Assembly: GCA_035477215.1 (NCBI GenBank)
Contig: DATIKU010000042.1
Coordinates: 1-63,922, forward strand
From: Spirochaetota bacterium
GTDB lineage: Bacteria > Spirochaetota > UBA4802 > UBA5368
Direction: 5' to 3'
DNA length: 63,922 nucleotides
Part shown: piece after piece, positions 1-63,922 of the stretch
Numbering within the stretch: the stretch's first letter is position 1
Layout: each line of letters opens with the position of its first letter
Program-made: the position numbers and the translations under genes
The notes under the pieces: generated by a model
What the model saw: only the letters and a program-made list of their open reading frames with translations
Database searches by the model: none
Told to the model about the DNA's origin: nothing

Positions 1-3000
1 GTCCATATTGCGCCAGTCGCTGCCGTAACTCGCGCGCGTGCCGCTGGTAAGGCTGTAGCCGGCATCCTCGTTATACCCGAATCCAAAGGTCTGGCTTCCT
101 GTGAGTTTTCCGCTTCCCGAAGACTTCGTGGTATAGTCGGCGTTCCATCCCTTGAAGCCTCCCTTCTTGTCCAGTTGTAAACCCAGCCCTATGGTGCCGT
201 AATCGGTCTTTATTCCGGCATTAACCCCAATGCCGCCCTTCTGGCTGTAGCTTAAACCCAGGTTCAGTCCCGGCATAACCGTGGCGGTCACCTGGCCGCC
301 GAAACCCTCCTTCTCGCTGTACGAAAGCCCGAATCCCGCTCCGGTTTTGGTATTGTACCCGGCCCCCACGTTGTAGCCGCCTTTCTCGCTGTAGCCCACA
401 CTGGCGTTCACTCCGACGCTCTTCCCAAAGCTCATCGCTCCGCCGAAACCGCCGTCTTTGGTATAGGAGAGATCGAAACTCATCATGCCGCCCGTATACG
501 CGGAAACGAACGCCGAACCAGCAAGGGACCCAACGTTCATGGCAAGCCCCAGCGTTCCCCCCTGGTCGTATGCCTTGTTGGCGTTGATCGCCGCCTGCAT
601 TGCCATATACGCGGCTATCGTGGCGCCTCCGGTAAAGAAGCCGCCGACGACGCAGGCCGCGCCGAGCACCGAATTGGCGATGGCAAAATCGCCCTTCGCG
701 TACCACCCGCTCGCCGCAAGCGCCCGACCTTTCATGTACTCCTCGTACGCCTTCGAGAACTTCGCGCCGAGGCGGTCGGACTCGCTCCTGCTGTGCGTGG
801 TAAAGCTCCCGTCATTGCTAAAGATGCTTTCAATCTCGCGGTTAAGGTTCTCGCTCGCCAGGCGCACGTATACGTCGAGCTCGTCGGCGTCCACGTTCAT
901 GTAGCTCGCCGGGTCGGTGAAGTCGATCGTCCCCGAAAGGCCTTTAAGCGGTTTCAGCACCACCTTGTTTGTGGCGTAGTCGGCGTAGTCGGCGAAGCGG
1001 ATCGTTTTCTTCTTGTCGCCGCTGAAGAGGTTCGACTCCTTCACCACCTCGATCTTCCAGCGCCGCGCCGTCTCCTCGCGCAGAAACGGCGCCGCGAACT
1101 GGGCGCGCAGGTCCGTGTCCACGCTTTTGTACACGCTTGCGTTCGCTTCAAGAAGCTGTTTATTGAAGTTGTCGATGATCCCCTGCAGCATGTCGGTCAC
1201 GCGCAGGTTCTGCATCACGCTCATCCGATCGGCGTAGTCCTTCATTTGCTGCGCGTAGCGCGCCTCGAGCGGACCGCTTAGGTTAAGGTTCAAGAGTCCC
1301 GCGAAACCCGCCGTCACGTCGAGCGTGTTCATGGTGTTCGAGAGCACTCCTATGGAGGCCGGCGGCGCGTTCTTCAGTGCGTCGCGCACCAGCGCGTCCG
1401 CGTCGAAGCTTAGGTCCACGCCCGCCATGTTCTTGCGCCTGATCCCGTTCATGAAGCCGTCTATCCGCCGCGCCATCTCCCCGGCCGAGAGCGCCGCGAT
1501 CGCCTCCGCCGAGCCCTTCGCACTCTCAGAACGCCACCCGTCCATCGCCGCGGAGAGTGCCTTCTGCTCGTCCATCCAGGCCGCCTCGCCCGCTGTGATC
1601 GATTCGCGCGAGGATATCCGCCAGGCCGTCCACCGGTTTAACAGGCGGTTCTGCTGCGACGTCCAGTCGCGAGCGCCACGGTTCCAGATAAAGCCCACGG
1701 TCTCCATCCAGCGGTCCTTGCGCTCGTCGAACTTCGCGCGCTGCTTCGCCCACTGCTCTTCCTGGAACGCGGCGTTCTGCGTTACGAGCTCGCCCATAAT
1801 GCGCTGCTGTACGGCGCTCCCGTCGGCGCTTCGCACCATCTCCGTCACGATCGTGCGGTAGCCGTCGTAGCTTCGCTGCCGTATTTCGCCGTGGCCCGCG
1901 CCGAAGCCGCGCGCCGCCGTCATCATCGAATTATACAGCTCCTCCTCGTCGCGAAGCAGCACCGTTGTGTCGTGCGCGCCGCGTGCGATGCTCGTTTGCA
2001 CGTAGGCGCGGTAGTCGTCGCGGTAGGTTTCTCGCTTCGTGCGGTAGCTCGCGCGCATCGCGCGCGTCACCGCCTCGAGCGAGTACACGCGGTCGTACAC
2101 GGTGTGAATCTCCCCGTCGGCAAGCGTCGCGGGGTCGAGCGCCGCGCCGCTCTCGTCCTTCATTCGTACGCTCGCGTCGTCAAGCGCGTAGCTCTCCCCC
2201 GTCCTCGTGCCGTCCTGGGCGAGGATATATATCAGTTCGCCCTGTTTCTCGGCGCGCATCGCGTAACCGTCCGCGTCGAAACGCGCCTTTTCCCTTCGTA
2301 AACTCTCTATATTCACGCTCTCCGCCGTGCGCTCGTGCGTCGAGGACGTCGTCGCGTCGTACAGGTGGCCGAGGTCCTCCCCGGTCAGGCCGTAGGGCGG
2401 GTTTGCGAGCACCTTACGGATGTCCGCGAGCGAGCGCGCGTCGTCGAGGGTGCGGTACGCCGTTTCCTTCTCAACCAGTTTTTGCTTTGCTTCGAGAACG
2501 TCGGCAAGGCTATCCCCTATCGTATTCCTGGCTTTTTCGTATAATTTATTGTGTCGAATATATTTTTCATGGCGGTCATTTCGCTTGTCGCGCAGATGGT
2601 CACAGCGGACATCGCACTTTTCCACACGGCTGGCGTAGCGCCGGTAATCGTTGTAGTTACTCACCATGAGACGGTATTCACTCACCATCGTGTCGATCGT
2701 CGCGTGGTCCAGGCGCTCATGGATAGTCTCGATGTCGGCAAACGCGTCCGGCGCGATCTTCGCCTTCGCCTCGAGCACTCTGGGGTGATTCTCGCCGGCG
2801 ATGCTCGAGGCGTATGTCGCCTTTAACTTTAGATAGTCGTCGTACAGAATGAAGGCGCCCAGGTACTCATCTATCCGCCCCTCGCCCGTCCCGCTTCCCA
2901 CGATGTGCCCGAGTATCCGGTCGCGCAGGCGAAGCTCCTCCTCCGTCATCTCGAGCGCCCCGTCCACCGTGCGCTTGTTGAACGCAACGCCGTCTTTCGA

Positions 3001-6000
3001 CGCCGTGTACGCCGAAAGCGCGTCCGCGTACTCCTTCCTCGCCGCCGAGAGCTTCTCCTCCACGAGCGCGTACACCTGGGCCGTGCGCGCGTAGCTTTCA
3101 GTCTTGCGCGCGAGGTCCGCGCAAAGCGCCGAGTAGGCCGCGTTGGCGCGAAGTTGTGCGAGCGTCTCCTGGGACTCCTTTTTCGCCCTGACCGCCTCGT
3201 ACGCCGCACGCGCCTCTTCGTACTGCGCGTTCACTCGGTTGTAGACGTCCAGCGCGTCGGGCGCGGGAAGCTCCGCGTACTCGTTCACGCCGCCGCCCGG
3301 CGTGTTTCCGCTGCCCAGGCCCGGGTCGCGCGGGGACGATTCTTTAAGATAAGGCGTGTTCGCGTATTCCCACACGGCGTACGCCTTCTCGAAAGCGAGT
3401 TCGCGCTCGCGGTAGAGCGCGTAGCGCGCGGCGGTCGCGTTCATGGCGCGTATATACTCCGCGTTCGCGGCCTCGTAGCCGGCCTGGCGCGCGTCGAGCG
3501 CGGTCTTTATCGTACGGTAGGCCTCCTCGGCATTTTTATGCTGCACCGACGCCGCCCCCATGTCCCGCCTCAAATCGTCCGCGTCGCCCCCGAAAAGCCG
3601 GTATGTCTTCCCGCGGTCGATTATCCGCTCTTTGTATTTTTCGGTCGCGTATTCCATCGAGGCCAGCTCGCTGGCAAGGCCCGAAAGCGATTCGTTTCCG
3701 TACGCGCCGGCGCGGGCGATCACTCCGGAAAGGAGCTCTTCCAGGGCGTTCGCAAACGCGTACTTCCCCTCCGCGTCGCGCGCGTACGTCGCCCCGGTAT
3801 CGTACATCCCATCGGCTTTGTCAAGAAACTGCGCGATGCCGTACACCCCGTCGGCATTTGAGGGGACGACCTCCGCCCTCCCGACGCCGAAAAGCGTCCT
3901 GAGCGCCCCGGCCAGGGCGTTCGACTCTTCCACAACAAGGCTCCCCAGCATGCTTTTGCCGTTGGCCCGGTTTTCGGCTGGCATGTAGTAATACCGGTTT
4001 ACCTCCCCCGTATCCGCGTCGCGCCCGTCGATAACGTTCGCGCCGTCAACCGCCTCCACGACGATCGTCGCGTTTCCGTCCTTGTCGGTCACCTCTATCA
4101 TGTAGTTCCGGTAGCTTTCGAAAAGCTCCGGGTTTTCCTTAAGTTTAACGAGCGAACGCGCGTGCGATTCGGTGCGCTCCTTCGCCTCCGCCTCGCGCCG
4201 CGCCGCCCCGTAGAGCGCGTCAAACGACGCGGCCATCCCGCCGATCATTTCCTCGGCCATGCCCCCCAGAAGGGCCATATCGGCGGCGATCGAAGCCTCC
4301 AGACCGTACACGCCCTCGCCAAACCCGGCGCGAAGCGCGTTACCCGGTCCACCCCGCCCGCAGACATACAGGTACTTCCTGAAACCCTCCAGCCGCGCGT
4401 CCGAAAGGCCCGCCAGGTACGCGCCCGTCTCCTGCCCGTACCAGGTGTCGATCCCGCCGAGGCCCTCGATATACGCCATCAGCCGCTCCCGCACCGCCGT
4501 GTTAAGGCTCTGCGAACCGTACATCGCATCGACAAAGGAATCAAGCTCTTCCCCGCTTCGCACAAAGCCGCCGCCGGCGAACACTCCGTCGTAGTACTCG
4601 TTCGCGGCGACATACCACTGCACGTCCTCGGGAAGATAGGCCGTCGAGCGTATCGTACCCGCCAAAAAACACTCCGCGAAGTCCGCATACGATTCCCCGG
4701 CGGGCGCCGGGTTCGTCGCGGCGAATTCCGCCGCCAGGCGCGCCGCATAGGCCGCCTCACTCTCTCCGTCCAGGCGCGCGCCGGCGCCGAGGCGCGCCTC
4801 GAAATCGCGGTAGCGCGAGAACTTCTCGAAGAGCGGTTCGCTCCGGTCCGCGAAGCCGCCCGAGGCGAGAACGAGAAAGCGGTCGATCAGCGCGTAGCGC
4901 TTCAACTCGTCGTACGCGCCGGCGGCGAGAGTGCGCCCCTCGAGGTGCTCCATAAGCGTCCCCTCGAGGCTCATTTCCGCATACACCCGTTTTTCGTGCA
5001 GGATGTCAAGGTACGCCCCAAGCTCGTTCCGTTCGGTCGCGCCGTACCCCCCGGCGCGCGCCTCAATAAACTGCTCCACCGTAAAACCCCCGCCCATGGA
5101 GAGAAACTCGCTCCCCAGCGCGCGCTTCTCCATCGCGAAGCGCAGGCCGTCCATGTACACCGCGATTTCCGAAAACCCCGAGAGCGCCGCGTCGGCGCTC
5201 TCGGCGAGGTGCGCTTTTACGCCGTCGCCCAGCGACCGGTAATTGTTCGTGATGTACGCGAAAATGTCCCCGTCCGCGGAACCGCCGCCGGAAAGGCGCT
5301 CGCCGATGCCGTCGATGAAGGTAAGGACCGCGGACGCAATACCGCTCTCCCTCGTCGCTTCAGCCAGCAGGGCCTGCGGGTTCTCCTCGTCCATGTGCGT
5401 GTGCAGGTACAGGTACTCGGCGAGTTTCTCTTTCGCCGCGAGCGCCGAACGGATGATCTCACCGAGCGCGCCCGGAAGCGCCCCGCGCGCGGCATATTTT
5501 TCATCAAGGTACTCCGACAGCGCCCCGGCCACGGCGGCGAGCTTTTCGGGATCGAGCGCGTCGATACCTTCCGCCCCTACCACGAAACCCGCCCCGAGTT
5601 TCGCGTTGATATAGTTCAGCATCTCGGCCGAAAAGTCCTTTCCGGCAATCGCCGTCTCCCCCCACGGCAACGACCCGGCGTTTTGCGCCGCGAAGGCGTA
5701 CTTCCCCCGCGCCACATAGTCCCGAAGCGCGATAGCGGGCTCCACGCCCTCGATGTATCCCAGCGCCGCCATGGCGCTCCCGCCGTTGTAATACTCGCGA
5801 AGCACCGAGCGCGAGCGCTCATCGCCGCCGTCCGCCGCGGCAATGAGATTAAATGGATCAAACCCGCCGAAATCATTGTATAAATCCCGTATCGACTCGG
5901 CCGTCTCTTTTTCATAATCGACGCGCGAAGCGATCGCCTCGCGAAGCGCGCCCGCCGGATTGTCGCGCGCCCAGGCGAATGCCGCATACGCCGTTACGAA

Positions 6001-8865
6001 CGCGCGGTTCTCGCCCCCGTACACGTACACCGTCGAATCGAGCCGCCCGCGAAGGCGCTCCAGGAGATGCGCGTACCCCTCATCGTCCCCGAGCTCGTCA
6101 ACGCAGCTTCCGATCAGTTCAAAGACGGCATGGTTCAGCTCCGCCGCCGCGGCGTACGCCTCGACGTCGCGTCCGATACCGCCATCCAGATAGGCCGTTA
6201 TATCAAGATCCTTATCGCGGAGGAGCGCGAATATCCCATCATGCTTTTCATACTCCGCCCGGAGGCGCGCGTGCTCGCCGCGGAAAAAGAGCGAAAGCGC
6301 CTCGCGCGCCCCGGCCTTTTCATCACCCGAAGAGTCTTCCCATGCCGCCGCGAGGGCGGCCAGCCTGCCGTATGTTTCGTCGGCCGCGTCGCCCCACACC
6401 GCGCTCTTTCGCCCGTCGAGCGCCGCCACCCATGCCGCGAGATTGCCGTCCGTCTCCTCGCCGCCGACGACCGAACCGAAGGCCAGAAAGCTCCCCTTCG
6501 CCCCTTCCCGCGCGTAGAGCGCCTCGCCGTACAGCGCCGCGTAGTCCGCCAGGCGCTCCAGCCGCTCGGCCTCACGCGCCTTTATGTAGTACCCGAAACG
6601 CTTTTCGGACAGCTCCTTTTCCGTCCTCGCCAGGTTCTCCTCGATCTCGCGAAGCTCCTTCGCCACGAACTCCTCGTCCTCTCCGTTTTCGATCACGATG
6701 AGCGCCCGCTGAATGGCGAGCAGCGTCTCGCGCCTGCGCTCCATCGCCGCGCCGGCGACCGAAAGCTCCTTCGACAGATACTCGATGCTGTTGTGGTACG
6801 CCTCCCGCGCCCCTGCGTCGTCGTCCGCTGGCCGCGCGCCCTGAATCGCCTTCAGCCGCGCGACGATATCCGCGATGCCTCCCATTTCCGCCTCGTACGC
6901 CTCCTTCGCCCCGTCAAGCGCCGAGCGGGCCGCGTCCTTCGCCGCGATCGTCGCCTCCGCGCTCTCGCGGCTGCCTTCGGCGTACGCCTTTACGGCCTCG
7001 GCGATCTCGAGCCGGCCGCGCCAGTATTCAAGCTCCTTTTGCGCCAGCGCGTAATCGCGCTCGGGCCCTGTCATCAGGTAGGGGTCGTTCTCCCCGTCCG
7101 GGTTCGGCTCGTATTCGCCGTTCGCGTTCACCAGAAAGCCCGGGCCGTACTCTCCCCAGCCCACCATGTTCCGCTCGTGCATGTAGCGCTCGGCCTCTTC
7201 CACGGTCTCCTTGAACGCGTCGCGGATATCCCGCCAGCGAACGAGCTCGGTATGATAATAGTAATATGAGGATTTCAGCCGCGCGTCGCTATCCTCCATC
7301 ATCGTGTTCGTCCAGACGAAATCATCGAGCGTCCAGGTAAACCATACCGAAGAACTCCAGATAATTTTGACCCGGTAGCGCTCACGATACGTCCCATCCC
7401 CGTCCATGGACGCGTCGAGGAATGCAAGGGTCACATTCGCGGCTTCGCCCAGCCACGCGGAATATGCCGCAAACACCGCGTCTATCCTGCCGTCCGTATC
7501 CCTGTTGATTGCGTCTTTAACCGCGTCATTATACTCTTTGATCGCGTAATCATTTTCGTATTTCTCGCACATCTTCTCGAGCCACGCCACGCTCTCGACC
7601 GCCTCGCCGTAGGTCTTCGAGCCCGAGCCCGCCATGTCCACCAGCCCCAGCGAATGGTCCTCCCACTGCCGGTTCAGCGTCTCGATATACTGCCCGAAGT
7701 CGCTTCGCGCACTTTCTAAATTTGCCGAAAGCGCGTGCTCCTCCTCGGCCCAGCGCCCGAGGCCATCGTCGATCTCGGAGGCGATGCCGCTGCGCCACGC
7801 CTCCCTGGCACGGTATATCCCGTCGTACGCGCGCGCCCACTTCGCGTTCCCCGCGTCGAAGGCCTCCTCCGCCGCGCTCTTCCACGAGAGCATCGTGCGG
7901 TAGAGCTCCTCCTGGGCCATCTTCCAACGCCCCAGCCCCCGCGCCACCAGGCGCTCGAGCTCGGCCTTCCAGTTCTCGCCCAGCGCCGAAAAGTCGATCC
8001 CCTCGTCCCCGGGCGCGACCCCGCCCGGCTTCTTTAAAATCGCCTCCTCGTCGACGCGAATGGCCTCCTCCGTCTCGCGCACGATGCGCGCGGCGATTGC
8101 GTCGGCGCTCGCCTCCTCGCTCGCTCGCCTCAGCGAATCCGTATCGAGGTAGCGGTCGGTTATATAGGCGTTCCGCGCGCGGTACACAAGGCCGCCCCAT
8201 TCCAGGTCGAACCGCCCCCGGATTTCCTTCTCCATCCGCGCTATCTCACGTTCGTACTCCCCGCGCGCCACGCCCTCGAGCGACGCCCCCGCCAGGCGCG
8301 CGCGCTCGAGCTTTTCCTCAAACGCGCTCTCCCAGGCGGCCGTAACCGCACCGCTCCCTCCGTCGACCGTCTCGTCCCACGCGCCGAGCTCGGCCGCCCC
8401 TTCCGCCTCCTCCAGAAGCCTCCGAAGCTCGCCCCGGTCGAAGTCCGCATATAATAAATCCTGCCGCGCGGCGAACCACGCGCCCGCGGCCTTTGCCGCC
8501 TCCGCGCTCATGCCGCGCTCCCAGCTCTCGAATGCCGCGCTCCTCGAGCGTGCAAGCTCGGTCTCCAGGTTCCCGGAATCCTCTTTTTCCTTAAGGGCCC
8601 TCGCGATCGCCGCGTCGGCCTCGCGCTCCCACGCCGCCGCAAGCGCCTCCTTCCCGGAGTCGAGGATCCGCTCAAACTCCTCGCGCGACGAGGCGTCCTT
8701 CGCCTCGTCGAGGTAGCGCTCCAGGCGCGGCCGGTCGTCCTCGTGCGTGCGGAAGCGCACCTGGCCACTCCCCCCCTCTTTCGAAAAAGGCGACAGCACG
8801 AACGCGCCAACCAGCAGCATCATTAACCCCGAAGACATACCGGCGCGAAATCGATTGCGCTTCAT
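1..8865 (-). CDS. Giant secreted coiled-coil/beta-repeat protein, TIGR04388-like, partial
   Basis: One minus-strand frame is open from an ATG at 8865 to the left edge, so at least 2955 residues are present and the C-terminus is missing. The start begins MKRNRF, followed by a hydrophobic stretch to about residue 32 (MLLVGAFVLSPFS), consistent with a signal peptide. Residues about 35 to 2700 are rich in Ala, Glu, Arg and Tyr and read as long helical or coiled-coil segments. The last 150 or so visible residues change to Gly-rich repeats of about 20 residues (SYSEKEGFGG, SYSQKGGIGV) that look like beta-strands. Extreme length, this layout and the spirochaete setting match the Leptospira TIGR04388 'putative large structural protein' family; that assignment is from memory of the family. 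The ATG overlaps the TGA of the upstream gene (ATGA), so the two are probably co-translated. Function unknown; probably cell surface or periplasm. Confidence 0.82.
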   Translation of the reverse strand, partial: MKRNRFRAGMSSGLMMLLVGAFVLSPFSKEGGSGQVRFRTHEDDRPRLERYLDEAKDASSREEFERILDSGKEALAAAWEREADAAIARALKEKEDSGNLETELARSRSAAFESWERGMSAEAAKAAGAWFAARQDLLYADFDRGELRRLLEEAEGAAELGAWDETVDGGSGAVTAAWESAFEEKLERARLAGASLEGVARGEYEREIARMEKEIRGRFDLEWGGLVYRARNAYITDRYLDTDSLRRASEEASADAIAARIVRETEEAIRVDEEAILKKPGGVAPGDEGIDFSALGENWKAELERLVARGLGRWKMAQEELYRTMLSWKSAAEEAFDAGNAKWARAYDGIYRAREAWRSGIASEIDDGLGRWAEEEHALSANLESARSDFGQYIETLNRQWEDHSLGLVDMAGSGSKTYGEAVESVAWLEKMCEKYENDYAIKEYNDAVKDAINRDTDGRIDAVFAAYSAWLGEAANVTLAFLDASMDGDGTYRERYRVKIIWSSSVWFTWTLDDFVWTNTMMEDSDARLKSSYYYYHTELVRWRDIRDAFKETVEEAERYMHERNMVGWGEYGPGFLVNANGEYEPNPDGENDPYLMTGPERDYALAQKELEYWRGRLEIAEAVKAYAEGSRESAEATIAAKDAARSALDGAKEAYEAEMGGIADIVARLKAIQGARPADDDAGAREAYHNSIEYLSKELSVAGAAMERRRETLLAIQRALIVIENGEDEEFVAKELREIEENLARTEKELSEKRFGYYIKAREAERLERLADYAALYGEALYAREGAKGSFLAFGSVVGGEETDGNLAAWVAALDGRKSAVWGDAADETYGRLAALAAAWEDSSGDEKAGAREALSLFFRGEHARLRAEYEKHDGIFALLRDKDLDITAYLDGGIGRDVEAYAAAAELNHAVFELIGSCVDELGDDEGYAHLLERLRGRLDSTVYVYGGENRAFVTAYAAFAWARDNPAGALREAIASRVDYEKETAESIRDLYNDFGGFDPFNLIAAADGGDERSRSVLREYYNGGSAMAALGYIEGVEPAIALRDYVARGKYAFAAQNAGSLPWGETAIAGKDFSAEMLNYINAKLGAGFVVGAEGIDALDPEKLAAVAGALSEYLDEKYAARGALPGALGEIIRSALAAKEKLAEYLYLHTHMDEENPQALLAEATRESGIASAVLTFIDGIGERLSGGGSADGDIFAYITNNYRSLGDGVKAHLAESADAALSGFSEIAVYMDGLRFAMEKRALGSEFLSMGGGFTVEQFIEARAGGYGATERNELGAYLDILHEKRVYAEMSLEGTLMEHLEGRTLAAGAYDELKRYALIDRFLVLASGGFADRSEPLFEKFSRYRDFEARLGAGARLDGESEAAYAARLAAEFAATNPAPAGESYADFAECFLAGTIRSTAYLPEDVQWYVAANEYYDGVFAGGGFVRSGEELDSFVDAMYGSQSLNTAVRERLMAYIEGLGGIDTWYGQETGAYLAGLSDARLEGFRKYLYVCGRGGPGNALRAGFGEGVYGLEASIAADMALLGGMAEEMIGGMAASFDALYGAARREAEAKERTESHARSLVKLKENPELFESYRNYMIEVTDKDGNATIVVEAVDGANVIDGRDADTGEVNRYYYMPAENRANGKSMLGSLVVEESNALAGALRTLFGVGRAEVVPSNADGVYGIAQFLDKADGMYDTGATYARDAEGKYAFANALEELLSGVIARAGAYGNESLSGLASELASMEYATEKYKERIIDRGKTYRLFGGDADDLRRDMGAASVQHKNAEEAYRTIKTALDARQAGYEAANAEYIRAMNATAARYALYRERELAFEKAYAVWEYANTPYLKESSPRDPGLGSGNTPGGGVNEYAELPAPDALDVYNRVNAQYEEARAAYEAVRAKKESQETLAQLRANAAYSALCADLARKTESYARTAQVYALVEEKLSAARKEYADALSAYTASKDGVAFNKRTVDGALEMTEEELRLRDRILGHIVGSGTGEGRIDEYLGAFILYDDYLKLKATYASSIAGENHPRVLEAKAKIAPDAFADIETIHERLDHATIDTMVSEYRLMVSNYNDYRRYASRVEKCDVRCDHLRDKRNDRHEKYIRHNKLYEKARNTIGDSLADVLEAKQKLVEKETAYRTLDDARSLADIRKVLANPPYGLTGEDLGHLYDATTSSTHERTAESVNIESLRREKARFDADGYAMRAEKQGELIYILAQDGTRTGESYALDDASVRMKDESGAALDPATLADGEIHTVYDRVYSLEAVTRAMRASYRTKRETYRDDYRAYVQTSIARGAHDTTVLLRDEEELYNSMMTAARGFGAGHGEIRQRSYDGYRTIVTEMVRSADGSAVQQRIMGELVTQNAAFQEEQWAKQRAKFDERKDRWMETVGFIWNRGARDWTSQQNRLLNRWTAWRISSRESITAGEAAWMDEQKALSAAMDGWRSESAKGSAEAIAALSAGEMARRIDGFMNGIRRKNMAGVDLSFDADALVRDALKNAPPASIGVLSNTMNTLDVTAGFAGLLNLNLSGPLEARYAQQMKDYADRMSVMQNLRVTDMLQGIIDNFNKQLLEANASVYKSVDTDLRAQFAAPFLREETARRWKIEVVKESNLFSGDKKKTIRFADYADYATNKVVLKPLKGLSGTIDFTDPASYMNVDADELDVYVRLASENLNREIESIFSNDGSFTTHSRSESDRLGAKFSKAYEEYMKGRALAASGWYAKGDFAIANSVLGAACVVGGFFTGGATIAAYMAMQAAINANKAYDQGGTLGLAMNVGSLAGSAFVSAYTGGMMSFDLSYTKDGGFGGAMSFGKSVGVNASVGYSEKGGYNVGAGYNTKTGAGFGLSYSEKEGFGGQVTATVMPGLNLGLSYSQKGGIGVNAGIKTDYGTIGLGLQLDKKGGFKGWNADYTTKSSGSGKLTGSQTFGFGYNEDAGYSLTSGTRASYGSDWRNMD

Positions 8866-9761
8866 ACTGATACCTCGCAGAATTTCGAAGTGAGGGGCGC
8901 GCAGGGAAGTGATGGTGCGGCGATTATTTGTATGGGTATGGAAGCAGGCCGCGGATGGACGTCCCCCTTCATGGTCGTAACGCCGCGGAACATCCGAACC
9001 GGCGCACTCCCGGGCATGGCAACGCCCGGGTGGTTTTTAGGTTCTTTAAAAATTCGGGGGCTGATGGATACATTCGCGCGGGCGGACGCACGCGCAAGGG
9101 GCGGGACGGTTAACCACGCAGTAAACTCCCACGGAAGGTCCTCCCACCGGTACAGATACAACCGCCAGTAATTTACCTTGGCGCTGTCGCACCGGTAGTC
9201 GCGTATATTGATGTTCGCCGCGAGAAAGCGCGGCGGACGCGGTGTCGACGATATCCATCTCGAAGCGTCCCGTTTTCCATACGATTTACCACCCGGCGCC
9301 GCCACCGCCGGGAACGCGCTTCCCCAGCGCGCCTCACCTCCACCGGGTGCCGCCTCCAGACCGCACGGAACCGCCCCTGCGACGGCGATCGGCATATCCG
9401 CTCCGCAGAGCTCACGCTCGATCGTGCCGAGCGGGGCGATGTCGGCCGTCCCCGCGTTTACGAGCACCGCGCGCAGGTACGCGGCGGCAAGGCCCGTGCG
9501 AAGGCCAGATTCGAGCGCGGCGCGGGCAAAGCGGCGCGCGGCCCTCAGTTCGGCGAAGGCCCGGTCGTCCGAGCGGGCGTCAAGCAACAGGACTCCCCGG
9601 TGCGCGGATGTCACGCTTTCGATCACGCGCTCCCCGTGAATGCGCTGCAGGGCCGCCCGCTCCCATCCGGCAATTACCGCTTCGCCATGCGAGGCCGCGC
9701 CCGCCGAGGGAACGGCGGGCAGCGCGAAAAGAAAGCATATAATAAATAATTTGCTATACAT
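8862..9761 (-). CDS. Secreted hypothetical protein upstream of the giant gene
   Basis: The frame encodes 299 residues with a clear signal peptide (MYSKLFIICFLFALPAVPSAGA, cleavage near residue 22). A helical Ala/Arg-rich region follows, then an aromatic segment near residues 175-210 (VNYWRLYLYRWEDLPWEF). It ends on the ATG of the giant gene. I recognise no family. The reading frame is suspect in two places. Around 9210-9280 the next minus-strand frame reads VWKTGRFEMDIVDTAS, which looks more protein-like than the annotated frame there. The last 70 residues look poorly coded and cover a GC-rich hairpin at 9009-9030. Two compensating frameshifts, or a gene that really ends near 9046, are both possible. 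The N-terminal two thirds are secure; the C-terminus is not. Confidence 0.6.
   Translation of the reverse strand: MYSKLFIICFLFALPAVPSAGAASHGEAVIAGWERAALQRIHGERVIESVTSAHRGVLLLDARSDDRAFAELRAARRFARAALESGLRTGLAAAYLRAVLVNAGTADIAPLGTIERELCGADMPIAVAGAVPCGLEAAPGGGEARWGSAFPAVAAPGGKSYGKRDASRWISSTPRPPRFLAANINIRDYRCDSAKVNYWRLYLYRWEDLPWEFTAWLTVPPLARASARANVSISPRIFKEPKNHPGVAMPGSAPVRMFRGVTTMKGDVHPRPASIPIQIIAAPSLPCAPLTSKFCEVSV
9009..9038 (+). terminator. Perfect GC hairpin with T-run, plus-strand terminator shape
   Basis: CCCGGGC (9009-9015) and GCCCGGG (9024-9030) form a 7-bp stem with an 8-base loop, followed by GGTTTTT on the plus strand. It lies inside the C-terminal part of a minus-strand gene and has no obvious plus-strand gene upstream. 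It may stop antisense transcription, or it may mark the true end of the minus-strand gene near 9046. Confidence 0.4.
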
Positions 9762-9828
9762 TCATTTGACTACTGTTTTGTAATTGTGACGGTGTAATCG
9801 TATTAGGCGGTTGTCCAGAAACCTCCTT
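9762..9828 (-). promoter_or_regulatory. Strong Shine-Dalgarno and possible leader reading frame
   Basis: Upstream of the secreted-protein gene the minus strand carries a perfect AAGGAGGT (9828-9821). No ATG, GTG or TTG follows at a usual distance. A CTG at 9818 opens an 18-codon frame that stops with TGA directly before the ATG at 9761. This could be a coupled leader peptide with a rare CTG start, or a chance match. A TTGAGT/TATACT pair further upstream (about 9840-9870) has a 19-base spacer and is only a weak promoter candidate. Confidence 0.3.
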
Positions 9829-9881
9829 GAACGCAGTATACGCGTCGGACCTCGCCACCACTCAATATAGAGAATGAACCA

Positions 9882-10373
9882 TCATTCGACTTTACCGGTG
9901 ACAACTATGTCCATCTCTCCAACCTTCGGAAAAATGACTTTGGTTGGCAGTTCCCCTTCCGGAAACACGTATACAATGGTTCGGTGTATAACTTCCTGAG
10001 GCTTGATGAGGGGATTGTGCCGCTGGGATGGACTTGCAAAATTAAAGAAGTTACCTACTTCAATGAAGACAGCCGCGCCCTGACTGTTTTCATTTTTTAA
10101 TACGATATCATACAATTCGTAGTGTAATGGCTGCACTGAAGCGTTCTTTATCTTTGTCCTCAGCCATATGAGATGTTTCCCGGCTTTCGGGGTAAGATAC
10201 CCCTTTGCCTGTTGAATTCGGTCGGGCCCGTCAGTAATGGATTCAACCGCTATCTCGATCGAATCATTGCGCACCCTCGCGTCTTTTATCAGAACCTTCG
10301 ACGTCTCGCAGCCCGCCGCGGCAAGGGACAACACTACAACGAGAGCACCCCATCCGACTTTTCGCACGCCCAT
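9882..10373 (-). CDS. Lipoprotein with DUF4352-like domain
   Basis: 163 residues. The N-terminus is a lipoprotein signal with lipobox LAAAGC, so Cys at about residue 22 would be lipidated. The rest resembles the immunoglobulin-like DUF4352 fold: a strand reading KHLIWLRTKIKNAS, then a Tyr-rich strand (LHYELYDIVLKN), then a late strand (HRTIVYVFPEGE). Proteins of this kind sit in the cell envelope and often have no assigned role. It lies 120 bases upstream of the secreted-protein gene on the same strand and could be transcribed with it, although the intervening DNA has its own promoter-like elements. GTGGGG upstream of the ATG is a plausible ribosome site. The lipoprotein call is firm; the domain name is moderate. 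Confidence 0.78.
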   Translation of the reverse strand: MGVRKVGWGALVVVLSLAAAGCETSKVLIKDARVRNDSIEIAVESITDGPDRIQQAKGYLTPKAGKHLIWLRTKIKNASVQPLHYELYDIVLKNENSQGAAVFIEVGNFFNFASPSQRHNPLIKPQEVIHRTIVYVFPEGELPTKVIFPKVGEMDIVVTGKVE

Positions 10374-10926
10374 GACTCATTACCCCACTTTCACCATCAG
10401 ACCTGTTGTGTAACCGGAAAAGAGAGCCTCTTCCATCACGCCAGCGGCGGGAGGAAGGCCGGCCACTCCTCGGTTTCACAACAGCACTGTCGATTCCGAC
10501 ATTTCTTTTTTCGTCGGCACAACTGGGGCGCGCAAAACTGCATGCCACATAACGATCAATTCGAAAAAAGTCAAGCGCTATTGCATATACCATGATAAAA
10601 ATATTAAAAAAATATCTCTGCATAGAACAGAAAGGCTTCACACACCATCACGCAAAAAGAGAGCGATACGCTCTCCTTCTATAATATGATTACTACATAA
10701 AAACAATGATTATAAAGAAAGAAATCAAATGAATCTTGTTCATATAGTGAGTATAATTCATATCTATTACGCATAACTATAAAAAACTTTTACCATTTTC
10801 CCTTCCTCAAACGTATTAATAGTAACCGACCCTTCATGGACTGGCATTTGTTGAAGCGACGCCGATTTTGAAACGCCCATTCGACTGTTGCGGATGCAAT
10901 CTTATCGTTCAGAGGAACGTCTTTCA
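10374..10926. other. Divergent intergenic region without a convincing gene
   Basis: This 550-base gap separates the minus-strand lipoprotein from the plus-strand efflux locus. From about 10560 to 10830 it is much more AT-rich than its surroundings and should hold promoters in both directions. A TATAAT is present at 10752-10757, but I cannot pair it with a good -35. No small ORF with a ribosome site stands out. Confidence 0.5.
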
Positions 10927-11580
10927 ATGACCAGAACCCACCTGTTCACTATTCTCTGTGCGCACGCCGCGATTATTCTGCTTTCGTGCGGAGGCGACAC
11001 CGACAGGGCGCTCCGATCCTACATCGCGGGCAAGGAAGCGTTCGCGAAGAGGGAGCTTGGAACGGCCCGTGAACGCTTTGTAGAAGCGGTCAGGCTTGAT
11101 GAATCACTCCACAACGCCCGCCTGATGCTCGCCAAAGTGAATTACTATGAAAAAAACTTCGACGCGGCCCTTGTCGAAGTCGATCGCATACTGAAAAAAG
11201 ACGACGACCATATCGGGGCCCTCTACTGGAAGGCGCGTATACAGGTGGTACGTCCCGCCGAAAAATCCGCCGATGTCGGGGCGATGGCGCTTTTATCCCG
11301 CGTGCTCGAGCTCGACGCCCATCACCTCCCCGCGCGTTCGCTTCTCGCGCTCCTCTACGAAAAAAACGAGAAATACCGTGAGGCGCTCAACGAGTACCTC
11401 GTCATCCTTGCCGAGGAGGAATCCCTCATTGACGCCCGCGCCAACCTGGGCGTCCTCTACAGCCGCCTCGGCCTCAAGGCAAAGGCACTGGAGGAGCTCG
11501 ACAGGGCCATTTCAATATCACGGGCGAGCGGGCGAAGCGACACGCGCCTCACCTCGCTGAGAAAGGAGATCGCCGAATGA
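10927..11580 (+). CDS. TPR lipoprotein, first gene of the RND locus
   Basis: 217 residues from the ATG at 10927, chosen over an upstream in-frame ATG at 10894 because it has a GAGGAA ribosome site and gives a clean lipoprotein signal (AAIILLSC; Cys about residue 21). The mature part is a run of tetratricopeptide repeats: repeated A-x3-F/Y patterns such as KEAFAKRELGTARERFVEAVRL and YREALNEYLVILAEE. TPR lipoproteins act as protein-binding scaffolds at the membrane. The stop overlaps the next start (ATGA at 11577), and the next six reading frames are tightly packed, so this is probably the first gene of an efflux operon. Its partner is not evident from sequence. Confidence 0.85.
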   Translation: MTRTHLFTILCAHAAIILLSCGGDTDRALRSYIAGKEAFAKRELGTARERFVEAVRLDESLHNARLMLAKVNYYEKNFDAALVEVDRILKKDDDHIGALYWKARIQVVRPAEKSADVGAMALLSRVLELDAHHLPARSLLALLYEKNEKYREALNEYLVILAEEESLIDARANLGVLYSRLGLKAKALEELDRAISISRASGRSDTRLTSLRKEIAE

Positions 11581-12152
11581 AACGTCCGATGCTCTTCGCC
11601 GTTTTTATCCAGATACTGTCGTGCGCCACGATGGACCTGCATTTCCGCGAGAACGCCCTCAAAAACAGGCCTGGCGCCATACTCATCGGCCATCTCGAAA
11701 GCAGGACCGTCACCTACCGCCCCTACGCCGCGGCCAACCTCAGGGATTCGCTCCGCTTCGAGTTTTTCAGCCGCGGTTTCCGTTCCGAGCTCGCGGAAAA
11801 CGACGGACCCGCGCCCCGGGAAAACGCTCCCTCCGGCGCGATGGAGAGCCCCGATCCGGATACAACGCGAAAAAAGAGACAGGCCGTCGGCGTGCCGAGT
11901 CGCGAGGCCGTCGCCGCGCTCTGCACGCGGCATTCGGCCGACATATTCATCGGCGGTTCGTTTTCCGAATCCGGGACCGGCGACTACGCCGATACCGAAA
12001 CCAGCACCCTGGTCACCCTGCTCGTATACGAGCGCACGGGTGAAAAAATAGGGGAAGTCCGGTATCTCTTAAACGATACGATGGCCGACGCCTCCGTCGC
12101 GAAAACAGTGGCGGAAAAACTCGCCGGCGCGATAATAGCCCGATTCCCGTGA
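11577..12152 (+). CDS. Lipoprotein of the RND locus, unknown family
   Basis: 191 residues starting at the ATG that overlaps the previous stop. The signal ends in a lipobox-like ILSC at about residue 16. The mature protein has a strand-helix pattern: GAILIGHLESRTV, a charged Pro/Arg linker near residues 75-100, SREAVAALCTRHSADIFIGGSF, then TLVTLLVYERTGEKIGEVRY. This pattern resembles small envelope proteins that build a surface for complex assembly (TolB-N or LpoB-like folds), but that is only an impression. Its stop overlaps the GTG of the TolC gene, so it is translationally coupled to the efflux system. No function can be assigned. Confidence 0.75.
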   Translation: MKRPMLFAVFIQILSCATMDLHFRENALKNRPGAILIGHLESRTVTYRPYAAANLRDSLRFEFFSRGFRSELAENDGPAPRENAPSGAMESPDPDTTRKKRQAVGVPSREAVAALCTRHSADIFIGGSFSESGTGDYADTETSTLVTLLVYERTGEKIGEVRYLLNDTMADASVAKTVAEKLAGAIIARFP

Positions 12153-13651
12153 AACGGCCACCCATGCGCGTACCCGGCCGCATCGTACAACGCCTCGTCT
12201 TCGCGCTCTGCGTACATCTCGCGCTCTTCGCCAACGCGGCTCACGGCGCGGCGGAGCCCTCCGGCGACGGCCGCACGCAGGACGCCGAAACTCTCCGGCT
12301 CGACCTCGAGTCGTCGCTCGGCATCGCCATCACCGGCAATACCGAGCTCAGGGCGATACACGCCGGCAAACAGATCTACGATCTCACGGTAATGGAGCGC
12401 CTGCGCGATTATTTTCCGTCGCTTTCGCTCTCCTACGCGGATAACAGGGAGGTGGCCAGGCGCGAGGCCGATTCCCGGTATCGCAAACTGGGAGTCGAGG
12501 CGAGCCTCGACATCTACGACGGCGGCCGGAAAGGGCTGGCGTACGACATCGCCAGGCTCAGGGGAATCCTGGCGCGTAACGATTACCGCATAGCGCTTAA
12601 CAGGCTCGTCGCCGAAACGCTCAGATCGTACCTCGAGCTCATCCAGTTCAAGGGCACCATCGAAATCCACCGCAAAACCCTCGAGCAGGGGATGGTCCAG
12701 CTTGCCCTGATCCGCAAGGAGCTCGAGCTCGGCGAGGCGACGAGGTTCAACGTCCTCGAAATCGAGGCCAAGGCAAAAGAGATCGAACTCAACCTAAAAA
12801 AAGCCGTCGACAACTTCGAAATCGCGCGCAACCGGTTTAAAATCCTGCTCAGGCTCGACTGGAGGCGACCCATCGAGATTCTGGGAGACGTCGAAAACGA
12901 TTTTACGCTGTACGGACCCGACGGCGGCCGTTCCATCGACGAGTGCGTGGCCCTCGCCGTCCGCAACCGTAAGGAGGTCGAAAGCGCCGACGTGGAGCAC
13001 TCCGTAAACTCCAAGAGCCATCGCATAAACCGGCTGTATTTCTTTCCGCGCTTCTCGCTGGGCGCGGGCTACTCGCTATCGGACCCGGACGGCTCGTCCG
13101 AGCGGTTCGTCCCCCGCGAGAAGGGATGGAACCTCAGCCTGCAGGTAACGAGCGCCCTGTGGGGAAGCACCGCCTCGGGGAGCCTCGGCCTGGGCGAGAG
13201 CGAGAACGCCAATACCAGAAGCAGGTCCGCGAGCGCCTCGGCAAACGTACTCAACGCCATGGACTACAAGCGCGCCATCGTGGAAAGCGGGATACAGGTC
13301 GACACGTCGAAAGAGAACCGCCGATCGCTCAGGCAGCAGGTGTCGATCGAGGTTCTTTCATCGTACATGGCGCTTGAGAACGCCTGGGAGATGATGGACA
13401 TCGCCGACAAACAGCTCGCCCTGTACGACGCCCAGCTCAAAATCGAGCGCCTGAAAGCCAACATGGGCGAATCGAAACGATACGATCTCATGAAAAAGGA
13501 AATCGAACGGGGCGAGGCCGCGGTCGCCCTCCTCGAGTCGCGCGTACGCTATCTGACCAACGCCTCCACCCTGGAGCTTGCGATGGGCGTCGATATAGGC
13601 TTCCTGAAATTATCGAAGTACAGGAGTACGACCAATGTTGAAGATCCTTGA
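12149..13651 (+). CDS. TolC-family outer membrane channel
   Basis: About 500 residues, starting at a GTG (12149) that overlaps the previous stop; an ATG at 12164 is the alternative. A signal peptide is visible (LVFALCVHLALFANAAHGA). Two long alpha-helical hairpins alternate with beta-rich segments, the TolC pattern: LVAETLRSYLELIQFKGTIE near residue 155 and VSIEVLSSYMALENAWEMMD near residue 395. TolC trimers form the outer membrane exit duct of tripartite pumps. The adaptor and permease genes that follow overlap or abut, so this is the dedicated channel of the locus. The Ser/Gly-rich stretch near residues 340-370 could be a surface loop. Confidence 0.88.
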   Translation: MKRPPMRVPGRIVQRLVFALCVHLALFANAAHGAAEPSGDGRTQDAETLRLDLESSLGIAITGNTELRAIHAGKQIYDLTVMERLRDYFPSLSLSYADNREVARREADSRYRKLGVEASLDIYDGGRKGLAYDIARLRGILARNDYRIALNRLVAETLRSYLELIQFKGTIEIHRKTLEQGMVQLALIRKELELGEATRFNVLEIEAKAKEIELNLKKAVDNFEIARNRFKILLRLDWRRPIEILGDVENDFTLYGPDGGRSIDECVALAVRNRKEVESADVEHSVNSKSHRINRLYFFPRFSLGAGYSLSDPDGSSERFVPREKGWNLSLQVTSALWGSTASGSLGLGESENANTRSRSASASANVLNAMDYKRAIVESGIQVDTSKENRRSLRQQVSIEVLSSYMALENAWEMMDIADKQLALYDAQLKIERLKANMGESKRYDLMKKEIERGEAAVALLESRVRYLTNASTLELAMGVDIGFLKLSKYRSTTNVEDP

Positions 13652-15092
13652 ACGAATTTCCGCCGCCGGGCTTTATAGATCCCGAATCGCGCGGATCGTT
13701 GCACTCGTTCTCCTCGCGGCGATATCCGCCTCGGCGCTGGTAGAGTTCCTCTCCGGCGGCGCGGGCTCCACCACCGGGAGCGCGCCCTTCGACCCCGACA
13801 GACCCCGGTCCGACGACTCGACAGTCGAAACCTGCACCGTAGAGCGCAGGGAATTCACCGAATCGATCGATATCCTCGGCCAGATCGTCTTTCGCGAGAA
13901 GATCAACATCTCCTCGAAGGTCTCCGGAAGGCTCAGCCGTATTTACCACCACGAGGGTGACCGGGTGCGCATCGGCCAGCTCATCGCCGAGATCGAGCGC
14001 CTCCCTTTCGAAATCACCCTGAGCCAGCAGCGCTCGGAGCTCGAGATCGCCCGGCGCGCGCACGACCTCGCCATGGCGAAATACGAAAACGCGCTGAAGG
14101 GGATCGAGATCAGGCAGAAGTCCATCCAGAAGGCCGGGGCCGAACTGAACGACAAACTGGCCACCTATCAGAACATGGACCGCATATTGAAAAACAAGAC
14201 CGTACTGTACGATGCCGGGGGCCTGAGCGAAAGCGAGCTCAAGAATCTTCGTACTCAGCATACCACCGCGTACACGGCCTATCAGCTCGCAAAATCCGAC
14301 CTCGAAATCCAGCAGGTGGGCTACCGCGACGAGGACATCGTCGCCGAGGGATTGAAACTCCCATCGTCCGAGAAGGACAAGATGGAGCTCTTCAAACGGA
14401 TAAACACCAAGATCGAGCGCGCCGAGGTCGAATCCGCCCGGTCGCGCATCTCTCAGGCCGAGAACAATATACGATCGACCGAAATACTGATTAAAGAAAC
14501 ATACATCCGGTCACCGATCGACGGGCTTGTCGCCGCCAGATCCATGGAAGCCGGCGAGATGATAAAACCCGAATCGATCATAGCCACGCTTATCAACATC
14601 GCGGGAGTGTACCTCGCCATGAACGTCAACGAGAAGGATATCAGAAGGATAAAGACCGGCCAGACCGTCGCCTTCATGGTCGACGCGTACGGGGACGAAG
14701 CGTTCAGGGCGACCATCCGGCGCGTAACGCCGGTACTCGACATGAAAACGCGGACGGTGGAAATCAAGGCCGAGCTGCCAAATCCCGGCTACCGTCTCCT
14801 TCCGGGGATGTTCGCGCGCGCCCGAATCTCGACCGGCGCTCCGGAAAAGAGAATAATGGCTCCGCTCTCCGCGTTCGTCAGGAGCGAAGACGCCTCGGGC
14901 GAGGTATACCTCGTCAGGAAAGATATCGTTTTCAGGCAGAAGGTGCGCACCGGCCGAGAATCCGACGGCATGGTCGAAATCCTCGGCGGCCTCCATGAGA
15001 ACGACATCATCGTCTCCAAAGGCGTCAGCGCGGTATACGAGGGAATGAAACTGCCGTCGGGTGCCGGCCCGAAAAGCCCGCAAACAAAATGA
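13635..15092 (+). CDS. Periplasmic adaptor (membrane fusion protein) for RND pump
   Basis: 485 residues, overlapping the TolC gene by 17 bases, with AGGAG before the ATG. An N-terminal membrane anchor (residues about 18-36) is followed by a lipoyl/barrel half-motif (ISSKVSGRLSRIYHHEGDRV). Next comes a long coiled-coil hairpin (about 120-275), the second lipoyl half with ETYIRSPIDGLVAARSMEAG, and a beta-barrel (YLAMNVNEKDIRRIKTGQTV). The C-terminal domain ends near ENDIIVSKG. HlyD/AcrA-type adaptors bridge the inner membrane pump and TolC. The hairpin is longer than in AcrA, which suits a channel contact far from the membrane. The stop overlaps the first RND gene (ATGA). Confidence 0.9.
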   Translation: MLKILERISAAGLYRSRIARIVALVLLAAISASALVEFLSGGAGSTTGSAPFDPDRPRSDDSTVETCTVERREFTESIDILGQIVFREKINISSKVSGRLSRIYHHEGDRVRIGQLIAEIERLPFEITLSQQRSELEIARRAHDLAMAKYENALKGIEIRQKSIQKAGAELNDKLATYQNMDRILKNKTVLYDAGGLSESELKNLRTQHTTAYTAYQLAKSDLEIQQVGYRDEDIVAEGLKLPSSEKDKMELFKRINTKIERAEVESARSRISQAENNIRSTEILIKETYIRSPIDGLVAARSMEAGEMIKPESIIATLINIAGVYLAMNVNEKDIRRIKTGQTVAFMVDAYGDEAFRATIRRVTPVLDMKTRTVEIKAELPNPGYRLLPGMFARARISTGAPEKRIMAPLSAFVRSEDASGEVYLVRKDIVFRQKVRTGRESDGMVEILGGLHENDIIVSKGVSAVYEGMKLPSGAGPKSPQTK

Positions 15093-18000
15093 TCGAGTTT
15101 TTTTTAAGAAAAAGGATAACCACCCTCATGGTCTACTGCGGGGTGTGCCTGCTCGGGGTCATATCCGTGCGGCGATTGCCGGTGCAGCTTCTTCCGGACA
15201 TCGAATTCCCGAAACTCACGGTGGTCACCCCGTACGAGAACGCGGCCCCGGCGGAGATCGAACAGCTCGTTACCCGCTACATCGAGGAGGCGGCAAGCTC
15301 GGTAAACGGGGTGGTGTCGATTTATTCGGAATCCATGGAGGGCCTGAGTCTCGTCACGGCCCGGTTCGGGTGGGGAACAAACATGGACCTCGCCCTTATC
15401 GAAACCAAGGAAAAGGCGGACATCGTCAAGGGGCAGCTCCCCCAGGACGCCGGCAAATCAATCGTGGTCAAGTTCGACCCGAAGGCCGACCCCGTGATGA
15501 TCTATTCGATCACCTCCACCCGGCTCGACTTTCGGCAAATTAGGAAAAGGGTCGAAAAGGAACTGCTCCCGTTCCTGGAGCGGACGGAGGGTGTAGCGCT
15601 CGTCGACATCAACGGCGGCCACCGCCGCCAGATCAACGTCGATCTCGACGCGGCCAGGATATTCGCCCACACCCTGTCCCTCTCCGAGGTCCTCGAAAAC
15701 ATTGACGCGTCCAACCACAACTTCCCGGCGGGAAACATCGAAATGGGCGACCGCGAGTACCTGGTGCGGACCCTTGGCGAATTCGGCAATCTCCGCGAGA
15801 TCGGCGCCGTCGCGGTGGGTAAAAACGAGGCCGGCACGCCGGTATACCTCGCCGATATCGCCGAAATAACCGACGGTTTCAGGGACCGCAAGTGCGTCAT
15901 CCGGACCAACGGGGAGGAGGCGGTCGGCCTTCTTATACGGAAAGAGCCGGGGAAAAACACCATCGAGACCTGCGACCGTGTGAAAGAGAAAATCGACTTC
16001 CTCCGAAAGCGACACGGAAACGAATTCGGCATCGACCTCGTGTACGACCAGTCCGAATTCATCCGCGGCTCGATCGACAGCGTGGTCCGCTCGGCGGTTT
16101 TCGGCGCCCTGATCGCGTTCGTTTTACTCTGGTTTTTTTTAAAGGAAACCCGCTCGTCCCTCATCATCGCGACCAGCATACCCATTTCGGTGCTTGCGAC
16201 CTTCATCCTCATGTATTTCAGCGGGATTTCACTCAATGCCGTTTCCCTTGGCGGCCTGGCGCTGGGCGTCGGCATGATGGTGGACGCCGGCATAGTCGTC
16301 CTCGACTCCATCGCGGCCAAACGAACCGCGCGCGATGGAGTGCGTTCGTCAAAGCACGACCCGATCCTCCCCGTCCTGAACGGCGTCAACGAGGTCAAGG
16401 CTCCCGTTATCGCATCGATTCTCACCTCTATCGTCGTATTTCTGCCGATCCTGTTTCTTTCCGGCGTCGCCGGCGCGGTTTTCAGGGACCTCGCGCTTAC
16501 CGTGTCATTCGCCCTGATCTGCTCCTTGCTCTCCGCATTCACCCTTATCCCCATGCTCTCGACCCTCGTTGCAAGCGATCGCGCGCGTACGCTTCTTTCG
16601 TTCCGGCGGATGCGCCCGATCGAAAAAGCCGCTTTCGCGGCCTCCGACAGGGCCATGGACATCATCACTCGCTTTTATAATCGGGTGATACGGTACGCGA
16701 TTCTTAATCGCCGAAAGGTACTCGGCGCGGGGGCCGCGCTGTGCGCCGTCGGCGGGATGCTCTTCATATTCATCCCCACCGAGCTCATGCCCGCCATCGA
16801 CCCGGGCGAGTTCACCCTGGAGATCACGACCCCCAAAGGCACGCCCCTTGAGGAAACGGCCGCGCTGTCCGCGGCGGTCGAGCGGCTGCTGTTGGCCAAA
16901 CCGTACACGCGTTTCGTCTATTCGAAAATAGGCTCGGACCCCGAGGACAACATCACCGAACGGATCTCCGGCAAAAAGTCAAACGCCGCGTCGATCAGGG
17001 TCATCCTGAAACGGGAGGGGCGCGCGAACATCCGTGCGATTATCGGATCGCTCAAAAAGGAGATACGCCTCGGCGAACGCGTCCGGACGGACTACCGGAT
17101 CAGCGAAGACGTCGTCGCCTCCCTGCTGGGAAGCCCGTCAAAGCCGCTTTCGATCGAGCTCTACGGCAGACAGGCGGACGAACTCGCCCGGCTGGGTAAG
17201 GTCATAATCGCCGGAATCCGCTCCCTCGACGGCGTTTCGAATGCCGGCTCATCCCTCGACGAGGGCGACCCCGAACTGCGCATCCGTATCGACCGCGATC
17301 TTGCCGCCTCGCTCGGCCTGGGCATCGCCGCCATCGCGTCCACGGTCCGCGCGGCCATCACCGGCGAGGTGGCCACCCGCTACCGGGAGAAAGACGACGA
17401 GATCGACCTGCGGGTGCGGCTGCGCCCTGCCGACCGCACGGGCAGAGACTCGCTCTATAAAATCCTCGTCAAAACCGACGGCGGCGCGTCCGTCCCGCTC
17501 GCCAAAGTCATCGAGCTGGACGAGGGCATGGGGATGGGAAAGATCCTTCGAAGCGAACAGAGCCCCGTCAACCTGATTACCGCCGACATCGAGGGCGACC
17601 GCACAACGACGCGCGCGCGGGCCGAACGGCTGCTCCGCACGATTTCGCTCCCCGCGGGCTACGAGGCGAAAATGGCCGGGGGCATAAGCGAGATCAGCGA
17701 CTCCTCGCTCGAGATGCTCTTCGCCCTCCTCCTCGCCGTCGTCCTGGTCTACATGGTGCTCGCCTCGCAGTTCCAGTCGCTTGGCAAACCCCTCATCGTG
17801 ATGCTCGCCGTCCCCGTGGCCGCCATAGGGGTTTCGGGCCTGCTCCTCGTTACCGGGAAAACGCTCAACATCAATTCGGGTATCGGGATGATTCTCCTCG
17901 CCGGCACCGTGGTCAACAATGCCATCGTCCTCCTCGATTTCATCGAACACGAAGAGCGCCTCGGAGCGAAGCTTGCCGACGCCATCGCCGCCGCCGGCAG

Positions 18001-18199
18001 TAAACGTATCAAGCCGATTCTTCTCACCACGGGCACCACCGTCTTCGCCATGCTTCCCATAGCGCTCGGCATCGGCGAGGGCGCGGAGCTCCAGCAGCCC
18101 ATGGCCATAGCCGTCGTCGGCGGGCTCACCATATCGACGGCGCTCACGCTCGTTTTCATTCCCACCGTCGTATATCTTTTCGATCGCGGAAAATCCTGA
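15089..18199 (+). CDS. RND efflux permease, first of a tandem pair
   Basis: 1036 residues, the usual RND length. TM1 lies at the extreme N-terminus (TLMVYCGVCLLGVISV). Two porter halves follow with the internal repeat, TM2-6 near residues 335-480 and TM8-12 near 870-1025. The TM4 signature reads LGVGMMVDAGIVVLDS with Asp near residue 399, so the second Asp of the AcrB pair is Ala. TM10 reads AGTVVNNAIVLLDF, with Asn where AcrB has its relay Lys. This relay resembles heavy-metal or other non-AcrB RND groups. Substrate cannot be read from the sequence. It starts inside the adaptor stop and lies one base from the second RND gene. Confidence 0.9.
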   Translation: MIEFFLRKRITTLMVYCGVCLLGVISVRRLPVQLLPDIEFPKLTVVTPYENAAPAEIEQLVTRYIEEAASSVNGVVSIYSESMEGLSLVTARFGWGTNMDLALIETKEKADIVKGQLPQDAGKSIVVKFDPKADPVMIYSITSTRLDFRQIRKRVEKELLPFLERTEGVALVDINGGHRRQINVDLDAARIFAHTLSLSEVLENIDASNHNFPAGNIEMGDREYLVRTLGEFGNLREIGAVAVGKNEAGTPVYLADIAEITDGFRDRKCVIRTNGEEAVGLLIRKEPGKNTIETCDRVKEKIDFLRKRHGNEFGIDLVYDQSEFIRGSIDSVVRSAVFGALIAFVLLWFFLKETRSSLIIATSIPISVLATFILMYFSGISLNAVSLGGLALGVGMMVDAGIVVLDSIAAKRTARDGVRSSKHDPILPVLNGVNEVKAPVIASILTSIVVFLPILFLSGVAGAVFRDLALTVSFALICSLLSAFTLIPMLSTLVASDRARTLLSFRRMRPIEKAAFAASDRAMDIITRFYNRVIRYAILNRRKVLGAGAALCAVGGMLFIFIPTELMPAIDPGEFTLEITTPKGTPLEETAALSAAVERLLLAKPYTRFVYSKIGSDPEDNITERISGKKSNAASIRVILKREGRANIRAIIGSLKKEIRLGERVRTDYRISEDVVASLLGSPSKPLSIELYGRQADELARLGKVIIAGIRSLDGVSNAGSSLDEGDPELRIRIDRDLAASLGLGIAAIASTVRAAITGEVATRYREKDDEIDLRVRLRPADRTGRDSLYKILVKTDGGASVPLAKVIELDEGMGMGKILRSEQSPVNLITADIEGDRTTTRARAERLLRTISLPAGYEAKMAGGISEISDSSLEMLFALLLAVVLVYMVLASQFQSLGKPLIVMLAVPVAAIGVSGLLLVTGKTLNINSGIGMILLAGTVVNNAIVLLDFIEHEERLGAKLADAIAAAGSKRIKPILLTTGTTVFAMLPIALGIGEGAELQQPMAIAVVGGLTISTALTLVFIPTVVYLFDRGKS

Positions 18200-18200
18200 G

Positions 18201-21200
18201 ATGCGCTACTTCATCGAAAACCACATCACCGCCTTCATGCTCTTCGCGGGAATTTTAATCTTCGGCCTCATCGGCCTCTCGCGATTGCCCGTGGCGCTCA
18301 TGCCGCAGACCGTGTACCCGGGCATATCGGTGATCATCGAGTATCCCGGCATCTCCCCGGAGAAGATCGAGACGATCATAACCAGGCCCGTCGAAAAGAT
18401 CGCAAAGACCGTCGCGGGGATAGAAAAAATCGAATCGGTCTCGGAGGAGGGGAAGGCACGGATCAACGTCACGTTCGGGATGGACGTCGACGTCAAAATC
18501 GCCGCGCTCCACATCCGCGAGAAGATCGGCCTCATTCGGGCCGATTTCCCGCGTTCGGTCCAGGAGCCCGTAATTCTAAGATACGACCCGTCCGACCGCC
18601 CCGTCGTCATCGCGACGGTCGAGGTGCCGGGAAAGCCGCTTTCCGAAACGCGCGAGTTCGCCGAAAACCGGCTCAAGCGGCGCCTTCAGCGCATCGACGG
18701 CGTTTCGGAGATCACCGTAGCCGGCGGGCTCCGGCGCGAGATCCATATCAACGTCGACCGCGGCGCACTCGAGGCGCGCTCACTCTCGTTCGCCGGGATC
18801 GCCGCGTCCGTTCGCGACTCCAACGTCTCGCTTTCGGGAGGACTGCTTCCCTGCGCCGACGGCGAGTACCAGGTGCTCGCGCCCTTCCGGCTTGCGGACG
18901 TCGCCGGGATCGCCCGCGTCGCGCTCCCCCTCGGGGGCGACGGGGGACCGCTGGTCCGCGTCGGCGACATCGCCGAGGTCCTCGACTCGTTCCGGGAGCG
19001 CGAGGACATATCGCGCCACAACGGCGGCGAGAAAGTGACCCTGTACGTCCAGAAGGCGGGCGGCGCCAACACGCTCGACGTGTGCGAGGCCGTGCTCGCC
19101 CTTTTAGCCGCGGAGAAATCGGTAAAAACCGAAATACTCTACAACCAGGGGCGGTACATACGCGCGGCGGTGAACAACATCGTCGTTTCATGCCTTTGGG
19201 GGATGGCGATTGTCGTGCTGGTCGTATGCGTTTTTTTCAGAAGACGGCTGACCGTGTTCGCGATCGCCCTTTCCATTCCGTTTTCGGTCATCGCGGTGTT
19301 CGCCTGCATGTACTTCGCGCGCGTCGACCTCAACGTGATGAGCCTCAGCGGCCTCGCCCTGGGAAGCGGCATGGTCGTGGACAACTGCATCATCCTTACG
19401 GAGTCGATCATCTCGCGGAAAAAGATGGACCGCCGCTCGATTTACGAGGGCGCCGTCGCGATCAGGAAGGCCGTCGTTTCTTCCACGGCGACCACCATCA
19501 TCGTCTTCCTGCCGGTCGCCTTCGGCGGCGCGCAGGCCAGGCTCATGTACGGGGGCATGGCCTTCACGATCTCGGCGGCGCTCGTCGTGTCGCTCGCCGT
19601 CTCGCTCATCCTCGTGCCGGCAGTCTACGCGGCCGCGGCCGGCTCCACCTTCACGGGCCCGGCGATTCCCAATTTCATCGCCGAAAAGGCGGCACGCTTC
19701 AATACCACCCTCCTTCGCGCCGCGGACCGGTTCGAAGGCGCACTCCACGGTCTCTATATCAGGATGATCGAGTACGGTTTTTCAAACATCCGTTCGCTGT
19801 TCACGGCGCTCGGCGTTCTCTGCGTTGCGGCCCTTCTCCTTTTTCCGTTCATTAAAAGCGACTACGCCGATCCGGGCGGTACGGGCGATTTTTACGTCTA
19901 CCTCGAATTTCCGACCGGCACCACGCTCGGCCGCACCGACGAGCTGGTCGCGCTGGCCGAGGCGCGGATACAGGCCACAAACGCCGCCGGCAAGATTACG
20001 ACAAAGGTCGAGAAATGGCGCGGCACCGTCGCCGTGTCGCTCAAAGACTCGATCGGGCGCGGACACGCTCGCGAAAAAATAAAGGACGCCATCAAGGCGG
20101 ATCTGGGCGCGCTCCTCCGTCCGCACGGCGCGTTCGCCTTTCTCTCCGAGGCCGACGAGATCGCTGCGCGCGAGCTGGGTCTTGCGATCATCGGCGACGA
20201 CAACGAGACGCTCCGATCGCTCGCGAAGCGCGCCGCCGGCGCGATAGGCGCCATACCCGGCATCGAGGAGTGCGTGCTGCGCTTCCGCGAGGGAAAACCC
20301 GCCTACACCCTCCGCTTCGACCGGGCGAAGGCGGACATGTCCGCCGTAAACGCTCGCTCGCTCGCCGACTTTTTCCACGGCGCCCTCCACGGCCCGGTGA
20401 TCACCAAGCTCCTTTCCGAAGACGGCGAGCTCGATGTCCGCATGCGCTTTCCCGGCCGCCAGCGCCGCGACATCGGCGAAGTGTTGAACTATTCGCTGCC
20501 TGGCGCCTCCGGCTCGCTTGTCCCGGCGCGCGAGCTCGTTACGCTCGGGGAAACGGTCGAGCCCACCAGGATCTGGCGCCAGAACGGCCGGCGCTGTGTC
20601 TACCTCACCGCGAAAATCGGCCGGCTCTCGTACGAGGAGGCGGAGCGTTCAATCACCGCGGCCCTTAAAACCGTGGCCTTCCCGCCCGAATACGGCTACG
20701 AATACGACCAAACCGTCGGGCGGTTCAAGCAGGGCAAAAAGGACATGGCCGTACTCGTTCTCCTCTCGGTCCTCTTCGTCTACATGGTGCTCGCCTCTCT
20801 CTTCGAGTCGCTTGTGCTCCCGCTCGTCATCATGACCACCGTTCCCCTGGCGGCCGCCGGGGTGGTCCCGATACTCTTCCTTACCGGCACCCCGTTCAGC
20901 TTGCCGGTGTATATCGGGCTCATCATCCTCGTCGGGATCGTGGTCAACAACGGCATCGTCCTCGTGGACGGAGTGAGGGCCGGTATCGACGGCGCGCTTT
21001 TCGGCGGCAGGAGCGCCCTTATCGCATACATAAAGGAGCGCAGCGCCGGCCGGTTCAGGCCGGTCGTCAGCACGGCGCTCACCACCGTCATGGGGCTCTT
21101 TCCGGCCCTCGTCAACGTCGGGGAGGGCTCCGGTCTCTGGCGGCCACTCGCTCTTACGGTCATAAGCGGGCTCACCCTCGCGACCGTGCTCACGCTCGTC

Positions 21201-21266
21201 GTGGTGCCTCTCGTTTGCTTTTTGATATACGTTCCCCGCGGGGGAAAAACCATATCGTTCGCATGA
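18201..21266 (+). CDS. RND efflux permease, second of a tandem pair
   Basis: 1021 residues, starting ATG just after the TGA of the first permease. Layout is complete: TM1 (AFMLFAGILIFGLIGL), two porter halves and two TM bundles. The TM4 signature is GSGMVVDNCIILTES with Asp near residue 394 and Asn in the second acidic position. TM10 reads VGIVVNNGIVLVDG. It is clearly diverged from its neighbour across the porter domains, so this is not a recent duplication. Two non-identical permeases with one adaptor and one channel suggest a mixed trimer like MdtB2C. Two pumps sharing parts is the alternative. Confidence 0.9.
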   Translation: MRYFIENHITAFMLFAGILIFGLIGLSRLPVALMPQTVYPGISVIIEYPGISPEKIETIITRPVEKIAKTVAGIEKIESVSEEGKARINVTFGMDVDVKIAALHIREKIGLIRADFPRSVQEPVILRYDPSDRPVVIATVEVPGKPLSETREFAENRLKRRLQRIDGVSEITVAGGLRREIHINVDRGALEARSLSFAGIAASVRDSNVSLSGGLLPCADGEYQVLAPFRLADVAGIARVALPLGGDGGPLVRVGDIAEVLDSFREREDISRHNGGEKVTLYVQKAGGANTLDVCEAVLALLAAEKSVKTEILYNQGRYIRAAVNNIVVSCLWGMAIVVLVVCVFFRRRLTVFAIALSIPFSVIAVFACMYFARVDLNVMSLSGLALGSGMVVDNCIILTESIISRKKMDRRSIYEGAVAIRKAVVSSTATTIIVFLPVAFGGAQARLMYGGMAFTISAALVVSLAVSLILVPAVYAAAAGSTFTGPAIPNFIAEKAARFNTTLLRAADRFEGALHGLYIRMIEYGFSNIRSLFTALGVLCVAALLLFPFIKSDYADPGGTGDFYVYLEFPTGTTLGRTDELVALAEARIQATNAAGKITTKVEKWRGTVAVSLKDSIGRGHAREKIKDAIKADLGALLRPHGAFAFLSEADEIAARELGLAIIGDDNETLRSLAKRAAGAIGAIPGIEECVLRFREGKPAYTLRFDRAKADMSAVNARSLADFFHGALHGPVITKLLSEDGELDVRMRFPGRQRRDIGEVLNYSLPGASGSLVPARELVTLGETVEPTRIWRQNGRRCVYLTAKIGRLSYEEAERSITAALKTVAFPPEYGYEYDQTVGRFKQGKKDMAVLVLLSVLFVYMVLASLFESLVLPLVIMTTVPLAAAGVVPILFLTGTPFSLPVYIGLIILVGIVVNNGIVLVDGVRAGIDGALFGGRSALIAYIKERSAGRFRPVVSTALTTVMGLFPALVNVGEGSGLWRPLALTVISGLTLATVLTLVVVPLVCFLIYVPRGGKTISFA

Positions 21267-21285
21267 AATGCGAAAGGAGGGTCCG

Positions 21286-21798
21286 ATGAAAAACCAACAC
21301 GGCCTTACGGCGCCGGTCGCGGTGAGCGTTGCGTTTATACTGTACAGCGCCAACGAAATTTTCTTTCTCAATTTCAAACTTTTCAATCTGCAGAGTCTCG
21401 CGATGGCGTGTATCGTGCTGCTTCAGTTTGCGAGGGTGTTCCCGGCGGAGCTCACGGCCGGGCGCACCTACGCGCTTCTGGCCCTGGTCTTTCTTTCCGG
21501 CATCAATATCGGGACCAGGCCAAAGGCTTTCCTTTTCATGGCGCTTCTGTTTCTCGCCATTGCGATTTATCGTGGGTATTTTCACGGTGAACGTTTCTGG
21601 AAGGAGATGCTCCCGCTGGCCGTCGCGTCGGCCGTTTCTTTTGTGCTCGCCCTCGCGCTTTTCATCCTGACCGTTTTCGGCACGGGTGCGCTGTGGCTTG
21701 TCTTCGTCCTTACAATCGCCCTTCTCGCCATTCAGTTGTACGACCTCCGGGTTTCGCGCTCACTGCATGAGTCCGCGCCGGGGGGAGGTGATTCATGA
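21286..21798 (+). CDS. Small multi-pass membrane protein of the RND locus
   Basis: 170 residues from the ATG at 21286, which has an excellent AAAGGAGGG site; the in-frame ATG at 21268 lacks one. Five or six hydrophobic segments are visible (VAVSVAFILYSANEIFF, TYALLALVFLSGINIG, AFLFMALLFLAIAIYRGYF, MLPLAVASAVSFVLALALFIL, LWLVFVLTIALLAIQLYDL). No family recognised. It lies 19 bases after the second permease and its stop overlaps the next gene, so it is probably made with the pump and works in the inner membrane. Its role is open: it might be an accessory subunit or an unrelated member of the operon. Confidence 0.75.
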   Translation: MKNQHGLTAPVAVSVAFILYSANEIFFLNFKLFNLQSLAMACIVLLQFARVFPAELTAGRTYALLALVFLSGINIGTRPKAFLFMALLFLAIAIYRGYFHGERFWKEMLPLAVASAVSFVLALALFILTVFGTGALWLVFVLTIALLAIQLYDLRVSRSLHESAPGGGDS

Positions 21799-23282
21799 AA
21801 AATACGTTTCCCATGGCATTCTGCATGCTGTCCCTTTTCGCCTTCCTCGGCGGTTGCTCCGGATTCGAGACGCTCGAAGTTGTGTACTCCTCCCCAGAAA
21901 ATCACGCCCTCGGGGTTGCCGAAGACGCCCCGGTCGAGATCGCGTTCAACAGCGACGTCGAGAGGGACAGCCTTGAAAAAGGGTTCGTCCTCGCCGGAAG
22001 CTCGTCGAGGATCGAGGGCGACTTCGAATGGGTCTCCGGGAGCCGCTTCTTCTTCCGGCCCAGGGCCAGGCTCGCCTACGCGGGGCGCTACACGGTCGAA
22101 ATCCCGCGCTCCGTGCGCGACACAAAAGGGAACGGCATGGAGCGCGACTTTCTCTCCGACTTCTACGTCGGAAGCGACTTTGTTCCTCCACTTGTGCTCT
22201 CTTCGGACCCGGCTTTTATTGCCGGCGGCGAACAGAACGTCCCGGTGGATCGCAACATAACGGTGGATTTTTCCAAATCGATGAACGTGCAAAAGACCGA
22301 ATCCGCCTTCAGCATAACGCCCCATGTCGCGGGACGCTTCGTATGGGACAGTGGCCCTTCCGGCCAGGCGAACAGCCGCATGGTGTACACCCTTACGGCT
22401 TCCATGGACTACGGCGCGTCCTACCGCTTCAGGATCTCGTCTTCCGCCGAGGACGCGTCCGGGAACGCCCTCGCATCCGAGTACGCGGTGCTCTTTATCA
22501 CCGGCGACGACTCAGAGCCGCCGTCGGTGACCGGAATCAACTCCAACGGCCTGGCCCCGTTCTGGAGCGCCGACGGAATCAACGACGGAATCGATAAAAA
22601 CGTTTCGTTTTACGTCGTCTTCTCCGAGCCGATGAACCGGCCGAGCGCCGAATCCGCGTTTTCCCTTTCTCCGTCGCCCGGCGGGCATTTCTCGTGGAAC
22701 GGCGATTCGATACTGGTGTTCCACCCCTCCCGGCCGCTGGCCCCCGAAACCCTGTACCAGGCGAGGGTCGACCGTTCCGCGGGGGACCTTAACGGGCTGA
22801 AAATCCCCGCCTCTTACCAGGTCACGATACGCACGGGCGGCGCGGCATCGCTCATCCTGAAAACCGGAACGGTATGGGGCTCGAACGACGGCGCGTCGTA
22901 CACGCCGCTTTTCACCGGAATTCCCGATCCCGACGCGTGGCCGGTCGCCATAACCATGGGCCTCTGGCCCAACCAGACGTATTATTTCCGCGTTCAGTTC
23001 GTCTCGCGCCTCGCTCCCTACACCCCGGTCGCCATGAACCGGTATTCGATCTACCAGAACCTGTCGCTTGCGAGCTTCGGGCCGGACGAGGGCGTCGTCT
23101 CCGATATGGAATGGACCGATGACACCACCGCCGTAATCAGGCTCTCCGGTCTTTCCAATAAACTGGAGCCGACAAGCCCGGTCCTCTACCGTCTCACCGT
23201 CCACGGAGGGAGCGGCGGCGTGAAGGACATTTACGGCAACACGATGAGCGAAAATTTCGTCTTCGATTTCAGGGAGCCATAA
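21795..23282 (+). CDS. Lipoprotein with SbsA-type Ig-like (Big_5) domains
   Basis: 495 residues, starting at an ATGA overlap with the membrane protein. The lipobox is AFLGGC (Cys about residue 21). Three Big_5 modules follow, each with the family signs: a start like VVYSSPENHALGVAEDAPVE, a strand with F(S/N)xxM (VDFSKSMNVQ, VVFSEPMNRP) and an end like D-xxGN/GL. They lie near residues 28-125, 130-230 and 235-345. The last 140 residues form a different beta-rich domain. Such proteins are usually surface or periplasmic and bind other envelope components. A paralogue follows 285 bases downstream. Together they form a matched pair after the RND pump. Confidence 0.85.
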   Translation: MKNTFPMAFCMLSLFAFLGGCSGFETLEVVYSSPENHALGVAEDAPVEIAFNSDVERDSLEKGFVLAGSSSRIEGDFEWVSGSRFFFRPRARLAYAGRYTVEIPRSVRDTKGNGMERDFLSDFYVGSDFVPPLVLSSDPAFIAGGEQNVPVDRNITVDFSKSMNVQKTESAFSITPHVAGRFVWDSGPSGQANSRMVYTLTASMDYGASYRFRISSSAEDASGNALASEYAVLFITGDDSEPPSVTGINSNGLAPFWSADGINDGIDKNVSFYVVFSEPMNRPSAESAFSLSPSPGGHFSWNGDSILVFHPSRPLAPETLYQARVDRSAGDLNGLKIPASYQVTIRTGGAASLILKTGTVWGSNDGASYTPLFTGIPDPDAWPVAITMGLWPNQTYYFRVQFVSRLAPYTPVAMNRYSIYQNLSLASFGPDEGVVSDMEWTDDTTAVIRLSGLSNKLEPTSPVLYRLTVHGGSGGVKDIYGNTMSENFVFDFREP

Positions 23283-23311
23283 GATTGAAACAACCGACAC
23301 TGGAAAGGAGC

Positions 23312-23418
23312 GTCATGCGCCGATTTCAGCGCGCGGCAGGCGACGCGGATGTCGCCGGGGCCGGGGCTTGCACGTCGGTACATCCGAGGCCCCAAAGGCG
23401 ATTGAAACGGCGCATGAC
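23312..23418 (+). other. 107-base three-way-junction element between paralogous lipoprotein genes
   Basis: Outer arms GTCATGCGCCG-a-TTTCA (23312-23328) and TGAAA-CGGCGCATGAC (23403-23418) are complementary over 16 bp with one bulged A. Inside are two further helices: GGCGAC/GTCGCC (23339-23344 with 23351-23356, 6-base loop) and GGGGCC/GGCCCC (23357-23362 with 23388-23393), the latter enclosing a small CGG/CCG hairpin. Together they make a three-way junction. There is no ORF with a ribosome site here and no T-run, so it is not an ordinary terminator. It could be a structured RNA (5' leader, sRNA or processing site for the following gene) or a DNA-level palindromic repeat. Confidence 0.55.
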
Positions 23419-23567
23419 ATTCACTGCGAACGTTTGTGCCATTACTATTTACTCCCGTTATCAGCCGGGACGGCATGAAAAATCGAAATGTTGCAGCATT
23501 GGGAAATAAAGCCGGCATCCCCCGGATTTGTAATAAGTCTGATTTATAATGAGAGGAAGACAACCAC

Positions 23568-24998
23568 ATGAAGAATTACAATATTTTATTTGTGTTAATG
23601 ATAATACTCCTTCTTGGAGTCGTCACACGTTGCGACTTCAACAACGACTTCACGCAGCCTGAGGTCGTTTCGATCACCCCCGCTGACCGCGCGAGCGGCG
23701 TAAGCGTGGACATGTCGATCGCCGTGGTTTTCAGCAAAGAGATGGACACGATCAAGACATCGAACGAGTTCTCGCTGAGCTCCGACGCGGGAACGGTCGA
23801 AGGGTACTTCTCATGGAGCCCGGACCGGAAAAGGCTCGGCTTCCAGCCGGCCCGCGGCCTCGGCGAGGCGACGCTCTACCACGTTTCGATATCCTCCGCC
23901 GCGGAGGATGCAAGCGGCAACGACCTCGGGAAAGCGCATTCCTCGGTATTTTCGGTAAGCGCCGACCTGGTGAGGCCGACGCTTGCCGCGCACGCGCCGC
24001 CGAACGACACTATGGTCGCCCCCGACGCCGTCATTTCATTCCTTTTCTCCGAAGCGATCGATCTCAACTCACTCTACGGCGGCGTCTCCATCTCCCCACC
24101 GCTCGAGGGCCGCTATTCATGGAATATAACAAATTCATTCATCACCTTCACTCCCCTTTATCCCATGCCCTACGGAACAACCTACGCCGTAACGGTCGGT
24201 ACCGACATCCGCGACACGAGCGGAAACCGTCTGGCGGACGCTGTTTTCTTCAACTTCACCGTGGGCGACGATTTCACCAAACCCACGCTGGCCGTATCAC
24301 AGCCGCCGTCCACAGCGTTCTGGAGCGAGGATATCGAAAACCAGGGAGTGGAGAAGAGCCGCGATATCCTCATTCTCTTCAGCGAAGAGATCGCCGTCTC
24401 GGAGCTTCGAAACGCGCTCACCATCAGCCCGGCGGCAACGTTCTTCATCGATACCGATCCCGGCCATACGATCGCGTATCTGAAATTCCTCGAACCGCTC
24501 GCAAGCGAGGCGCATTACACGCTCAGGATATCGCCGACGATCACCGATTTGCAGAACAATCCGCTCGCGAAGGAATACCGGTTCCACTTCTTCACCAACG
24601 GCCCCGGATCAATCGCCCCGTATATCACGTCGATCACCGACCCAAAGCTTCCCGGCGGCTGGGCATTCGGCCAGACGCAGCCTCTCTCATTCGAGCTATC
24701 TCCGACGGGCGAACTCTGGTACCCGGACATCCGGGTCCGTTTCTCTGCAAGGATGAATCCTACAAGCCTCGCCATTACCATCGACAAGGTCCTCGGCACG
24801 GGAACGACTCCCCGCATAACCGGACCCGACTGGCCCGACGTGCCGCCGGATCCGAAACTGGGCGTGTACCAATTCGACCTCACCGGCGTCATGTCCGGCA
24901 ATGTATATAAATTCACGATTAAAGGAGGTAAAAACGGGGCCAACGACCTCAACGGCAATTACCTGAAAGAAGATTTTATCCAATATGTCAGGTTTTAA
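23568..24998 (+). CDS. Second lipoprotein with SbsA-type Ig-like (Big_5) domains
   Basis: 476 residues with GAGAGGAAG before the ATG. The hydrophobic signal ends at TRC (Cys about residue 22), slightly off the classic lipobox. Three Big_5 modules are evident. Each carries the FSxEM/FSEAI/FSEEI strand (VVFSKEMDTI, SFLFSEAIDL, LILFSEEIAV) and ends with D-x-SGN or LQNNPL. It is homologous over most of its length to the gene at 21795-23282. A C-terminal domain of about 130 residues ends with a repeat of the DLNGN theme. A TATAAT at 23545-23550 lies between the structured element and the start, so separate transcription is possible. Likely outer membrane or surface anchored. Confidence 0.84.
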   Translation: MKNYNILFVLMIILLLGVVTRCDFNNDFTQPEVVSITPADRASGVSVDMSIAVVFSKEMDTIKTSNEFSLSSDAGTVEGYFSWSPDRKRLGFQPARGLGEATLYHVSISSAAEDASGNDLGKAHSSVFSVSADLVRPTLAAHAPPNDTMVAPDAVISFLFSEAIDLNSLYGGVSISPPLEGRYSWNITNSFITFTPLYPMPYGTTYAVTVGTDIRDTSGNRLADAVFFNFTVGDDFTKPTLAVSQPPSTAFWSEDIENQGVEKSRDILILFSEEIAVSELRNALTISPAATFFIDTDPGHTIAYLKFLEPLASEAHYTLRISPTITDLQNNPLAKEYRFHFFTNGPGSIAPYITSITDPKLPGGWAFGQTQPLSFELSPTGELWYPDIRVRFSARMNPTSLAITIDKVLGTGTTPRITGPDWPDVPPDPKLGVYQFDLTGVMSGNVYKFTIKGGKNGANDLNGNYLKEDFIQYVRF

Positions 24999-25149
24999 TC
25001 AAGCGAGCACTTGCAACAGTGGCCGAAGCGGCAGTCATTCATCCGCCTGCGGCATAAGGATGACCCGACACGGCCGGGATTTACAACAAAGCAATGGGGA
25101 AAAACGATATGACCGAATATTACGGCACATCACAGACAGCGAGGCCGTC

Positions 25150-25854
25150 ATGGCGATAAAAGAAATCTTCCAGGCGTTTTTCAACCGAAAGGCAATTATA
25201 ATCGCGGTTTCTGCCGGTTTTCTGGCGGGATTTATCACGGCGCGAATAAGCACGGATCCGTACGCCGATCTGTTGGATTACGAGCTTTCGCGCTATTCGA
25301 AGGGGGAATGGATCGTAAAGATCGACGACGACGCGATCGGCTCGAAGTACCTCGACAACAGGGCCGCCCTGTATGCCCGATACATCGCGCCGCGGGACGA
25401 CTCAACCGACCCGCTCTTCAGGGATAAATTGTTGCGAAAACTGGTCGACAACTACATCGTAGTGAAGGCGGCGCAAAAAGCCGGCCTCTTCGCCGGCGAA
25501 AACGCCCGGCACTACCTGTGGATGTATATCGAAGAAGCGATCGCCGGGTATTATCTTGACTCGATGGCCGACCTTGGGAAAAAACCGCCACCCATGACCG
25601 ACGGCGAGATAGACGAATTTTATAAAAAGCACGAGCCCCTGTTCGCCGGTAAAAACATCCCGCGCGAAAAAGCCCTCGGAATAATCCGGGCAGGATTGAA
25701 CGACATCTCAGAAAGGCTCTCCTCCCGGGACCGTACAATCGCCGGACGGCTGGAGCTCGGCCGATTGAAAAAAGGAAAGGATATTCTTTTAAACCATTCA
25801 CTGATCGGAAAGAAGGGCACGGCACCTGTGCCGGGCGGCAAAAGAGACAATTAG
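25150..25854 (+). CDS. Membrane-anchored SurA-N-like protein
   Basis: 235 residues from the ATG at 25150, which has a GCGAGG site and places the hydrophobic anchor (AIIIAVSAGFLAGFITARIS) near the N-terminus; a longer frame from 24985 has no such support. The rest resembles the N-terminal chaperone helix bundle of SurA/PpiD proteins: a short strand GEWIVKIDDDAIGSKYLDNR, then DPLFRDKLLRKLVDNYIVVKAAQKAG, then the linker MTDGEIDEFYKKHEPLFAGK. No parvulin isomerase domain is present. The expected role is handling of secreted or outer membrane proteins at the periplasmic face of the inner membrane. It follows the lipoprotein pair on the same strand. Confidence 0.7.
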   Translation: MAIKEIFQAFFNRKAIIIAVSAGFLAGFITARISTDPYADLLDYELSRYSKGEWIVKIDDDAIGSKYLDNRAALYARYIAPRDDSTDPLFRDKLLRKLVDNYIVVKAAQKAGLFAGENARHYLWMYIEEAIAGYYLDSMADLGKKPPPMTDGEIDEFYKKHEPLFAGKNIPREKALGIIRAGLNDISERLSSRDRTIAGRLELGRLKKGKDILLNHSLIGKKGTAPVPGGKRDN

Positions 25855-25902
25855 AGTCGGAACAAACCCTGGCAATATCGAGTTTCCCCTCCTCCGCGGT
25901 TG

Positions 25903-25919
25903 GGAAAACCTTGTTTTCC
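25903..25919. promoter_or_regulatory. GGAAAAC-ctt-GTTTTCC dyad upstream of TPR lipoprotein
   Basis: A perfect 7-bp inverted repeat with a 3-base centre lies 50 bases before the ATG at 25970. AT-rich TATTATATA follows at about 25938. It could be a repressor site or a tight mRNA hairpin. No regulator is assigned. Confidence 0.35.
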
Positions 25920-25969
25920 ACAGGCAAGCTCCAACTCTATTATATACAATCACAGCGAGGCGGTGTACC

Positions 25970-26866
25970 ATGAAAACAAATTTATATTGTGTTATTTTCA
26001 CTCTTTCAATCATCGTTATGAGTTGCGGGAGCGACAAGGCCCCCGTGGACGAAACATACGCCAGGAGCGAACACCCGATGAAGGAAAAAGCGGTCCGGCT
26101 CAACCGCGACGGACTCGCCCTTTTCAACGCCGGCAAATACGCCGACGCCCTGGAGCTGTTCGTCGAGGCGGCCCGCGTTGACCCCGAAGAGCCCGAGTAT
26201 CCGAACAATTCCGGCAACTGCCTCCTCAGGCTTAAAGAGGCGCGGCGCTCTGCCAAGGAGTACGAGAAAGCCGCCGGCCTCGATCCCGGGCGTCCACTGT
26301 ACCGCTTCAACCTGGGGCTCGCGCACCTGCACCTGAATGAGCCTGAGAAGGCAACCGAATTTTTCAGGGAGGCCGTCCGGCTCGACGATAAATTCGCTCC
26401 GGCATGGTCCCATCTCGGGCTTGTATACTACCACGCGAAAAAGCTCGACGACGCGGAAACTGCGTGGAAAAAAGCCGCCTCGCTGGGAAAGGACGCAGAG
26501 GTCGAGAACAACCTCGGCATGGTGTACATGGACAGAGGCGATCTGGCCTCTGCCGAGAAACGATTTAAACGCGCGATCGGGATCGAAAAGCGCTTCATCC
26601 TCGCCCACTACAACCTGGGGGTGCTGTACCAGAAAAAGAACGACCACGCCGGAGCCGAAAAGTCCTACTCGAGTGCCATTGAACTCGACCCGGCGTATTT
26701 TACCGCATACTACAACCGCGCCCTGGTCCAACTGGCGCAGTCGAAAGAACGGGAGGCCGTTGAAAGTCTCGAGCTCTTTATCAAACACTGTCCACCGACG
26801 CTGGCCCAGCCGCTCGACGATGCGAAAAACAGGCTCGCGGAGCTGAAGAAAAAGCGATTACACTGA
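25970..26866 (+). CDS. TPR lipoprotein
   Basis: 298 residues. The lipobox is IIVMSC (Cys about residue 20). At least six tetratricopeptide repeats fill residues 38-280: RDGLALFNAGKYADALELF, NNSGNCLLRLKEARRSAKEY, FNLGLAHLHLNEPEKATEFF, SHLGLVYYHAKKLDDAETAW, NNLGMVYMDRGDLASAEKRF and YNLGVLYQKKNDHAGAEKSY. The repeats stack into a curved binding surface. GCGAGGCGG precedes the ATG. It is the last plus-strand gene before a convergent lipoprotein gene 4 bases away, with no terminator between them. Probably a periplasmic scaffold; partner unknown. Confidence 0.87.
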   Translation: MKTNLYCVIFTLSIIVMSCGSDKAPVDETYARSEHPMKEKAVRLNRDGLALFNAGKYADALELFVEAARVDPEEPEYPNNSGNCLLRLKEARRSAKEYEKAAGLDPGRPLYRFNLGLAHLHLNEPEKATEFFREAVRLDDKFAPAWSHLGLVYYHAKKLDDAETAWKKAASLGKDAEVENNLGMVYMDRGDLASAEKRFKRAIGIEKRFILAHYNLGVLYQKKNDHAGAEKSYSSAIELDPAYFTAYYNRALVQLAQSKEREAVESLELFIKHCPPTLAQPLDDAKNRLAELKKKRLH

Positions 26867-26870
26867 TCGC

Positions 26871-27422
26871 TCACTCGAAGAGCCTGCGTGAAGGCATGCC
26901 GCGCAGCCCGGCATACAGTTCGTTCAACCCGTTTGTGGTTTCTTCGTAGTTATCGGTAATCCGAGAGAGGCCCCAGCTTGCGGTAAAAGTACTTATTTCA
27001 ACGTTACCGGTAAAATCTGCAAGATACTGCCTCATCCCGGCCTGCACCGTTATCGGGCGCGAATACCGGTCATCTGAAAATTGCGACAGCTGCTCGTTTA
27101 TCTGTCCGCGGGCGGCGATAACCGTCGCTATATGGGTAAGCCGGTACTCGCCGGGCCTGAGCGCAAATGCGTAGATGTCGCTTTTCCTTTTTCCGAACAG
27201 GGACCCTCTGCCAAGCGGTATACGGTACTGAAGGCCGTTCTTCATGTTCGTCAGGACCAGTTCCAGTCCCACGTTTCCGGTGTTTTCCATGCGGAAGCGA
27301 CCATACAGATATCCCATATCATCTTTAGGAAGCTCGGCCTGGTTCATGATCGAGACCCCTCTGACGATACATCCGGACAAAAGCAACGGCAACACCAGGC
27401 ACCACACATGCAATCGTTTCAT
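26871..27422 (-). CDS. Lipoprotein, unknown family
   Basis: 183 residues with a textbook lipobox LLLSGC (Cys about residue 18). The mature part is beta-rich: GYLYGRFRMENTGNVGLELVL, then YRIPLGRGS, FALRPGEYRLTHIATV, and a late segment GMRQYLADFTGNVEIS. The phrase 'LRPGEYRLTHI' is typical of small envelope proteins with a transthyretin- or DUF2846-like sandwich, but I would not name the family. It is transcribed towards the TPR gene and has its own upstream region of about 300 bases. Envelope location is secure, function is not. Confidence 0.78.
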   Translation of the reverse strand: MKRLHVWCLVLPLLLSGCIVRGVSIMNQAELPKDDMGYLYGRFRMENTGNVGLELVLTNMKNGLQYRIPLGRGSLFGKRKSDIYAFALRPGEYRLTHIATVIAARGQINEQLSQFSDDRYSRPITVQAGMRQYLADFTGNVEISTFTASWGLSRITDNYEETTNGLNELYAGLRGMPSRRLFE

Positions 27423-27747
27423 GGCTGCACAGCTCCTTTAATTTAATTTTCCGCGAGTCGTCGAAACTGGGCTCTATAATAAATTCAAACGAAGCGACTA
27501 CGGAATAATTTAACGATGATCGGGGTGGGAGGCGTCCCTCCATTCAAAAAGAGGGCGGGATGAGGCTATATGCTGCTGTAACACCTTTCTACACTTCCTA
27601 GACGGCACGCGTCAAGTATTTATCGCTTTTCTGATAATTCATCAACCGTCGCCCGATAACCGAAACACGTCCCCCCGAACGCAATCTGCAAAACGGCATT
27701 ACCTTCGTGTCCGGGCATGTCAATTTTCGGATCGTTTGAAAAACAGC
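27423..27747. other. Divergent intergenic region
   Basis: This stretch separates the minus-strand lipoprotein from the small-protein operon. It holds an AT-rich patch (about 27610-27650) likely to carry the lipoprotein promoter. I see no gene, repeat or RNA. Confidence 0.4.
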
Positions 27748-27776
27748 TTGATTCTCCATCAGATCACCCGTATACT
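27748..27776 (+). promoter_or_regulatory. Sigma70-type promoter for the 51-residue protein
   Basis: TTGATT (27748-27753) and TATACT (27771-27776) are separated by exactly 17 bases. A transcript starting near 27783 would have a leader of about 25 bases before the ATG at 27808, with GGGAGGGG as a strong ribosome site. Confidence 0.65.
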
Positions 27777-27807
27777 TGCATTATACTGTTCGCCAAGGGA
27801 GGGGTGC

Positions 27808-27963
27808 ATGAACATACACAAGGTTACTGGTACCGACGTTGTCGGCCAGTCCGTATTCGGCAATTCGCGCGACTTCATCGACCAGGTCAAAAAGAGTGTT
27901 GGGGAGCCCGAGCAGCAGCCGCGCGATGAGATGAAAGGCTCGAACATCGACGTAAAGGCCTGA
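27808..27963 (+). CDS. 51-residue soluble small protein
   Basis: Starts MNIHKVTGTDVVGQSVFGNS with GGGAGGGG seven bases upstream and a good promoter, so expression is well supported. It has no signal peptide or membrane segment. The centre (SRDFIDQVKKSVG) is a likely short amphipathic helix and the tail (EQQPRDEMKGSNIDVKA) is polar and probably disordered. I recognise no family. It lies 11 bases before the YjbR gene, so the two should be co-transcribed. It might modulate its neighbour or simply share its promoter. Confidence 0.65.
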   Translation: MNIHKVTGTDVVGQSVFGNSRDFIDQVKKSVGEPEQQPRDEMKGSNIDVKA

Positions 27964-27974
27964 TTAAAGGCGCG

Positions 27975-28337
27975 ATGGACGTCCCCGCACTTCGCCTTTA
28001 TTGCCTCGCAAAACCGGCCACCTCGGCTGATTTCCCCTTTGGAAGCGATGTGCTCGCCCTTCGCGTCGGGAAGAAAATCTTCGCCCTCGTCGCCCTTGAC
28101 GAATCTCCGCCAAGGGTAAATCTAAAGTGCGATCCGTTACTCGCGATGGAATTGCGAGAACGGTATCCGGGCGTAACGCCGGGATACCACATGAACAAGG
28201 CGCACTGGAACACGGTCACGCTCGTCGGTGTTCCAGAGAGGGAGTTACGCGCGATGATCGATCATTCCTACGAAATCGTGCTGAAGGGCCTGTCGCGCCG
28301 CAAGCGTGAAACCATTGGGGCAAAACGGGCCGACTGA
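27975..28337 (+). CDS. MmcQ/YjbR family protein
   Basis: 120 residues. The YjbR fold is recognisable from DFPFGSDVLALRVGKKIFALV near residue 20, PRVNLKCDPLLAMELRERYPGVTPGYHMNKAHWNTV in the middle (given here only to locate it; key residues are NLKCDP, PGYHMNKxHWNTV) and a C-terminal helix EIVLKGLSRRKRE. Members have a CyaY-like double-wing fold and are thought to bind DNA or other ligands; the role is not established. It is second in a two-gene operon with a 51-residue protein and ends convergent with the histidine kinase gene 20 bases away. Confidence 0.88.
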   Translation: MDVPALRLYCLAKPATSADFPFGSDVLALRVGKKIFALVALDESPPRVNLKCDPLLAMELRERYPGVTPGYHMNKAHWNTVTLVGVPERELRAMIDHSYEIVLKGLSRRKRETIGAKRAD

Positions 28338-28357
28338 ATTCCGCGGCACGCGGAGGC

Positions 28358-30427
28358 TCATTCGCCGGGTAAGTTCAGCACCACCCTGAATTCCGTCCCT
28401 CCCTGCTGCAGGTTCCTGACCGAGATCTCCCCGTTGTGGTCGGTTACGATCCGCTTTACGATTGCAAGCCCCAGCCCGACGCCGGTAACCTTGGTCGTGT
28501 AGAACGGTTCAAAAACCCTGCCCAGGTCGTCCTCGCGAATACCCGACCCGCTGTCGCGCACGCAGACGACAACGCTTTTGGCATCGGTCTCGGTGACGAT
28601 CTCGATCGTGCCCTCGGGCGGCGTGGCGTCGATCGCGTTCTGCACCAGGTTCAGCAGGAGCTGCTTCATCTGGTTGAAGTCGGACTTAACAAGCGGGATG
28701 TCTCTGGCGAGCTTCATCCGCACCTCTATCCTGCGCTCCTGGAACAGGTTGCGCAGCAGGTCTATGGTGTCGTTAATCGCGTCGTTAACGTTGTTGAATT
28801 CCTGGATATAGGGCGTTGGCCGTGTAAAATCCATCACGTTGGAAAGCACCTTCTCGAGGCGCTCCGACTCTTTCAGGATGACCGCCGCGGCGGATCGAAT
28901 CATCGGCTCGTGCTTCGACGCGTCGCGGCCCAGCTGCAATACGCGCCGCGCGTAGCCGCCCATCGTCACGAGCGGATTTCGGATCTCGTGCGCGATATGC
29001 GAGGCGATACGTCCCACCGCCGCCAGCTTCTCCGTTTCGACGATGGCCTCCTGGCGGTCGGTTATCTTCTGCATCTCCTTCTTGAGCGCGGCGAGGTTGT
29101 TATAACTCTCGATCGACAGAGCGGCCTGAAAGCCGAAAATGGACAGCAGCTCGATGCTGTCGCCCGTAATCGGCACCTGATTGAACTTGTTGTCGGCCAC
29201 TATCACGCCTATCGCCCGGTTGACCGCGACAAGCGGGACCACGACGAACTCGCGTACCTCCATCAACGCACGCAGACCCTCGTCGATCCGCCCGTCTACA
29301 TCGGCGTCATAAACGTGGATGCTTTCGACATTTTTCATCGCCGAAACCAGAACGCTTCCGTGGTCCAGCGGGATGCGGGAGGCGGTCACTTTATCGAGGA
29401 GCTTTCTCCCCTTTCGCGCTTCATTCGTAAAACCCTTGAACTGGTCGAAAATATCGACTTTATTCGAGGGGATCGAGCTCCAGATCTCTATCGCCTCCTC
29501 GATAGAGTCCGGGCCCACGGCCATCCTGCCAACGAGGGAAGGCTCTTTCTCGTCGACAAGAAAGAGCATGGCCCTGTTAAAGCCCAGGCCCGAACCTGAA
29601 GTAACTCCGGTCAGAATCGTAAAGAGCACTTCATCGAGTTCTTCATCGCGTCGGATCGATTCCGATATCTGGCTGAGCAATGTTATCTGGTAATCCTTCC
29701 TGCAGCGGTTGGTGATGTCATCGATAACCAGGATTATCTGATTCCTGCCCTGCACCACGATGCGCGAGATCTTTATATCGGCGATAACGCTGATGCGCCG
29801 CTTTGAAAGCAAGTGGGTTTTCTCCATCACCACCGACTCGCCCGTGTTCTTAAGCGAACCGATGGCCTCCTTGACCCTCCCCGTAAGGAAGTAGAAGACC
29901 TCTTCTATGTTTTTTCCGTATATCTCGCCCTGCTGGTACTGGAATTTGCGGCAGAAGCTCTCATTCGCGAAGAGTACGTCCTCGTCCTCGTCGAGCACCA
30001 GAAAATACGAGCTTATCGACAGGACGATATTGTTGTACATCTCCCGCAATTGCTCTATCTCCCCTTTCTGCGTGGAGACTATATCCTCAAAATGCTTCCC
30101 GATCACCGTCAGGTCTCTGAATATTCCGGCCAGCTCGTCCCGCCCCCGCAGGGAAAAGCGCGGCATATAGTATTTCCCCTTTTTAAATTCGGCGATGGTG
30201 CGCTTGATAAAGCCGATCCTGTCCAGGTAAAAATATTTCCCGAGAATCGTCAGAACGGCCAATTTAAAAAGCAGCAGCGAGCCGACCACCGGAAGCAACG
30301 GGATTAAAAATCCGCCGAACGCCTCGTTTTCCGCATGTACCATCATGAGTAGACAGGCCACAAGCACGACATCGAGGATTACGAGCAGGGATATGGAGAA
30401 AAAAAACCTTCTGTTCATAGGTGTCAA
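28358..30427 (-). CDS. Membrane histidine kinase with PAS and GAF domains
   Basis: 689 residues. Two N-terminal membrane helices (about 10-30 and 40-65) enclose almost no periplasmic loop, so it probably senses from within the membrane or cytoplasm. A HAMP-like linker (about 70-130) leads to a PAS domain (SYFLVLDEDEDVLFANESF, about 150-250), a GAF domain (about 265-445) and a HisKA helix with IASHIAHEIRNPL, the phosphorylated His being in HEIRNP. The HATPase domain follows with N box LVQNAIDATPPEG, G1 DSGSGI and G2 GVGLGLAI. No receiver domain is attached. The partner is unknown; the lone receiver protein at 38721-39191 is a candidate but is distant. Confidence 0.92.
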   Translation of the reverse strand: MTPMNRRFFFSISLLVILDVVLVACLLMMVHAENEAFGGFLIPLLPVVGSLLLFKLAVLTILGKYFYLDRIGFIKRTIAEFKKGKYYMPRFSLRGRDELAGIFRDLTVIGKHFEDIVSTQKGEIEQLREMYNNIVLSISSYFLVLDEDEDVLFANESFCRKFQYQQGEIYGKNIEEVFYFLTGRVKEAIGSLKNTGESVVMEKTHLLSKRRISVIADIKISRIVVQGRNQIILVIDDITNRCRKDYQITLLSQISESIRRDEELDEVLFTILTGVTSGSGLGFNRAMLFLVDEKEPSLVGRMAVGPDSIEEAIEIWSSIPSNKVDIFDQFKGFTNEARKGRKLLDKVTASRIPLDHGSVLVSAMKNVESIHVYDADVDGRIDEGLRALMEVREFVVVPLVAVNRAIGVIVADNKFNQVPITGDSIELLSIFGFQAALSIESYNNLAALKKEMQKITDRQEAIVETEKLAAVGRIASHIAHEIRNPLVTMGGYARRVLQLGRDASKHEPMIRSAAAVILKESERLEKVLSNVMDFTRPTPYIQEFNNVNDAINDTIDLLRNLFQERRIEVRMKLARDIPLVKSDFNQMKQLLLNLVQNAIDATPPEGTIEIVTETDAKSVVVCVRDSGSGIREDDLGRVFEPFYTTKVTGVGLGLAIVKRIVTDHNGEISVRNLQQGGTEFRVVLNLPGE

Positions 30428-30543
30428 TCGGGACGAATGACCATTCCGCGGGCCATTGAGGTAAGCCCGTTAATTTTTTAAAAAAAAGCCTGCTCTGTTA
30501 AAAACGGTATTGCCGGTTTACGCGGCGACCTTAATATGCCCTC

Positions 30544-31164
30544 ATGAAACTGCTAATTGCAACAAAAAATACTAACAAGGTCCGCGAAATACGGGACAAG
30601 CTGGCCCGTCTGCCCGGACTTGAAATTTTGTCCCTCGAGGACACTGGCGGCATCCCCGATGTTGTTGAAGACGGCGACACCTTCGCCGAAAACGCCGCCA
30701 TAAAGGCGCTTGCCGTCGCCGCCACGACGGGGTTCACCTCGCTTGCCGATGATTCCGGGCTAATCGTCGACGCGCTCGACGGCGCTCCTGGCATATACTC
30801 GGCCCGCTTCGGCGGGAGCGGCCTTTCAGACGCCGAGCGCTGCCTACTCCTGCTCGAGAAGATGACGGCCGTTCCGAAAGGAAGCCGTTCGGCCCGCTTC
30901 GTATGCGCCATCGCCATAGCCCGTCCCGGAACCGTGATCCATACGGCCGAGGGAGTATGCGAGGGGAGCATCATACGGGAGATGCGCGGCGGCATGGGCT
31001 TCGGATACGATCCCGTTTTTCTTGTCGAAGGGACGAAAAAAACCATGGCCGAGCTCAGCATGAAAGAGAAGAACAGTCTCAGCCACCGTGCCAGGGCTCT
31101 CGAGGCCGCGGCACTTTTCATCCGAAAGCTCGCCGCCGGGACCGATAAAAATCATCACACCTGA
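30544..31164 (+). CDS. rdgB: XTP/dITP pyrophosphatase (RdgB/HAM1)
   Basis: 206 residues, the family length. It hydrolyses non-canonical purine triphosphates (XTP, dITP, ITP) to the monophosphate, cleaning the cytoplasmic nucleotide pool. Motifs seen: N-terminal ATKNTNKVREI, FAENAAIKA, LADDSGLIVDALDGAPGIYSAR (split by the substrate pocket), GFGYDPVF and the C-terminal LSHRARAL. All key positions are present. It is divergent from the histidine kinase with a 116-base promoter region and ends 35 bases before the bidirectional terminator shared with the rRNA operon. Confidence 0.95.
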   Translation: MKLLIATKNTNKVREIRDKLARLPGLEILSLEDTGGIPDVVEDGDTFAENAAIKALAVAATTGFTSLADDSGLIVDALDGAPGIYSARFGGSGLSDAERCLLLLEKMTAVPKGSRSARFVCAIAIARPGTVIHTAEGVCEGSIIREMRGGMGFGYDPVFLVEGTKKTMAELSMKEKNSLSHRARALEAAALFIRKLAAGTDKNHHT

Positions 31165-31198
31165 AAGGAAAGTCGCCTTTTACCTGGACTTCAAAATG

Positions 31199-31232
31199 AA
31201 AAAACCCGAAGCGTTCCCGCTTCGGGTTTTTT
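31199..31232. terminator. Bidirectional terminator between rdgB and the rRNA operon
   Basis: CCCGAAGCG (31205-31213) and CGCTTCGGG (31218-31226) form a 9-bp stem with a 4-base loop, flanked by six A and six T. It works for both strands. On the rRNA side it begins about 7 bases after the 23S 3' end, leaving no room for a 5S gene. Confidence 0.92.
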
Positions 31233-31233
31233 A

Positions 31234-34250
<3,017 letters not shown>

Positions 34251-34381
34251 ATATTATATTGTCTGCTGTTTCCAACAAACGGGTCGCTCGTAAATTCGTT
34301 TGTGAACGGACTACTTAATTAAATAAGTAGATACACCATATTTAAAAGAACAATGCAGCAAACAATCTCGCTTGTGCATTT

Positions 34382-34454
34382 TGGAGGTGAACGGGTTCGA
34401 ACCGATGACCTACTGCGTGCAAGGCAGTCGCTCTCCCAACTGAGCTACACCCCC
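34382..34454 (-). tRNA. tRNA-Ala (TGC)
   Basis: 73 bases between 16S and 23S. Acceptor GGGGGTG pairs with CACCTCC, D-arm GTAGCTCAGTTGGGAGAGC, anticodon loop CTTGCAC gives TGC, and T-arm GGTTCGAACC. Final A is the discriminator; CCA is not encoded. Confidence 0.97.
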
Positions 34455-34477
34455 CAATTCTTGCGTGCTTCCTGAAT

Positions 34478-34551
34478 TGGGCCTGAGTGGAGTCGAACCA
34501 CCGACCTTACGATTATCAGTCGTACGCTCTAACCAACTGAGCTACAGGCCC
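34478..34551 (-). tRNA. tRNA-Ile (GAT)
   Basis: 74 bases. Acceptor GGGCCTG pairs with CAGGCCC, D-arm GCTCAGTTGGTTAGAGC, anticodon loop CTGATAA gives GAT, and T-arm with GGTTCGACTCC. It is the first tRNA after 16S, in the usual Ile-Ala order. Confidence 0.97.
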
Positions 34552-34642
34552 ATGCTCTTTACTCCAACTTGAAACCACTCCGCACCGGGCGTCTCGCTCC
34601 ACTCATACATCACACCGGGTTTCAAGATAACCTGATTCCCTC

Positions 34643-34656
34643 AAAACTGAGTAGTA
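34643..34656 (-). other. 3' arm of the 16S processing stem
   Basis: AAAACTGAGTAGTA on the plus strand here is the exact complement of TACTACTCAGTTTT at 36313-36326. The two lie 40 bases after and 66 bases before the mature 16S, as expected for a 16S precursor stem cut by RNase III. Confidence 0.75.
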
Positions 34657-34695
34657 ATGATTAAGGCTCCACGTCACTGTTTAAGTCTATCCTTT

Positions 34696-36247
<1,552 letters not shown>

Positions 36248-36312
36248 GAACGTATTGAGAGTTTTATTCGTTTCTAAAATTTGAAACTGACGTGAAACCT
36301 TTTACATACCAC

Positions 36313-36335
36313 TACTACTCAGTTTTCAAAGAACC
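36313..36335 (-). promoter_or_regulatory. 16S 5' processing arm and boxA-like element
   Basis: Read on the minus strand, TTCTTTGAAAAC (about 36333-36322) matches the boxA antitermination element of rRNA operons. It overlaps the 5' arm of the 16S processing stem (36326-36313), whose partner is at 34643-34656. Confidence 0.65.
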
Positions 36336-36348
36336 ATCGTCAGGGGAT

Positions 36349-36369
36349 AAAAAACCCCAGCTTTCTGGG
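36349..36369 (-). terminator. Terminator-like hairpin in the rRNA leader
   Basis: On the minus strand CCCAG-aaag-CTGGG is followed by GTTTTTT. It lies about 150 bases after the predicted rRNA transcription start and before boxA. It could end transcription from the upstream gene at 36661, attenuate rRNA transcription, or be a weak hairpin overcome by antitermination. Confidence 0.45.
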
Positions 36370-36525
36370 AATCGACGTTTTAAAAAGGATTCGCTGTAAG
36401 CCGCTTGTGATTACAACATAGCTACGGGCCGTTTAGCCGTCAAGCTTTTTTGTAACTTTTCGGTCGACTTCGAGGAATTTTTAACTTTTTAAAGAACACC
36501 TGCAAACACCGCAAAGCGTAGAGAA

Positions 36526-36554
36526 CATATAAATAGTATCGCACTTTTCGTCAA
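36526..36554 (-). promoter_or_regulatory. rRNA operon promoter
   Basis: On the minus strand TTGACG (36554-36549), a 17-base spacer and TATATG (36531-36526). Immediately upstream (36556-36590) is an A/T-rich block like an UP element. The leader to mature 16S would be about 270 bases. Confidence 0.78.
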
Positions 36555-36660
36555 GAGAATTTTGCTTAAAATATAATTTTATAAATTATTTCACACCCGC
36601 CGCGTTTCAAGCCGGCCTCCGCCGACTTACACCCAAACGCCGTCGGCGACCGTGCTCCTT

Positions 36661-37119
36661 CTACCACCTTTTTTTCAGCATCTCCTCGTAGCCCTGCAGC
36701 ATGAAAAAAGAGGCGCGGTCGAAATAGAGCACGACCCTGTTGTTGATATCGAGCGCCTGGACGTAAACATGCAGGTCTTCCTCGATCTTTTTTAGAACGA
36801 ACATCCACAGATGGCGCTTCAGAAGCACCAGCGCCCTGTGCACCTGGGAGAAAGGTATCCCCTGCTTGTGCCGCTCGCGCCCCAGTTGACGGAATTTCTG
36901 CGCGATCTCCTCCTTCGGAAAATCCTTCACGATCCACTTGGAAATATCGCGGTAGATGGAGTTCGCCGATTCGTACACCATCTGGCGGTCCAGGTTCCGG
37001 TACGCGAAGGTGTCCGGGTTGCGGAGCAGATCGTTCATGAAGAGCTCGGTAATCTCCTGGTGATTTCCCTCGATAAGCTCGACGAACCGATTGGTCAGAA
37101 TATCTCTTTTCCTTAACAT
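36661..37119 (-). CDS. RsbRD-N / globin-sensor-like helical protein
   Basis: 152 residues from the ATG at 37119 (MLRKRDILTNRF), which has AAGG at a good distance; the ATG two codons upstream abuts that site. It is all alpha-helical: IEGNHQEITELFMNDLLRNPDT, VYESANSIYRDISKWIV, FRQLGRERHKQGIPFSQVHRALVLLKRHLWMF and a Phe-rich end (DRASFFMLQGYEEMLKKRW). The phrase 'GRERHKQGIPFSQVHRAL' is typical of RsbRD N-terminal domains, which sense or transmit signals in stressosome-type systems. It has no STAS domain, so it is a stand-alone version. It is divergent from the FAD oxidase gene. Confidence 0.72.
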   Translation of the reverse strand: MLRKRDILTNRFVELIEGNHQEITELFMNDLLRNPDTFAYRNLDRQMVYESANSIYRDISKWIVKDFPKEEIAQKFRQLGRERHKQGIPFSQVHRALVLLKRHLWMFVLKKIEEDLHVYVQALDINNRVVLYFDRASFFMLQGYEEMLKKRW

Positions 37120-37317
37120 GACCATCCTTAAATGAATAAACGAGAGGTTTTCGGCGTCGCGGCGTTACGGTGCAAGGCGCCGTGGAAATAACCTATATCG
37201 GAGCGACCGCTCAGTAAAGCCATTTTTATAATATGGCGACAAAAATAGTTATTGGAAAAGAAACGCTATATCGGGTATGGTTGCGGCGGAAACACACTGG
37301 CCGGCAACCATCCACCT

Positions 37318-38712
37318 ATGAAAAGGCTGAACGAAAAAGCGCGCACGCTGCTCGCGAAAGCGATCGGAGCGGCGAACGTAATCGTGGAGGACGAGATCCT
37401 CGACCGGTATGCGCGTGACGAGACCTCCGACCTCGAACACGCCCCCGACATCCTCGTGCGCGTGTCCTCTGCCGTGGAGGCGAGCCGCGTGCTCAGAATA
37501 TGCAACGATCTCGGCGTCCCGGTTACCCCGCGCGGGGCGGGGACGGGCGTAACCGGCGGTGCGGTCCCGGTTGCGGGCGGCGTGGTGCTCTCGCTCGAGC
37601 GGATGAACAGGATACTCGAGATCGACGAGCGCAACATGACGGCGCTTGTCGAGCCCGGCGTCATCACGGGCGACCTCCAGCGCGCGGCGAGCGAGCGGGG
37701 TCTCATGTATCCCCCGGACCCGGCAAGCCTTGATTCCTGCTCGATCGGCGGTAATGTCGCCGAGGGCGCCGGGGGGCCGCGCGCGGTCAAGTACGGCACC
37801 ACGAAGGACTATGTCCTCGGCCTTGAATTCGTACTTCCCGACGGCGGCATCATCAACACCGGCGGCAAGTTCGTAAAAAACGCCACGGGCTTCAACCTGT
37901 GCGGTCTCCTCACCGGTTCCGAGGGCACGCTCGCCGTCATCACGAAAATTCTTCTGCGCCTCATTCCGGCGGCGCCCTTTACCATGGACCTCCTCCTTCC
38001 TTACGACACCCTCGAAGCGGCCGTGGATGATGTATACGCCATCATCGCGCGAAGGGTAGTTCCCGCCGCGCTCGAGTTCATGGAAGAGGACGCCATACGC
38101 ATTACCGCGCGTCATCTCGGAGTGGACATGCCCTTTCCGGACGCGCGGGCGCACCTGCTGGTACAGTTGGATGGGACCTCCGAAGAGGAGGTGCGCAACC
38201 AGGTCGCCACAATCGCCGGCAGCGTGAGCGTCCCCGAAGAGCGGATCATCGCCGCCGAAAGCCGCGCCCAGAGCGAACGGATATGGAAGGCGAGGCGCAC
38301 GATACGCGAGGCGATCACCGCGGAAAGCCCCGTCTTCCTGGCGGAAGACACGGTGGTGCCGCGCTCGGAGATCCCCGTCTTTTTAAAGAAGGTGAAGGAA
38401 TTCCTTAACGGCAGAGGGCTGCGCTCGGTGATGTTCGGGCACGCCGGCGATGGGAATGTGCACATCGATGTGCTCATGGGCGCCATGTCCCGCACGGAAT
38501 GGGACGGCCTGTTGCCCGTGTTGAAGAAGAACATCTATGCGACAGCGCTCGCGCACGGCGGAACCATCACCGGCGAACACGGAATCGGTTACACGCGCAG
38601 GGAGTATCTTGGCCTCGCACTCGGCGATGATGAGATCGCCCTGCTGAAAAGGATCAAGACCGCGTTCGATCCCCGCGGCATACTCAATCCGCGTAAAATT
38701 TTCGGGGACTGA
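37318..38712 (+). CDS. FAD-linked oxidase, GlcD/D-lactate dehydrogenase type
   Basis: 464 residues from the ATG at 37318; a TTG at 37252 would add 22 residues unlike the family. It oxidises a 2-hydroxy acid (glycolate or D-lactate) to the keto acid using FAD. The FAD-binding PCMH domain has PRGAGTGVTGGAVPVAGG and PDPASLDSCSIGGNVAEGAGGPRAVKYG (key parts SxGGNVAxxAGGPRxxKYG) in residues about 70-140. The oxidase C-domain has GHAGDGNVHIDVL and TITGEHGIGYTRREYL, ending in DPRGILNPRKIF. No GlcE or GlcF gene is nearby, so the electron acceptor is unclear. Neither candidate start has a good ribosome site. The next gene begins 8 bases later. Confidence 0.9.
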   Translation: MKRLNEKARTLLAKAIGAANVIVEDEILDRYARDETSDLEHAPDILVRVSSAVEASRVLRICNDLGVPVTPRGAGTGVTGGAVPVAGGVVLSLERMNRILEIDERNMTALVEPGVITGDLQRAASERGLMYPPDPASLDSCSIGGNVAEGAGGPRAVKYGTTKDYVLGLEFVLPDGGIINTGGKFVKNATGFNLCGLLTGSEGTLAVITKILLRLIPAAPFTMDLLLPYDTLEAAVDDVYAIIARRVVPAALEFMEEDAIRITARHLGVDMPFPDARAHLLVQLDGTSEEEVRNQVATIAGSVSVPEERIIAAESRAQSERIWKARRTIREAITAESPVFLAEDTVVPRSEIPVFLKKVKEFLNGRGLRSVMFGHAGDGNVHIDVLMGAMSRTEWDGLLPVLKKNIYATALAHGGTITGEHGIGYTRREYLGLALGDDEIALLKRIKTAFDPRGILNPRKIFGD

Positions 38713-38720
38713 CGGCACAC

Positions 38721-39191
38721 ATGGCAGAACGGGAACACCGCCATCCGGCCCCACCGGCCGCGGACACTTCAGGCTGTACCGATCACTCCGACGCCGGCGT
38801 CGCGAAACCGGCGGGGTGCGTCTCGGTACTCGTGGCCGACGACGAGCCCGCCATCCGCGACCTCCTCACCACCGTCCTTGCGGGCATGGGCATAGGCAGG
38901 ATCGACAGCGCCCAAAACGGCCTCGAGGCGTGCGAGCTCTGCCTCGGCAACGAGTACGATATCATATTCCTCGACGTATCGATGCCGGTGCTCTCCGGTG
39001 TCGACGCTTACAGGCGAATACGAGAGGCCCGTCCGTCCACGCGGGTCGTCTTTATAACCGGCCTTTACCAGGACGAGGAGCTGATTGAAAAGATCGGCGG
39101 CGAGCGCACCTGCGGCTATATCAGGAAGCCCTTCAATATCGCCGACATCCGCTCTATCGTCTCCTGCGTGGTTCGAGCCGGGATTACGTGA
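38721..39191 (+). CDS. Stand-alone receiver-domain protein
   Basis: 156 residues. A polar N-terminal tail of about 33 residues (His, Pro, Ala-rich) precedes a receiver domain with VLVADDEPAIRDLL (acidic pocket), FLDVSMPVLSG (phospho-acceptor Asp), VFITGLY (Thr) and GYIRKPFN (Lys). No output domain follows, so it acts by protein contact like CheY or Spo0F. It is 8 bases after the FAD oxidase stop and 60 before the MTA phosphorylase start. No kinase is adjacent. The unusual N-terminal tail could be a misjudged start, as no good later ATG exists before the domain. Confidence 0.88.
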   Translation: MAEREHRHPAPPAADTSGCTDHSDAGVAKPAGCVSVLVADDEPAIRDLLTTVLAGMGIGRIDSAQNGLEACELCLGNEYDIIFLDVSMPVLSGVDAYRRIREARPSTRVVFITGLYQDEELIEKIGGERTCGYIRKPFNIADIRSIVSCVVRAGIT

Positions 39192-39251
39192 ATTAATCTT
39201 GATTAAATAATCGCTGATCATTCAATGTCCAAAAATCCCAAGAGGTACCAC

Positions 39252-40112
39252 ATGACCAAGGCAAACATAGGCATTATCGGGGGTTCCGGCCTCTACCAGA
39301 TCGACGGGATAAAGGTAATCGAAGAAACCACCGTCAGAACCCCGTGGGGCTATCCGTCCGATTCGATGGTCATCGCCGAGATCGGCGGGGTGCGGACCGC
39401 GTTTCTTCCGCGGCACGGGCGCGGGCACGTCCACCTGCCCCACGAAATCAATTACCGGGCGAATATCGCCGCGCTCAAGATGATCGGCGTCGAGAAGATC
39501 ATCGCTTTCTCCGCCGTCGGGAGTCTCAAGGAAGAAATCCGCCCGCTCGATTTCGTCCTGCCCTCGCAGGTAATCGACCGCACAAAGGGCCGCGCATCGA
39601 CTTTTTTCGGCGAGGGTATCGCCGCGCATGTCGCATTCGCCGATCCGTTCTGCGTCTCGCTCGACGGCATCATTGCGCCGGTCGCCACGGAGATGGGACT
39701 GAAACTCCATACCGGCGAAACGCTCGTGTGCATGGAGGGCCCGGCGTTCTCTTCGCGCGCGGAGAGCAACCTGTACCGCTCGTGGGGCGCGGGCGTCATC
39801 AACATGAGCACGCTTCCCGAGGCCAAGCTCGCGCGCGAGGCCGAGCTGTGCTACGCGGTGATCTGCATGAGCACCGACTACGACTGCTGGAAGATGGACG
39901 AGGAGCACGTCAGCGTCGAGATGGTGGTGGCCAACCTTAATAAAAACGCGGCCAACGCGCGCAATCTCATCAAGGCGATCGTGCCGCGCGCGGCCGGTAT
40001 CGGCCACTGCGCCTGCAACGAGGCCGCGAAGTACGCCGTCATCACGGCGAAGGAGCGTTGGGACAAAAAACAGGCCAGGCGACTGAACTCCATTCTGCCC
40101 GAGTATTTCTGA
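39252..40112 (+). CDS. mtnP: S-methyl-5'-thioadenosine phosphorylase
   Basis: 286 residues from the ATG at 39252, with AGAGGT upstream. It cleaves 5'-methylthioadenosine with phosphate to adenine and methylthioribose 1-phosphate, the salvage step after polyamine or similar synthesis. Family marks: IGIIGGSGLYQ at the N-terminus, FLPRHGRGHVHLPHEINYRANI, FSAVGSLKEEIRPLDFVLPSQ, CMEGPAFSSRAESNLYRSWG, VINMSTLPEAKLAREAELCY and STDYDCWKMDEEHVS. The TDYDCW motif points to MTA rather than inosine or guanosine. It is probably the last gene of its unit. Confidence 0.94.
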   Translation: MTKANIGIIGGSGLYQIDGIKVIEETTVRTPWGYPSDSMVIAEIGGVRTAFLPRHGRGHVHLPHEINYRANIAALKMIGVEKIIAFSAVGSLKEEIRPLDFVLPSQVIDRTKGRASTFFGEGIAAHVAFADPFCVSLDGIIAPVATEMGLKLHTGETLVCMEGPAFSSRAESNLYRSWGAGVINMSTLPEAKLAREAELCYAVICMSTDYDCWKMDEEHVSVEMVVANLNKNAANARNLIKAIVPRAAGIGHCACNEAAKYAVITAKERWDKKQARRLNSILPEYF

Positions 40113-40157
40113 TGCCGCATCCTTACGGCCCGTTACCGGGAAAGGCCTACACCATAA

Positions 40158-40193
40158 TTAAAAATAATCCCGTGCCGCCTCAGGCGGCACGGG
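40158..40193 (-). terminator. Terminator of the TonB locus
   Basis: An 11-bp perfect stem, CCCGTGCCGCC (40169-40179) and GGCGGCACGGG (40183-40193), with a 3-base loop. On the minus strand it is followed by ATTATTTTTAATTA, so it serves the receptor gene ending at 40221. Confidence 0.88.
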
Positions 40194-40220
40194 ATCGGGC
40201 GGTAGCACGCGTGGTTTAAA

Positions 40221-42344
40221 TTATATGCCGACCCGCATGCCGAGATAATATGTTCTCGGTTTGACCGGGCCATAGATATACCCGGCATCCCTGGTGTCAC
40301 CTTCATCGAGATCATCCTGATAGGAATCGCTTATATTGTCGACCCCGGCGAAGAGATCAGCGTGCCGGTACTCGTCGATTTTCCAGCGATACCGGAGCTG
40401 CGCATTAAGCACCAGGAACGTATCGGTCTTTTCCAGCCTGTTAAGCGGCGTTCCGACATCATGCTCCAGCTTCTGACTGCCGATGTACTGTGTGGAAAAT
40501 GTAGCGGTCAGATCGCCTAAAAAAGCCTGCAGCATCGTGAATGCCGTCATCTCGGGAACGCGCAGCATGTCTTTCGTTGTGTCGTTATCGAACACCTGCT
40601 CTTCGGGTACGACCGCCTTCGCTATCCAGGTGCCCCCGAAACTGAAGCGTAGCAGATTTTTATACGAAAGCGATGCCTCGAGATTGCCGCCTATCACCTT
40701 CGAAGTGCCGTCCACATTATCACGCAGGAAATAATCGATATTGTCCACCACCAAGCTCGGCGCCGTGTAATCGACCTCCATCTTGTCCTTTATTGTGGTG
40801 TAGAAACCGCCGACCCCAAGGTCCACAAGGAAACCCCCGAAATGCGCGTCGGCGCTCAAATCGCAGCTGTACGACATGGATTTTTCCGCTTCAATATCCT
40901 CGCTGTTGATGATCACCTGCTGGTGGCCCGACCCGCTGGCCAGGGCTACTTCAATATGGAAGTCTTCGTCGAAGACCTGCGGCGCCTTGTAGCCGGCAGA
41001 CACTCCTCCCCTAAGACGAAGGTGGTCCGAGAAGCGGAGGATCGCGCTCAGGCGCGGAGCGGCGACGATCTCGTTCATCTCGCTGTGTTTGTCGGCCCGG
41101 ACGCCGGCAAGCAGGTTGACAACCTTTAAGCCCCAGTCGTACTGGGCATACGCTCCGTGGTTCTGATAATGCTCCTCGACCTCCCGGCCCATCCCCGGAT
41201 TCTCGTCGTCGATTTTATCGCTCGTGTACTCGTAGCCCAGTGAAATGGTGTGGTTTTTCCTCGGCGTGATGTTCGCGTTCGCCCCTGTGGCGAAATAGGG
41301 GTTCTCGGTGTTGCCGTACAGGGTTACGTTATCCGGGAGGTTCAACGGATCTGCCGGATCGCCGGCCGGACCGTAATAGGTATGCCGCTTGCTTCGGGCG
41401 AAGGCGCCGAAGATCGCGTAGCTGAATAAATCGGACACCTCGTGCTCCAGTCGGAAATCGCCGGAATCCCTGTTGGTCTTGGCCTGCTCGCGTATATTCG
41501 AATCGAACGGCTCCTTGTCGAGATTGTTTCCGCCCTTGCGGTCCTCGTAAAGCGAATAAAAGTTATACGACAATTCCATCCCCTTCATGATATTGAGGTA
41601 CCCGCTTGCGCCGAAGGTCTTGCTTTCGGTGCGCGCAAGGTCCGAATAGCCGTCGCCGTTGGCATCCCAGTCGTCCCGCTCCATCTTGGAGCCGAACACG
41701 GCGAGGCCCGCCTTTGCGTTACGCGACACCGCCGAGGCAAAGCCCGAAACCGTGTGCGCGAAGGCCTCGTCGCCTTTGACGAACTCCTGTTTGTAGGTAA
41801 GGCTCGCCTGGTTAGAGACCGGCTTGCGCGTGATTACATTGACAACTCCGCCGATCGCCCCGCTGCCGTACAGGGCTGACGCCCCCCCGCGCACGACCTC
41901 CACCCGGTCCACGAGTTCCACGGGAAACTGCTGTAAAAAATACACCCCGGCAAGCGAAGACAATGTGGGATAGCCGTTAAAGAGCATCTGCGTGTAATTA
42001 CCCTCAAGCCCGTTTATACTCACGGTATTGGCGGCGCAATTCTGGCACTGGTTATCGGCAAGCAACCCCGTTTCCGCGTTCAGCGCGTCGAAAAGTGTAC
42101 CCGCCCCCTTGGACTCCATCCTCTGGCGATCTATAAGATCGGTTTTTACCGGCGCGGTTTTCATGAACTTCTTCGTCTTGGTGCCCGTTACGACTATTTT
42201 AGAATCCGATTCCTCGGATTTATCGGCCTGATCCTTTTCAATTTCCGTTTCCACTTCGAACGCCATAAGCGCCGGCGATACGAAGCAGATAGCCACACCG
42301 AGCAGCGCGATGATTATCAACTTTTGCAAACGTCTTCTATTCAT
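40221..42344 (-). CDS. TonB-dependent outer membrane receptor with CxxC plug
   Basis: 707 residues. A signal peptide ends near residue 28 (SPALMA). An acidic segment leads to the TonB box SKIVVTGT (about 48-55). The plug domain (about 60-175) has FDALNAETGLLADNQCQNCAANTVSINGLEG (key part CQNC), LFNGYPTLSSLAGVYFLQQFP and the classic VEVVRGGASALYGSGAIGGVVNVIT. The remaining 530 residues are alternating barrel strands ending in YYLGMRVGI with a C-terminal aromatic/hydrophobic pattern. Such receptors import iron complexes, haem, cobalamin or other metals with energy from TonB-ExbBD. The CxxC in the plug is uncommon among textbook receptors and hints at metal or redox chemistry. It ends the operon started by exbB; substrate undecided. 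Confidence 0.92.
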   Translation of the reverse strand: MNRRRLQKLIIIALLGVAICFVSPALMAFEVETEIEKDQADKSEESDSKIVVTGTKTKKFMKTAPVKTDLIDRQRMESKGAGTLFDALNAETGLLADNQCQNCAANTVSINGLEGNYTQMLFNGYPTLSSLAGVYFLQQFPVELVDRVEVVRGGASALYGSGAIGGVVNVITRKPVSNQASLTYKQEFVKGDEAFAHTVSGFASAVSRNAKAGLAVFGSKMERDDWDANGDGYSDLARTESKTFGASGYLNIMKGMELSYNFYSLYEDRKGGNNLDKEPFDSNIREQAKTNRDSGDFRLEHEVSDLFSYAIFGAFARSKRHTYYGPAGDPADPLNLPDNVTLYGNTENPYFATGANANITPRKNHTISLGYEYTSDKIDDENPGMGREVEEHYQNHGAYAQYDWGLKVVNLLAGVRADKHSEMNEIVAAPRLSAILRFSDHLRLRGGVSAGYKAPQVFDEDFHIEVALASGSGHQQVIINSEDIEAEKSMSYSCDLSADAHFGGFLVDLGVGGFYTTIKDKMEVDYTAPSLVVDNIDYFLRDNVDGTSKVIGGNLEASLSYKNLLRFSFGGTWIAKAVVPEEQVFDNDTTKDMLRVPEMTAFTMLQAFLGDLTATFSTQYIGSQKLEHDVGTPLNRLEKTDTFLVLNAQLRYRWKIDEYRHADLFAGVDNISDSYQDDLDEGDTRDAGYIYGPVKPRTYYLGMRVGI

Positions 42345-42429
42345 GCGTTGTATCCTCCATATTAAAAATTCATTGCCGCTTCGGACAGCGCTCCGCCGGG
42401 ATGGCTGCCATCATGTCCGTTTTACGGCA

Positions 42430-42762
42430 TTATGCGTCGGTTTTTCGCGTCGTCAGTATTGGAAGAGCGGTTTGGAAAGGCGGTGCCCTGATGGTGTTCG
42501 ACCAGCCCGGCATGGTTTGCGGGAGCAGCGTACATGGATCGGTAACGTCATCTACCTGTACAAAGCACGCGATGACCGACAACAGCCCCCCCTGGAACTC
42601 GGCGCCCATGAAAGTGAGAGACTTGCAGAAAATATCTCCACCAACTCCGGGATGGGGGTCGAAGTGTTCTTTCGGCAGGGCGAAGGTGAGTGATGACGCC
42701 AGCAGAACGCCGATCGTAAGGGCATGGAACCGGGACGGCGAATGTCGGAGTGCTTTTTTCAT
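42430..42762 (-). CDS. Small secreted protein B of the TonB locus
   Basis: 110 residues. The ATG lies 4 bases after the tonB stop with GAGAGG as ribosome site, so it is translated with tonB. A signal-like hydrophobic segment (ALTIGVLLASSLTFA) is followed by LPKEHFDPHPGVGGDIFCKSL. This matches protein A (44647-44952), which has LPRETFDPHFGVGADVFCKSL. The shared pattern is LP(K/R)ExFDPHxGVGxDxFCKSL, with one His and one Cys conserved. Three Cys lie after the signal. The two also share a Pro-rich tail ending xRAPP. No known family comes to mind. Position between tonB and the receptor suggests a periplasmic accessory, perhaps ligand or metal binding; that is inference. Confidence 0.72.
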   Translation of the reverse strand: MKKALRHSPSRFHALTIGVLLASSLTFALPKEHFDPHPGVGGDIFCKSLTFMGAEFQGGLLSVIACFVQVDDVTDPCTLLPQTMPGWSNTIRAPPFQTALPILTTRKTDA

Positions 42763-42766
42763 CCTC

Positions 42767-43327
42767 TCACCACAGGGTGAACCTTATTTCCAGCCGGATC
42801 GTCATCTCCTCCTCCGCGAGCGCCGGGGGGAATGGCTCGAAGGGAAGAGATCTGGTGATGCTCGCGATGGCCGCGTCGGTCAGCGCCGGATACCGGGCGG
42901 GGCGCAGGATGGTCACCTTCTTAACGCTTCCGCTACGGGTGACGAGCAGGCGCACCGCCACGATCCCCTCGTGACCCTTCTTTTGCGAATCGTCGGGGTA
43001 CAGCTTGTTGCGCTCGATTCTGGAGACAAGGTACGACACGTACCGCTGGCGGACGTCATCCGCCGTAAGATTGTCTTCCGCCACTCGCTTCTCGGCCTCG
43101 TCCTTTTCGAGCTCGCGGGGAATCTCGGAGACCCTGCGCACATGGTACTGCTCCTGCCCCCTGTTAAGATCGATGACCGTCCGCTCGGGTGAGGAAAACT
43201 CGATGCCGGTGACAACGGCGATGGCAATCGTCATCAGGAGGATTATCCCTCCCACGCGGTTGAGCATCGAGCCGCTCTCGAGATCTTTTAAAAAATCGAG
43301 GAACATTCTCTCGCGATCGAGTCGCAT
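42767..43327 (-). CDS. tonB: TonB-like energy transducer
   Basis: 186 residues from the ATG at 43327, eight bases after the exbD stop; a longer frame from 43411 would overlap exbD. One N-terminal membrane helix (GGIILLMTIAIAVVTGIEF) is followed by a short periplasmic spacer without the long Pro-Glu/Pro-Lys stretch of E. coli TonB. The C-terminal TonB domain reads YLVSRIERNKLYPDDSQKKG, then GIVAVRLLVTRSGSVKKVTI and YPALTDAAIASITRSLPFEPFP. It carries proton-motive energy from ExbBD to the receptor. The spacer is short, so the periplasm may be narrow or the protein may work with a partner. Confidence 0.9.
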   Translation of the reverse strand: MRLDRERMFLDFLKDLESGSMLNRVGGIILLMTIAIAVVTGIEFSSPERTVIDLNRGQEQYHVRRVSEIPRELEKDEAEKRVAEDNLTADDVRQRYVSYLVSRIERNKLYPDDSQKKGHEGIVAVRLLVTRSGSVKKVTILRPARYPALTDAAIASITRSLPFEPFPPALAEEEMTIRLEIRFTLW

Positions 43328-43337
43328 CTGCGTGCCC

Positions 43338-43736
43338 CTACCTCTTACGGTCATGCTCGACCGAGAAGCTGGTGGAACCCGCCAGCTTGGCGATATCAAG
43401 TATCTCCACAAAGGCCCCGTAGCTTATGGAAACATCCCCCTTAAAGATCACGTCGTATTTTCCAAGCTTCGCCATGCGATCCTGAAGCACCCCCTGCAGA
43501 TCTTCTATCGCAACCAGGTCCTTGTTGACATACACCCGCCCCCTGGGGTCCACCGTAACGACCAGATCGACCTTCTCCAGCTTCTCCTTGAAGAGGGCCT
43601 TGGGAAGCTCCATCTTCAGCATCGGGGCGATGAAGTTCGAGCTCAGCATGAAGAAAATCAGCAGTTGAAAGATGATGTCGATGAGCGGCGCCAGCTCGAT
43701 ATGCGGATCGTTACGCCTGCCGCGAATGAATTCCAT
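43338..43736 (-). CDS. exbD: ExbD/TolR family protein
   Basis: 132 residues. The N-terminal membrane helix contains IELAPLIDIIFQLLIFFMLSS, with the essential Asp in PLIDIIFQL. A periplasmic domain (DLVVTVDPRGRVYVNKDLVAIEDLQ) follows. It forms the proton channel with ExbB to energise TonB. The ATG at 43736 overlaps the exbB stop, and tonB follows after 10 bases, so the three are one transcript. Confidence 0.93.
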   Translation of the reverse strand: MEFIRGRRNDPHIELAPLIDIIFQLLIFFMLSSNFIAPMLKMELPKALFKEKLEKVDLVVTVDPRGRVYVNKDLVAIEDLQGVLQDRMAKLGKYDVIFKGDVSISYGAFVEILDIAKLAGSTSFSVEHDRKR

Positions 43737-44503
43737 CAGACCGCCTCCTCCACAACCGTACCGGGACCGGACCCGAAGGAGATGGCATCGAGCCCGGATG
43801 ACGCCTCCTCACACCCGTTGGTCGAGTCATAAAAGCGCTCGTTGAGATAGGTCACGGTATAACTCATGCCGTTTATCCTCTCGGAGATGAGCTTGTCGAG
43901 ATACATGTAGGCCAGCTGCGCGGGAATCGCCACCGACAGGCCGGCCACGGTGGTGATGAGCGCCTCCCAGATGCCGCCCGCCAGCGACGAGACGTCGACC
44001 TGCCCTCCCATGTCGGCGATGACGGCGAAGGCGCTGATGATACCGGTGACCGTGCCGAGCAGTCCGAGCAGTGGCTCCACATGCGCCACGGCCGAAAGCC
44101 CGCGCATATGGCGCTCCATGCGCTCGACCTCCTCGGATCCCGTGCGCTTGAGGGCCTCCTCCCTCGATCGCGCGCCGCGGCCGAGGTTTTCCATATAGAC
44201 CAGCACCAGCTTCACGTAGGGGCTTCGCTTCCACCGCTCCGCGTCGATCCTCTCCATCAGGCGGGAAAGTATGCCTTCGCCCCGCCTTTTCGCCTTGCCC
44301 TCGGGAACAACCAGAATATCGAGCCCTTCAAGGGGGCCGGCGGATAACCGTTCGACCAGCGCCTGCCTGAACAGCGTATATCGAACCGAGGTGAAATAAA
44401 AATACAGAAGACGCTCCACGGTAATCGCCAGGCCAAGGAAGGCCCCGGCGATGATCGGCCACATTACGGGGCCGCCTTTTTCTATCAATTCGAACATATT
44501 CAC
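43736..44503 (-). CDS. exbB: ExbB/TolQ/MotA family proton channel protein
   Basis: 255 residues, the family length. The first membrane helix is at GGPVMWPIIAGAFLGLAITVERLLYFYF. After a cytoplasmic part (residues about 50-125), a second helix reads HVEPLLGLLGTVTGIISAFAVI and a third IWEALITTVAGLSVAIPAQLAYMYL. These are the MotA/ExbB signatures LLGLLGTVTGMI and ALxTTxxGLxVAIP. It partners ExbD. GGGAG precedes the ATG. The residues around 65-110 (KAKRRGEGILSRLMERIDAE) are more charged than in E. coli. Confidence 0.93.
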   Translation of the reverse strand: MNMFELIEKGGPVMWPIIAGAFLGLAITVERLLYFYFTSVRYTLFRQALVERLSAGPLEGLDILVVPEGKAKRRGEGILSRLMERIDAERWKRSPYVKLVLVYMENLGRGARSREEALKRTGSEEVERMERHMRGLSAVAHVEPLLGLLGTVTGIISAFAVIADMGGQVDVSSLAGGIWEALITTVAGLSVAIPAQLAYMYLDKLISERINGMSYTVTYLNERFYDSTNGCEEASSGLDAISFGSGPGTVVEEAV

Positions 44504-44526
44504 ACTCCCTGAGGATATCGAGTCTC

Positions 44527-44542
44527 ATACAAAGACTTGTAT
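44527..44542. promoter_or_regulatory. ATACAA-agac-TTGTAT dyad before exbB
   Basis: A perfect 6-bp inverted repeat with a 4-base centre lies 24 bases upstream of the exbB ATG. It could be an operator for an internal promoter or an mRNA hairpin that sets the level of exbB relative to small protein A. Confidence 0.35.
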
Positions 44543-44646
44543 TTAATGACGCAAGGCTACTTCACATGGCGGCCGTTGGAGCCTTCTCCCGGAAAACATA
44601 CTCGGGACCCTGTGTTCGCCTCTTTGGTACTGATCGGGGTGATGAG

Positions 44647-44952
44647 TCAGCGGGGAGGAGCCCTTGTGGGATCGGAACCACGAACGGGGTATGCGGGTAA
44701 AACAGCGAACACATAAACAATATGCCGCATATATACGGGATGCGTATCGACGAGAGTATCCGCATCCTGCGATCCATCCCCTATCGAGTAGAGGGATTTG
44801 CAGAAAACGTCCGCACCGACGCCAAAGTGAGGGTCGAAGGTCTCCCGCGGCAGAAAAAACGTCATCGCCGAGAGGAGGAACACAACCACCGCACCCCGCC
44901 TGAGCAGGGCCGGCGCATCCTTCCCGAAGATTTTACCCGCCGTTGTAATCAT
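44647..44952 (-). CDS. Small secreted protein A of the TonB locus
   Basis: 101 residues. N-terminal charged segment, hydrophobic stretch (GAVVVFLLSAMTFFLP), then RETFDPHFGVGADVFCKSLYS. It is paralogous to protein B (42430-42762): about 13 of 20 residues match in the core motif, and both end near LPxxxP...xRAPP. The two also match at the DNA level at roughly two thirds over the motif, so this is an old duplication. It has one Cys after the signal, against three in B. No strong ribosome site is seen before the ATG. It lies 143 bases upstream of exbB on the same strand and downstream of a promoter-like region at 45123-45150. Family and function unknown. Confidence 0.65.
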   Translation of the reverse strand: MITTAGKIFGKDAPALLRRGAVVVFLLSAMTFFLPRETFDPHFGVGADVFCKSLYSIGDGSQDADTLVDTHPVYMRHIVYVFAVLPAYPVRGSDPTRAPPR

Positions 44953-45122
44953 CGCACGTTCCGGAACCTATACACTGAAACCGCCGATCGACCCCCGTCA
45001 ACCCTTTTGTTTGTCCGCCCGCGCCCGAGCAGCCGGGCCCTCCCTTAACAGTTTTCAATCACCCAGCCCGCACCGAACGGCCGGATTCATTCATAAGCCA
45101 TTCAATAATATAGTTATCACAC

Positions 45123-45150
45123 AATGTTAGTTTTATCTAATATTCGTCAA
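45123..45150 (-). promoter_or_regulatory. Promoter with overlapping dyad for the TonB locus
   Basis: On the minus strand TTGACG (45150-45145) is followed at once by a dyad, AATATTAG-ataaaa-CTAACATT (45144-45123), arms matching 7 of 8. A TAACAT at 45129-45124 could be the -10 with a 15-base spacer; the fit is not perfect. The dyad would block polymerase if bound. Its TTAG/CTAA core recalls metal-dependent DtxR/MntR-type sites only loosely. The leader to protein A would be about 160 bases. Confidence 0.45.
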
Positions 45151-45326
45151 GCAAAATACCCGGGCGCCTCGAAAAATCAGGGCATTCATTATTCAAATAA
45201 TAGTAGGTCCTGATATAACCGGCGGTTGCACCCACAGGGTAACTTCAAAAAACGAATTTATAGAGGTCCCCGCCTCTTTTCGATGCTGATCCTGCCTGAA
45301 TTCCACTGGATGAGTGTAAACGGGGG

Positions 45327-46103
45327 CTACTTCTCGTGGAGAAATTTCCCTTCGGAGAGAAAAAAAAGCACATTGTCGGCCACCGCACGCTGCGCCAGGA
45401 GCGTGGAGTGCTGGCCTTTCAAAAGTATGAAGTCCTTCATCCCGGGCAGCTTCGTTTCTTCCACCTTCACCGTGCCGTCGTTATCGCCGGGAATGAACGG
45501 GTTGATTCCGACCTCGCTACCGAGGCCGCCCGCGATAACGCCGAACTCCGCGCGGGGCGGGGGAAGGAGAAGCGGATACGAATCGGGTGCGCCGGCCACC
45601 TGCTGCCCGGCCCTGCCGAACGCCCAGCGATAGGGCATCCATTTGCCCAGGTACGATGCGAGCGTCGAGCCCCGGTTTGGCGGCGCGATCATCACCACGC
45701 GGCCCGGGTTCGGGCACGCGTAATGCGCGAGGTAGTAGCGCACCACGATACCGCCCAGGCTGTGTGTGACAAAATGGAGCCTGCCTCGCTCCGGGGGAAG
45801 CTGTTGTACGGTCTGGTGGAGCAGCTCGGCGATGTCCTCTATCGATTCGCGGGTGCTCGGATAACCGAAATTGATTACGCGGTAACCCCGCTTTGCAAGG
45901 GCCGTCTCGATCTTCGCCATGGAGCGCGGACTGCGGAATATGCCATGCAGAAGGATGACCCATTCACCGTCCCGCCCGTTTTCGATTTCTCTCACCGCGG
46001 CGTCCTCTCCATGTTTTCCCGAGCGGTTGAAATACAACCATGCCGCCGCCAGGACGGCGACCCCGGCGACGAGTACGACGCCGATCGTTCCGGGACGACC
46101 CAT
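45327..46103 (-). CDS. Membrane-anchored alpha/beta hydrolase (lipase-like)
   Basis: 258 residues from the ATG at 46103 (MGRPGTIGVVLVAGVAVLAAAWLYF), with GGGGTGAG upstream; this start puts the anchor at the N-terminus. The hydrolase core has the oxyanion region WVILLHGIFRSPRSM, the nucleophile elbow THSLGG (Ser about residue 139 of this start), RVVMIAPPNRGS and a late acidic segment PGDNDGTVKVEET before KGQHSTLL, which gives Asp and His for the triad. The sequence recalls PGAP1/lipase-like esterases of bacteria. It starts 4 bases after the PlsB-like acyltransferase stop, so they form an operon with a common theme of lipid acyl handling. Confidence 0.88.
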   Translation of the reverse strand: MGRPGTIGVVLVAGVAVLAAAWLYFNRSGKHGEDAAVREIENGRDGEWVILLHGIFRSPRSMAKIETALAKRGYRVINFGYPSTRESIEDIAELLHQTVQQLPPERGRLHFVTHSLGGIVVRYYLAHYACPNPGRVVMIAPPNRGSTLASYLGKWMPYRWAFGRAGQQVAGAPDSYPLLLPPPRAEFGVIAGGLGSEVGINPFIPGDNDGTVKVEETKLPGMKDFILLKGQHSTLLAQRAVADNVLFFLSEGKFLHEK

Positions 46104-46107
46104 GATC

Positions 46108-47619
46108 TCACCCCAGCAACCGGTCGAGCGAATTTGAATAATACTCCAGGAGCACCGATCTGCCGGGATTGACAACGAGTCTTCCATTTTTAATTGAAAT
46201 TATTTTACGGCGGACAAGGACGTCGAGCGCCGCCTCCACGGTCTCGAGCGACTGCTCGAATTCGAGCAGGTCTTCCTCGAAATCCACGAGCTCTCTGGTG
46301 CGGCCCACTTTTTCACGCTCCATGCCGTCGATGATCTTCCGGCTGCTTTCGAAGGCCCGCCCGTGCACCAGGCGCCCGCCTTTAGCCCTGCACTTCTTCC
46401 GCAGCTCCGCCACCTTCATGGCGAGCTCGGTCCTGGTGAGCTTGTCCTTGCCCAGGAGCACGAGAGCGCGCGCCGTAACGCAGACGGGCGTTACGGGTAT
46501 CGCCTTCCCTATGCGGTTCAGCAAACTGTCGGCGAAGTGCTGCACCCGCTCAAGCCGCGCTTCCCTGGGGAGGTCGAAAAGGTTTTTCTTTTCCCTGGCG
46601 AGGAACTCCGAAAGGAACACCGGGTCGCCGAAGCTTACGCTTGCCGAGCCGTGCTGTTTGAGCCTCCCGCTCGCATAACGCGCCAGGTTGAAGAAGAGAA
46701 GCAGCGGCCCCTTGCCGATTACGCGCAAGAGAGTCTTAGTGTGTTCGCGGAAGCCGCTTTTCTCCTTTCCCTTCTTCCACTCCTGGATAAGGGTCCGGTC
46801 TTCGAGCACCCAGTCGTAATTGATCGCCGCCGGAACGAAAACGAGCTCGCGCATAAAGTCCGGTTTCTTTTTAATTCCGATGATGTAGTCGAGTATGCCG
46901 ATCTTCGCCGCCCGGAGTCGCCCATCGCGCGAGAGCCCACCTTCGAGGAAGATGCCCTGCGTGACTCCCTGGAGGCTTATGAGCTGCACGTATTTTTCGA
47001 GCACCAGGTGATAGAGCTTCTCCCGATAACACCGGCGTATAAAATACGCCCCGAAAGACTTGAAGATGTACTCCAGCGGCCATACCCGGGCCCACTCCCC
47101 GACGGCATAGCTCAGGGATATCTGCCGGGCCAGCATGTAGGCTACGAGGATGTAGTCGATATTGGAGCGATGGTTCATGACGAACACCACAACGCTGTCC
47201 TGAGGGATTTTCTTGAGTTTCTCGGCGTTTTCGCGGTCGATCACCACTTCGTAGATCATGTTGAGAAAGGAGTTGGCCACCCAGTAGCCCAGTTTGTAAT
47301 AGGAGAGGAGGTTGAAGAACGGCACAATCTCTTCTATGTATCCTTCCACCTGGCCCTGGACATCGCGAATTTTAGCGTCTTTCTCGCGCGCGTGATCGAT
47401 GATGCCCTGATGTACTTCGGTATCGTTCATGAGTTCGTGTTTGATGATCACCTTCTGCATGAACTTGTATTTGTCGAGGCGAACCCGGTTGTCGTCGAGA
47501 TAATCGCGCACTGAGCGATGGAGGCGTTCCCGCACCGCGCCAATGGTGATTGCACGAAGCACCTCGTAGGCGACCAGCACCCCGAGTGCGATGAGTATGT
47601 AGCTACCGGTACCGTTCAT
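46108..47619 (-). CDS. PlsB-like glycerol-3-phosphate acyltransferase
   Basis: 503 residues. An N-terminal hydrophobic helix (ILIALGVLVAYEVLRAITIG) precedes the LPLAT domain. Block I is FVMNHRSNIDYILV (the HxxxxD catalytic pair in NHRSNID), block II GAYFIRRCYREKLYH, block III FLEGGLSRDGRLRAAK and block IV FVPAAINYD. These match PlsB rather than PlsC (E. coli blocks SHRSHMDYLLL and EGGRSRTGR). It is shorter than E. coli PlsB (about 800 residues). The expected reaction is sn-1 acylation of glycerol 3-phosphate or a similar acceptor at the inner membrane. It forms an operon with the hydrolase. Confidence 0.88.
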   Translation of the reverse strand: MNGTGSYILIALGVLVAYEVLRAITIGAVRERLHRSVRDYLDDNRVRLDKYKFMQKVIIKHELMNDTEVHQGIIDHAREKDAKIRDVQGQVEGYIEEIVPFFNLLSYYKLGYWVANSFLNMIYEVVIDRENAEKLKKIPQDSVVVFVMNHRSNIDYILVAYMLARQISLSYAVGEWARVWPLEYIFKSFGAYFIRRCYREKLYHLVLEKYVQLISLQGVTQGIFLEGGLSRDGRLRAAKIGILDYIIGIKKKPDFMRELVFVPAAINYDWVLEDRTLIQEWKKGKEKSGFREHTKTLLRVIGKGPLLLFFNLARYASGRLKQHGSASVSFGDPVFLSEFLAREKKNLFDLPREARLERVQHFADSLLNRIGKAIPVTPVCVTARALVLLGKDKLTRTELAMKVAELRKKCRAKGGRLVHGRAFESSRKIIDGMEREKVGRTRELVDFEEDLLEFEQSLETVEAALDVLVRRKIISIKNGRLVVNPGRSVLLEYYSNSLDRLLG

Positions 47620-47828
47620 GGAGCCTGTCTTTTCTCAATTTGGACTTTCCCGCCAAGCGGTCATGGTATACAATAAAACCACGCGCTTATCAAGCAAATA
47701 TCGGATTTGTTTAATGGAGTTGCCGGGCAAGCATGAGATAGAGCGGGTTTTTCCCGGATTTTCACCAGGGCTCATTATGGGCGCCGGCACCGGGGGGAGG
47801 ATCCCCCCACAATCGGGCGCTTAATCGC

Positions 47829-47865
47829 TTGACAGACTGCCGACCATGTAAACGATGTTTACATG
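47829..47865 (+). promoter_or_regulatory. CATGTAAAC-gat-GTTTACATG operator near the dehydrogenase promoter
   Basis: A perfect 9-bp inverted repeat (47845-47853 and 47857-47865) with a 3-base centre follows a TTGACA at 47829-47834. The -10 that would pair with it is poor (GATGTT with a 19-base spacer). The size and symmetry are typical of TetR- or FadR-class repressors of fatty acid breakdown genes. It is 150 bases before the acyl-CoA dehydrogenase start. Confidence 0.6.
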
Positions 47866-48015
47866 GCAAAACATCATTTACAACAGAGTTGCCACAAGAC
47901 AGGATGCAGGGTGGATTCCCCTCCACAGACGATGAATCCGGTGTTCGCAAAATCTGCATCAATTCAATGTTCCCGGTGAAATCGCCGGCAGACCATACGT
48001 AAGAGGAGGTGCGGT

Positions 48016-49629
48016 ATGTCGCTCCCCGACCGTAACAATCCCTACAGCTTTAATGAATATCTTGAATGGAGAAAAGACGTGGACTACTACCGGGACGATC
48101 CCTTCGTCCAGTCTGCGCTGCGGCGTTTCGCGGGCGACGGGTGGCCGGCAGCGGACGCGGCCGCGCGCTCGATATCGCCGAAGGCGTCGTACCGCTGGCG
48201 AGATTTCGCCGACGCCATTGCCGTTCCCGAGAAGCGCCCCTACATGACACACTATGACGGGCACGGAAACCGCATCGACCGGATCGTGCGGCCGCGCGAA
48301 ACCGAGATCATGGAGCGGGAGATTTTCGGCGAAGCCCTTTTCTCGGAAAAGACGCCTCCATGGGTGAAACTCATCAAGATGTACCTGGTCTATCAGAACG
48401 GCGAGGCCTGCGTGGCATGCCCCATTACCTGCACCGAGGGCATGGTGGAGCTATTGCGAAAGTTCGCCGATACACCCGAGCTCAAAGATATCCTTGCCCA
48501 CACGGCGGAAGGGAACGACGGCGAGTTTGCAATCGGCGCGCAGTACCTCTCAGAGATACAGGGCGGTTCCGATGTGCCTTCCAACGTGCTCGAGGCGGTC
48601 CGGGAGGGCGATGCATGGCGCCTGTACGGCACAAAGTTTTTCTGCTCGGCCACACATGCCGACTACGCCGTGGTGACGGCGAAGCCCGCGGGATCGGAGA
48701 AGGTGGCACTCTTCGTCGTGCCATCATGGCTTCCCGAAGACAAAGAACGCGAACGGCGCAACGGTTACACGATCGACCGGATCAAATGGAAGATGGGAAC
48801 AAGCGAGCTCACCACCGCGGAGCTTACGTTTAACGGCGCACGCGCGTATCCCGTCGGCCCGCTGGACCGGGGCGTGGCGAATGTTGTCGGGATCGTGCTC
48901 ACCTACTCGCGCCTCACCGTGGGGCTTTCGGCCGCGGCCTTCATGACCGCGGCGGTGCGACAGGCGATGCGGTACGCTGAGTTCCGGGAGGCCTTCGGCG
49001 TCAGGATAGCGAATTTCCCCATGCTCGCCGGGCAGATCGGGGCGATTGATCGGACGGCGAAGAGGACGACCGCCGGAGCGTTCAGGCTTTACCGCGACTT
49101 CCTTTCGCTTGAAGGGGGGCTTAAGGGCGGGCTTGTCGCCGACGAGCCCGAAGAGCGGAGGCGCCGGCGCTTCGCCATGCGCGAGCTCATCATGCTGCAG
49201 AAGATAACGGCCTCGTTCGACGCGGTGGATGTAATCCGGACCGCCATGTCGGTCTTCGGCGGCCACGGCGTGATGGAGGATTTCTCGAACCTGCCGCGCC
49301 TGTACCGCGACTCGGCGGTAAACGAGCTTTGGGAGGGGCCGCGCAACGTCCTCCTCACACAGATACACCGCGACTTTCAGCGCGCGGCCGAATGGTACCG
49401 GCCCGAGGACTTCGTGCGCGACGCGATCGGCGACTGCGACGAGGCGCTGAAGAAGGACCTGGCGCGCGAGCTCGCCGACTGCGTCGCCCGCGCCGACCTT
49501 TTCAGCATGGATGCCGAAACCATGGATATCTGCGGGCGCTGGGGAAGCCTCTGCCACCGGCTCTATCACGCCTACCAGGAATGCGCTCTCAGGGAGGTGG
49601 AGGAAGGGGCGGAGGTGGCCGCCGGGTAA
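48016..49629 (+). CDS. Acyl-CoA dehydrogenase family protein, AidB-like
   Basis: 537 residues with AAGAGGAGG before the ATG. It has the flavin fold of acyl-CoA dehydrogenases: CPITCTEGMVELL at the N-domain, FAIGAQYLSEIQGGSDVPSN in the beta-domain (substrate and FAD binding), KMGTSELTTAELTFNGARAYPVG and the C-terminal helices with MSVFGGHGVMEDFSNLPRLYRDSAVNELWEGPRNVL. The motif near WEGPRN and the overall length resemble AidB and related long-form dehydrogenases, not the 380-residue short forms. The substrate is uncertain. A palindromic operator upstream suggests control by an acyl-CoA or fatty acid responsive repressor. Confidence 0.88.
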   Translation: MSLPDRNNPYSFNEYLEWRKDVDYYRDDPFVQSALRRFAGDGWPAADAAARSISPKASYRWRDFADAIAVPEKRPYMTHYDGHGNRIDRIVRPRETEIMEREIFGEALFSEKTPPWVKLIKMYLVYQNGEACVACPITCTEGMVELLRKFADTPELKDILAHTAEGNDGEFAIGAQYLSEIQGGSDVPSNVLEAVREGDAWRLYGTKFFCSATHADYAVVTAKPAGSEKVALFVVPSWLPEDKERERRNGYTIDRIKWKMGTSELTTAELTFNGARAYPVGPLDRGVANVVGIVLTYSRLTVGLSAAAFMTAAVRQAMRYAEFREAFGVRIANFPMLAGQIGAIDRTAKRTTAGAFRLYRDFLSLEGGLKGGLVADEPEERRRRRFAMRELIMLQKITASFDAVDVIRTAMSVFGGHGVMEDFSNLPRLYRDSAVNELWEGPRNVLLTQIHRDFQRAAEWYRPEDFVRDAIGDCDEALKKDLARELADCVARADLFSMDAETMDICGRWGSLCHRLYHAYQECALREVEEGAEVAAG

Positions 49630-50058
49630 CGCGCCGCAAACGGCCGTTATGAATTCAACCCGATCGCGACAGCGAACCGGCTCGGTCCAGTTATTTCCGC
49701 AATAAACTCAGACGGGTACATGGGGCCGCGGGGTTACTACGGCCCCCGGGCCCGATTGCGCGGTGTATTCGATCGACGAAAGACGCTCCCTTTACTTTGA
49801 ATTAGCTCGCCGTTCAATGCCCTTGGGCGGAGGGTCAGGCTCTCTTCCCCTGCCGCCTGAAACTTTTTATTTTAGGCCTGCGTGGTATATGGCTTCCACA
49901 ATCCGGCGGCCCAGCCCGCGGGAATCGCCTTGGCGGTTAAAGAACATCGTACCAAAGCACCAAGCCCGCTCGGAACGAAATAATTCCGGTTCATCGAGGG
50001 CGCCATGGAACCGCCGGAAACCGTCAGATCGGAAAGGCCCACCTTCCTATAAAAAAAC
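49630..50058. other. Intergenic region without a supported gene
   Basis: About 430 bases. A GGGGCCG...CGGCCCC hairpin lies at about 49720-49746, without a T-run. Short frames exist on both strands but lack ribosome sites and family likeness. Confidence 0.4.
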
Positions 50059-50103
50059 TTGACCGGAAAATGGCCGAAGGATATATTTAAATACTTATTT
50101 AAA
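50059..50103 (+). promoter_or_regulatory. Promoter and TetR-type operator of the ABC exporter operon
   Basis: TTGACC (50059-50064), exactly 17 bases, then TATATT (50082-50087). TTTAAATA-ct-TATTTAAA (50086-50103) is a perfect 18-bp dyad that overlaps the end of the -10. This is the arrangement expected for repression by the TetR protein encoded as the last gene of the same operon (54356-55063). Confidence 0.72.
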
Positions 50104-50146
50104 AATATTGAATATCTGTTTAACTATGATGATCGGTGTTCGATAA

Positions 50147-50938
50147 TTGAAGAGTACGGCACCCCGCATAAAAATCGCCATTGTTGCGGTCCTGCTTCTC
50201 GCAGCGACGGGGGCGGCCGTATACCTGCTCGGCGACAATGCTTATTTTAACCGCAACAACCGCGTCAAACCACGCGTGGGCCCGATCGTTGAGGCCATCT
50301 ACGCCCTCGGCACCGTGAAGTCCGAAAATGTTTACAACCTCAAAATGGGCGTCTCCACCACGGTGACGAAGCTGCATGTAAGGGAAGGACAGGATGTCCG
50401 GAAGAACGCGCCGCTCGCTTCGGTGGATACCGGCATGCTCGTTCGCGCGCCGTTCGCGGGCACGGTCACCCGAATATACAGCGAGGAGGGTGAAGTGGTG
50501 ATGCCGGGCGTCCTGCTCCTCACCCTCATGGACCTCTCTAAAAAATATGTGCAGCTTTCGCTGGACCAGAATTCGGCCCTTCGGGTTAAAAAGGGACTCA
50601 AGGCGGAGCTCAGCTTCGAAACGCTGAGAGGAAAACTCCTGCATGGCATGGTGGAGAGCGTCTATCCATCCGGAGGACAGTTTCTCGCCCGCATCGACGT
50701 ACAAGGGATGCCGCCCGAGATACTACCGGAGATGACGGCGGATGTGGCCATAGAAGTCTCGCGCAGGGAAAGCGCGCTCCTGGTCCCCCTGTCATCGGTA
50801 AACAACGGCTCTATTACCGTTGATCGCGAAGGGAAACTGCGGCAGATCAGGGTCTCCATCGGGGCGATTGACGGCGCATGGGGCGAGGTGATCGAAGGCG
50901 ACATCCAGGCCACGGACGTGCTGGTCCTCGGGCGTTGA
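50147..50938 (+). CDS. ABC exporter adaptor (MacA/HlyD type)
   Basis: 263 residues, apparently starting at a TTG (50147). The N-terminus is a membrane anchor (IKIAIVAVLLLAATGAAVYLL). The lipoyl domain reads VSTTVTKLHVREGQDVRKNAPLAS and VRAPFAGTVTRIYSEEGEVV with almost no coiled coil between them. A beta-barrel (YVQLSLDQNSALRVKKG) and a C-terminal domain (LVPLSSVNNGSITV) follow. It connects the ABC permease to TolC. It is shorter than MacA (about 370) because the hairpin is missing. This suggests direct or unusual contact with the long TolC-like protein downstream. The permease starts 11 bases later. Confidence 0.85.
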   Translation: MKSTAPRIKIAIVAVLLLAATGAAVYLLGDNAYFNRNNRVKPRVGPIVEAIYALGTVKSENVYNLKMGVSTTVTKLHVREGQDVRKNAPLASVDTGMLVRAPFAGTVTRIYSEEGEVVMPGVLLLTLMDLSKKYVQLSLDQNSALRVKKGLKAELSFETLRGKLLHGMVESVYPSGGQFLARIDVQGMPPEILPEMTADVAIEVSRRESALLVPLSSVNNGSITVDREGKLRQIRVSIGAIDGAWGEVIEGDIQATDVLVLGR

Positions 50939-50949
50939 GGTGAACCGAC

Positions 50950-52182
50950 ATGCTCTACCTGGCCATCCGCCACCTCGTGAACAGACCCCACCAGACCATC
51001 CTCACCTTCATCGGCCTTATCCTCGGCGCGGCCGGGTATATCGTCTTCTCGGGCCTTCAGATCGGCTACAGCGATTACGTTGTGGACCGCCTGGTGAACG
51101 TGGACGCCTACGTGCGGATATCCCCCCGCGACTCCATAATCAACGATGAAACCTTCAAGGACATCTTTTTCCCCGGCGCCGCGGTCAGGTGGCTTCGCCC
51201 CCCGTCGGGCAGGGTGTACAACTCGTATCTTTCGAACATACAGGGATGGTTCGAGCGGCTCAAGGCGGAAAGCGACGTTGTGGCATATTCGCCGCAGCTC
51301 ATCCGGGAAGTGATCTTTTCGAACGGGAAGTTTTCATATCCCGTACGGCTTGTTGGAGTAAACACGGCCACGCAGCGGAAGGTCACCAACATGGAACGCG
51401 ACATCGTCGAGGGCTCGCTGGACGATATCTCCCGCGGCGATTCGCTCATTCTGATCGGCAGAGACCTCATGAAGCGGCTCGGCGCCCATCAGTACGGAAC
51501 GGTCAACGTCATCAATCCCGACGGCACCGTGTACCAGGCCAAGATCGTAAGCGTATATCATACCGGCATAAAGGAGATCGATTACCGGTTTGCGTATTCT
51601 TCGCTCTCCACGGTGCAGAAGATCACCCGCTCGCCCGGGGAAATCTCGAGCATCGTGGTGCGCCTGGCCGACGTCAACGCATCGGCCGCGACCGCCACGC
51701 GCTGGCAGATGTTGAGCAGCGACAAGGTCGAGAGCTGGGACCAGTCAAAAGAGGACATACGCGTGACGCTGAAGACACAGGGGATTGTACGTAACGCCAC
51801 GACCTTCACCATCATGCTGATCATCGCCTTCGGCATTTACAACATATTGAACATGGTCGTGAACCAGAAGAAGCGGGAGATCGCGATCCTCAGGAGCCTT
51901 GGCTTCAGCGAGGGGGAGACAATATTCCTCTTCCTGGTGCAGGGGATGATTCTCGGGCTCGGCGGGGGTCTCTTTGGAATGCTGGTCGGGGGGATCGCCT
52001 GCCACTACATCGAGCAGATCAAGATCGGCGTTGGCGCGGGCCACATGCCCATGTCCTGGGACGCGGCCATCTATCTCAAGGCCTTTTCGATCGTGCTGAT
52101 ATCCTCGATAATAGCCAGCTTTCTCCCGGCCCGCAATGCCGGCCGGCTCTCACCGATCGAAATAATACGGTGGTCCGCGTAG
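50950..52182 (+). CDS. ABC exporter permease (FtsX/MacB/DevC type)
   Basis: 410 residues. TM1 is at the N-terminus (TILTFIGLILGAAGYIVFS). A large periplasmic domain occupies residues about 40-275. Three C-terminal helices follow: TFTIMLIIAFGIYNILNMVV, FLFLVQGMILGLGGGLFGMLVGG and FSIVLISSIIASFLPA. The signature KKREIAILRSLGFSEGETI and the ending ARNAGRLSPIEIIRW are typical of FtsX-like permeases. Such proteins move substrates from the periplasm by mechanotransmission, not across the inner membrane. It is followed by its ATPase after 3 bases. Confidence 0.92.
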   Translation: MLYLAIRHLVNRPHQTILTFIGLILGAAGYIVFSGLQIGYSDYVVDRLVNVDAYVRISPRDSIINDETFKDIFFPGAAVRWLRPPSGRVYNSYLSNIQGWFERLKAESDVVAYSPQLIREVIFSNGKFSYPVRLVGVNTATQRKVTNMERDIVEGSLDDISRGDSLILIGRDLMKRLGAHQYGTVNVINPDGTVYQAKIVSVYHTGIKEIDYRFAYSSLSTVQKITRSPGEISSIVVRLADVNASAATATRWQMLSSDKVESWDQSKEDIRVTLKTQGIVRNATTFTIMLIIAFGIYNILNMVVNQKKREIAILRSLGFSEGETIFLFLVQGMILGLGGGLFGMLVGGIACHYIEQIKIGVGAGHMPMSWDAAIYLKAFSIVLISSIIASFLPARNAGRLSPIEIIRWSA

Positions 52183-52185
52183 CCC

Positions 52186-52887
52186 ATGAACGCGATAGAA
52201 TGCAAAAGGCTCGTAAAGAACTTCGGGGACCCGCCCACCGAGGTGCTGCGTTCCGTTTCCTTCTCCGTCAAAGAAGGCGAGTTTGTGGCCATCACGGGCC
52301 GGTCCGGGTCCGGAAAGTCGACGCTGCTCTACGTGATGAGCGGACTGGACAATCCCACCGCCGGCGAGGCGAGGATCTTCGGCGAGAACATCCACGGCCT
52401 GGAAAAAAACAGGCTGCACCGGTTCCGCAACCTCCGCATGGGATTCGTCTTCCAGTTCCACTACCTGATACCGGAGCTCACCGCACTCGACAACATCCTC
52501 ATGCCGGCGAGAAAATACGGAAAGGAAAAGGAGAAGCGCTCCCGGGCGCTCGATTTCCTCTCTCAGTTCGAGCTCGGACACTGCACCAACAAATACCCGT
52601 CCCAGATGTCCGGCGGCGAGCAGCAGCGGGTCGCGGTGGCCAGGGCGCTTTTAATGGAGCCCGACATACTCTTCGCCGACGAGCCCACGGGGAACCTTGA
52701 TTCAGTCAACGGGGAAAAGGTGCTCAGGATTTTTGAGAAGATAAACCGCGAACACCGGGCCACAATCATGCTTGTCACCCACGAGAATGATTTCGCCGCC
52801 CGGGCCGCCCGCGAAATACACCTTATGGACGGCAAAATCGTGTATGATAGAATCCAGGAACACGGCCGCACGGGGGCGGCGCCGTGA
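52186..52887 (+). CDS. ABC exporter ATPase (MacB/LolD type)
   Basis: 233 residues. Walker A GRSGSGKST (about residues 40-48), Q-loop LRMGFVFQFHYLIPELTALDNI, signature MSGGEQQR, Walker B ILFADEPTGNLD and the switch His in LVTHE. The LIPELTALDNI and NLD motifs place it with LolD/MacB-type ATPases that drive FtsX-like permeases. It is a cytoplasmic dimer. Its stop overlaps the GTG of the TolC gene. Confidence 0.94.
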   Translation: MNAIECKRLVKNFGDPPTEVLRSVSFSVKEGEFVAITGRSGSGKSTLLYVMSGLDNPTAGEARIFGENIHGLEKNRLHRFRNLRMGFVFQFHYLIPELTALDNILMPARKYGKEKEKRSRALDFLSQFELGHCTNKYPSQMSGGEQQRVAVARALLMEPDILFADEPTGNLDSVNGEKVLRIFEKINREHRATIMLVTHENDFAARAAREIHLMDGKIVYDRIQEHGRTGAAP

Positions 52888-54356
52888 AGAAACCCCTCCT
52901 TTCCCGCGCCTTTATGGCATTCATGCTTGCGTTTTTCGTTTTGGCCGCGGGCGGGGTTGTTCGCTCCGCGGAGCCGGTGCTTTCGCTTTGCGAGTTCCTC
53001 GAACGGGCGACGGTGAACAATCCCGACATATTCGCCCAACTGGACCGGCTGAGGGAATCGGAGGCCCTGGAACAGCAGAGCCGTGCGGTGTACGACATCG
53101 TCTTCAACCTGCACTACTCCCGCCTTTACGACCGGCCCTTTTCCGAGTACTCGTCGGTCAAAATCCGCGAACAGACCACCGACAGCGCGGGCGCGGCGCT
53201 GCAGTGGAACGTGCCGCATACCGGCACGCGCCTGCGCGGCGGCTTCGACTACCACCTCAACCGGATCACAATGGACGCGCCGTCGACGGTGCCGCCCTTC
53301 CCGATGGAGCGCATAACGGCGGACCTCTACAATCCCGATATATTCATCGAAGTCCAGCAGCCCCTGCTCAGGAACTGGCTGGGCGTCGTCGACTCCTTCC
53401 CGCTCAGGCAGTCGCGGCTTAACCGCCGGATCATGCGGGAGACCGTGGACGAGAGCGTTGAGGTCATCATGGCCGACCTCTACGGCCTGTATATCAGCTG
53501 GCACCTCTCCCACAGCCAGCTCGCAATCTACGAGAAGAACGTGGCCAACAGCGGAATATTGCTCCGCCAGGTCGTCCAGCGCTACCGCAACGGGCTCGCC
53601 GACCTCTCCGACCTGAGCAAGACACGTATCATGAACATCGAATTCATCAAGGCGAGAGATCTGCAGAAAGCCCGCTTCGAAAACCTCAGTATGAAAATAA
53701 GCCGGTGGTACTATGGACAGGACCGGTCCGGGGCCCTGCCGCGCCATACCCCTGAAACAGGGCTTTCCGTCCCCCGGCTACCGGATTCCCCCTTCGACAT
53801 CGGGCGCACCCGGCAGATGCGTATACTGAATCTCACACGGCACCTCCTGGAACAGAAGCTGGAAAAAGAGAAAAGCGAGCTCCTGCCCGATCTCTCCGCG
53901 ATGTTCTCCTATCGCCTCCGCAACTATGACCTTAACCGTAACGAGAGCGTCCAGTCCTACAACTACAACACCTACTCGGCGGGGCTTGTCTTCGCCTATC
54001 CGCTGGGCAACAACCTCGCCGGGGGCAGGGTCGAGGAGACGCGCGCCGCCATTAAAAAGTGGGGGCACGAAGCCGCGGCTTTCGAGCGGAACCTCTCCCA
54101 GGCCTGCACGGAAACGCGGCGCATGATCCGGACCTATGCAGCCATTCTGGAGCAGGACGGCGAACTTTTGAGCAACGCCCTGGTTCAGCTCGAGACGGAG
54201 GAGCGCAAGTATCGCCAGGGAAGGACCGATCTTTATTTCGTCATACAGGCGCGCAACTCGCTCCTGAACTACGAGCTGCTGCGCATAACCGATTACGCCC
54301 AATCTAAATCCCTCGAGATCCAACTGCTCGGGTTGATGGACCAGATCAGAAAATAA
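52884..54356 (+). CDS. TolC-family outer membrane channel of the ABC exporter
   Basis: 490 residues from a GTG that overlaps the ATPase stop. Signal peptide AFMLAFFVLAAGGVVRS. The TolC helical hairpins are at ESVEVIMADLYGLYISWHLSHSQLAIYEKNV (near residue 190) and the C-terminal ETRRMIRTYAAILEQDGELL (near 410). Beta segments such as LHYSRLYDRPFSEYSS and VFAYPLGNN flank them. It forms the exit duct. It differs clearly from the TolC at 12149-13651, so each pump has its own channel. The stop TAA shares a base with the ATG of the TetR gene. Confidence 0.87.
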   Translation: MKKPLLSRAFMAFMLAFFVLAAGGVVRSAEPVLSLCEFLERATVNNPDIFAQLDRLRESEALEQQSRAVYDIVFNLHYSRLYDRPFSEYSSVKIREQTTDSAGAALQWNVPHTGTRLRGGFDYHLNRITMDAPSTVPPFPMERITADLYNPDIFIEVQQPLLRNWLGVVDSFPLRQSRLNRRIMRETVDESVEVIMADLYGLYISWHLSHSQLAIYEKNVANSGILLRQVVQRYRNGLADLSDLSKTRIMNIEFIKARDLQKARFENLSMKISRWYYGQDRSGALPRHTPETGLSVPRLPDSPFDIGRTRQMRILNLTRHLLEQKLEKEKSELLPDLSAMFSYRLRNYDLNRNESVQSYNYNTYSAGLVFAYPLGNNLAGGRVEETRAAIKKWGHEAAAFERNLSQACTETRRMIRTYAAILEQDGELLSNALVQLETEERKYRQGRTDLYFVIQARNSLLNYELLRITDYAQSKSLEIQLLGLMDQIRK

Positions 54357-55063
54357 TGAAACAGAAATCAAAATCGAAGACCGCGCCGAGCGGGCGCATC
54401 ATCGAAGCCGCGAAGGTCGAATTCGCGGAGCGGGGTCTCACGGGATCGCGCGTCGAATCGATCGCCCGTCGCGCCGGGGTGAACCCGGCGCTGGTGCTCT
54501 ACTATTTCAAATCCAAGGACGCGCTCTATACCGCCATACTCAGGGAAATATTCGGCGAGCTGGACCGGGAGAACCTGATCGTCCGGCTGAAGGATTTCCA
54601 ACTGAGACCGCCGCAAAAGCTCTATATCGCGGTGTATCTCGTCGTGCGGCTTTTTCTCAAACCACGCGATCCCGATTACTACCGGATAGTTTTCCACGAG
54701 CTGGCGGATGGCGGCGTGCATATAAAAAAGATGGCGCTGGAATTCATCATTCCCGAGCGGCGCGAGATGGTGCTGCAGATCATCCGCGATGGCATCGAGA
54801 CCGGCGACTTCAGGCCGTGCAACCCGCTGCTCGTCGTCCACGGCATATTCTCGTATGTCACAAACCTCGTGCTTTTCAGCAATCTGTACAACGAGACGGC
54901 CCTGAAGGAGCTGCTGTACGGCGGGAATTCCGAATCGGTCGTGCTCGATCACATTCTGCAGCAGGTCTTTATCGGGCTCGATCCCGGCAGAAAAAACGTC
55001 CGTCTCCCCGAAATGCCGGGGGAGATACTGCAGTTTCTTGATGAAATAATCAAAAACTACTGA
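54356..55063 (+). CDS. TetR family regulator of the ABC exporter operon
   Basis: 235 residues. The N-terminal helix-turn-helix reads RIIEAAKVEFAERGLTGSRVESIARRAGVNPALVLYYFKSKDALY in outline, with the recognition helix in AGVNPALVLYYF. The C-terminal ligand domain (about 75-220) is helical with DPDYYRIVFHELADGG. It is the last gene of the exporter operon and overlaps the TolC stop. The dyad on the operon promoter (50086-50103) is its probable site, giving auto-repression lifted by an exported ligand. Confidence 0.92.
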   Translation: MKQKSKSKTAPSGRIIEAAKVEFAERGLTGSRVESIARRAGVNPALVLYYFKSKDALYTAILREIFGELDRENLIVRLKDFQLRPPQKLYIAVYLVVRLFLKPRDPDYYRIVFHELADGGVHIKKMALEFIIPERREMVLQIIRDGIETGDFRPCNPLLVVHGIFSYVTNLVLFSNLYNETALKELLYGGNSESVVLDHILQQVFIGLDPGRKNVRLPEMPGEILQFLDEIIKNY

Positions 55064-55199
55064 TGCGGCATGCACTCATCCACAAACCACCGGCCTGGAA
55101 TCAACGTCCCCCCTCCAAATTTCCGTCGAATGACCGAATTTTTAAAATTGACATCCGGCAGGATCGTATATCCGCCCACCTCCGCGTGGTATGATCATT

Positions 55200-56753
55200 T
55201 CAGCTTATTTCCCTGATTTTCATTTTTAGTTCGCCTGACATTGACTGTAAAGCTTTTGCCGTCACCGCGAGATCGCTGGAACTCAATGCCGTCGATTGGA
55301 CCATCTGGTTAATGTCGGAAATCGATTTCGCGATTTCGCTAATGGCAATGTTCTGTTCATCTGTGGCCTTTATGATGTGCTCCGCCTCAGTCCTGACCAC
55401 ATCGGCGATCTGTTTCATTTCACGGCGGTTTTTATCTTGAGTTTGGACAAGGGCGAATATTTCGCCTCCATGCTTTTCAAGAAGTGAGATATTTTCGATG
55501 ATGTCTCTCAGGACTTCCATCGAAGTCCCGATATTTAAATTCGTATCCCTTTCCCTTTCCGCGGTAATTTTGACAAGCGTATTGATTTCCTTCAAACTGC
55601 CCATCGAACGTTCCGCGAGCTTGTTGACCTCGTCGGCAACCACCGCGAAACCGCGACCCTGTTCACCCGCACGCGCGGCCTCGATTGAAGCATTGAGCGC
55701 CAATAGCTGCACCTTGTCAAAGATGTCCTCGAGCATGGCCATCACGGAAGAGAGCTGGCCGGTGCTTTCAACATTGAAACGAATGTTACGCTCCAGCATG
55801 CCGATCGCGGATCCTCCCCTCTCGGCCAGGTCCATAATATTTGAAAATATTTTGGAAACGGTTTTGGACTGGGACTGCAGGGAATCCACAATATCCGACA
55901 TTGCCCCGATCGAACCGAAAAGGCCTCCCAGGGAATGGTTCTGCCTGTGCGTTCCGTCGCTGACCCCGGCGACGCTGGCCGCCACCTCCTCTATGGCGGA
56001 GGTGATCTCTTCGGTCGCCGCCGCCTCACTCTGAGCTATATGCGAGAAATCACCGACGGTGGCCGACATCTTCCCGGCAGATTCCGAAAGTTTCTCGGAA
56101 CTGACATTGATGATCCCAAGGAGCTTACGTATGATTTCCAGCTGACTTTTATGCTTTTCCATGTCGGCTCTCGTGAGGCTGATGGTCCAGTTGAACGCCG
56201 AATTGACCAGTATGATCAGGATGAAGCAGAGTACAAACGCGGCCGTGGCGTCGATAAGGGTAGTTTTAGCCATCAGAGGGTCCAGGTCGGGGTACTGCCC
56301 GGGGGTTTTGACGAAGAAATAAACCTGAACCCCGATCAGGGCTGCGGTAATCAAGCTAAGCCACAGGCGATCGGTAAACAGCACACCGAAAGCGATCAGC
56401 GCGTATGAAAAATAAATCCAGGTGGTGAACGAAATGTAATCGGTATTGAATTTCAGCACCGTCCCGGCCATAAGGGCGCCCATCGAAACAAGCATGATCA
56501 GCACCGAAGCGGTCTTATATCTACCGTGGAAAACGAGGAAAAGACTTAACACTGCGCCGGTAATTAGGGGGGCGGTGATCTTCAGAAGGAGAAAAAAACG
56601 ATCCAGGCTGACCCAGAGTATGCTCATCTGGATAAGGACCAGCGCCCCGGCCAGGCAGGCATTATAGATAAAGAGATACTGGGCCCTCTTCCGGGTGAGA
56701 TAATCAGAATCGGAGTACCGCCCAAGCATAACGGGAATCATTCTGCTAATCAT
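55200..56753 (-). CDS. Membrane chemoreceptor (methyl-accepting type)
   Basis: 517 residues. Six hydrophobic segments fill residues about 25-190 ([75 protein letters not shown] and [15 protein letters not shown] among them), with no large periplasmic domain. The cytoplasmic signalling domain follows, with the conserved tip [20 protein letters not shown] and [12 protein letters not shown]. The receptor tip contacts CheW/CheA. The multi-pass sensor suggests detection of a membrane or internal signal. No che genes are nearby. Confidence 0.93.
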
Positions 56754-56771
56754 ACAGGCCCCCTAAATATC

Positions 56772-56813
56772 ATATTGTATTACAATATTATCCGGACAAC
56801 CTTCTGCGGTCAA
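56772..56813 (-). promoter_or_regulatory. Chemoreceptor promoter with 17-bp dyad
   Basis: On the minus strand TTGACC (56813-56808), a 17-base spacer and TAATAT (56790-56785). ATATTGTA-t-TACAATAT (56772-56788) is a perfect 8-bp dyad that overlaps the -10 and the start point. It is 19 bases before the ATG. This looks like a repressible sigma70 promoter. Confidence 0.68.
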
Positions 56814-57197
56814 TTCCCTTTTCCTGGGGACGCATCCCTTCACAGGCGGCCTGCTTCATGGCGTGATGCGGATGGGAGCGCGGCGGTTATCCAAAATATG
56901 CCGGTGAAATTGCGGGCGCGACAATCCCGTTTATCGCTTTCCTGATCCGGGTTAAGCATGGCATCCTCCGGCCGTATCCCGGATATCAGCCCCATAATCA
57001 AAAAATATAATTTCAAGGTTCGATTATATTTTTTACCGATTTCGTCATACCCGGAGCACAAACGACATGAAAAACATCGGCCTCATTTTCGAGGTGCGGT
57101 GATTACGGCGAGGATAAATGCGCAAAACATGATGCCCTCGGGCAATATATATGGCGCATAACGACAGATGCGGCCATAAAAGATTCTCTTTCGAAAC
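56814..57197. other. Intergenic region between chemoreceptor and TetR gene
   Basis: No convincing gene. It contains the long AT-rich inverted repeat at 57000-57034. The sequence before 56960 is GC-rich and may be remnant coding DNA, but I recognise nothing in it. Confidence 0.4.
57000..57034. repeat. 12-bp AT-only inverted repeat
   Basis: AAAAAATATAAT (57000-57011) and ATTATATTTTTT (57023-57034) are perfectly complementary with an 11-base centre. In RNA this is a hairpin with T-rich ends in both directions, a possible weak bidirectional terminator. As DNA it could be a nucleoid-protein or regulator site. Confidence 0.5.
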
Positions 57198-57842
57198 TCA
57201 CGCCTTCCTCGCCGAGTCGCGCAGCGCCGACGCGAGCATGCGCGCGAGCGTTCTCATGTGGCGGCGCACCTCGCGCGGCGATCGGCCGGGGTAATTCCTG
57301 AAGGTGATGAGCACGCCGTTGAGCGCGGCGAAAAGCGCGTGGGAGGCAAGCCGCGTCGTGCGCTTTTTCCATGCTGCGCCGAAAAGCTCGTCGAATCGGT
57401 CCAGGAGCGCTCGCTCGGCCGCGTTGAGCCGCTCGACAAGCCCGGGCCCAAGCGAACCGTCGAGCATGAAGTGCGTCATCATTCGGAAGTACTGGTCGTT
57501 GTCGCAGAGGTAGCGGACGAAACGCTCGGCGGCATCTTCAAGCGCGCCATTAGCGCCGGCCTTCGCGGCGATGCGCCCGAGCTCGCCGATGATAACATCT
57601 GCGCCCCGCAGAAATGCCTCGACGAAGAGGGACTGCTGGTCGGGGAAGTGCCGGTAAATGAGCGCGGGAGACACCCCGGCCTCGCGCGCGATATGGCGCA
57701 TCGTCACCTCGCCGAAGGACCTGGCGGCGAATACGCGCTCGGCGGCGTCGACGATGAGCGAGCGGCGCGCCGCGCGTTCCTTCTCGCGCAGCAGATCGAT
57801 CGTCTTTCCGCGCTTCGGCGATTGAACCGTATCCTTCGCCAC
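57198..57842 (-). CDS. TetR family regulator, divergent from UxaA-type lyase
   Basis: 214 residues from a GTG at 57842, chosen for the TGGAGGA site just upstream; a frame extending to 57962 adds unlikely sequence. The helix-turn-helix lies at residues about 22-65: RRSLIVDAAERVFAARSFGE, MRHIAREAGVSPALIYRHF. The ligand domain includes YFRMMTHFMLDGSLGPGL, a pattern common in fatty acid or aromatic regulators. It is divergent from the split lyase genes with 268 bases between the starts, so it probably controls them and itself. Confidence 0.88.
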   Translation of the reverse strand: MAKDTVQSPKRGKTIDLLREKERAARRSLIVDAAERVFAARSFGEVTMRHIAREAGVSPALIYRHFPDQQSLFVEAFLRGADVIIGELGRIAAKAGANGALEDAAERFVRYLCDNDQYFRMMTHFMLDGSLGPGLVERLNAAERALLDRFDELFGAAWKKRTTRLASHALFAALNGVLITFRNYPGRSPREVRRHMRTLARMLASALRDSARKA

Positions 57843-58037
57843 AAATCCTCCATCAATTACTGTGCCCGCCGGCCGGGGTCGCCCTGCATTTATCTCCCGA
57901 ACCCCACACCCTGTCAAACGCTTAAAGCCGCCGGGCGTTCCATGAGCGAAGGCCGTCATCACCCCCGGGCTTTCCCAAGCCCCCGAAAGCCAAGACCCCC
58001 TCCGATAAAACGCGACAAAAAAATACAGAGGGAGGCG

Positions 58038-58094
58038 ATGTTATGTTCTTAACATTTTTTACCGCGCTGTTATTTACTGTACGCTCAAACAGCG
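58038..58094 (+). promoter_or_regulatory. Two inverted repeats and a candidate promoter upstream of the lyase genes
   Basis: ATGTTA-tgttct-TAACAT (58038-58055) is a perfect 6-bp dyad. TTAACA (58049-58054) and TATTTA (58071-58076) make a weak promoter with a 16-base spacer, so the dyad would cover the -35. CGCTGTT (58065-58071) and AACAGCG (58088-58094) form a second hairpin just before the ribosome site GAGAGGAGG. Likely operator(s) of the divergent TetR protein. Confidence 0.45.
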
Positions 58095-58110
58095 AGAGGA
58101 GGAATCCGCC

Positions 58111-58374
58111 ATGAAATCCAATGTCGTCATCATCAACGAAAAGGACAACGTCGCGATCGCCCTTGAGGACATCGCAGCGGGAAGCGCCGCGAGCCTCCCG
58201 GACGGCGCCGAGATACGGGCGCATAGCGACGTGCCCTACAGCCACAAGATCGCGCTCTCCGACCTTTCGCCGGGCGACGAAATCGTCAAATACGGCGAGG
58301 TGATCGGCAACGCGAAGGAAACGATACGAAAGGGCGAGTGGGTGCACACGCACAACCTCGAGATAAGGGACTGA
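58111..58374 (+). CDS. SAF-domain small subunit of UxaA/SuyA-type lyase
   Basis: 87 residues. The SAF fold is seen from VVIINEKDNVAIALEDIAAG, GAEIRAHSDVPYSHKIALSDLSPGDEIVKYGEVIG and the end KGEWVHTHNLEIRD. In altronate dehydratase (UxaA) this is the N-terminal domain. As a separate small subunit it matches SuyA of (2R)-sulfolactate sulfo-lyase and similar split enzymes. It would act with the large subunit 16 bases downstream on a 2-hydroxy acid or sulfo-acid, with a metal. GAGAGGAGG precedes the ATG. Which substrate is used cannot be read here. Confidence 0.88.
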   Translation: MKSNVVIINEKDNVAIALEDIAAGSAASLPDGAEIRAHSDVPYSHKIALSDLSPGDEIVKYGEVIGNAKETIRKGEWVHTHNLEIRD

Positions 58375-58390
58375 AAAGGAGGATCGAGCC

Positions 58391-59551
58391 ATGGCGACAT
58401 TCAAAGGATACGAACGCCCCGAAGGCCCGGCGGGCATACGAAATCATGTTGCGGTGCTGCCCTCCGTGGCCTGCGCCAACGGCGTGGTGGCCGCAATCGC
58501 GCGCGCGGTGCCGGAGGCGGTGCCGATGTATCACGGTCACGGTTGCGGGCGGGGAGGCGCGGACCTGGAAATCCACCAGCGCACCCTCGTCAACCTGGGG
58601 AAGAACCCGAATGTTGCGGCGGTGCTGGTGGTGGGCCTGGGATGCGAAGTGCTGCGCGCGGAAGGCCTGGCGCTGGGTATCTCGCTTTCCAAAAAGCCGG
58701 TGGAATATTTTTACATTCAAAACGAGGGCGGCTCGCGAAGGGCCGCCGCGAAGGGCGTCGAAATAGTAAAGCGCATGCTCGCGGAGGCCGCGAAGCAGAA
58801 GCGCAGGGAGTTCCCGCTTTCCGAAATCAGGCTGGGCCTGGAGTGCGGGGGTTCGGACTCGTTTTCGGGAGTCACGGCCAACCCGGCCGTCGGCCTTGCC
58901 GCGGACTGGCTGGTTTCCGAGGGAGGCACAGTCATCCTTACCGAAACGACCGAGATGATCGGAACGAGCCACATCCTTGAGCGGAGGGCGAAGGACGCGG
59001 CGATCGCGCGGGGCATCAGCGAGCGCATCGCGGCGCAGGAGAAGCGCACGCACGAAATTCTGGGGCCCCTGGCCTCGTATGTGATCGCGCCCGGAAATAT
59101 GGACGGCGGCATGAGCTCGATCCGCGAGAAGTCTCTGGGATGCATCATTAAAGCGGGAAACACCACGATCAATCAGGTGCTCAACTACGCCGAGATACCC
59201 TCCGAGAAGGGCCTGGTTATAATGGACGGCCCCGGCTACGACATCGAGTCGATGACCGGCATCGCCGCGGCGGGCTGCCAGGCGATGATCTTCACGACGG
59301 GGCGCGGCAATCCGATCGGCTACCCGGTTGTGCCTGTGATCAAGGTCGCGAGCACCAGCCAGCTGTTTGAAAAGATGGAAGACGACATGGACGTAAACGC
59401 CGGCAGGATTCTCGAGGGCAGACTGCTTTGCGAAGTAGGGGACGAGCTGAAGGCCCTTTTGCGCAGGGTGCTCGACGGCGAAAAAACCAGGGCCGAGATA
59501 AACCAGCAGGACGGGATAATCTGCATGTACACACTTAACCCGTCATTCTAA
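58391..59551 (+). CDS. Large subunit of UxaA/SuyB-type lyase
   Basis: 386 residues, with AAAAGGAGG before the ATG. It begins FKGYERPEGPAGIRNHVAVLPSVACANGVV, the family start. Metal-binding and catalytic regions are HGHGCGRGGADLEIHQRTL, VVGLGCEVLRAEG, LECGGSDSFSGVTANPAVG and GMSSIREKSLGCIIKAGN. These correspond to the C-terminal domain of altronate dehydratase or galactarate dehydratase, or SuyB. It forms the active enzyme with the 87-residue subunit. No uronate or sulfonate pathway gene is adjacent, so the reaction remains open between hydro-lyase and sulfo-lyase. Confidence 0.9.
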   Translation: MATFKGYERPEGPAGIRNHVAVLPSVACANGVVAAIARAVPEAVPMYHGHGCGRGGADLEIHQRTLVNLGKNPNVAAVLVVGLGCEVLRAEGLALGISLSKKPVEYFYIQNEGGSRRAAAKGVEIVKRMLAEAAKQKRREFPLSEIRLGLECGGSDSFSGVTANPAVGLAADWLVSEGGTVILTETTEMIGTSHILERRAKDAAIARGISERIAAQEKRTHEILGPLASYVIAPGNMDGGMSSIREKSLGCIIKAGNTTINQVLNYAEIPSEKGLVIMDGPGYDIESMTGIAAAGCQAMIFTTGRGNPIGYPVVPVIKVASTSQLFEKMEDDMDVNAGRILEGRLLCEVGDELKALLRRVLDGEKTRAEINQQDGIICMYTLNPSF

Positions 59552-59645
59552 CGCGGGCCGCGGGGCAATAATAAATGCGGGAGGTTTTATTACGAATGTT
59601 TTCCTGTTCCGGCGAATTGCGTATCGGTGTGTTACGGAAGGAATT

Positions 59646-60060
59646 GTGCGCCGGGTGCGAAAGAAACGATATAAAAACAAACCACCTATGACACTCCTCG
59701 CCGCTTTGTTTGCTGTTTGTGCGCTCATGCTTTTCGCGCCAGACCCGGGCACGACCGCCCCGCCGGACCCGGCCACAAAGCACGGCGTCCGGATCCTTCG
59801 CGACATCCGGGGCGCGCCGCACGTCTTCGGTAAAAAGGACACCGACGCGGCCTTCGGCCTGGCCTACGCGCATGCCGAGGACGACTTCCGAACCATGCAG
59901 CTTATCATGATGGCGATCAGCGGCCGCCTTGCGAGCGTGCTCGGGCCCGGAGGCGCCGGTAACGACTACCTCGTGCATCTGATCCGGCTGCGGGACACGG
60001 TCGACGCGAAATACCATACCGATCTCGATCCACAAGCGCGCGCTGCGAGGAGAAAGACGC
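59646..60060 (+). pseudogene. Truncated penicillin-acylase-family gene (N-terminal remnant)
   Basis: The frame starts with a signal-like segment (MTLLAALFAVCALMLFAPD) and the acylase N-terminus: VRILRDIRGAPHVFGKKDTD and AAFGLAYAHAEDDFRTMQL. It continues to DTVDAKYHTDLDPQARA and then becomes unrelated sequence near 60045. No catalytic Ser region follows, where an intact member would continue for over 600 residues. This is not a copy of the intact neighbour at 60603-63086; it resembles a different acylase subfamily. After the break the minus strand reads EFLELLDFIERYAMMGR, perhaps a scrap of another gene. A deletion or rearrangement joined the two. Confidence 0.75.
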
Positions 60061-60205
60061 CGACAAACCCGATGCACCGGCCCATCATCGCATACCGTTC
60101 GATGAAGTCCAGAAGTTCTAAAAACTCAACTGCCGGCGCCCGGAGCAGTGCCACTAAAAGTCCAAGGGCCTCTTGACGGTTTAATACACAGAAAACTGCC
60201 CCCCC

Positions 60206-60335
60206 GCGGCATAAAGTTCCGCGGCATACCGCCGGTTATCAGAAGTCCGTGCTTTGAAAAATGTCCTCGCCTCCCGGGAGAAATCGCCATCTTCTTTGGA
60301 AAAGGCCCCTTGACAGGGGCCTTATAATTAATCCA
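60206..60335. repeat. Intergenic repeat, copy 1
   Basis: Shares an ordered series of blocks with 63143-63250: GCGGCAtAAAGTT, GGCATACcGCCG, TTATC, TTTGAAA, GTCCTC, CCCGGG and a GCCCC hairpin. This copy has about 16 extra bases and a perfect terminal hairpin AAGGCCCC-ttgaca-GGGGCCTT (60302-60323). The two copies, in the same orientation, bracket the intact acylase gene. Confidence 0.6.
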
Positions 60336-60344
60336 TTCATGCCG

Positions 60345-60500
60345 CGGAGAGTCCGGGGGTGGTGAAGAGCAGCCGGGGCGCGAGGCCGGTGGGGACCGCC
60401 AGCAGGAAGGGCCTGCGCCTTCCCCACCGGCTGGTCGGTGAGGACGTCGTACACGGTACCCGGCATCATGATGAACCCCGCGAAGGCGCTGTCACGCCCC
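60345..60500 (-). pseudogene. Remnant of a GPH/MFS-type transporter
   Basis: Read on the minus strand, one frame gives FAGFIMMPGTVYDVLTDQ and the next frame gives TSRWGRRRPFLLAVPTGL, ending in a TGA. The RWGRRRPFLL motif after a D-x-LTD segment is the hallmark of the TM2-TM3 loop in sugar-cation (GPH) and related MFS transporters. A frameshift separates the halves and the rest of the protein is missing. Confidence 0.5.
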
Positions 60501-60602
60501 CACCGTCACGGCATGCACGCCGCCGAGAGTGTGCCACGCGGGGGCGGGAAAGTAAAAATCAATTTCATGCGCCCGGGGATGGGTGCCGTTCAATATTGAA
60601 AA

Positions 60603-63086
60603 TCACTTTCCGGGTTTAAACACCAGTTTGGCCTTCATGTTTTTCTCGACGGCCTCCCTGTCCATCCACATGGGGATTGACTTAACCTCCATCCACATCC
60701 GTGTCTGGTCGTCATAGTGCGGGGAAAGCCAGCGCTCGGATTGCCCGGTGGATATCACGAACCTCGCGTTATGGAGATCGGCGAAGTCAATGACATGGCG
60801 CATAGACGCCCCTTCGGTCACTTTATAGGGTTTCTCGGAAATGTTTCTGAGGAACCCGGGCCTCACCGTCGAGATGTCCCCGGGAAAGGCGAACGGGCCG
60901 ATGTTCCAGAGCCACTTGAAAGGCGCGACGGAACCGAGGGCGTGCTTGAACGTGTACGTATGGACCTTCCCCCATTTCCATTTCGAGATGTCCCCGCCGA
61001 AATACGCGGTGAGCTCCCTGTCCGCGTCGCTGAGGCTCTTGACGAGAATGTCTTCTCTTCCTTCGATCTTCTTCGTGGCCGGGTCGTCATACCAGCTCGA
61101 GTAGGGACCGCCGCGCAGCATCAGCAGGCAGATTCCCGACGAGTACGACATCTGGTCCCTGTAATCCCCGTAAAGCTGCGCGTCCATCTTGTTTCCGAAT
61201 AGATTGTCCATCGCCCGGGCGAAGACCTCGAAGGCGATGGTCATCCCGACGCTTTCCACGTCCGATGAGCCGTCCCATTCCCTGAGGTACCGGGCCAGTT
61301 CCTCCGTTCGACTGTCCCGGGCCTTGAGGCCCTTGACGGCCTGGATGACAAGCCCGGCTATCTCAAGGCCGAACAGGGAGTGCGTGTCGGCCTGGATTTC
61401 CCTCATGCTTTCGGAGGTGGCGGGCCCGCCGGATTTGAGCAGTTTTTCTATCCTCATGGCCCGGTATGGAAGGACCACGGCGCTTGGTTGTATTGCATAC
61501 GGGTAGCGCCCATCGGATATCTCGTTATTGGCCGTCACGATGTAGCCCGCCCTGGGATTGTAGAGCTCGGGGAGCTCTTCAAAGGGGATGACCCCTTTCC
61601 ATTCATGTTCCCCGTCCCATCCCGGAACGGGCTCCAGGCCGGTTCCCCTGGTCCGCGTGGGCACCATCCCGCTTACTTTGAAACCAATATTACCCTCCCT
61701 GTCGGCGTAAACCCAGTTCCACACGAACGCGTTGTAACGGGAGAGCGCTTTCTTGAACGACGGCCAGTTTTTCACCGTCATGATATCCATCGAAAAGGTG
61801 GTTATTCCTTTCATGGCCCCGTCCACTGTCCTCAGTGCCAGCGGCGGTCCGTCCTTGACCGGTTCCTTTGTCAGCGAGTTGATTATGGGGCCGTGCCTGC
61901 TGATGAGAACGTTTACATCGACGTATTTTTTGCCGTTGCCTGATTTTAAATATATCCTTTCGGAAACGACCTTGAAGGGCTCATACCTCCCCTTGTACAG
62001 GTATTCCCCGGCGTTCGCGGGGTTGACCTTCTCGATATAGATGTCCTGTATGTCGCCTCCGGTGGTGGTCGCGCCCCAGGCGATGTGCCGGTTGTGCCCG
62101 GCGATGATTCCAGGAAAGCCCGGAAGCGTTATCCCGGTAACGTCGATCCCGTCCCCGCAGAGGTGCGCCTGATACCACAGCGAAGGGAGCATCAGCGGCA
62201 TGTGGTAGTCGTTGGCCAGTATCGGCTTCCCTGACCTGGTGCGCCTGCCGGAAACGGCCCAGCAGTTGCTGTGCACCATCATGCTGTGGAGCCCGCTGTA
62301 GCCGGCCAGGAGGGAGTCGGCTTTCAATACTTCCGCGATCACGCGGGGGTTTACCCTCGGGATCGCATCTCCCGTGCTGCCGGTGCCGTCTATTGCCAGC
62401 GGCATTCCCTCCCCGTCGGCGTGATGCCCGGGGAGACTCATGTAGGGGCCATGATAGGAGAGGGCGGGAAACAGCTCCCTCCCTCTTTTGTCGCCCAATT
62501 GGGACCGGGCAGACAGGCGGGCGAGCTCGAATTTCCAGTTGTGGTTGTTGAGAAACGACTGGTACATGATTATGGCGAGCAAGTCCTGCGCCGTGAAAGG
62601 CTCGGGCGCGTACCCGAGCGCGCGAAATTCCATCGGCAGTTCACCCTTTTTGTTCTTTATGTAATGGTTGATTCCGTTGAGAAACGCTTCCAGATACTCC
62701 TTTTCCCCGGCCGTGAGACCCTCCTGTGTTTTCTTCGCGCCGCGGCCGAAACCGAGGACGCGTGAGAACCTGTCCGCTTCCAGGGCGATCTCGCCGAACA
62801 GCTCGGACAACCGCCCGAGCGAGACCCTGCGCAGGATGTCCATCTGCCAGAGCCTGTCCTGCGCCATCGAATAACCGAGACCGAAGGCAAGGTCATTTTT
62901 CGTGCCGGCGAAAATATGGGGAATGCCGTAGGTGTCCCTTATAACCTCGATGTTTCCCCGTATACCGGGTACCGAAAGAATCCCCTCGTAGCCCGGCAGC
63001 GTCGACTTCACGAAGATATACGTGCCGCCGGCCAGCAAAATCAGTATGATGACGACAGCCACTCCGATGCGTCGCAGCGTTTTCAT
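60603..63086 (-). CDS. Penicillin acylase family amidohydrolase
   Basis: 827 residues, full length. A membrane anchor or signal (AVVIILILLAGGTYIFV) precedes the alpha chain with IEVIRDTYGIPHIFAGTKND and LAFGLGYSMAQDRLWQMDIL. The beta chain should start at Ser273 in HSNCWAVSG, the self-cleaving Ntn nucleophile (family GSNxWAVSG). Later landmarks are PGFPGIIAGHNRHIAWGAT, SRHGPIINSL, YNAFVWNWVYADREGNIGF and ANNEISDGRYPY. It hydrolyses amides such as N-acyl-homoserine lactones, acylated amino acids or beta-lactam side chains in the periplasm; which one is not evident. It lies between two copies of an intergenic repeat. AATGAAAAC start with no strong ribosome site. Confidence 0.93.
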   Translation of the reverse strand: MKTLRRIGVAVVIILILLAGGTYIFVKSTLPGYEGILSVPGIRGNIEVIRDTYGIPHIFAGTKNDLAFGLGYSMAQDRLWQMDILRRVSLGRLSELFGEIALEADRFSRVLGFGRGAKKTQEGLTAGEKEYLEAFLNGINHYIKNKKGELPMEFRALGYAPEPFTAQDLLAIIMYQSFLNNHNWKFELARLSARSQLGDKRGRELFPALSYHGPYMSLPGHHADGEGMPLAIDGTGSTGDAIPRVNPRVIAEVLKADSLLAGYSGLHSMMVHSNCWAVSGRRTRSGKPILANDYHMPLMLPSLWYQAHLCGDGIDVTGITLPGFPGIIAGHNRHIAWGATTTGGDIQDIYIEKVNPANAGEYLYKGRYEPFKVVSERIYLKSGNGKKYVDVNVLISRHGPIINSLTKEPVKDGPPLALRTVDGAMKGITTFSMDIMTVKNWPSFKKALSRYNAFVWNWVYADREGNIGFKVSGMVPTRTRGTGLEPVPGWDGEHEWKGVIPFEELPELYNPRAGYIVTANNEISDGRYPYAIQPSAVVLPYRAMRIEKLLKSGGPATSESMREIQADTHSLFGLEIAGLVIQAVKGLKARDSRTEELARYLREWDGSSDVESVGMTIAFEVFARAMDNLFGNKMDAQLYGDYRDQMSYSSGICLLMLRGGPYSSWYDDPATKKIEGREDILVKSLSDADRELTAYFGGDISKWKWGKVHTYTFKHALGSVAPFKWLWNIGPFAFPGDISTVRPGFLRNISEKPYKVTEGASMRHVIDFADLHNARFVISTGQSERWLSPHYDDQTRMWMEVKSIPMWMDREAVEKNMKAKLVFKPGK

Positions 63087-63142
63087 TGTTGCGGCCTCAT
63101 GAATGTTTAAATTTTTTTATCCATAGGAAAGTGCGTCACCCT

Positions 63143-63250
63143 GCGGCAAAAAGTTTACGTGGCATACTGCCGTTTATCGGCAGTTCCCCCTTTGAAACAA
63201 GTCCTCTCTCCCCGGGGAAAAGCCCCTCGTGCAGCGGCCGTTTAAAATTT
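63143..63250. repeat. Intergenic repeat, copy 2
   Basis: Same block order and direction as copy 1 at 60206-60335. Here CTGCCG-tttat-CGGCAG is an intact hairpin (about 63168-63184), which is broken in copy 1, and the distal GCCCC hairpin is degraded. It lies 57 bases upstream of the intact acylase start. Confidence 0.6.
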
Positions 63251-63358
63251 AATTCTTAGATTTCATTCTACAATCGTGTGTAAAAAACAGCAAGGATATT
63301 ACCGGGGCCGATACAATCGCTTTAATGACGCTTATTCAAACACTCATACAATCAGGTT
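63251..63358. other. Intergenic sequence after repeat copy 2
   Basis: AT-rich, no gene or repeat recognised. Confidence 0.3.
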
Positions 63359-63750
63359 CTATATTCTCCTGTTTTTGTGCTCTGGTAAATTCTTCAGCGT
63401 AAGACCCGGAGATGCTTCTCTGTTTCTCTTGAATCGAAAATCGCAGCAGGGGCCGCCATAATTCAGCGTGGTCGTGCGGTGAAGACCCGTACGCAGCGCT
63501 CTCGATGCGGCCAGATCGCCTACGCATATGCACGGCATGTACTGCTCGGCGCCCATCTGCCGTAAAAGTTTCAATACCGCGCATTCGGTATAGTCCGTCC
63601 CGTAATCAAAATCGGCGCTGTCTCCATCCACCTATTCGATGACCCAGTCACCGGGATATGTATCCAATTGCGATTGTACGGCGAATCATCTGAGCTTTTT
63701 CCGGTGCGAACCCGAGAACTCAATCCACCGGAGCAGCCACTTCAGGAAAG
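63359..63750 (-). pseudogene. Broken ATC-hydrolase-like gene (C-terminal part)
   Basis: One minus-strand frame encodes the C-terminal half of an L-2-amino-thiazoline-4-carboxylic acid hydrolase-like protein. Landmarks are YPGDWVIE-stop-VDGDSADFDYGTDYTECAVL, GAEQYMPCICVGDL and RTTTLNYGGPCCDFRFKR. It has two in-frame stops: TGA near 63706 and TAG at 63634-63632, the latter where relatives usually have an aromatic or similar residue after WV(I/V)E. Upstream, LKWLLRWIEFSGSHRKK keeps the same frame. The N-terminal half is not recognisable. Two different stop codons make recoding unlikely. Confidence 0.65.
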
Positions 63751-63912
63751 ATGCACACGACGATGCCGCAGTGCAGGGCCGCCACGACGGCCGTCGCGAT
63801 GAAGGCTACGATTATGGCTGTGGTCTATTCTAAAGCGGAAATTGAATTACACGTCCCGCCTGCCTGTACACAACGGCGGACGGACGATGTCAATCGCTTT
63901 CCTGTGGAGAGC

Positions 63913-63922
63913 GGGGGGGGGG
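63913..63922. other. Terminal poly-G run
   Basis: The window ends in ten consecutive G. In a short-read assembly this commonly reflects no-signal base calls in two-colour sequencing. It suggests that the window edge is a contig edge and not a biological boundary. Confidence 0.6.

Follow-up and report, generated by a model that had tools for sequence, protein, structure and literature searches.

Tandem RAPP-ended leader ORFs in a spirochaete TonB operon as candidate nascent-chain sensors

Two paralogous small ORFs, A and B, in the TonB operon of an uncultured spirochaete are likely (a probability of roughly 0.75, argued by analogy with known leaders) to be regulatory leader ORFs, that is, nascent-chain sensors or arrest peptides, and not periplasmic partner proteins. 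This reading is drawn from a conserved C-terminal (R/K)APP, a CruR-like spacing of 45 residues between conserved ligand-type residues and that motif, a linker that is variable in sequence and nearly fixed in length, and the lack of a predicted folded domain. Most likely, A serves exbB-exbD-tonB and B serves the receptor gene. The pair look like a known regulatory trick, the ribosome-jamming leader, in a new tandem form with one copy for the TonB motor and one for its receptor.

The TonB locus and its two leader ORFs

The window, the whole stretch of 63,922 nucleotides that was analyzed, carries on its minus strand A, exbB, exbD, tonB, B and the receptor gene, in that order (Table 1). An earlier note made from the sequence alone had given this order, and both the ORFs and the Pfam matches bear it out: MotA_ExbB for exbB (5.8e-28), ExbD for exbD (4.8e-25), TonB_C for tonB (9.3e-14), and Plug (3.2e-22) and TonB_dep_Rec_b-barrel (4.3e-30) for the receptor. 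The note also placed the start of B 4 bases after tonB, which is correct, as the TGA stop of tonB is followed by GAGG and the ATG of B. The same order of six genes is present in 4 other genomes. Judging from the spacing to AGGGAG, the ATG at 44497 looks likelier as the start of exbB than the GTG at 44503. Rfam searches returned only rRNA and two tRNAs across the window at gathering score, and no match over 42300-45400 at up to E 1; a riboswitch or other known RNA in place of proteins was rejected on these grounds, and the codon-level selection described below also opposes it.

Table 1. Features of the TonB locus, in positions of the window
Feature	Position	Strand	Remarks
Dyad AATATTAG-N6-CTAACATT, putative metal-repressor operator	45123..45144	sequence as on minus strand	conserved; position upstream of first leader
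Leader ORF A, 101 aa	44647..44952	-	signal sequence, FDPH...FC sensor-like motif, linker, RAPP, stop; heads exbB-exbD-tonB
Motif FDPHFGVGADVFC of A, residues 39-51	44800..44838	-	Asp, His, Asp, Cys invariant in 13/13 leaders
RAPP codons of A, residues 97-100	44653..44664	-	followed by 1 residue, then stop
exbB, MotA/TolQ/ExbB proton channel	43736..44503	-	Pfam
exbD	43338..43736	-	Pfam
tonB	42767..43327	-	start taken is ATG 43327; ORF list has earlier TTG 43411
Leader ORF B, 110 aa	42430..42762	-	heads receptor gene
Motif FDPHPGVGGDIFC of B, residues 34-46	42625..42663	-	leader alignment
RAPP codons of B, residues 92-95	42478..42489	-	followed by 15 residues, then stop
GGAGGA, ribosome-binding site of receptor gene	42353..42358	-	sequence
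TonB-dependent receptor, 707 aa	40221..42344	-	Pfam
CQNC in receptor plug, residues 100-103	42036..42047	-	just before conserved NGLEG segment

Sequence, spread and selection of the leader family

That A and B are paralogues with a common motif and RAPP, as previously noticed, was confirmed by alignment, which displays LP(R/K)ExFDPHxGVGxDxFCKSL in both, and by recovery of A within its own genome with B as query (2.9e-12). They were also correctly described as unrecognized: Pfam has no match for either, and searches of NCBIfam, PHROGs and PDB sequences yielded noise or nothing. We collected 13 full-length family members from 8 genomes of one spirochaete order, having excluded before counting a partial copy at a contig end (G222:C516, L028), with letters identical to another copy, and weak matches with internal stops in G014 and G189. 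Every one of the 13 lies immediately upstream of exbB or of a receptor gene on the same strand, with a hydrophobic N-terminal segment after basic residues (assigned from hydropathy only) and with (R/K)APP close to its stop (RAPP in 12, KAPP in 1; 1-15 residues from PP to stop). The distance from leader stop to next start is 20-199 nt, in a set where two downstream starts were later shifted by 6 and 9 nt and two leader starts are provisional, non-ATG codons.

The Asp, His, Asp and Cys of FDPHxGVxxDxFC are invariant in the family, this Cys being the only invariant one. It lies 45 residues before the Arg or Lys of (R/K)APP in 9 of the 13 leaders, 44 in two, 46 in one and 48 in one, so that the linker between motif and RAPP, divergent in sequence, is nearly fixed in length. 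A single peptide pattern run against named genomes found 6 loci, all in Spirochaetes or Spirochaetota MAGs, each matching a genome already in the set; this one scan is the search beyond the phylum, and a restriction of the family to Spirochaetota is thereby not established. An old A/B duplication was considered and rejected, the tree being too weak (57/78 support for the A and B sides, no starred branch).

A and B are under protein-level selection. In the true frame their dN/dS is 0.23-0.44 (saturation affected one B pair); shifted frames give 0.77-2.1, values that compare the window with one congener only. By segment, dN/dS is 0.33-0.88 in the linker, and the motif and RAPP show 0-4 counted amino-acid changes each. 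A predicted model of B, built on 12 sequences, consists only of a signal helix and one short helix (mean pLDDT 59), with no folded domain.

Receptor linkage and the upstream dyad

The receptor plug stretch reads CQNCAANTVSINGLEG; the CQNC before the INGLEG segment is thus where the earlier note put it, and aligns to the stretch preceding the conserved IRG of Cir. Both plug cysteines are invariant in all 8 leader-linked receptors. Among 70 of 71 receptors surveyed (one at a contig end, G170:C25, was left out, and the L107 receptor was counted leaderless), an FDPH leader accompanies 8 of 10 with a CxxC plug versus 0 of 60 others (Fisher 4.8e-9). The scatter of homologues that would speak against a dedicated system was not seen when their neighbours were scored: all 8 genomes place the family before exbB or a CxxC-plug receptor gene. 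The leaders are dispensable, which counts against the leader reading: G170 has none, yet it retains the dyad, exbB-exbD-tonB and a CxxC receptor.

Beyond the order, and likewise against that reading, 6 of 9 plasmid-borne Bacteroidota receptors with a CxxC plug have no RAPP leader (12 of 15 plasmid matches inspected). Three Bacteroidales leaders (L160, L163, L165) resemble A and B as signal-bearing ORFs with LRAPP near the end, directly before a related plug-CQNC receptor, but have a His-rich middle, THVHxxxGxxIVHxHP, where A and B carry FDPH...FC (the resemblance was assessed by eye), and no adjacent exbB within the stretches examined.

Upstream of the first leader, the TTAG-N6-CTAA core of the dyad starts 4 nt past a TTGACG hexamer. 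The dyad is the sole site in its own genome (G000) at up to 1 mismatch, and the core is present ahead of the first leader at all 5 loci whose upstream sequence extends to 400 nt, a count that omits A of G213 (212 nt upstream, no dyad there) and A of G222 (21 nt upstream). The pattern matched 14 times across 9 genomes, versus 11 times for a reversed control, and in G127 and G170 the control matches equal or exceed the real ones; there being no genome-wide excess, the case for the dyad rests on position. Compared with the reported DtxR/IdeR operator consensus, TTAGGNNNNCCTAA (PMC8464063), the arms and spacing fit before all 5 testable first leaders, with the inner G and C missing from the window site. 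A DtxR-family domain occurs in 44 of 46 genomes of the order, and not in the leader genome G222, which is 69% complete; in G000 it belongs to the protein G000:C14. Taken with the comparisons below, the ligand of the leaders is probably a metal, and genomic context weakly favours iron over copper.

A proposed sensing mechanism and its alternatives

In the mechanism that we propose, a metal-type repressor at 45123-45144 would govern transcription of the whole unit. The signal sequence of A would bring the nascent chain to the Sec machinery, a step that is doubtful because the export signal of CruR could be replaced without effect (PMC9426467). The ribosome would halt at RAPP, with FDPHxGVxxDxFC, about 45 residues back, near or past the tunnel mouth, where its invariant Asp, His and Cys could plausibly form a ligand site. 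Under ligand shortage, a ribosome stalled in this way would sustain exbB-exbD-tonB expression, via a freed ribosome-binding site or mRNA shielded from Rho; ligand bound by the motif would release the arrest, and downstream expression would drop. B would act likewise on the receptor. We infer arrest, ligand sensing, its sign and the downstream step from families in the literature.

RAPP has been described as a ribosome-arrest motif avoided in bacterial proteomes, and arrest of CruR at RAPP was demonstrated in vitro (PMC12992588). RAPP alone is insufficient, most of the RAPP-like proteins of E. coli and B. subtilis that were tried having stalled inefficiently (PMC10987492). The KAPP form goes unmentioned in the available part of the former source (PMC12992588), and its presence in one leader counts against the arrest reading.

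As to the downstream step, in 5 of 13 leaders a stalled ribosome is predicted to open the ribosome-binding site more than in shuffled controls. The window's own leaders do not exceed shuffles (A, p 0.47; B, p 0.94), and in three (B of the window, A of G213 and the G127 leader) accessibility drops. The combined p of 3.8e-4 calls for caution, since it assumes that relatives are independent, and neither duplex energy nor free-state accessibility was significant when combined over leaders (p 0.32 and 0.20). Release of the ribosome-binding site as a universal downstream step was rejected on the strength of the 5 positive and three opposite leaders.

Among the closest known systems is CruR (DUF2946, PF11162), which in Bordetella pertussis senses copper as the leader of a TonB receptor and has a CXXC-RAPP distance of 45 (PMC9426467). 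As in CruR, a small exported-type ORF lies directly before a TonB-dependent transporter gene, with a C-terminal RAPP and metal-ligand residues 45 before its Arg. A strict copper-responsive member of the CruR/CutF type, serving copper import, would explain this layout and spacing, and CruR-like leaders are present in the same order. Of 14 PF11162 matches, 8 were examined with their neighbours, and the 6 with a CPxC...R(A/G)PP ORF (G163 and G378 had none), all from Spirochaetota, have a motif-RAPP spacing of 44-46. CruR is also reported to head some operons containing ExbBD and TonB genes (PMC12914433). However, A and B carry a single-Cys FDPHxGVxxDxFC with no CXXC, so the sensor chemistry would differ from that of CruR. 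None of the 13 members matches DUF2946, nor does anything in the window's own genome, and hhalign against the six DUF2946-like spirochaete leaders gave a probability of 1.6%. COX1 is found in 17 of 46 genomes of the order; just 2 of the 8 with leaders have it, and G000 lacks it, which led us to reject copper supply to respiratory oxidases. In G082 the dyad has HmuY, flavodoxin and further receptors as its neighbours, and the dyad looks iron-type. A copper sensor in the strict sense is accordingly unlikely. A search with Nos_propeller (nitrous oxide reductase) found 0 of 46 order genomes and was silent in controls too, hence uninformative.

Unlike CruR, the leaders here come two to an operon, one before exbB-exbD-tonB and one internal, before the receptor gene. 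The CrtA copper-transporter operons, with CruR first, are likewise leader-headed TonB-receptor operons, but one cruR heads more than 40% of them, and that paper, so far as accessible, makes no mention of a further leader lying between tonB and the receptor (PMC12914433); CrtA was not listed by name for our receptor, in a comparison by PDB sequence search only. CutF and CutF-like leaders share export, metal-binding residues and a Pro-rich end with A and B, and a stem-loop conceals the ribosome-binding site that follows CutF; in contrast to A and B, CutF increases an oxidase in the presence of Cu, and its Pro-rich end is different. CutF-like proteins are described as scarce in Spirochaetota, in a main text that, so far as accessible, lacks ExbB/ExbD (PMC9973294). 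RAPP-ended, signal-bearing ORFs before TonB-dependent receptor genes have been reported throughout Gram-negative bacteria; in the accessible part of that report, the main text does not name ExbB, TolQ or MotA, nor does it describe the FDPH family, the tandem or its spacing.

The earlier note had taken A and B for periplasmic partners of a dedicated uptake system, binding metal or cofactor or exchanging thiols with the plug CxxC, in which case RAPP would be incidental or structural. What stands of this is one TonB system with a CxxC-plug receptor; the part in which A and B are finished periplasmic partners is not supported. Signal-like N-termini, invariant Asp, His and Cys, and the tight linkage to CxxC-plug receptors would all suit such proteins. 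Yet the end kept in 13 of 13 members is an arrest motif reportedly shunned by bacterial proteomes (PMC12992588), the fast-evolving linker is free in sequence and hardly in length, no domain is predicted, and there are two copies, one directly before each gene group, instead of a single one. Thiol exchange is further disfavoured because only one Cys is invariant, and we regard true metal carriers or thiol partners as very unlikely.

Leaders that monitor export, by the logic of SecM, VemP or ApdP, share the layout of signal sequence plus RAPP (PMC10987492); slow Sec or a low proton-motive force would prolong arrest and raise the TonB motor and receptor. ExbBD does use the proton-motive force. 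Such monitors are, however, reported before secA, secDF and yidC (PMC10987492), and apart from the arrest motif they have little in common. The present family, by contrast, keeps an invariant Asp-His-Asp-Cys motif whose distance hardly varies, and metal control is suggested instead by the dyad and, in one relative, by the genes next to it. Export monitoring is thus very unlikely.

Within the nascent-chain reading, we tentatively entertain, as possible though doubtful, a more specific form in which tandem arrest-peptide sensors set motor and receptor separately, the single-Cys FDPHxGVxxDxFC sensing iron or an iron compound while this motif leaves the ribosome or Sec channel. To our knowledge, only a few nascent-chain sensors of metals, CruR and CutF among them, have been characterized, and we know of none for iron. 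In this arrangement the TonB motor and the receptor may each have a checkpoint of its own inside one operon, for which G170, with the same dyad and operon and no leaders, offers a natural comparison. If the iron-sensing tandem is true, the distance of about 45 residues from ligand site to RAPP would be a general ruler to which unrelated families of leaders conform; the same ligand-to-arrest distance without detectable DUF2946 similarity points to a physical rule, the length of tunnel plus translocon.

Paired probable leader ORFs of the TonB locus

The six genes of the TonB locus were confirmed on the minus strand in the order that the earlier note had given (A, exbB, exbD, tonB, B, receptor), with the start of B lying four bases past the tonB stop. 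ExbB, ExbD, TonB and a plug/barrel receptor were all matched by Pfam, and the CxxC that had been claimed in the receptor plug is a CQNC preceding INGLEG. The small ORFs A and B do share signal-like N-termini, LP(R/K)ExFDPHxGVGxDxFCKSL and RAPP, and their description as unrecognised held in Pfam, NCBIfam, PHROGs and PDB sequences, none of which gave a match of note. No known RNA family was found at the A/B locus. Elsewhere on the minus strand of the window, a complete rRNA operon (16S, tRNA-Ile, tRNA-Ala, 23S) occupies 31238-36246.

Pairwise dN/dS over three genomes, the window's and those of two congeners, was 0.28-0.44 for leader A and 0.23-0.25 for leader B (where one pair was saturated), compared with 0.05-0.18 for exbD and tonB; shifted frames of the leaders gave 0.77-2.1 (window versus one congener). 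The motif and RAPP residues were nearly unchanged across compared leaders, even though synonymous sites approached saturation in the more distant pairs, whereas the linker was freer to change (dN/dS 0.33-0.88). The analysis thus shows A and B to be conserved leader ORFs that end in RAPP and are selected at the protein level.

The 13 full-length members of this family, here called FDPH leaders, end in RAPP (12) or KAPP (1), with the stop 1-15 residues later, and the motif Asp, His, Asp and Cys are invariant. The distance from Cys to the Arg or Lys is 45 residues in nine leaders, 44 in two, and 46 and 48 in one each. An AlphaFold2 prediction based on 12 leaders contained the signal helix and one short helix, the remainder being of low confidence (mean pLDDT 59, pTM 0.29). 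In Bordetella pertussis, the leader CruR heads a copper-regulated TonB transporter and separates CXXC from RAPP by 45 residues; lengthening this stretch by five residues impaired copper control, expression of the downstream gene was lost when RAPP was altered, and exchange of the export signal had no effect (PMC9426467). Arrest of CruR is reported in vitro with RAPP codons 3 and 4 in the P and A sites, and a class of RAPP/RGPP ORFs 5' of TonB-dependent receptors is already recognised (PMC12992588). Most of the E. coli and B. subtilis proteins tried that contain RAPP-like motifs did not stall efficiently (PMC10987492).

Distribution and relatives of the leaders

Of 392 genomes sampled across the phylum, 9 were matched by an A+B profile, and a 13-member profile matched 9 of 46 genomes of the order. 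Excluding genomes G014 and G189 (weak matches, internal stops), the family occurs in eight genomes, all of one order; a single peptide pattern, searched against named species genomes, found six loci, all in Spirochaetes or Spirochaetota MAGs. The complete A-exbB-exbD-tonB-B-receptor order is present in five genomes (the window's own, G183, G213, G198 and G222). G112 retains exbB-exbD-tonB-B-receptor on a contig starting within exbB, and G127 and G082 have a single leader immediately 5' of a receptor gene.

We classified 70 of 71 plug-bearing receptors from nine genomes, completing a cut receptor of G170 by eye from a second contig with an overlapping end. An FDPH leader lies directly upstream of 8 of the 10 CxxC-plug receptors and of none of the 60 others, two of which follow a CruR-type leader (CPVC or CSAC, then RAPP). 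Fisher p was 4.8e-9 when FDPH leaders were counted and 2.0e-7 when RAPP-type leaders of any kind were, values that serve as guides because the nine genomes are related and were chosen for having the receptor. Both leaderless CxxC receptors belong to G170, where a stretch (L194:3330-5751) carrying the dyad described below, exbB, exbD, tonB and the CxxC receptor start lacks either leader and is a natural leaderless counterpart.

DUF2946-like leaders were recovered at six of eight fetched PF11162 places, five outside the order and one in G198, and span 44-46 residues from CPxC to R(A/G)PP; most such leaders of other Spirochaetota fall under the Pfam cut-off. Profile comparison of these six with the FDPH family detected no similarity (probability 1.6%), so the two types share layout and spacing with no detectable homology. 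CruR-type leaders do occur in the order of the FDPH leaders, and one genome can therefore hold both types; the receptors behind those of L086 and L099 lack the CxxC plug. CutF-like proteins have been termed scarce in Spirochaetota (PMC9973294).

Receptor relatives were also found on 15 plasmid records, 14 from Bacteroidota, with a CxxC plug in 9 of 12 fetched. In three of these nine (Parabacteroides, Bacteroides, Phocaeicola), the gene immediately 5' of the receptor is a small ORF that carries a signal, a His-rich middle and LRAPP near its end; six have no preceding LRAPP ORF. Pfam and NCBIfam gave nothing better than noise for the three ORFs. Each has a His 45-46 residues ahead of the Arg, a match to the leader spacing that is only suggestive since these ORFs hold many His. 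On a Haliscomenobacter plasmid, a DUF6660 ORF that is perhaps another leader type immediately precedes a receptor lacking CxxC, with a CusA/CzcA-type efflux gene close by.

Leader-type ORFs located in fetched DNA stretches
Stretch	Positions	Feature	Remark
L082	5128-5808	DUF2946-like leader	ends R(A/G)PP
L083	3125-3721	DUF2946-like leader	ends R(A/G)PP
L084	4681-5145	DUF2946-like leader	ends R(A/G)PP
L085	4180-4686	DUF2946-like leader	ends R(A/G)PP
L088	4497-4835	DUF2946-like leader	ends R(A/G)PP
L086 (G198)	4110-4451	CruR-type leader (CPVC or CSAC ... RAPP) before TonB receptor	weak DUF2946 match
L099 (G222)		CruR-type leader (CPVC or CSAC ... RAPP) upstream of receptor	motif only
L160	2191-2544	His-rich LRAPP ORF before CxxC-plug receptor	Bacteroidales plasmid
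L163	2215-2595	His-rich LRAPP ORF before CxxC-plug receptor	Bacteroidales plasmid
L165	2121-2462	His-rich LRAPP ORF before CxxC-plug receptor	Bacteroidales plasmid
L169	2269-2592	DUF6660 protein (E 1.1e-6), ends IWQPPTIS	Haliscomenobacter plasmid

Upstream dyad and candidate ligands

TTAG-N6-CTAA precedes the first leader at each of the five loci for which 400 nt could be read (window, G183, G198, G127, G082), and TTGAC(A/G) lies upstream of it in every case. Of 3328 simple dyads it alone was common to all five, the runner-up reaching two, and its chance per locus is 0.003-0.014. G213 has no dyad within the 212 nt available, and G222 offered 21 nt. A long form (at most one mismatch) occurs at one place each in the window's genome and G183. 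Genome-wide counts in nine genomes hardly exceed the reversed control (14 versus 11), and the case for the dyad therefore rests on position. It resembles the DtxR/IdeR operator consensus, TTAGGNNNNCCTAA (PMC8464063), although the inner G and C are missing in the window site. DtxR-family domains were found in 44 of the 46 genomes of the order, with no match in G222. Five further sites on a single G082 contig (contig 73; L192, L193) adjoin an HmuY-receptor pair, a flavodoxin gene, a TetR-receptor pair and a MarR/ferredoxin-type unit; these neighbours read like iron control, making the cluster a candidate iron regulon.

Copper for oxidases is not supported, since COX1 matches occur in two of eight leader genomes and not in that of the window. 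Eleven of the 18 COX1-family matches of the order, including both from leader genomes, come from open frames 744-777 residues long, a size that suggests candidate quinol nitric oxide reductases instead of oxidases. The solved structure closest to the receptor family by sequence is Cir, followed by the ferric enterobactin receptor, a haem receptor and BtuB, and all NCBIfam receptor models scored far under their cut-offs. The CxxC aligns to a plug stretch that faces the ligand in such receptors. None of receptor likeness, NCBIfam scores, COX1 or dyad context fixes the ligand; the dyad context weakly favours iron.

A possible arrest mechanism

We propose that a ribosome would stall at the RAPP of the leader and that the Asp-His-Asp-Cys motif may bind ligand near the tunnel exit. 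In 5 of the 13 leaders (B of G183, G213 and G112; A and B of G198), a ribosome placed on RAPP was computed to open the following ribosome-binding site more than it did in shuffled controls. Predicted accessibility went from 0.20 to 0.21 for window A, no gain over shuffles, and dropped from 0.16 to 0.02 for window B; drops were also computed for leader A of G213 and for the leader of G127. Rho shielding could be an alternative downstream step.

RAPP leader control is an already known class of mechanism. In operons of the copper transporter CrtA, cruR is first in over 40% and some include ExbBD and TonB genes (PMC12914433); leaders lying ahead of motor genes are thus not without precedent. In the portions of the CruR, CrtA, CutF and RAPP literature consulted, we met no second leader inside an operon, no leader directly before exbB and no description of the FDPH family or motif, of which supplementary lists may hold members. 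The locus described here places one leader ahead of the motor genes and the other ahead of the receptor, with a shared conserved dyad; by analogy with CruR, ligand shortage would cause arrest and keep the downstream genes on.
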